Below, piece after piece: positions 1 through 10,785 of a stretch of DNA of 10,785 nucleotides. The DNA lies in assembly GCA_902803185.1 (NCBI GenBank), contig CADCOV010000015.1, forward strand, positions 1-10,785, read 5' to 3'. Numbering within the stretch: the stretch's first letter is position 1; each line of letters opens with the position of its first letter. Source of the stretch: an uncultured Eubacteriales bacterium. Lineage in GTDB: Bacteria; Bacillota; Clostridia; Peptostreptococcales; Anaerovoracaceae. The notes beneath the pieces were generated by a model. It made no database searches and was not told where the DNA came from. It was given only the letters and a program-made list of their open reading frames with translations. Position numbers and translations under genes: made by a program.

Positions 1-1
1 C

Positions 2-277
2 ATCGCCCAGATCAAAAAAGGCATCCTCCACAAGGGCTTCTCCCTCATCGACTGCCAGGCCCTCTGCCCGACCTACTACGGCCGCAAGAACAAAAAAGGC
101 GACGCGGTGAACATGCTGCTCGCCCAGCAGAAGAACGGCATGACCAGGGCGAAATACGACGCCCTCTCCCCGGAGGAACGGGAAGGCAAGTATTTCATCG
201 GCACCATGAAGGAAGAGGATTATCCGGAATTCACGGATATGTATCAGAAGATCATCGATCAGGCCCAGGGGAGGTAA
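2..277 (+). CDS. 2-oxoacid:ferredoxin oxidoreductase beta subunit, C-terminal end (KorB-like)
   Basis: Only the last 91 codons are present; the gene starts upstream of the window. The visible part carries a CPTYYGRKNK stretch followed by GDAVNML and ends with an IGTMKEEDYPEFTDMY tail. This matches the C-terminal region of thiamine-diphosphate-binding beta subunits of 2-oxoglutarate-type ferredoxin oxidoreductases. These cytoplasmic enzymes oxidatively decarboxylate a 2-oxoacid with CoA, reducing ferredoxin and giving an acyl-CoA. The stop codon lies 3 bases before the next start, and the ribosome site of the next gene (GGGGAGG, 268-274) lies inside this gene's last codons, so the two are translationally linked. 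The neighbour encodes the gamma subunit, which supports the assignment. Substrate preference (2-oxoglutarate versus pyruvate or a branched 2-oxoacid) cannot be proved from this fragment; 2-oxoglutarate is favoured because the partner is fused to a succinyl-CoA-type transferase. Confidence 0.85.
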   Translation: MAQIKKGILHKGFSLIDCQALCPTYYGRKNKKGDAVNMLLAQQKNGMTRAKYDALSPEEREGKYFIGTMKEEDYPEFTDMYQKIIDQAQGR

Positions 278-280
278 CCA

Positions 281-2329
281 ATGGCAGAACAGAAAATCGA
301 AATGCGCTTCACCGGTTCCGGCGGACAGGGCGTCATCCTGGCCAGCATCATCTTCGCGGACGCGGCGATCCTGGAGGGCCGGAACGCGCTCCAGTCCCAG
401 AGCTACGGTCCGGAGGCCAGAGGCGGCACCAGCAAGGCGGAGACCATCATCGGCAGCCACGACCTGGATTACTCCAAGGTCACCACGCCGGACTTCCTCC
501 TCTCCCTGAACCAGGACTCCCTGGATAAGTACTGTACGGAAATCAAAGACACCACCGTCGTCATGATCGACAGCTCCCTGACCATCCCTGAGTCCCTGAA
601 GGACCACAACGTGGTGGCGCTGCCGATCCTGAGCACCGCCCGGGACACCATCGGCAAGTCCATGGTCGCCAACATCGTGGCGGTGGGCGCCATCAACGCC
701 ACCCTGGGCCTGTTCCCGGAGGAGATCCTCCAGGAGGCGGTCAAGGCGCACATCCCGGCAGGCACCGAGCAGCTGAACATGCTGGCCCTGAAGGAAGGCG
801 AGCGCATCGCCCAGGCCCGGCAGGAGGCCGGCGAGGCCTTCCGCATCCGCTGCCCGCGCCTCATGAACCGCATCGTCACCGCGGACCAGGCCGCCTCCAT
901 GATCGAGGACGGCTTCACCGTCGCTGTCAGCGGCTTCACCCCTTCCGGCTGCCCGAAGGCGGTCACGAAGGAACTGGCCCGCCAGGCGAAGGAAGGCAGG
1001 AACGTCAAGATCACCCTCCTCTCCGGCGCTTCCACCGGCGAAGAGATCGACTCCACCCTGGCCGAGGCCGGCGTCATCGCCAAGCGCGCCCCTTACATCA
1101 CCAGCAAGGTTCTTCGGAAGACGCTGAACGACACCGGCGTCCTCTATCAGGACGCCCATCTGGGCGACATGGCCCAGAACACCCGCTACGGCTTCTACGG
1201 CCACGTGGATATCGCTTTGATCGAAGCCTGCGCCATCACCGAGGACGGCGGCATCGTGCCGACCACCGCCATCGGGGCCAGCGACACCTTTGTCAAGATG
1301 GCGGACAAGGTCATCGTGGAGATGAACCTGACCCAGCCGGCCGAGCTGGAAGGCCTCCACGACATCTATCCGCAGAACGACCCGCCGGCCCGGCAGCCGA
1401 TCCCGATCACCTCCGTGGACCAGCGCATCGGCGACACCTGCATCCACTGCGACCCTGAGAAGATCGCCGCCGTGGTGATCTCCGAGGTCGTCGAGATGCC
1501 GCGGGCCCTGGCCAAGCCGGATGAGGTCAGCCAGAAGATCGCGGACAACATCGTCGCCTTCCTGGAGGACGAGAAGAAGGCCGGCCGCCTCTCCGCGGAC
1601 GTCCTCCCGCTCCAGTCCGGCGTGGGCAATGTGGCGAACGCGGTCCTCGCGGGCCTCAAAGCCTCCGACTTCACCCACCTGAACTTCTACTCCGAGGTCA
1701 TGCAGGACGCCATCCTGGACCTGATCGACTGCGGCAAGGCGGACTACTGCTCCGCCACCTCCGTCTGCCTCTCCCGGGAGTACATGGACAGATTCATGGA
1801 TAACCTCTCCTTCTACAAGCGCCACGTGGTCCTGCGGGACTCCGAGGTCAGCAACAACGGCGAGGTCATCCGGCGTCTGGGCGTCATCGCCATGAACACC
1901 GCTATCGAAGCGGACATCTACGGCAACGTGAACTCCTCCCACATGATGGGCACGAGGGTCTATAACGGCATCGGCGGCAGCTGCGACTACGCGAGAGGCG
2001 CGGCCCTCACCATCTTCATGACCGCCTCCACCGCCAAGGACGGCAAGATCTCCAGCATCGTCCCGATGGTCACCCACGTGGACAGCTGCGAGCATGACGT
2101 GGACGTCATCGTCACCGAGCAGGGTCTGGCGGATCTCAGAGGCCTGGCGCCGAAGGAACGGGTCGAGCGGATCATCGAAAACTGCGCCCACCCGGACTAC
2201 CGGCCGCTGCTTTGGGACTACTACCACAGGGCCCTCGAAAAGTGCGGGCCGGTGCAGACCCCTCACCTGCTGAAGGAGTGCTTCTCCTTCCACACCAGGT
2301 TCGAAGAGACCGGCACGATGCTGAAATAG
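281..2329 (+). CDS. Fusion of 2-oxoacid:ferredoxin oxidoreductase gamma subunit with succinyl-CoA:acetate CoA-transferase (Cat1-like)
   Basis: Two complete enzymes sit in one 682-residue protein. Residues 1 to about 180 are an oxidoreductase gamma subunit: the TGSGGQG loop at 11-17 and SQSYGPEARGG at 39-49 are hallmarks of KorC/PorC-type subunits. Residues about 188-682 (495 residues, the normal length of a free enzyme) are a class I acetyl-CoA hydrolase/transferase. It begins with the usual N-terminal IRCPRL, followed by SGFTPSGCPKAV, and has a QSGVGNVANAVLAGL stretch at 445-459, the likely catalytic Glu472 in YSEVMQD, and GIGGSCDYARGA at 563-574. From memory this resembles Clostridium kluyveri Cat1 closely along its length. 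There is almost no linker. The expected transferase reaction is succinyl-CoA + acetate to succinate + acetyl-CoA. The inference is that acyl-CoA made by the oxidoreductase is handed to the fused transferase, conserving the thioester without ATP. No frameshift is needed; the frame is continuous with even codon use. Start: ATG with GGGGAGG six bases upstream. Confidence 0.92.
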   Translation: MAEQKIEMRFTGSGGQGVILASIIFADAAILEGRNALQSQSYGPEARGGTSKAETIIGSHDLDYSKVTTPDFLLSLNQDSLDKYCTEIKDTTVVMIDSSLTIPESLKDHNVVALPILSTARDTIGKSMVANIVAVGAINATLGLFPEEILQEAVKAHIPAGTEQLNMLALKEGERIAQARQEAGEAFRIRCPRLMNRIVTADQAASMIEDGFTVAVSGFTPSGCPKAVTKELARQAKEGRNVKITLLSGASTGEEIDSTLAEAGVIAKRAPYITSKVLRKTLNDTGVLYQDAHLGDMAQNTRYGFYGHVDIALIEACAITEDGGIVPTTAIGASDTFVKMADKVIVEMNLTQPAELEGLHDIYPQNDPPARQPIPITSVDQRIGDTCIHCDPEKIAAVVISEVVEMPRALAKPDEVSQKIADNIVAFLEDEKKAGRLSADVLPLQSGVGNVANAVLAGLKASDFTHLNFYSEVMQDAILDLIDCGKADYCSATSVCLSREYMDRFMDNLSFYKRHVVLRDSEVSNNGEVIRRLGVIAMNTAIEADIYGNVNSSHMMGTRVYNGIGGSCDYARGAALTIFMTASTAKDGKISSIVPMVTHVDSCEHDVDVIVTEQGLADLRGLAPKERVERIIENCAHPDYRPLLWDYYHRALEKCGPVQTPHLLKECFSFHTRFEETGTMLK

Positions 2330-2336
2330 GGCATGA

Positions 2337-2366
2337 ATAACGAAATGGTTATATTCAATTGTTATT
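2337..2366. promoter_or_regulatory. Possible operator: ATAAC/GTTAT inverted repeats upstream of the transporter promoter
   Basis: ATAAC at 2337-2341 is mirrored by GTTAT at 2348-2352, and its six-base form AATAAC (2336-2341) is mirrored by GTTATT at 2361-2366, which ends at the -35 box. Inverted half-sites here could bind a regulator, but this is A+T-rich DNA where short matches arise easily, so the call is weak. Confidence 0.25.
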
Positions 2367-2394
2367 TGAAAGTTCGCTGTTTCTGCGTTATAAT
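2366..2394 (+). promoter_or_regulatory. Sigma-70/SigA-type promoter for the AspT-like transporter
   Basis: TTGAAA (2366-2371) and a perfect TATAAT (2389-2394) are separated by exactly 17 bases. Transcription would start near 2400, giving a leader of about 40 bases with GAGG (2429-2432) before the ATG at 2441. The transporter can therefore be expressed independently of the upstream oxidoreductase operon. I saw no terminator between the two genes, so readthrough from upstream is also possible. Confidence 0.8.
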
Positions 2395-2440
2395 GCACTG
2401 GTAAATCATTACAGTATAAGCAATTAGTGAGGTAAATGCG

Positions 2441-3637
2441 ATGGGCGCTTATCTGGCGGGTTGTACCGCCTCGTTTCTGTCGACACTGACGATCGTCTTC
2501 GCGATCGCGGTGCTGGGCTACTATCTCGGATCGATCCACATCAAGGGCATCTCCCTCGGCACCGCAGGCGTACTTCTGGTCGCCCTGCTGGCCGGCATCC
2601 TGTTCAGCTTCGTGCCGAGCATCACCCTGGGCGAAAAGACGATCACCTTCTTCGGTGAAGGCGTGACTTCCAACTACTCCCTGCTCTCGAACATCGGCAC
2701 CGCCCTGTTCGTCACAGCGGTCGGCCTGATCGCCGGTCCGAAGTTCTTCCGCAGTTTCAACCGGAAGATGCTGGGTTACATCGTGATGGGCGTCGTGATC
2801 ATCCTGAGCGCCACCCTGCTGTGTGTCATCTTCATCAAGGTGGGCGGCGTGGATCCGAACATGATGGCCGGCCTCCTCACCGGTGCGCTGACCTCCACAC
2901 CGGGTCTTTCCGCGGCCAATGAAGTGGCTACCAACAGCGAGATGGTGACCGCCGGCTACGGCATCGCCTACCTCTTCGGCGTCATCGGCGTGGTTCTGTT
3001 TGTCCAGATCATGCCGAAGCTCCTCAAGGTCGACATGGACAAGGAGCGCAAGTCCTTCAACGCCGCCAACGACGTGGAGGTCCCGACCCTCAAGGACGGC
3101 CTCAAGAAGATCGACGCCTTCAGCTTCTTCCCGTTCGTCCTGGCCATCGTGCTGGGCCGCCTGATCGGTGCGATCTCCATCCCGGGGATCAACTTCTCCC
3201 TCGGCGGTTCCGGCGGCATGCTCTTCGGCGGCCTGATCATCGGTCACTACCGCCACATCGGCAACATCGACCTCCGCGTCGACAAAGCCACCCTGAACTT
3301 CATGAGAGAGCTGGGCCTGGCGCTGTTCCTGATCGGCGCAGGCGTCCCGGGCGGCGTCCGGTTCATCGAGAACGTCCACGTCTCCTATTTCATCTACGGT
3401 GCGATCCTGACCATGGTCAGCATGATCATCGGCTATCTGCTGGGCAGATACGTCTTCCACTTCAGCCTCTTCAACAACCTGGGTTCCATCACCGGCGGCA
3501 TGACATCCACCCCGGCGCTGGGCACCCTGATCGCCACCACCGGCACCGAGGACGTGGCCTCCGCCTATGCGGCCACCTACCCGATCGCGCTGGTCATGGT
3601 GGTCCTGATGGCCAAGTTCCTGATCATCATGGGCTGA
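2441..3637 (+). CDS. AspT/YidE-type (aspartate:alanine exchanger, AAE family) carboxylate transporter lacking RCK domains
   Basis: A very hydrophobic 398-residue inner-membrane protein built from two related halves. The signature GLLTGALTSTPGLSAANE (144-161) is echoed by GSITGGMTSTPALGTL (348-363), and the IGTALF...AGPKFF stretch (85-103) by LGLALF...GGVRF (291-308). This duplicated TGxxTSTPxL architecture defines the AspT/YidE/YbjL family, whose characterised members exchange aspartate for alanine or export succinate (SucE of corynebacteria). Most family members are about 550 residues and carry one or two RCK (TrkA-C) regulatory domains between the halves. Here only a hydrophilic linker of about 30 residues (194-224) is left. 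Its position behind a 2-oxoacid oxidoreductase/succinyl-CoA transferase operon suggests a dicarboxylate such as succinate as substrate; that is inference. It has its own promoter and terminator. The start ATG follows GTGAGGT by 7 bases. Confidence 0.82.
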   Translation: MGAYLAGCTASFLSTLTIVFAIAVLGYYLGSIHIKGISLGTAGVLLVALLAGILFSFVPSITLGEKTITFFGEGVTSNYSLLSNIGTALFVTAVGLIAGPKFFRSFNRKMLGYIVMGVVIILSATLLCVIFIKVGGVDPNMMAGLLTGALTSTPGLSAANEVATNSEMVTAGYGIAYLFGVIGVVLFVQIMPKLLKVDMDKERKSFNAANDVEVPTLKDGLKKIDAFSFFPFVLAIVLGRLIGAISIPGINFSLGGSGGMLFGGLIIGHYRHIGNIDLRVDKATLNFMRELGLALFLIGAGVPGGVRFIENVHVSYFIYGAILTMVSMIIGYLLGRYVFHFSLFNNLGSITGGMTSTPALGTLIATTGTEDVASAYAATYPIALVMVVLMAKFLIIMG

Positions 3638-3660
3638 GAACACGATATGACAAAGCACGG

Positions 3661-3691
3661 CCGCCGCGGGAAACCGCGGCGGTTTTCATTT
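3661..3691 (+). terminator. Rho-independent terminator of the transporter gene
   Basis: Perfect 9 bp stem CCGCCGCGG (3661-3669) / CCGCGGCGG (3674-3682) with a GAAA tetraloop, followed by TTTTCATTT. It lies 23 bases after the stop codon of the transporter. Confidence 0.93.
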
Positions 3692-3713
3692 GCTGCGAAC
3701 GGCGGATGCGGCG

Positions 3714-3777
3714 ATGTCCAAAAGAGCGTTTTTCCCGAATATGATGCCAGGATCGGGGGTTCACCGGATTTGGCCAT
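3714..3777. repeat. Intergenic repeat unit 1 (64 bp, ATGTCCA-N21-TGATGCCA-N21-TGGCCAT)
   Basis: First of three copies in the 338-base gap between the convergent transporter and MerR genes. ATGTCCA (3714-3720), TGATGCCA (3742-3749) and TGGCCAT (3771-3777) occupy the same relative places as in the other two copies; the right end has one mismatch to TGGACAT. TATGATGCCAG here (3740-3750) is an exact 11-base match to unit 2, and GATTTGGCCAT (3767-3777) matches the right end of unit 3 at 10 of 11 bases. The 21-base segments between the boxes are not conserved. I do not recognise the family. Confidence 0.7.
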
Positions 3778-3794
3778 GGATCAGCCCTGCAGAC

Positions 3795-3817
3795 GGCCTT
3801 TTCCCCGGCAAAAGGCC
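3795..3817. repeat. Hairpin between repeat units 1 and 2
   Basis: Perfect 8 bp stem GGCCTTTT (3795-3802) / AAAAGGCC (3810-3817) with a 7-base loop. It is embedded in a wider imperfect inverted repeat formed by the right end of unit 1 (TTTGGCCATGGATC, 3769-3782) and the left end of unit 2 (GGATCCCATGTCCAAA, 3818-3833). There is no T tract after the stem on either strand, so it is not a standard terminator. Confidence 0.6.
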
Positions 3818-3824
3818 GGATCCC

Positions 3825-3889
3825 ATGTCCAAATCAGCCATCCCCCGTCATTATGATGCCAGTTTCGCAAAAAAAGAAAAAATGGACAT
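3825..3889. repeat. Intergenic repeat unit 2 (65 bp, ATGTCCA-N22-TGATGCCA-N21-TGGACAT)
   Basis: ATGTCCA (3825-3831), TGATGCCA (3854-3861) and TGGACAT (3883-3889) are spaced as in units 1 and 3. The outer boxes are perfect reverse complements. TCCCATGTCCA (3821-3831) is an exact 11-base repeat of 3902-3912 in unit 3. The right half holds an A-rich tract (3869-3882) that serves as the T tract of a terminator on the opposite strand. Confidence 0.72.
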
Positions 3890-3914
3890 GAGAACCCGTC
3901 GTCCCATGTCCATT
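3869..3914 (-). terminator. Terminator for the MerR gene (minus strand), built from the ends of repeat units 2 and 3
   Basis: On the minus strand a perfect 10 bp stem (AATGGACATG / CATGTCCATT, 3881-3890 with 3905-3914, 14-base loop) is followed by TTTTCTTTTTTT. It lies about 60 bases past the stop codon of the MerR-type gene. The stem is made of the right box of unit 2 and the left box of unit 3, so the repeats themselves may supply the terminator. Confidence 0.7.
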
Positions 3915-3969
3915 ATTTTCTAAAACTCTTTTTTGATGCCATATATCGCGGCTTTGCCGATTTGGACAT
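3906..3969. repeat. Intergenic repeat unit 3 (64 bp, ATGTCCA-N21-TGATGCCA-N21-TGGACAT)
   Basis: ATGTCCA (3906-3912), TGATGCCA (3934-3941) and TGGACAT (3963-3969) repeat the same architecture, with perfectly complementary outer boxes. The unit ends 6 bases short of the MerR stop codon. Apart from the three units, their hairpins and terminators, I see no gene in the 3638-3975 gap; the short reading frames there have no ribosome site. Confidence 0.72.
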
Positions 3970-3975
3970 CGAGGT

Positions 3976-4731
3976 CTACTTCCCGCAGTATGCCTCGATG
4001 GCTTTGGCCGCGAAAGCTGCGGTGCCCTCGCCCCCGGCCCGGTCGATGTTCTCCGTCATGTCCCCGCCGCCGGCGTACATCATGCCAAGGCCCCGCAGGA
4101 CCTCGTCGGTGCAGGTGTAGAAGTGGGCGGTGATGTGGTCCTGCAGCCGTTTCACCAGGGCCTGCGCCTCCGCCGACGCCGGGTCGCCGTCTTTGATCGC
4201 CCCGAAGGCGCCGAAGATCTCCTCCATCATCTGTTCGCCGGCCCGCTTCATCCCTTCGGTGCCGCCGGCCTTCACCCTCTCCTCATACTCCTTCCACTGG
4301 GGCGAGCTGCCCCAGGACGCCTTGGCCTGAGCCGCGTATTCGTCCAGCTTCCCTTTGTCAAAGGCGCTGAAATCCGGTCTCTTGTTTTCCATATACTTCA
4401 CTCCTAACATTTTCATTCCCTTGGCCAACAGGATCAGGTTCTCCGTGTGGGCCTTCTTGAGCTCCAGGAGCTCGATCTGCTGCTCCAGCGCCCGTCTGCG
4501 GTCAAAATCCGGGCTCTCGAGGATATCTCTGATGTCCTTCAGCGGGAACTCCAGCTCCCGGAACAGCAAAACCATCTGCAGCCGTTCCAGGGATCTCCCG
4601 TCGTAGAGGCGGTAGCCCGCCTCCGTGTAGCCCGCCGCCGGCAGCAGGCCGATCTTATCGTAGTACTGCAGGGTCCTGATGCTGACGCCCGTGAGCGCAC
4701 TGACCTCGTGGACGGTCATGCCCGTTTCCAT
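3976..4731 (-). CDS. MerR-family regulator with TipAS-type effector domain
   Basis: Cytoplasmic transcription activator of 251 residues from the chosen start. Residues 5 to about 75 are a MerR winged helix (TVHEVSALTGVSIRTLQYYDKIGLL, then GYRLYD and LERLQ), followed by the dimerisation helix with LEQQIELLELKK. Residues about 120-251 match the TipAS fold that binds thiopeptides and other antibiotics in TipAL relatives, with the typical HFYTCTDEVLRGLGMMY and C-terminal AIEAY. Start choice: an in-frame ATG at 4756-4758 lies inside the -10 box of the gene's own promoter, so that promoter cannot express it. The ATG at 4729-4731 has GGGAGGTG (4738-4745) six bases upstream and is the likely start. 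Such regulators usually sense a small molecule and control their own gene plus a resistance gene; here the operator sits only in front of merR itself. No efflux gene is adjacent. Transcription appears to end at the hairpin at 3881-3914. Confidence 0.88.
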   Translation of the reverse strand: METGMTVHEVSALTGVSIRTLQYYDKIGLLPAAGYTEAGYRLYDGRSLERLQMVLLFRELEFPLKDIRDILESPDFDRRRALEQQIELLELKKAHTENLILLAKGMKMLGVKYMENKRPDFSAFDKGKLDEYAAQAKASWGSSPQWKEYEERVKAGGTEGMKRAGEQMMEEIFGAFGAIKDGDPASAEAQALVKRLQDHITAHFYTCTDEVLRGLGMMYAGGGDMTENIDRAGGEGTAAFAAKAIEAYCGK

Positions 4732-4753
4732 CCTCTTCACCTCCCTCAGGAGT

Positions 4754-4784
4754 ATCATAAACTATGACGTAACGTCAGAGTCAA
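4754..4784 (-). promoter_or_regulatory. MerR-type operator-promoter of the TipAS-like regulator gene
   Basis: On the minus strand TTGACT (-35, 4779-4784) and TATGAT (-10, 4754-4759) are separated by 19 bases instead of 17. The spacer is filled by a dyad, TGACGT-T-ACGTCA, whose arms extend to ACT on one side and AGT on the other (4761-4781). An overlong spacer with a centred dyad is the hallmark of promoters that MerR proteins untwist and activate, so autoregulation is expected. The start point would fall near 4747, leaving a leader of about 16 bases that contains the ribosome site. The promoter occupies most of the gap after hicB. Confidence 0.9.
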
Positions 4785-4802
4785 GGGTTTGCCGGAAAGA
4801 TT

Positions 4803-5204
4803 TTACGCCTCTGCCAGCATCAAATGGGCAAGCGCATCCTGTGTGATCTTCGAGAGGCTGAGATGCTTTCTCTCCACAAAGGTATTCATGAAAGCAGGGA
4901 TCGTGATGTTCTTCCTGACTGCCTTCGCACCGTATTTTTCAGCATAGGCGTCCATATCCAGGGCGAGCAGATTGACGATGCCGTCCTCTTTCGGCCTTAG
5001 ATCCGAGGCTGCGCTGGCCTTTGGCAGAGGATGATCGTCCTCCAGTTCATCCAACAGCCACCCGCAGGCAGCATCGGTCCCCATCAGGATGGCTTCCGCC
5101 AGGGATTCTCCTTCTGTGACGCAGCCTGGAAGATCCGGCACGATCACCGTATACCCCGTCTTCCCCTCGCATGGGTAGAAAATAGCCGGGTAGATCAATT
5201 TCAT
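4803..5204 (-). CDS. hicB: HicB-type antitoxin
   Basis: 133 residues. The N-terminal part has the HicB fold with PDLPGCVTEGESLAEAI (23-39), the partly degraded RNase H-like domain that binds HicA. The C-terminal part, with ITIPAFMNTFVERKHLSLSKITQDAL (100-125), fits a ribbon-helix-helix DNA-binding segment. Such antitoxins neutralise HicA and repress the operon promoter. The gene follows hicA by 15 bases with a strong AAGGAGG site (5211-5217) six bases before the ATG, better placed than that of the toxin, which fits antitoxin excess. No terminator is visible after the stop codon, so the operon may read through into the merR gene. Confidence 0.92.
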   Translation of the reverse strand: MKLIYPAIFYPCEGKTGYTVIVPDLPGCVTEGESLAEAILMGTDAACGWLLDELEDDHPLPKASAASDLRPKEDGIVNLLALDMDAYAEKYGAKAVRKNITIPAFMNTFVERKHLSLSKITQDALAHLMLAEA

Positions 5205-5219
5205 ATGACGCCTCCTTAT

Positions 5220-5411
5220 CTAATGCGGAGCATCGATCCCCGCCTGCTCTAAAATGGACTTCGCAGTTCTGATGTCGAGATCCTTGTTGTGGAACGGAAC
5301 GGTGACTTTTCCCGTTTTTTCCGGATGTTTATAATGATGATGAGATCCCTTCACGTTCTTCAAGTACCATCCGTCTGCCAAAAGGATCTTTTCGATCTCC
5401 TTCGGTTTCAT
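5220..5411 (-). CDS. hicA: HicA-type mRNA interferase toxin
   Basis: 63 residues, the normal HicA size. It has the double-stranded-RNA-binding-like fold signature: LLADGW near the N-terminus, KGSHHHYKHP (21-30) with the expected catalytic His24 after GS, and TVPFHNKDLDIRTAKSILEQAGI. HicA toxins cleave mRNA and halt growth until bound by HicB. The toxin-first order is usual for hicAB. The gene looks intact. Base composition appears lower in G+C than the flanking metabolic genes, consistent with arrival by horizontal transfer. The -10 box at 5425-5430 implies a leader of only about 7-9 bases, so toxin translation could be weak. Confidence 0.93.
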   Translation of the reverse strand: MKPKEIEKILLADGWYLKNVKGSHHHYKHPEKTGKVTVPFHNKDLDIRTAKSILEQAGIDAPH

Positions 5412-5424
5412 CTCTCCTCCCTAT

Positions 5425-5452
5425 ATTATACACACTATGCGCATCATTGCAA
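5425..5452 (-). promoter_or_regulatory. hicAB promoter with palindrome in the spacer
   Basis: On the minus strand TTGCAA (-35, 5447-5452) and a perfect TATAAT (-10, 5425-5430) are separated by 16 bases. The spacer holds the perfect palindrome ATGCGCAT (5437-5444), a plausible binding site for HicB. The predicted start lies near 5418-5420, inside the GGGAGG ribosome site (5416-5421) of hicA. Confidence 0.7.
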
Positions 5453-5539
5453 CCTGTTATTTCTTCATCTCAAGCATACCGCAGACTGCTTTCTGACGCT
5501 CTGGGGAAATGCCGTCCCCTTTCATCGGATTTCTCCCTA

Positions 5540-5568
5540 TTTAAGGAAGTTCGGTTTTATGCTATACT
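5540..5568 (+). promoter_or_regulatory. Extended -10 promoter of the aldo/keto reductase gene
   Basis: TATACT (5563-5568) is preceded by TGC, giving an extended -10 motif. The -35 region (TTTAAG at 5540-5545, 17-base spacer) matches the consensus poorly, as is normal for extended -10 promoters. Transcription would start near 5575 with a leader of about 35 bases. It diverges from the hicAB promoter; the 5412-5608 gap holds nothing else that I can identify. Confidence 0.65.
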
Positions 5569-5608
5569 GTACCTGCAAAATGAAACACAAAATCAACAGG
5601 AGAGCATC

Positions 5609-6667
5609 ATGAGAAATATCACATTAGGAACCACCGGCATCACCGTTCCGCAGAACGCCTTCGGTGCCCTGCCGTGCCAGAGAGTGTCCCAGGAGGAAGC
5701 CGTCCACCTGCTCCGCAGGGCCTACGAGGGCGGCATGCGGTTCTTTGATACCGCCAGAGGCTATACCGACAGCGAGGGCAAGGTCGGCGAGGCCTTTGAC
5801 GGCATGCGGGACAAGGTATTCATCGCCACCAAGACGATGGCCAAGACCCCGGAGAAGTTCTGGGCGGACCTGGAGACATCCCTGAAGAACCTCCGCACCG
5901 ACTACATCGACATCTACCAGTTCCACATGGTCGACCAGTGCTGGCGGCCGGGCGACGGCAGCGGCATGTACGAGTGCATGCTGGAGGCGAAGGCCAAGGG
6001 GCTCATCCGCCACATCGGCGCCACCGCCCACAAGATCGGCGTCGCTGAAGAGCTGGTGGAATCCGGCCTTTACGAGACCCTGCAGTTCCCGTTCAGCTAC
6101 CTGTCCGGGGAAAGAGAGCAAAAGCTCGTCGCCAGCTGCAAGGAACACAACATGGGCTTCATCTGCATGAAGGGCCTGGCCGGCGGCCTGATCAACCGCT
6201 CCGATGCGGCGATGGCCTTCATGACCCAGTTCGACAACGCCCTGCCGATCTGGGGCATCCAGCGGGAGAACGAGCTGGACGAGTGGCTCTCCTACATGGA
6301 GGAGACGCCGGAGATGACAGAGGAGATCCGGACCTATATCGAGAGCGAGAAGGCGGAGCTCGCCGGCAACTTCTGCCGGGGCTGCGGCTACTGCTCCCCT
6401 TGCACCGTGGGGATCTCCGTCAAGGACTGCGCCCGCATGTCCCTCATGGTCCGCAGAGCCCCTTCCCAGGGCTGGCTCAGCCCGCACTGGCAGGAGGAGA
6501 TGGCGAAGATCAACGACTGCATCGAATGCGGCGTCTGCATGACGAGATGCCCTTACGAGCTGCCGATCCCGAAGCTCCTGCGCAAGAACCTGGCGGACTA
6601 CGAAGCCGTCCTGACCGAGGCGAAGAAGGCGGCAGAGGCCGGCGTCACCCGCTACAACGTGGAGTGA
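5609..6667 (+). CDS. Aldo/keto reductase with C-terminal ferredoxin-like 4Fe-4S domain
   Basis: 352 residues. Residues 1 to about 250 form an aldo/keto reductase TIM barrel with the catalytic tetrad in place: Asp47 (FFDTARGYTDSEGK), Tyr52, Lys75 (IATKT) and His106 (YQFHM). The C-terminal region has two cysteine groups: C256-x2-C259-x2-C262-x2-C265 and the classic C304-x2-C307-x2-C310-x3-C314-P. This is the ferredoxin-like class of predicted aldo/keto reductases common in anaerobes, with NAD(P)H and iron-sulfur electron transfer implied; the substrate is unknown. The reading frame stays open back to an ATG at 5447, but that lies upstream of the promoter. The ATG at 5609 has AGGAG (5598-5602) six bases upstream and begins the conserved sequence, so it is the likely start. 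The gene appears monocistronic, with its own promoter and terminator. Confidence 0.9.
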   Translation: MRNITLGTTGITVPQNAFGALPCQRVSQEEAVHLLRRAYEGGMRFFDTARGYTDSEGKVGEAFDGMRDKVFIATKTMAKTPEKFWADLETSLKNLRTDYIDIYQFHMVDQCWRPGDGSGMYECMLEAKAKGLIRHIGATAHKIGVAEELVESGLYETLQFPFSYLSGEREQKLVASCKEHNMGFICMKGLAGGLINRSDAAMAFMTQFDNALPIWGIQRENELDEWLSYMEETPEMTEEIRTYIESEKAELAGNFCRGCGYCSPCTVGISVKDCARMSLMVRRAPSQGWLSPHWQEEMAKINDCIECGVCMTRCPYELPIPKLLRKNLADYEAVLTEAKKAAEAGVTRYNVE

Positions 6668-6684
6668 TCAAAAAAACAGCATAC

Positions 6685-6721
6685 AAAAAAGCCGCAGCGG
6701 GTGCTCCCGCCGCGGCTTTTT
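6685..6721. terminator. Bidirectional terminator between convergent genes
   Basis: Long stem AAAAAGCCGC (6686-6695) / GCGGCTTTTT (6712-6721), continued by GCGGG / CCCGC around a TGCT loop, with one unpaired base on each side. The A and T runs serve as T tracts in both directions. It ends the aldo/keto reductase gene on the plus strand and the three-gene operon on the minus strand. Confidence 0.95.
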
Positions 6722-6732
6722 GCATTGCGTTC

Positions 6733-7290
6733 CTATCTCAGCTTCAGCCCATCCCGGAAGGCGTCCCCCGCCTTTTCTCCCAGGCCGTAGTAGGCGTGGT
6801 TCACCGGGTCAAAGACGATCGGCCGTAGTTTCTTCGGGTCGATCTTGCCGTTTGTCAGAACGGACTCTTCAGCGCTGATGTTGACGATCTTCCCTTTCAT
6901 AAGGCAGATCTCCTCCTGCCAACTCAGCAGGGTGCACTCCAGGGTCATCGGGAGCTCTTTGATCAGCGGCGCGTTGACGTTCTCCGCCTTCTCCGTGTGG
7001 AATCCTGCCTTTTCCATCTTGTCCGGCACGTCGTTGCCGGAGTCGATGCCCACGTAGTCGCAGGCCACGACCTGGTCCTCCGTCGCCATACTGACGGTGA
7101 AGCAGCCGGTGGCCAGGATGTTCGCCACCGTCTTGTGGCCCGGACTCAGGCAGATGCAAACCTCATCCTCCTCGCTGAGGCCGCCCCAGGCAGCGTTCAT
7201 TGCGTCAGCTTTGCCGTTCTCGTCGTAGGTGCCGATGATGAACACCGGCTGCGGATAAGTCCACGGTTTGGAACCGAAATTCTTTCTCAT
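6733..7290 (-). CDS. Flavin reductase-like FMN-binding protein (flavoredoxin type)
   Basis: 185 residues, the normal size for the flavin-reductase-like split-barrel family. Recognisable features are the N-terminal KPWTYPQPVFIIGTYDENGKADAMNAAW, the SPGHKTVANI segment (49-58) and the FTVSMA strand (64-69), together forming the FMN site of flavoredoxin-type proteins. The C-terminus with IVFDPVNHAYYGLGEKAGDAF is typical of anaerobe members. It probably binds FMN and passes electrons in the cytoplasm; the partner is not evident. It is the last gene of a minus-strand operon, starting 12 bases after the stop codon of the enolase-superfamily gene, with GAGGAGG just upstream of its ATG, and it ends at a bidirectional terminator. 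Confidence 0.87.
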   Translation of the reverse strand: MRKNFGSKPWTYPQPVFIIGTYDENGKADAMNAAWGGLSEEDEVCICLSPGHKTVANILATGCFTVSMATEDQVVACDYVGIDSGNDVPDKMEKAGFHTEKAENVNAPLIKELPMTLECTLLSWQEEICLMKGKIVNISAEESVLTNGKIDPKKLRPIVFDPVNHAYYGLGEKAGDAFRDGLKLR

Positions 7291-7302
7291 GTCGTACCTC
7301 CT

Positions 7303-8421
7303 CTATTCTCCCACGATCGCGCTCTTTGCGATCTTTTCCCGCATCTTCAGCATGTCCGGCCGGATCGGCGTCCCGACCCGTTCGCTGGTGTGGAAGTGGC
7401 ACGGGGAGGACCATTCCAGCACGCTGTCCGTGAAGACTTCCGGGTAGTTCTCCACCGACGGGGTCACGTCGTGCGGATAGACCATGTTGGACAGGGCCGC
7501 CATCTCCACGCACATGGACTTTCCCACGTCGCTTTCCATCATGCCGCCGATCCAGCAGCCGATGCCCGCCTGCTCGCAGATCCGGTTGATGTCCAGGGAG
7601 TTCTGGATGCCGCCCACCCGGGCCGGCTTGATGTTGATGTAGCCGCAGGCCTTGAGTTCCGCCGCCTGCTCCGCCTGCCAGACGTCGAAGATGGACTCGT
7701 CCAGGCAGATTGGGGTGTCGATCTGCTGCTGGAACTTCGCTGCGCTGTAGATGTCCCCCACACGGAACGGCTGCTCGATCATGGCGAGGCCGAATTTGTC
7801 CACCTGCTTCAGGATGGCCAGGTCCTCCGGATCCGACGGATCGTAGCTGGAGTTCGCGTCCACGTGGAAGCGCTGCGTCGGGAAGGTGCTCCTGACCGCC
7901 TTCAGCATCTCGATGTCCCAGCCGTGGGCCATCTTGAGCTTCACCCGGCTGTAGCCTTTGTCGAAGGCGCCGCCGATGTCTTTGATCAGGTCGTCAAAGC
8001 TGTCCGCGATGCCGAAGCCCTCGCCCACCTCGATCTCGCCCGGGGTGTTGCCGATCATCTGGCCCAGCGTCTTGCCCTCGCAGTCCGCCGCCAGGGTCCA
8101 CCAGGCCATCTCCACCGCCGCCTTGGCGAAGGGATTGCCCTTGTAGTGGACGAGGCGCTCGTTCAGCTCCCGGGCGCTGCCGATGTCCTGGCCGATCAAA
8201 GCCGGCGCCAGGAAGTCCCTGGCGATCTCGAAGGCGCCGTCAGCGTACTCATAGCAGTAGGTCGGCGCGCCGAGCGGGCTGGATTCGCTCCAGCCCTCGT
8301 GCTCACCGGACACCATCCTGGCCATCAGGACCCGGTTGAAGGCGTCCGAGCCGTAGGCGGTCCGCCAAGGCCGCCAGAACCGGTTCTGTACCACATATAA
8401 TTCGATCCGATCGATCTTCAT
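7303..8421 (-). CDS. Enolase-superfamily enzyme, o-succinylbenzoate synthase / N-succinylamino acid racemase group
   Basis: 372 residues with a complete muconate-lactonising-type active site: Lys161-x-Lys163 (VKLKM), metal ligands Asp188 (HVDANSS), Glu216 (MIEQP) and Asp241 (CLDES), and the opposing base Lys265 (NIKPARVGG). The GGMMESDVGKS loop (292-302) is typical of the o-succinylbenzoate synthase/N-succinylamino acid racemase branch rather than of Ala-Glu epimerases. No menaquinone genes are nearby, and an anaerobe of this type may lack menaquinone, so racemisation or epimerisation of an N-acylated amino acid is the better guess; the exact substrate is unknown. It is the middle gene of a three-gene operon, 18 bases after the serine hydrolase, with GGGAG before its ATG. 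The neighbouring hydrolase of the D-aminopeptidase/beta-lactamase fold supports a role in D-amino acid or acyl-amino acid salvage. Confidence 0.88.
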   Translation of the reverse strand: MKIDRIELYVVQNRFWRPWRTAYGSDAFNRVLMARMVSGEHEGWSESSPLGAPTYCYEYADGAFEIARDFLAPALIGQDIGSARELNERLVHYKGNPFAKAAVEMAWWTLAADCEGKTLGQMIGNTPGEIEVGEGFGIADSFDDLIKDIGGAFDKGYSRVKLKMAHGWDIEMLKAVRSTFPTQRFHVDANSSYDPSDPEDLAILKQVDKFGLAMIEQPFRVGDIYSAAKFQQQIDTPICLDESIFDVWQAEQAAELKACGYINIKPARVGGIQNSLDINRICEQAGIGCWIGGMMESDVGKSMCVEMAALSNMVYPHDVTPSVENYPEVFTDSVLEWSSPCHFHTSERVGTPIRPDMLKMREKIAKSAIVGE

Positions 8422-8439
8422 TGTCTCATCTCCCTTTCT

Positions 8440-10047
8440 TTACCAGGTCACCGGCACGAACCGGATGTTCCTGCTCCTGCCGTCGGAGAGGTACAGGACC
8501 GAGCGGCCCTCCTCCTCTTCAAATCTCGCCTCGCAGTACCGGGACCACTCCGCCGCGAAAGCCCCGTTCGGCAGCGGCCAAAGCCTGCTCTCGCCCTTCC
8601 TGAGCTGATACAGGTACGGGATGCCCTCCCGCTCGCAGACCTTGTACAGGGCGTCCACCTCTTCGCTGTAGTAGCTGCCCGCCGGGACGTGGCGCTGCAT
8701 GGTCTTCGCCTTGCCCGGCTCCATCTTCGTGAGGGGCACGCTGCCCTCAGGGGTGATGAACCAGGCGCTCCTCGGCCCCAGGTGGAGCCAGATGTCCAGC
8801 CTGCCCATCCGGTAGCGGTTCTCTCTCTCCCTCACGAGCGGGCTCCAGCCCAGCTCGTCCAAAGCCAGGAGCTGCTCTCCCTCCCGGCGGACCGGGATCG
8901 ACACCGCGTCCGGCAGCGGCGCGCAGTAAAACCCTGCCGCCTCTTCCTCCCGGAAGCTGTGGTCGAGGGCGATCTCCTCCCCGGCCTCCCGGCCGGTCTC
9001 AGGCTCTCCGCCGTAGACCGTATCGCTGTAGCGCGGCGAAAGCCCCAGCAGGATCTCCGCGATGGCGTACCCCGCCGGCTCCGTATAGGTGTTCTGGGTG
9101 TTCGCCACGATGGCGATGTCCAGATCGTCGTCCAGGAACCGCATGGTGAGGGCTCGGTAGGCCGCATCCTCGCCGCAGTGGCGGATGTAGCGGTGGCCTT
9201 CCACGCTCTCCACCCGGATCCCGCAGCAGTAGGTGCTCTCCTCCCCCGCCGGCAGCTCCGGCAAAGTGAACATCTCCGCGATGGTCTCCGGCCTGCAGAT
9301 CTTCGGCTCCCTGTAGTTGTCGATCCAGCGGATCAGATCCTCTGCCGTGGTGTGCAGGGAGGTGGCGCCGTAGGTGCCGTAGTTCAGCGGCGCCAGCTTG
9401 TACCCGGTGCCGTCGTCCCACCAGGACAAAGCCCTGCCCGGCATCACCTGCCGGCTGCTCTGCCGGAAGGAGGTGTGGGTCATCCCCAGAGGTCCGAAGA
9501 CCTTCCGTGCCAGGAAGGACTGGAGGTCCTCCCCCGCTGCGGCCTCGACGGCTGCGGCCAGCATGGCATAGCCGCCGTTGCTGTACATGAAGCGGCTCCC
9601 CGCCGGGAAGTTCAGGCTCTTCTGCCTGGCGAGGATCGCCAGGGCGTCCTCCCTGGTGATGTCGTCCACGTTGCGGGTCCCCCGCATGTCACACAGCTCC
9701 AGCATGTCTTTGACGCCGCTGATGTTCTGGGCCAACTGCCGCGGGGTGACTTTGTCCGGGAACCCGACGAGCTCCGGGATGTAGGTCCTGAGGTCCGCAT
9801 CGTAGTCGAACCGGCCCTCCTCCTGCAGCAGCATCCCCGCCATCACGGTGAACTGCTTTGAGACGGAAGCCACGTGGCACACTGTCTCAAAGGTCATCGG
9901 CGCGCCGGTCTCGATGTCGGCGCACCCGAAACACTTGTGGTAAACGGTCTCGCCCTTCAGCCGGACGATGACCTGGCCGCCGGGCGCTCCCGGAAGCTGC
10001 CACTTGTGGAAGATCCGGTCGATCTTCCTTTCCTGTTCGATGTTCAT
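8440..10047 (-). CDS. Beta-lactamase-fold serine hydrolase (class C / D-aminopeptidase-like), cytoplasmic
   Basis: 535 residues from the chosen start. The N-terminal 330 residues or so form a penicillin-binding/class C beta-lactamase-like domain: nucleophile motif S61-V-S-K64, Y155-S-N157, and H290-C-G292 in the place of the KTG box. The usual HHTSG-like stretch reads QNISGVKD here. Residues about 335-535 form an extra beta-rich C-terminal region of the sort seen in D-aminopeptidase-like members. There is no signal peptide or membrane anchor, which argues against a cell-wall enzyme and for hydrolysis of a small peptide or acyl-amino acid in the cytoplasm. Start: a TTG at 10063-10065 is in frame, but AAGGAG (10055-10060) lies just downstream of it and 7 bases before the ATG at 10045-10047, which is therefore the likely start. 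First gene of the operon with the racemase-like enzyme and flavoredoxin-like protein. Exact substrate unknown. Confidence 0.87.
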   Translation of the reverse strand: MNIEQERKIDRIFHKWQLPGAPGGQVIVRLKGETVYHKCFGCADIETGAPMTFETVCHVASVSKQFTVMAGMLLQEEGRFDYDADLRTYIPELVGFPDKVTPRQLAQNISGVKDMLELCDMRGTRNVDDITREDALAILARQKSLNFPAGSRFMYSNGGYAMLAAAVEAAAGEDLQSFLARKVFGPLGMTHTSFRQSSRQVMPGRALSWWDDGTGYKLAPLNYGTYGATSLHTTAEDLIRWIDNYREPKICRPETIAEMFTLPELPAGEESTYCCGIRVESVEGHRYIRHCGEDAAYRALTMRFLDDDLDIAIVANTQNTYTEPAGYAIAEILLGLSPRYSDTVYGGEPETGREAGEEIALDHSFREEEAAGFYCAPLPDAVSIPVRREGEQLLALDELGWSPLVRERENRYRMGRLDIWLHLGPRSAWFITPEGSVPLTKMEPGKAKTMQRHVPAGSYYSEEVDALYKVCEREGIPYLYQLRKGESRLWPLPNGAFAAEWSRYCEARFEEEEGRSVLYLSDGRSRNIRFVPVTW

Positions 10048-10086
10048 ACCCTTTCTCCTTTGCAAGAAGACGTTTCTCTGCCCTCT

Positions 10087-10092
10087 ATTATA
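10087..10092 (-). promoter_or_regulatory. Probable -10 box of the serine hydrolase operon
   Basis: A perfect TATAAT on the minus strand at 10087-10092 would give a leader of about 35 bases before the ATG. No good -35 hexamer is seen 16-18 bases further upstream, so an activator may be needed or the true promoter may lie elsewhere. Confidence 0.45.
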
Positions 10093-10140
10093 ATACTTTT
10101 CCCGCTATACTTTCTATACGCAATTGCATATTCCGGCGGC

Positions 10141-10158
10141 GGGGTCGGCGGGGTCGGC
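10141..10158. repeat. Two-copy tandem repeat of GGGGTCGGC
   Basis: Two exact copies of the 9-mer GGGGTCGGC are flanked on both sides by GGCGGC, making a short G-rich tract. It lies in the 315-base gap (10048-10362) between the divergent serine hydrolase and Rpn genes. Confidence 0.6.
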
Positions 10159-10162
10159 GGCG

Positions 10163-10233
10163 GTTTTGGGAGAGGCCCCGGTTTTGGCCTTCTCCCGTTG
10201 GGACGAGCCCTGTATCGCCCCTTCTCCCAAAAC
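10163..10233. repeat. Branched inverted repeat of unknown role
   Basis: Perfect 11 bp outer arms, GTTTTGGGAGA (10163-10173) and TCTCCCAAAAC (10223-10233). The interior can form smaller stems: GGCC (10174-10177) with GGCC (10187-10190), and GGGACGAGCCC. The interior also carries TCTCCC (10191-10196), which can pair alternatively with the left arm. No T tract follows on either strand, so it is not a standard terminator. It could be a structured RNA, a protein-binding cruciform or a remnant of a mobile repeat. I see no gene in 10048-10362. Confidence 0.5.
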
Positions 10234-10300
10234 AAAACAGACATGCAGCCGGATCCGTGCCTCCCTGAAATAGTCGGAAAATCCTCATACTCCAAACCTA

Positions 10301-10340
10301 TTGACCTTCTCCTTTCCCCAAATCATACTGTGGGTCACAG
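10301..10340 (+). promoter_or_regulatory. Promoter and overlapping operator of the Rpn-family gene
   Basis: TTGACC (-35, 10301-10306) and CATACT (-10, 10324-10329) have a 17-base spacer. An inverted repeat CTGTG-GGT-CACAG (10328-10340) overlaps the end of the -10 box and the expected start point near 10336, a position suited to repression. The leader would be about 27 bases with AAGGA (10351-10355) before the ATG. Confidence 0.6.
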
Positions 10341-10362
10341 GGCTCTGGGAAAGGAAATTGAA

Positions 10363-10785
10363 ATGTTAAAAGCAAATCGGCAGTTCAAGGATCGGCTCTT
10401 CCGCCTGATCTTTGGCTCGGAAGAATACAGGGACAATGCCCTGTCACTTTATAATGCGGTCAATCACACGTCGTACACCGACGCGTCCCAGCTGATCTTC
10501 ACGACCCTGGACAACGCCGTCTACCTCGGCATGAAGAATGACCTGTCCTTCCTCTTAGGGAGCGACATGAACCTCTACGAGCAGCAGAGTACCTACAACC
10601 CGAACATGGGCCTGCGGGGCTTACTCTACTTCAGCCACGTCTACAGCAGTTATGTGGAAAGAGAAGCCCTGAACCTCTACAGCGGCAGGCCTCTGAAACT
10701 CCCGGCGCCCCGGTTCATCGTCTTCTACAACGGCCGGGAAAAGCGCCCTGTCAGAGAGGAGATCCGCCTCAGCGACCTGTTCGAA
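10363..10785 (+). CDS. Rpn-family recombination-promoting nuclease / PD-(D/E)XK transposase-like protein, N-terminal part
   Basis: The first 141 codons of a gene that continues past the window. The MLKANRQFKDRLFRLIFG start, the GMKNDLSFLL segment (56-65), NLYEQQSTYNPNMGLRGLLYF (70-90) and PRFIVFYNG (116-124) are hallmarks of the Rpn/PDDEXK_2 family widespread in gut Clostridia. Asp60 and the Glu73-x-Gln75 pair are the likely parts of the PD-(D/E)XK metal site. Family members are DNA endonucleases; the E. coli RpnA type promotes recombination and some have been reported as toxic antiphage proteins held in check by a protein made from an internal start in the same gene. The C-terminal region, where such an internal product would lie, is outside the window. 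The start ATG has AAGGA seven bases upstream and a promoter with a potential operator. Confidence 0.88.
   Translation, partial: MLKANRQFKDRLFRLIFGSEEYRDNALSLYNAVNHTSYTDASQLIFTTLDNAVYLGMKNDLSFLLGSDMNLYEQQSTYNPNMGLRGLLYFSHVYSSYVEREALNLYSGRPLKLPAPRFIVFYNGREKRPVREEIRLSDLFE

What the first reader, a model, noticed from the sequence alone, without database searches (positions are those of the whole stretch)
281..2329. Single-chain fusion of oxidoreductase gamma subunit and succinyl-CoA:acetate CoA-transferase
The frame is open across a complete KorC-like domain and a complete Cat1-like transferase, with both sets of motifs intact (GSGGQG, YGPEARGG; Glu472, QSGVGN, GIGGS) and almost no linker. A separate enzyme normally works after the oxidoreductase complex; here it would be built into it, suggesting direct transfer of the acyl-CoA product or fixed 1:1 stoichiometry. 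I do not know of a characterised example. Channelling is inference.
Basis: partly seen in the sequence, partly recalled or inferred. Interest (0 to 1): 0.72.

Follow-up and report, generated by a model that had tools for sequence, protein, structure and literature searches.

The report
Oxidoreductase gamma subunit fused to CoA-transferase
In one uncultured bacterium, the CoA-binding subunit of an enzyme that probably makes succinyl-CoA is joined in one protein to the enzyme that would use succinyl-CoA next; the join looks real and very rare, but whether it changes how the enzymes work has not been tested.

Summary
Window 281-2329 is one 682-codon frame with a complete PF01558 gamma (KorC) domain and a complete succinyl-CoA:acetate CoA-transferase (Cat), catalytic motifs intact. 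It is not a lone assembly accident: the protein collection holds a second allele (P0002, four substitutions, same frame). No other KorC-Cat fusion is among the listed hits of three protein searches or five genome surveys, one of them all 349 held genomes of the family.

Unfused relatives suggest its origin. In six other loci cat follows korC after 2-78 nt; in 22 of 80 KorC loci the next gene is sucC, the other succinyl-CoA consumer; in 53 of 80 neither was seen. Here cat's start codon is gone and an AGGAGG sits where its ribosome site would be. A KorC-SucC fusion (P0206) is in the database, with caveats.

Most likely: KorAB makes succinyl-CoA on the CoA-binding gamma subunit, and the attached transferase moves CoA to acetate, giving succinate and acetyl-CoA. 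Genuine fusion: about 0.9. Two working activities in one chain: about 0.6. Channelling is inference. New domain architecture of known enzymes, no new chemistry.

The parts
2..277 (+). korB 3' end (2-oxoacid:ferredoxin oxidoreductase beta subunit), cut by the contig start
   Evidence: NF007207 2-oxoglutarate ferredoxin oxidoreductase beta, 64 bits, profile 184-271 of 277, below its cut-off of 364 on this fragment; 68% identical to the korB of genus mate G005
281..2329 (+). fused gene: KorC (gamma) - Cat (succinyl-CoA:acetate CoA-transferase), 682 aa
281..829 (+). KorC half, residues 1-183; P-loop-like GSGGQG at 314-331
   Evidence: PF01558 14-173; solved relative 3on3_A E 2.1e-41; AF2 pLDDT per block of ten 83-96 apart from 74 (first block) and 58 (residues 41-50)
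815..841 (+). junction, residues 179-187 (ARQEAGEAF); AGGAGG at 822-827 reads as a relic ribosome-binding site; the codon that aligns with the cat ATG of L034 is GAG (833-835)
   Evidence: comparison with unfused junctions in L018, L034, L022, L045, L046, L102; positions; no start codon in any frame between 779 and 863 and no stop in the fused frame; AF2 low-confidence break at 183-187. That it is a relic is inference
842..2326 (+). Cat half, residues 188-682; catalytic E472 (AarC Glu294), N525 (Asn347), G566 (Gly388), V448 (Val270)
   Evidence: TIGR03458 and NF053853 above cut-off; 2g39_A E 1e-154, AarC structures E about 1e-143; residue mapping; roles of residues from PMC4876117 passages
863..865 (+). 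internal ATG (Met195), the first in-frame ATG of the Cat half; overlaps TGA 864-866 of the +1 frame
   Evidence: the AGGAGG ends 35 nt before it
2366..2394 (+). sigma-70-like promoter TTGAAA-17-TATAAT before the permease gene
   Evidence: 11 of 12 consensus matches; 3 promoter-like sites found in 1-3900 against 1.1 in shuffles
2441..3637 (+). AspT/YidE/SucE-type permease (PF06826), 398 aa; candidate succinate exporter
   Evidence: PF06826 215.8 bits; a 60-61% identical permease is beside cat in genus mates G003, G005, G010
3659..3684 (+). terminator-like stem-loop after the permease
   Evidence: 11 pairs, 9 G-C; 8 terminator-like sites found against 2.4 in shuffles

Best explanation
A natural in-frame fusion of two neighbouring genes of a korABC-cat operon. 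The product is the gamma subunit of a (probably 2-oxoglutarate) ferredoxin oxidoreductase carrying a class I succinyl-CoA:acetate CoA-transferase on its C-terminus. KorAB decarboxylates 2-oxoglutarate, the gamma domain supplies CoA through its P-loop, succinyl-CoA is released beside the tethered transferase, Glu472 takes the succinyl group as an anhydride, CoA goes to acetate, and succinate plus acetyl-CoA leave; succinate may then be exported by the adjacent AspT/SucE-type permease. Shown: the fusion, both domain identities, catalytic residues, the unfused gene order in relatives. Inferred: assembly with KorAB, substrate identity, direction, any kinetic benefit.
For: Open frame with complete domains; second allele in the same frame. 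It is the only KorC match in this genome at E<=1e-20, and the only strong KorB match lies just upstream of it (others 29-34% identical, E 4e-9 or weaker); the bin is 79% complete. cat directly follows korC in 5 of 80 named KorC loci plus L102 of the same family. sucC directly follows in 22 of the same 80, with sucCD then an AspAlEx permease in 5. KorC groups with three genus mates (93/86, not starred), near a starred seven-row clade holding four of the six korC-cat loci. The Cat half falls in a starred 122-row set that also holds the Cats of L018, L034 and L102. An AspAlEx-type permease sits on the same strand near cat in 28 of 55 other fetched cat loci. The genome has an HMGL-family synthase, aconitase (958.6 bits, cut-off 612) and an isocitrate-dehydrogenase-like gene in one cluster, a possible route to 2-oxoglutarate, and acetate kinase; no SucC reached the cut-off. 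KorC fused to SucC in P0206. The gamma domain binds CoA (PMC8091585 passage). The same two reactions by separate enzymes in an oxidative TCA cycle are described in PMC9768450 (passages).
Against: No biochemical or expression data. One protein cluster only. In 53 of 80 KorC loci neither cat nor sucC was found downstream, some with short downstream sequence. Of the six korC-cat loci only three have a Cat in the window's 122-row set; L022's groups with the genus mates' Cats and those of L045/L046 stand apart, so the neighbourhood arose more than once or cat was exchanged. korA and most of korB are missing from the contig and no other convincing KorB was found in the bin. No PF00285 citrate synthase; the HMGL and isocitrate-dehydrogenase-like genes are partial in L164 and below all listed cut-offs. 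Gamma models below cut-off. AarC Arg228 maps to Met406, with Arg408 two residues on. Genus mate G005 has korABC and a different cat-permease pair on separate contigs, so fusion is not needed in the genus. The permease has its own promoter-like site. [quoted passage not shown]
Confidence: 0.6

Rival explanations
1. The fusion is real but incidental: two operon neighbours drifted into one frame and the halves work as they did before, without channelling or any selected benefit.
For: Known from one cluster only; gaps in unfused relatives are 2-78 nt and L034, L022 and L045 already have both genes in the same frame, so few changes are needed; genus mates use separate genes.
Against: Both halves keep catalytic residues and the two alleles stay open; the gamma subunit is the CoA-handling one; a KorC-SucC fusion hints that the same kind of join arose elsewhere.
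Confidence: 0.25
2. It is two genes after all: a one-base error between residues 179 and 187 hides an ATGA overlap (TGA at 864-866 would end KorC in the +1 frame, ATG at 863 would start Cat).
For: The ATGA overlap exists at exactly that place, TIGR03458 begins matching at residue 195, and the genome is in 304 contigs.
Against: A second allele with four substitutions carries the same frame; RIRCPRL at residues 188-194, upstream of that ATG, is kept in the Cat frame in P0003, and RIRC in further stand-alone Cats; KorC homology runs in the fused frame to about residue 178.
Confidence: 0.07
3. The fused gene also yields a free transferase, by internal initiation at Met195 or by cleavage of the linker, so that only some KorC carries Cat.
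For: In-frame ATG at 863 at a position where the transferase family model begins; the linker is a low-confidence break in the model.
Against: The AGGAGG (822-827) ends 35 nt before that ATG, too far for a usual ribosome site; no other start codon between 779 and 863 in any frame.
Confidence: 0.15
4. The complex runs the other way: Cat activates succinate with acetyl-CoA and KOR carboxylates succinyl-CoA to 2-oxoglutarate for glutamate synthesis. This concerns direction and can hold together with the best explanation of the anatomy.
For: Both reactions are reversible (established knowledge); no PF00285 citrate synthase in the bin; [quoted passage not shown]
Against: Aconitase and an isocitrate-dehydrogenase-like gene in one cluster with an HMGL-family synthase suggest an oxidative route to 2-oxoglutarate; a possible succinate exporter beside it.
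Confidence: 0.3

Closest known systems
korABC + cat (unfused) loci L018, L034, L022, L045, L046, L102
   Same: Same gene order korC-cat; cat 49-64% and korC 52-61% identical to the window's halves
   Different: Two separate genes with stop and start codons, 2-78 nt apart
korABC + sucCD (+ AspAlEx permease) loci, e.g. L025, L033, L038, L041, L047
   Same: KOR followed by an enzyme that consumes succinyl-CoA, and the same permease type
   Different: Succinyl-CoA synthetase instead of CoA-transferase; separate genes
KorC-SucC fusion P0206 (also P0198, P0208)
   Same: Gamma subunit joined to a succinyl-CoA-consuming enzyme
   Different: Unrelated partner enzyme; P0198 and P0208 have broken SucC ends and may be sequencing artefacts; P0206 is a single sequence
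korA-korC and korB-korC fusions in Archaea (PMC11237513, one passage read) and KorB/KorC fusions
   Same: KorC in a longer chain made from neighbouring genes
   Different: Fused to a subunit of the same complex, not to a different enzyme
[quoted passage not shown]
   Same: Cat half above curated cut-offs, catalytic Glu, Asn, Gly kept
   Different: The solved members, and the listed hits apart from P0002 and P0033, are stand-alone proteins of about 500 aa
[quoted passage not shown]
   Same: The same two reactions in sequence
   Different: Separate enzymes; the words fusion, fused and operon were not found in that paper's main text

Membership tests
2-oxoacid:ferredoxin oxidoreductase gamma subunit (PF01558, KorC) | PF01558 match above the curated cut-off over the whole domain | tested here: met
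   106.7 bits against 27.4, profile 1-171 of 173
2-oxoacid:ferredoxin oxidoreductase gamma subunit (PF01558, KorC) | P-loop for CoA binding | tested here: met
   G12, G14, G15, Q16, G17 are nearly invariant (90% or more) in a 25-row alignment, two rows of which are Cat only. That the gamma domain has a CoA-binding P-loop is from a PMC8091585 passage; that GSGGQG is that loop is my inference
2-oxoacid:ferredoxin oxidoreductase gamma subunit (PF01558, KorC) | Encoded with korA and korB | tested here: inconclusive
   korB end directly upstream (2-277); korA is not on the contig and was not searched for by itself; no second strong KorB in the bin; genus mates G005, G011, G012 have korABC
2-oxoacid:ferredoxin oxidoreductase gamma subunit (PF01558, KorC) | Curated assignment to a 2-oxoglutarate enzyme | tested here: not met
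   Gamma models below cut-off: NF006323 174.5 of 235, OorC NF006275 97.8 of 216; the substrate rests on gene neighbourhood
Succinyl-CoA:acetate CoA-transferase (class I, Cat1/ScpC) | Curated family cut-off | tested here: met
   TIGR03458 712.3 of 658.7; NF053853 690.8 of 500
Succinyl-CoA:acetate CoA-transferase (class I, Cat1/ScpC) | Catalytic Glu294, Asn347, Gly388 of AarC | tested here: met
   E472, N525, G566 by the ungapped alignment blocks, offset 178
Succinyl-CoA:acetate CoA-transferase (class I, Cat1/ScpC) | Arg228 of the mobile 230s loop | tested here: inconclusive
   Maps to M406; R408 is nearly invariant among the 20 rows of A4, so a loop shift is possible
Succinyl-CoA:acetate CoA-transferase (class I, Cat1/ScpC) | Enzymatic activity with succinyl-CoA and acetate | not testable with these tools
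   Needs purified protein
Known fusion architecture KorC-Cat | Other proteins with PF01558 then PF02550/PF13336 | tested here: not met
   Only the window's own cluster (P0002) among the listed hits; only G000 among the listed rows. Limits are stated in the full report
AspT/SucE permease as succinate exporter | Transport of succinate | not testable with these tools
   Only family membership (PF06826); SucE1 belongs to the AspT family per PMC9527358 (passages)

The most novel reading that the evidence does not exclude
The gamma (CoA-binding) subunit of 2-oxoglutarate:ferredoxin oxidoreductase is a docking point onto which evolution has grafted succinyl-CoA-consuming enzymes more than once (CoA-transferase here, succinyl-CoA synthetase beta in P0206), giving a single machine that turns 2-oxoglutarate plus acetate into succinate plus acetyl-CoA, with CoA handed from the gamma P-loop to the tethered transferase without free succinyl-CoA.
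Probability: 0.3. Interest if true: 0.68.

Novelty: new variant of a known kind. Interest (0 to 1): 0.5.

Why it matters
Fusion of genes that are separate elsewhere is classical evidence that the products act together. Here it joins the CoA-binding subunit of a ferredoxin-dependent 2-oxoacid oxidoreductase to an enzyme that would consume its product, and the alternative consumer (SucC) appears fused to the same subunit elsewhere. That makes a clear, testable prediction: succinyl-CoA is handed over locally in these anaerobes. It also supplies a natural single-chain construct for testing channelling between an oxidoreductase and a CoA-transferase, and ties an AspT-type permease to succinate metabolism through gene neighbourhood.

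Tried and rejected
Assembly chimera or random joining: not favoured, because of the second allele and because some unfused relatives have the same two genes in the same order. Foreign contig in the bin: considered; KorC (61-65%) and the korB end (63-68%) are closest to genus mates, so not favoured. The Cat half is not the genus mates' Cat (51-54%). Its closest listed relatives (P0003-P0010, 69-71%) come without taxonomy or context; some lower hits are named Oscillospiraceae by a source. In the 393 sampled genomes of the order the best listed stand-alone match was 56%, in the family 59% (L102). Whether cat was acquired horizontally or is an old operonic copy lost in genus mates I could not decide.

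Alignments A1 and A3 placed the KorC rows wrongly against the Cat half and were not used for structure; from A1 only the stand-alone Cat rows at the junction are quoted. A2 aligned them better and went to AF2. The model is good for KorC but poor for Cat (mean pLDDT 62.1, pTM 0.45), so no fold search was run and no claim on domain packing is made. A4 was used only for conservation.

Literature: searches listed no title on a KorC-CoA-transferase fusion. Searches gave zero papers, which partly reflects that colons in enzyme names cannot be searched; the library lacks most subscription journals. From I looked for terms in PMC11237513: it reports korA-korC and korB-korC fusions in Archaea, and the terms CoA-transferase and CoA transferase do not occur in its main text. 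I cannot say that the present fusion is unpublished.

P0198 and P0208 as support for a KorC-SucC fusion: downgraded, their SucC ends are broken.
Full report
What is there. Window 281-2329 (+) is a single 682-codon frame. Residues 14-173 match PF01558, residues 199-399 PF02550 and residues 504-646 PF13336, all far above the curated cut-offs. The C-terminal half passes the NCBIfam cut-offs for succinate CoA-transferase (TIGR03458) and succinyl-CoA:acetate CoA-transferase ScpC (NF053853); it does not pass the one for butyryl-CoA:acetate CoA-transferase (630.8 of 740). Solved relatives are 3on3 for the gamma half (E 2.1e-41) and 2g39 and the AarC series for the transferase half (E 1e-154 and about 1e-143). 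By the ungapped AarC alignment blocks, Glu294, Asn347, Gly388 and Val270 correspond to E472, N525, G566 and V448; Arg228 corresponds to M406, with R408 close by. The roles of Glu294, Asn347 and Gly388 are from passages of PMC4876117.

Is it real. The protein collection holds P0002, 682 aa, differing by D82N, D108G, D430E and D507E, with the same continuous frame. Its cluster counts five member sequences, one of which may be the window's own; I can vouch for two alleles only, and I have no DNA for the second. The one structural loophole is an ATGA overlap: TGA in the +1 frame at 864-866 and ATG at 863 in the fused frame. A single-base error between residues 179 and 187 would turn the gene into two overlapping genes. 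The second allele and the conservation of RIRCPRL upstream of that ATG (P0003) speak against it.

How rare. The whole-protein search scored 7999 candidates, the ones sharing most words, with 7771 hits; of the 120 listed only P0002 is a KorC-Cat fusion. A second search of this kind from a distant KorC (P0124, 49% identical) gave 145 hits among 1463 candidates, 120 listed; none of the listed has PF02550. Fusions sharing no 5-residue words would be missed. In genomes, KorC hits were judged by open-frame length: 85 of 349 family genomes have a match at E<=1e-20 and only the window's genome has a 683-codon frame. In the phylum sample 157 of 398 genomes match at E<=1e-30; the row list is cut, and among the listed rows only this genome has that length, with two other long frames (483 and 370 codons, G1117 and G925) not followed up. 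Whole-protein surveys of 61, 393 and 391 genomes gave no second fusion among the rows listed; their lists are cut or thresholded. These sets overlap.

Where it came from. Of 80 named KorC loci (L018-L097) cat lies directly downstream on the same strand in five (L018, L022, L034, L045, L046) and sucC in 22; in 53 neither was found, some with little downstream sequence. Among 19 KorC loci of the family survey (L099-L117, about 1.5 kb of flank at most), cat follows in L102, sucC in L103 and L117, the permease in L116. Pfam confirmed eight of the downstream genes as SucC or SucD. In unfused korC-cat pairs the gap from stop to the cat ATG is 2 nt (L102), 8 (L018), 9 (L034), 30 or less depending on the start (L022), 65 (L046) and 78 (L045); frames agree in L034, L022 and L045 and differ in the other three. 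In the window the corresponding stretch reads CAG GAG GCC GGC GAG GCC TTC CGC: the AGGAGG at 822-827 lies 5 nt before the codon that aligns with the ATG of L034, which is GAG here. I read this as a fossil ribosome site; that is inference. On the KorC tree the window groups with three genus mates (93/86); with L044 they face, at a fork of 89/80, a starred seven-row clade that contains four of the six korC-cat loci, and also L145 (sucCD) and L020 and L039 (neither). On the Cat tree the window lies in a starred set of 122 rows with the Cats of L018, L034 and L102; L022's Cat groups with those of genus mates (L146-L148) and those of L045 and L046 stand apart. 118 of the 122 rows were picked by similarity to the window, so the size of the set means little. 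Genus mates G003, G005 and G010 carry cat beside an AspAlEx permease; in G005 and G010 the KorC lies on another contig.

What surrounds it. The end of korB precedes the gene by 3 nt. Downstream, 111 nt away, is an AspT/YidE/SucE-type permease with its own promoter-like sequence. A permease of this type is near cat, same strand, in 28 of 55 other cat loci fetched (window copies L001, L006, L098 and L160 left out; most flanks 1.5 kb): upstream in 25, downstream in the three genus mates. Identity to the window's permease is 60-61% in those three, 42% in L154 and 27-36% in the other 24. The korC-cat loci L018, L034, L045 and L046 show none within the 2.9-3.5 kb seen downstream. SucE1, a succinate exporter, belongs to this transporter family (PMC9527358, abstract and passages). 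The other genes scanned in the window are unrelated.

Metabolism of the host. The bin is 79% complete. On contig 221 it has an HMGL-family synthase fragment, a GntR-like regulator (recalled from its sequence, not scanned), an aconitase and an isocitrate-dehydrogenase-like gene in a row; further acetate kinase, a fumarase fragment, no PF00285 citrate synthase and no SucC over the cut-off. A Re-type citrate synthase is possible for the HMGL gene (recalled idea), but its listed models are homocitrate, citramalate and isopropylmalate synthases, all below cut-off. An oxidative route from citrate to 2-oxoglutarate and then succinate is therefore plausible and not proven. The reductive direction is not excluded.

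Mechanism. A passage of PMC8091585 states that residues of domain III, the gamma domain, form a P-loop responsible for CoA binding in this enzyme class. The fusion thus places a CoA-transferase on the CoA-handling subunit. The AF2 model shows the last KorC helix (163-184), a low-confidence break at 183-187 and then the first Cat helix (192-197); the Cat half is poorly predicted and packing is unknown. Local hand-over of succinyl-CoA is the obvious possible benefit. [quoted passage not shown] a tether cannot change that but could limit loss or hydrolysis of succinyl-CoA. This is inference.

A parallel. One search listed three proteins with PF01558 followed by PF08442: P0206 (541 aa, with PF00549 too, on a contig of 755,879 bases), P0198 and P0208. 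Their sequences show a KorC running into a SucC start. P0206 is complete; the other two are truncated or frameshifted in SucC and may be sequencing artefacts. If P0206 is genuine, KorC has been fused to two unrelated succinyl-CoA-consuming enzymes. Fusions of korC with korA or korB are known (PMC11237513, passage).

Verdict. A genuine, apparently very rare, new domain architecture built from well-known parts.

Noticed in passing
P0206 (541 aa), P0198, P0208: KorC fused to SucC, the succinyl-CoA synthetase beta subunit; P0206 complete, the other two with broken SucC ends.
   Followed up: partly
P0124-P0130: Seven proteins of 465-470 aa with PF01558 plus PF01418/PF01380 (RpiR-type regulator domains): a gamma subunit joined to a transcription-regulator type, in seven different clusters.
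   Followed up: no
P0194: KorC joined to a SurE-like domain (PF01975), 432 aa, single sequence; may be an artefact.
   Followed up: no
L025, L033, L038, L041, L047: korC-sucC-sucD-AspAlEx permease gene order, suggesting that this permease moves succinate or a related dicarboxylate.
   Followed up: partly
G000 contig 221 (L164): HMGL-family synthase, regulator, aconitase and isocitrate-dehydrogenase-like gene in a row in a bin without PF00285 citrate synthase; a candidate Re-type citrate synthase route.
   Followed up: partly
window 3976-4758 (-): MerR regulator with a TipAS antibiotic-recognition domain (PF07739).
   Followed up: no
window 5612-6667 (+): Aldo/keto reductase with a C-terminal 4Fe-4S dicluster domain.
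   Followed up: no
window 6733-8421 (-): Enolase-superfamily (MR_MLE) enzyme (7303-8421) with a flavin reductase-like gene just downstream (6733-7290).
   Followed up: no
window 8440-10065 (-): PF00144 (beta-lactamase family fold) serine hydrolase-like protein, 541 aa.
   Followed up: no
P0033 (691 aa): A CoA-transferase in which part of the PF02550 domain is present twice (two stretches); possibly an assembly artefact.
   Followed up: partly
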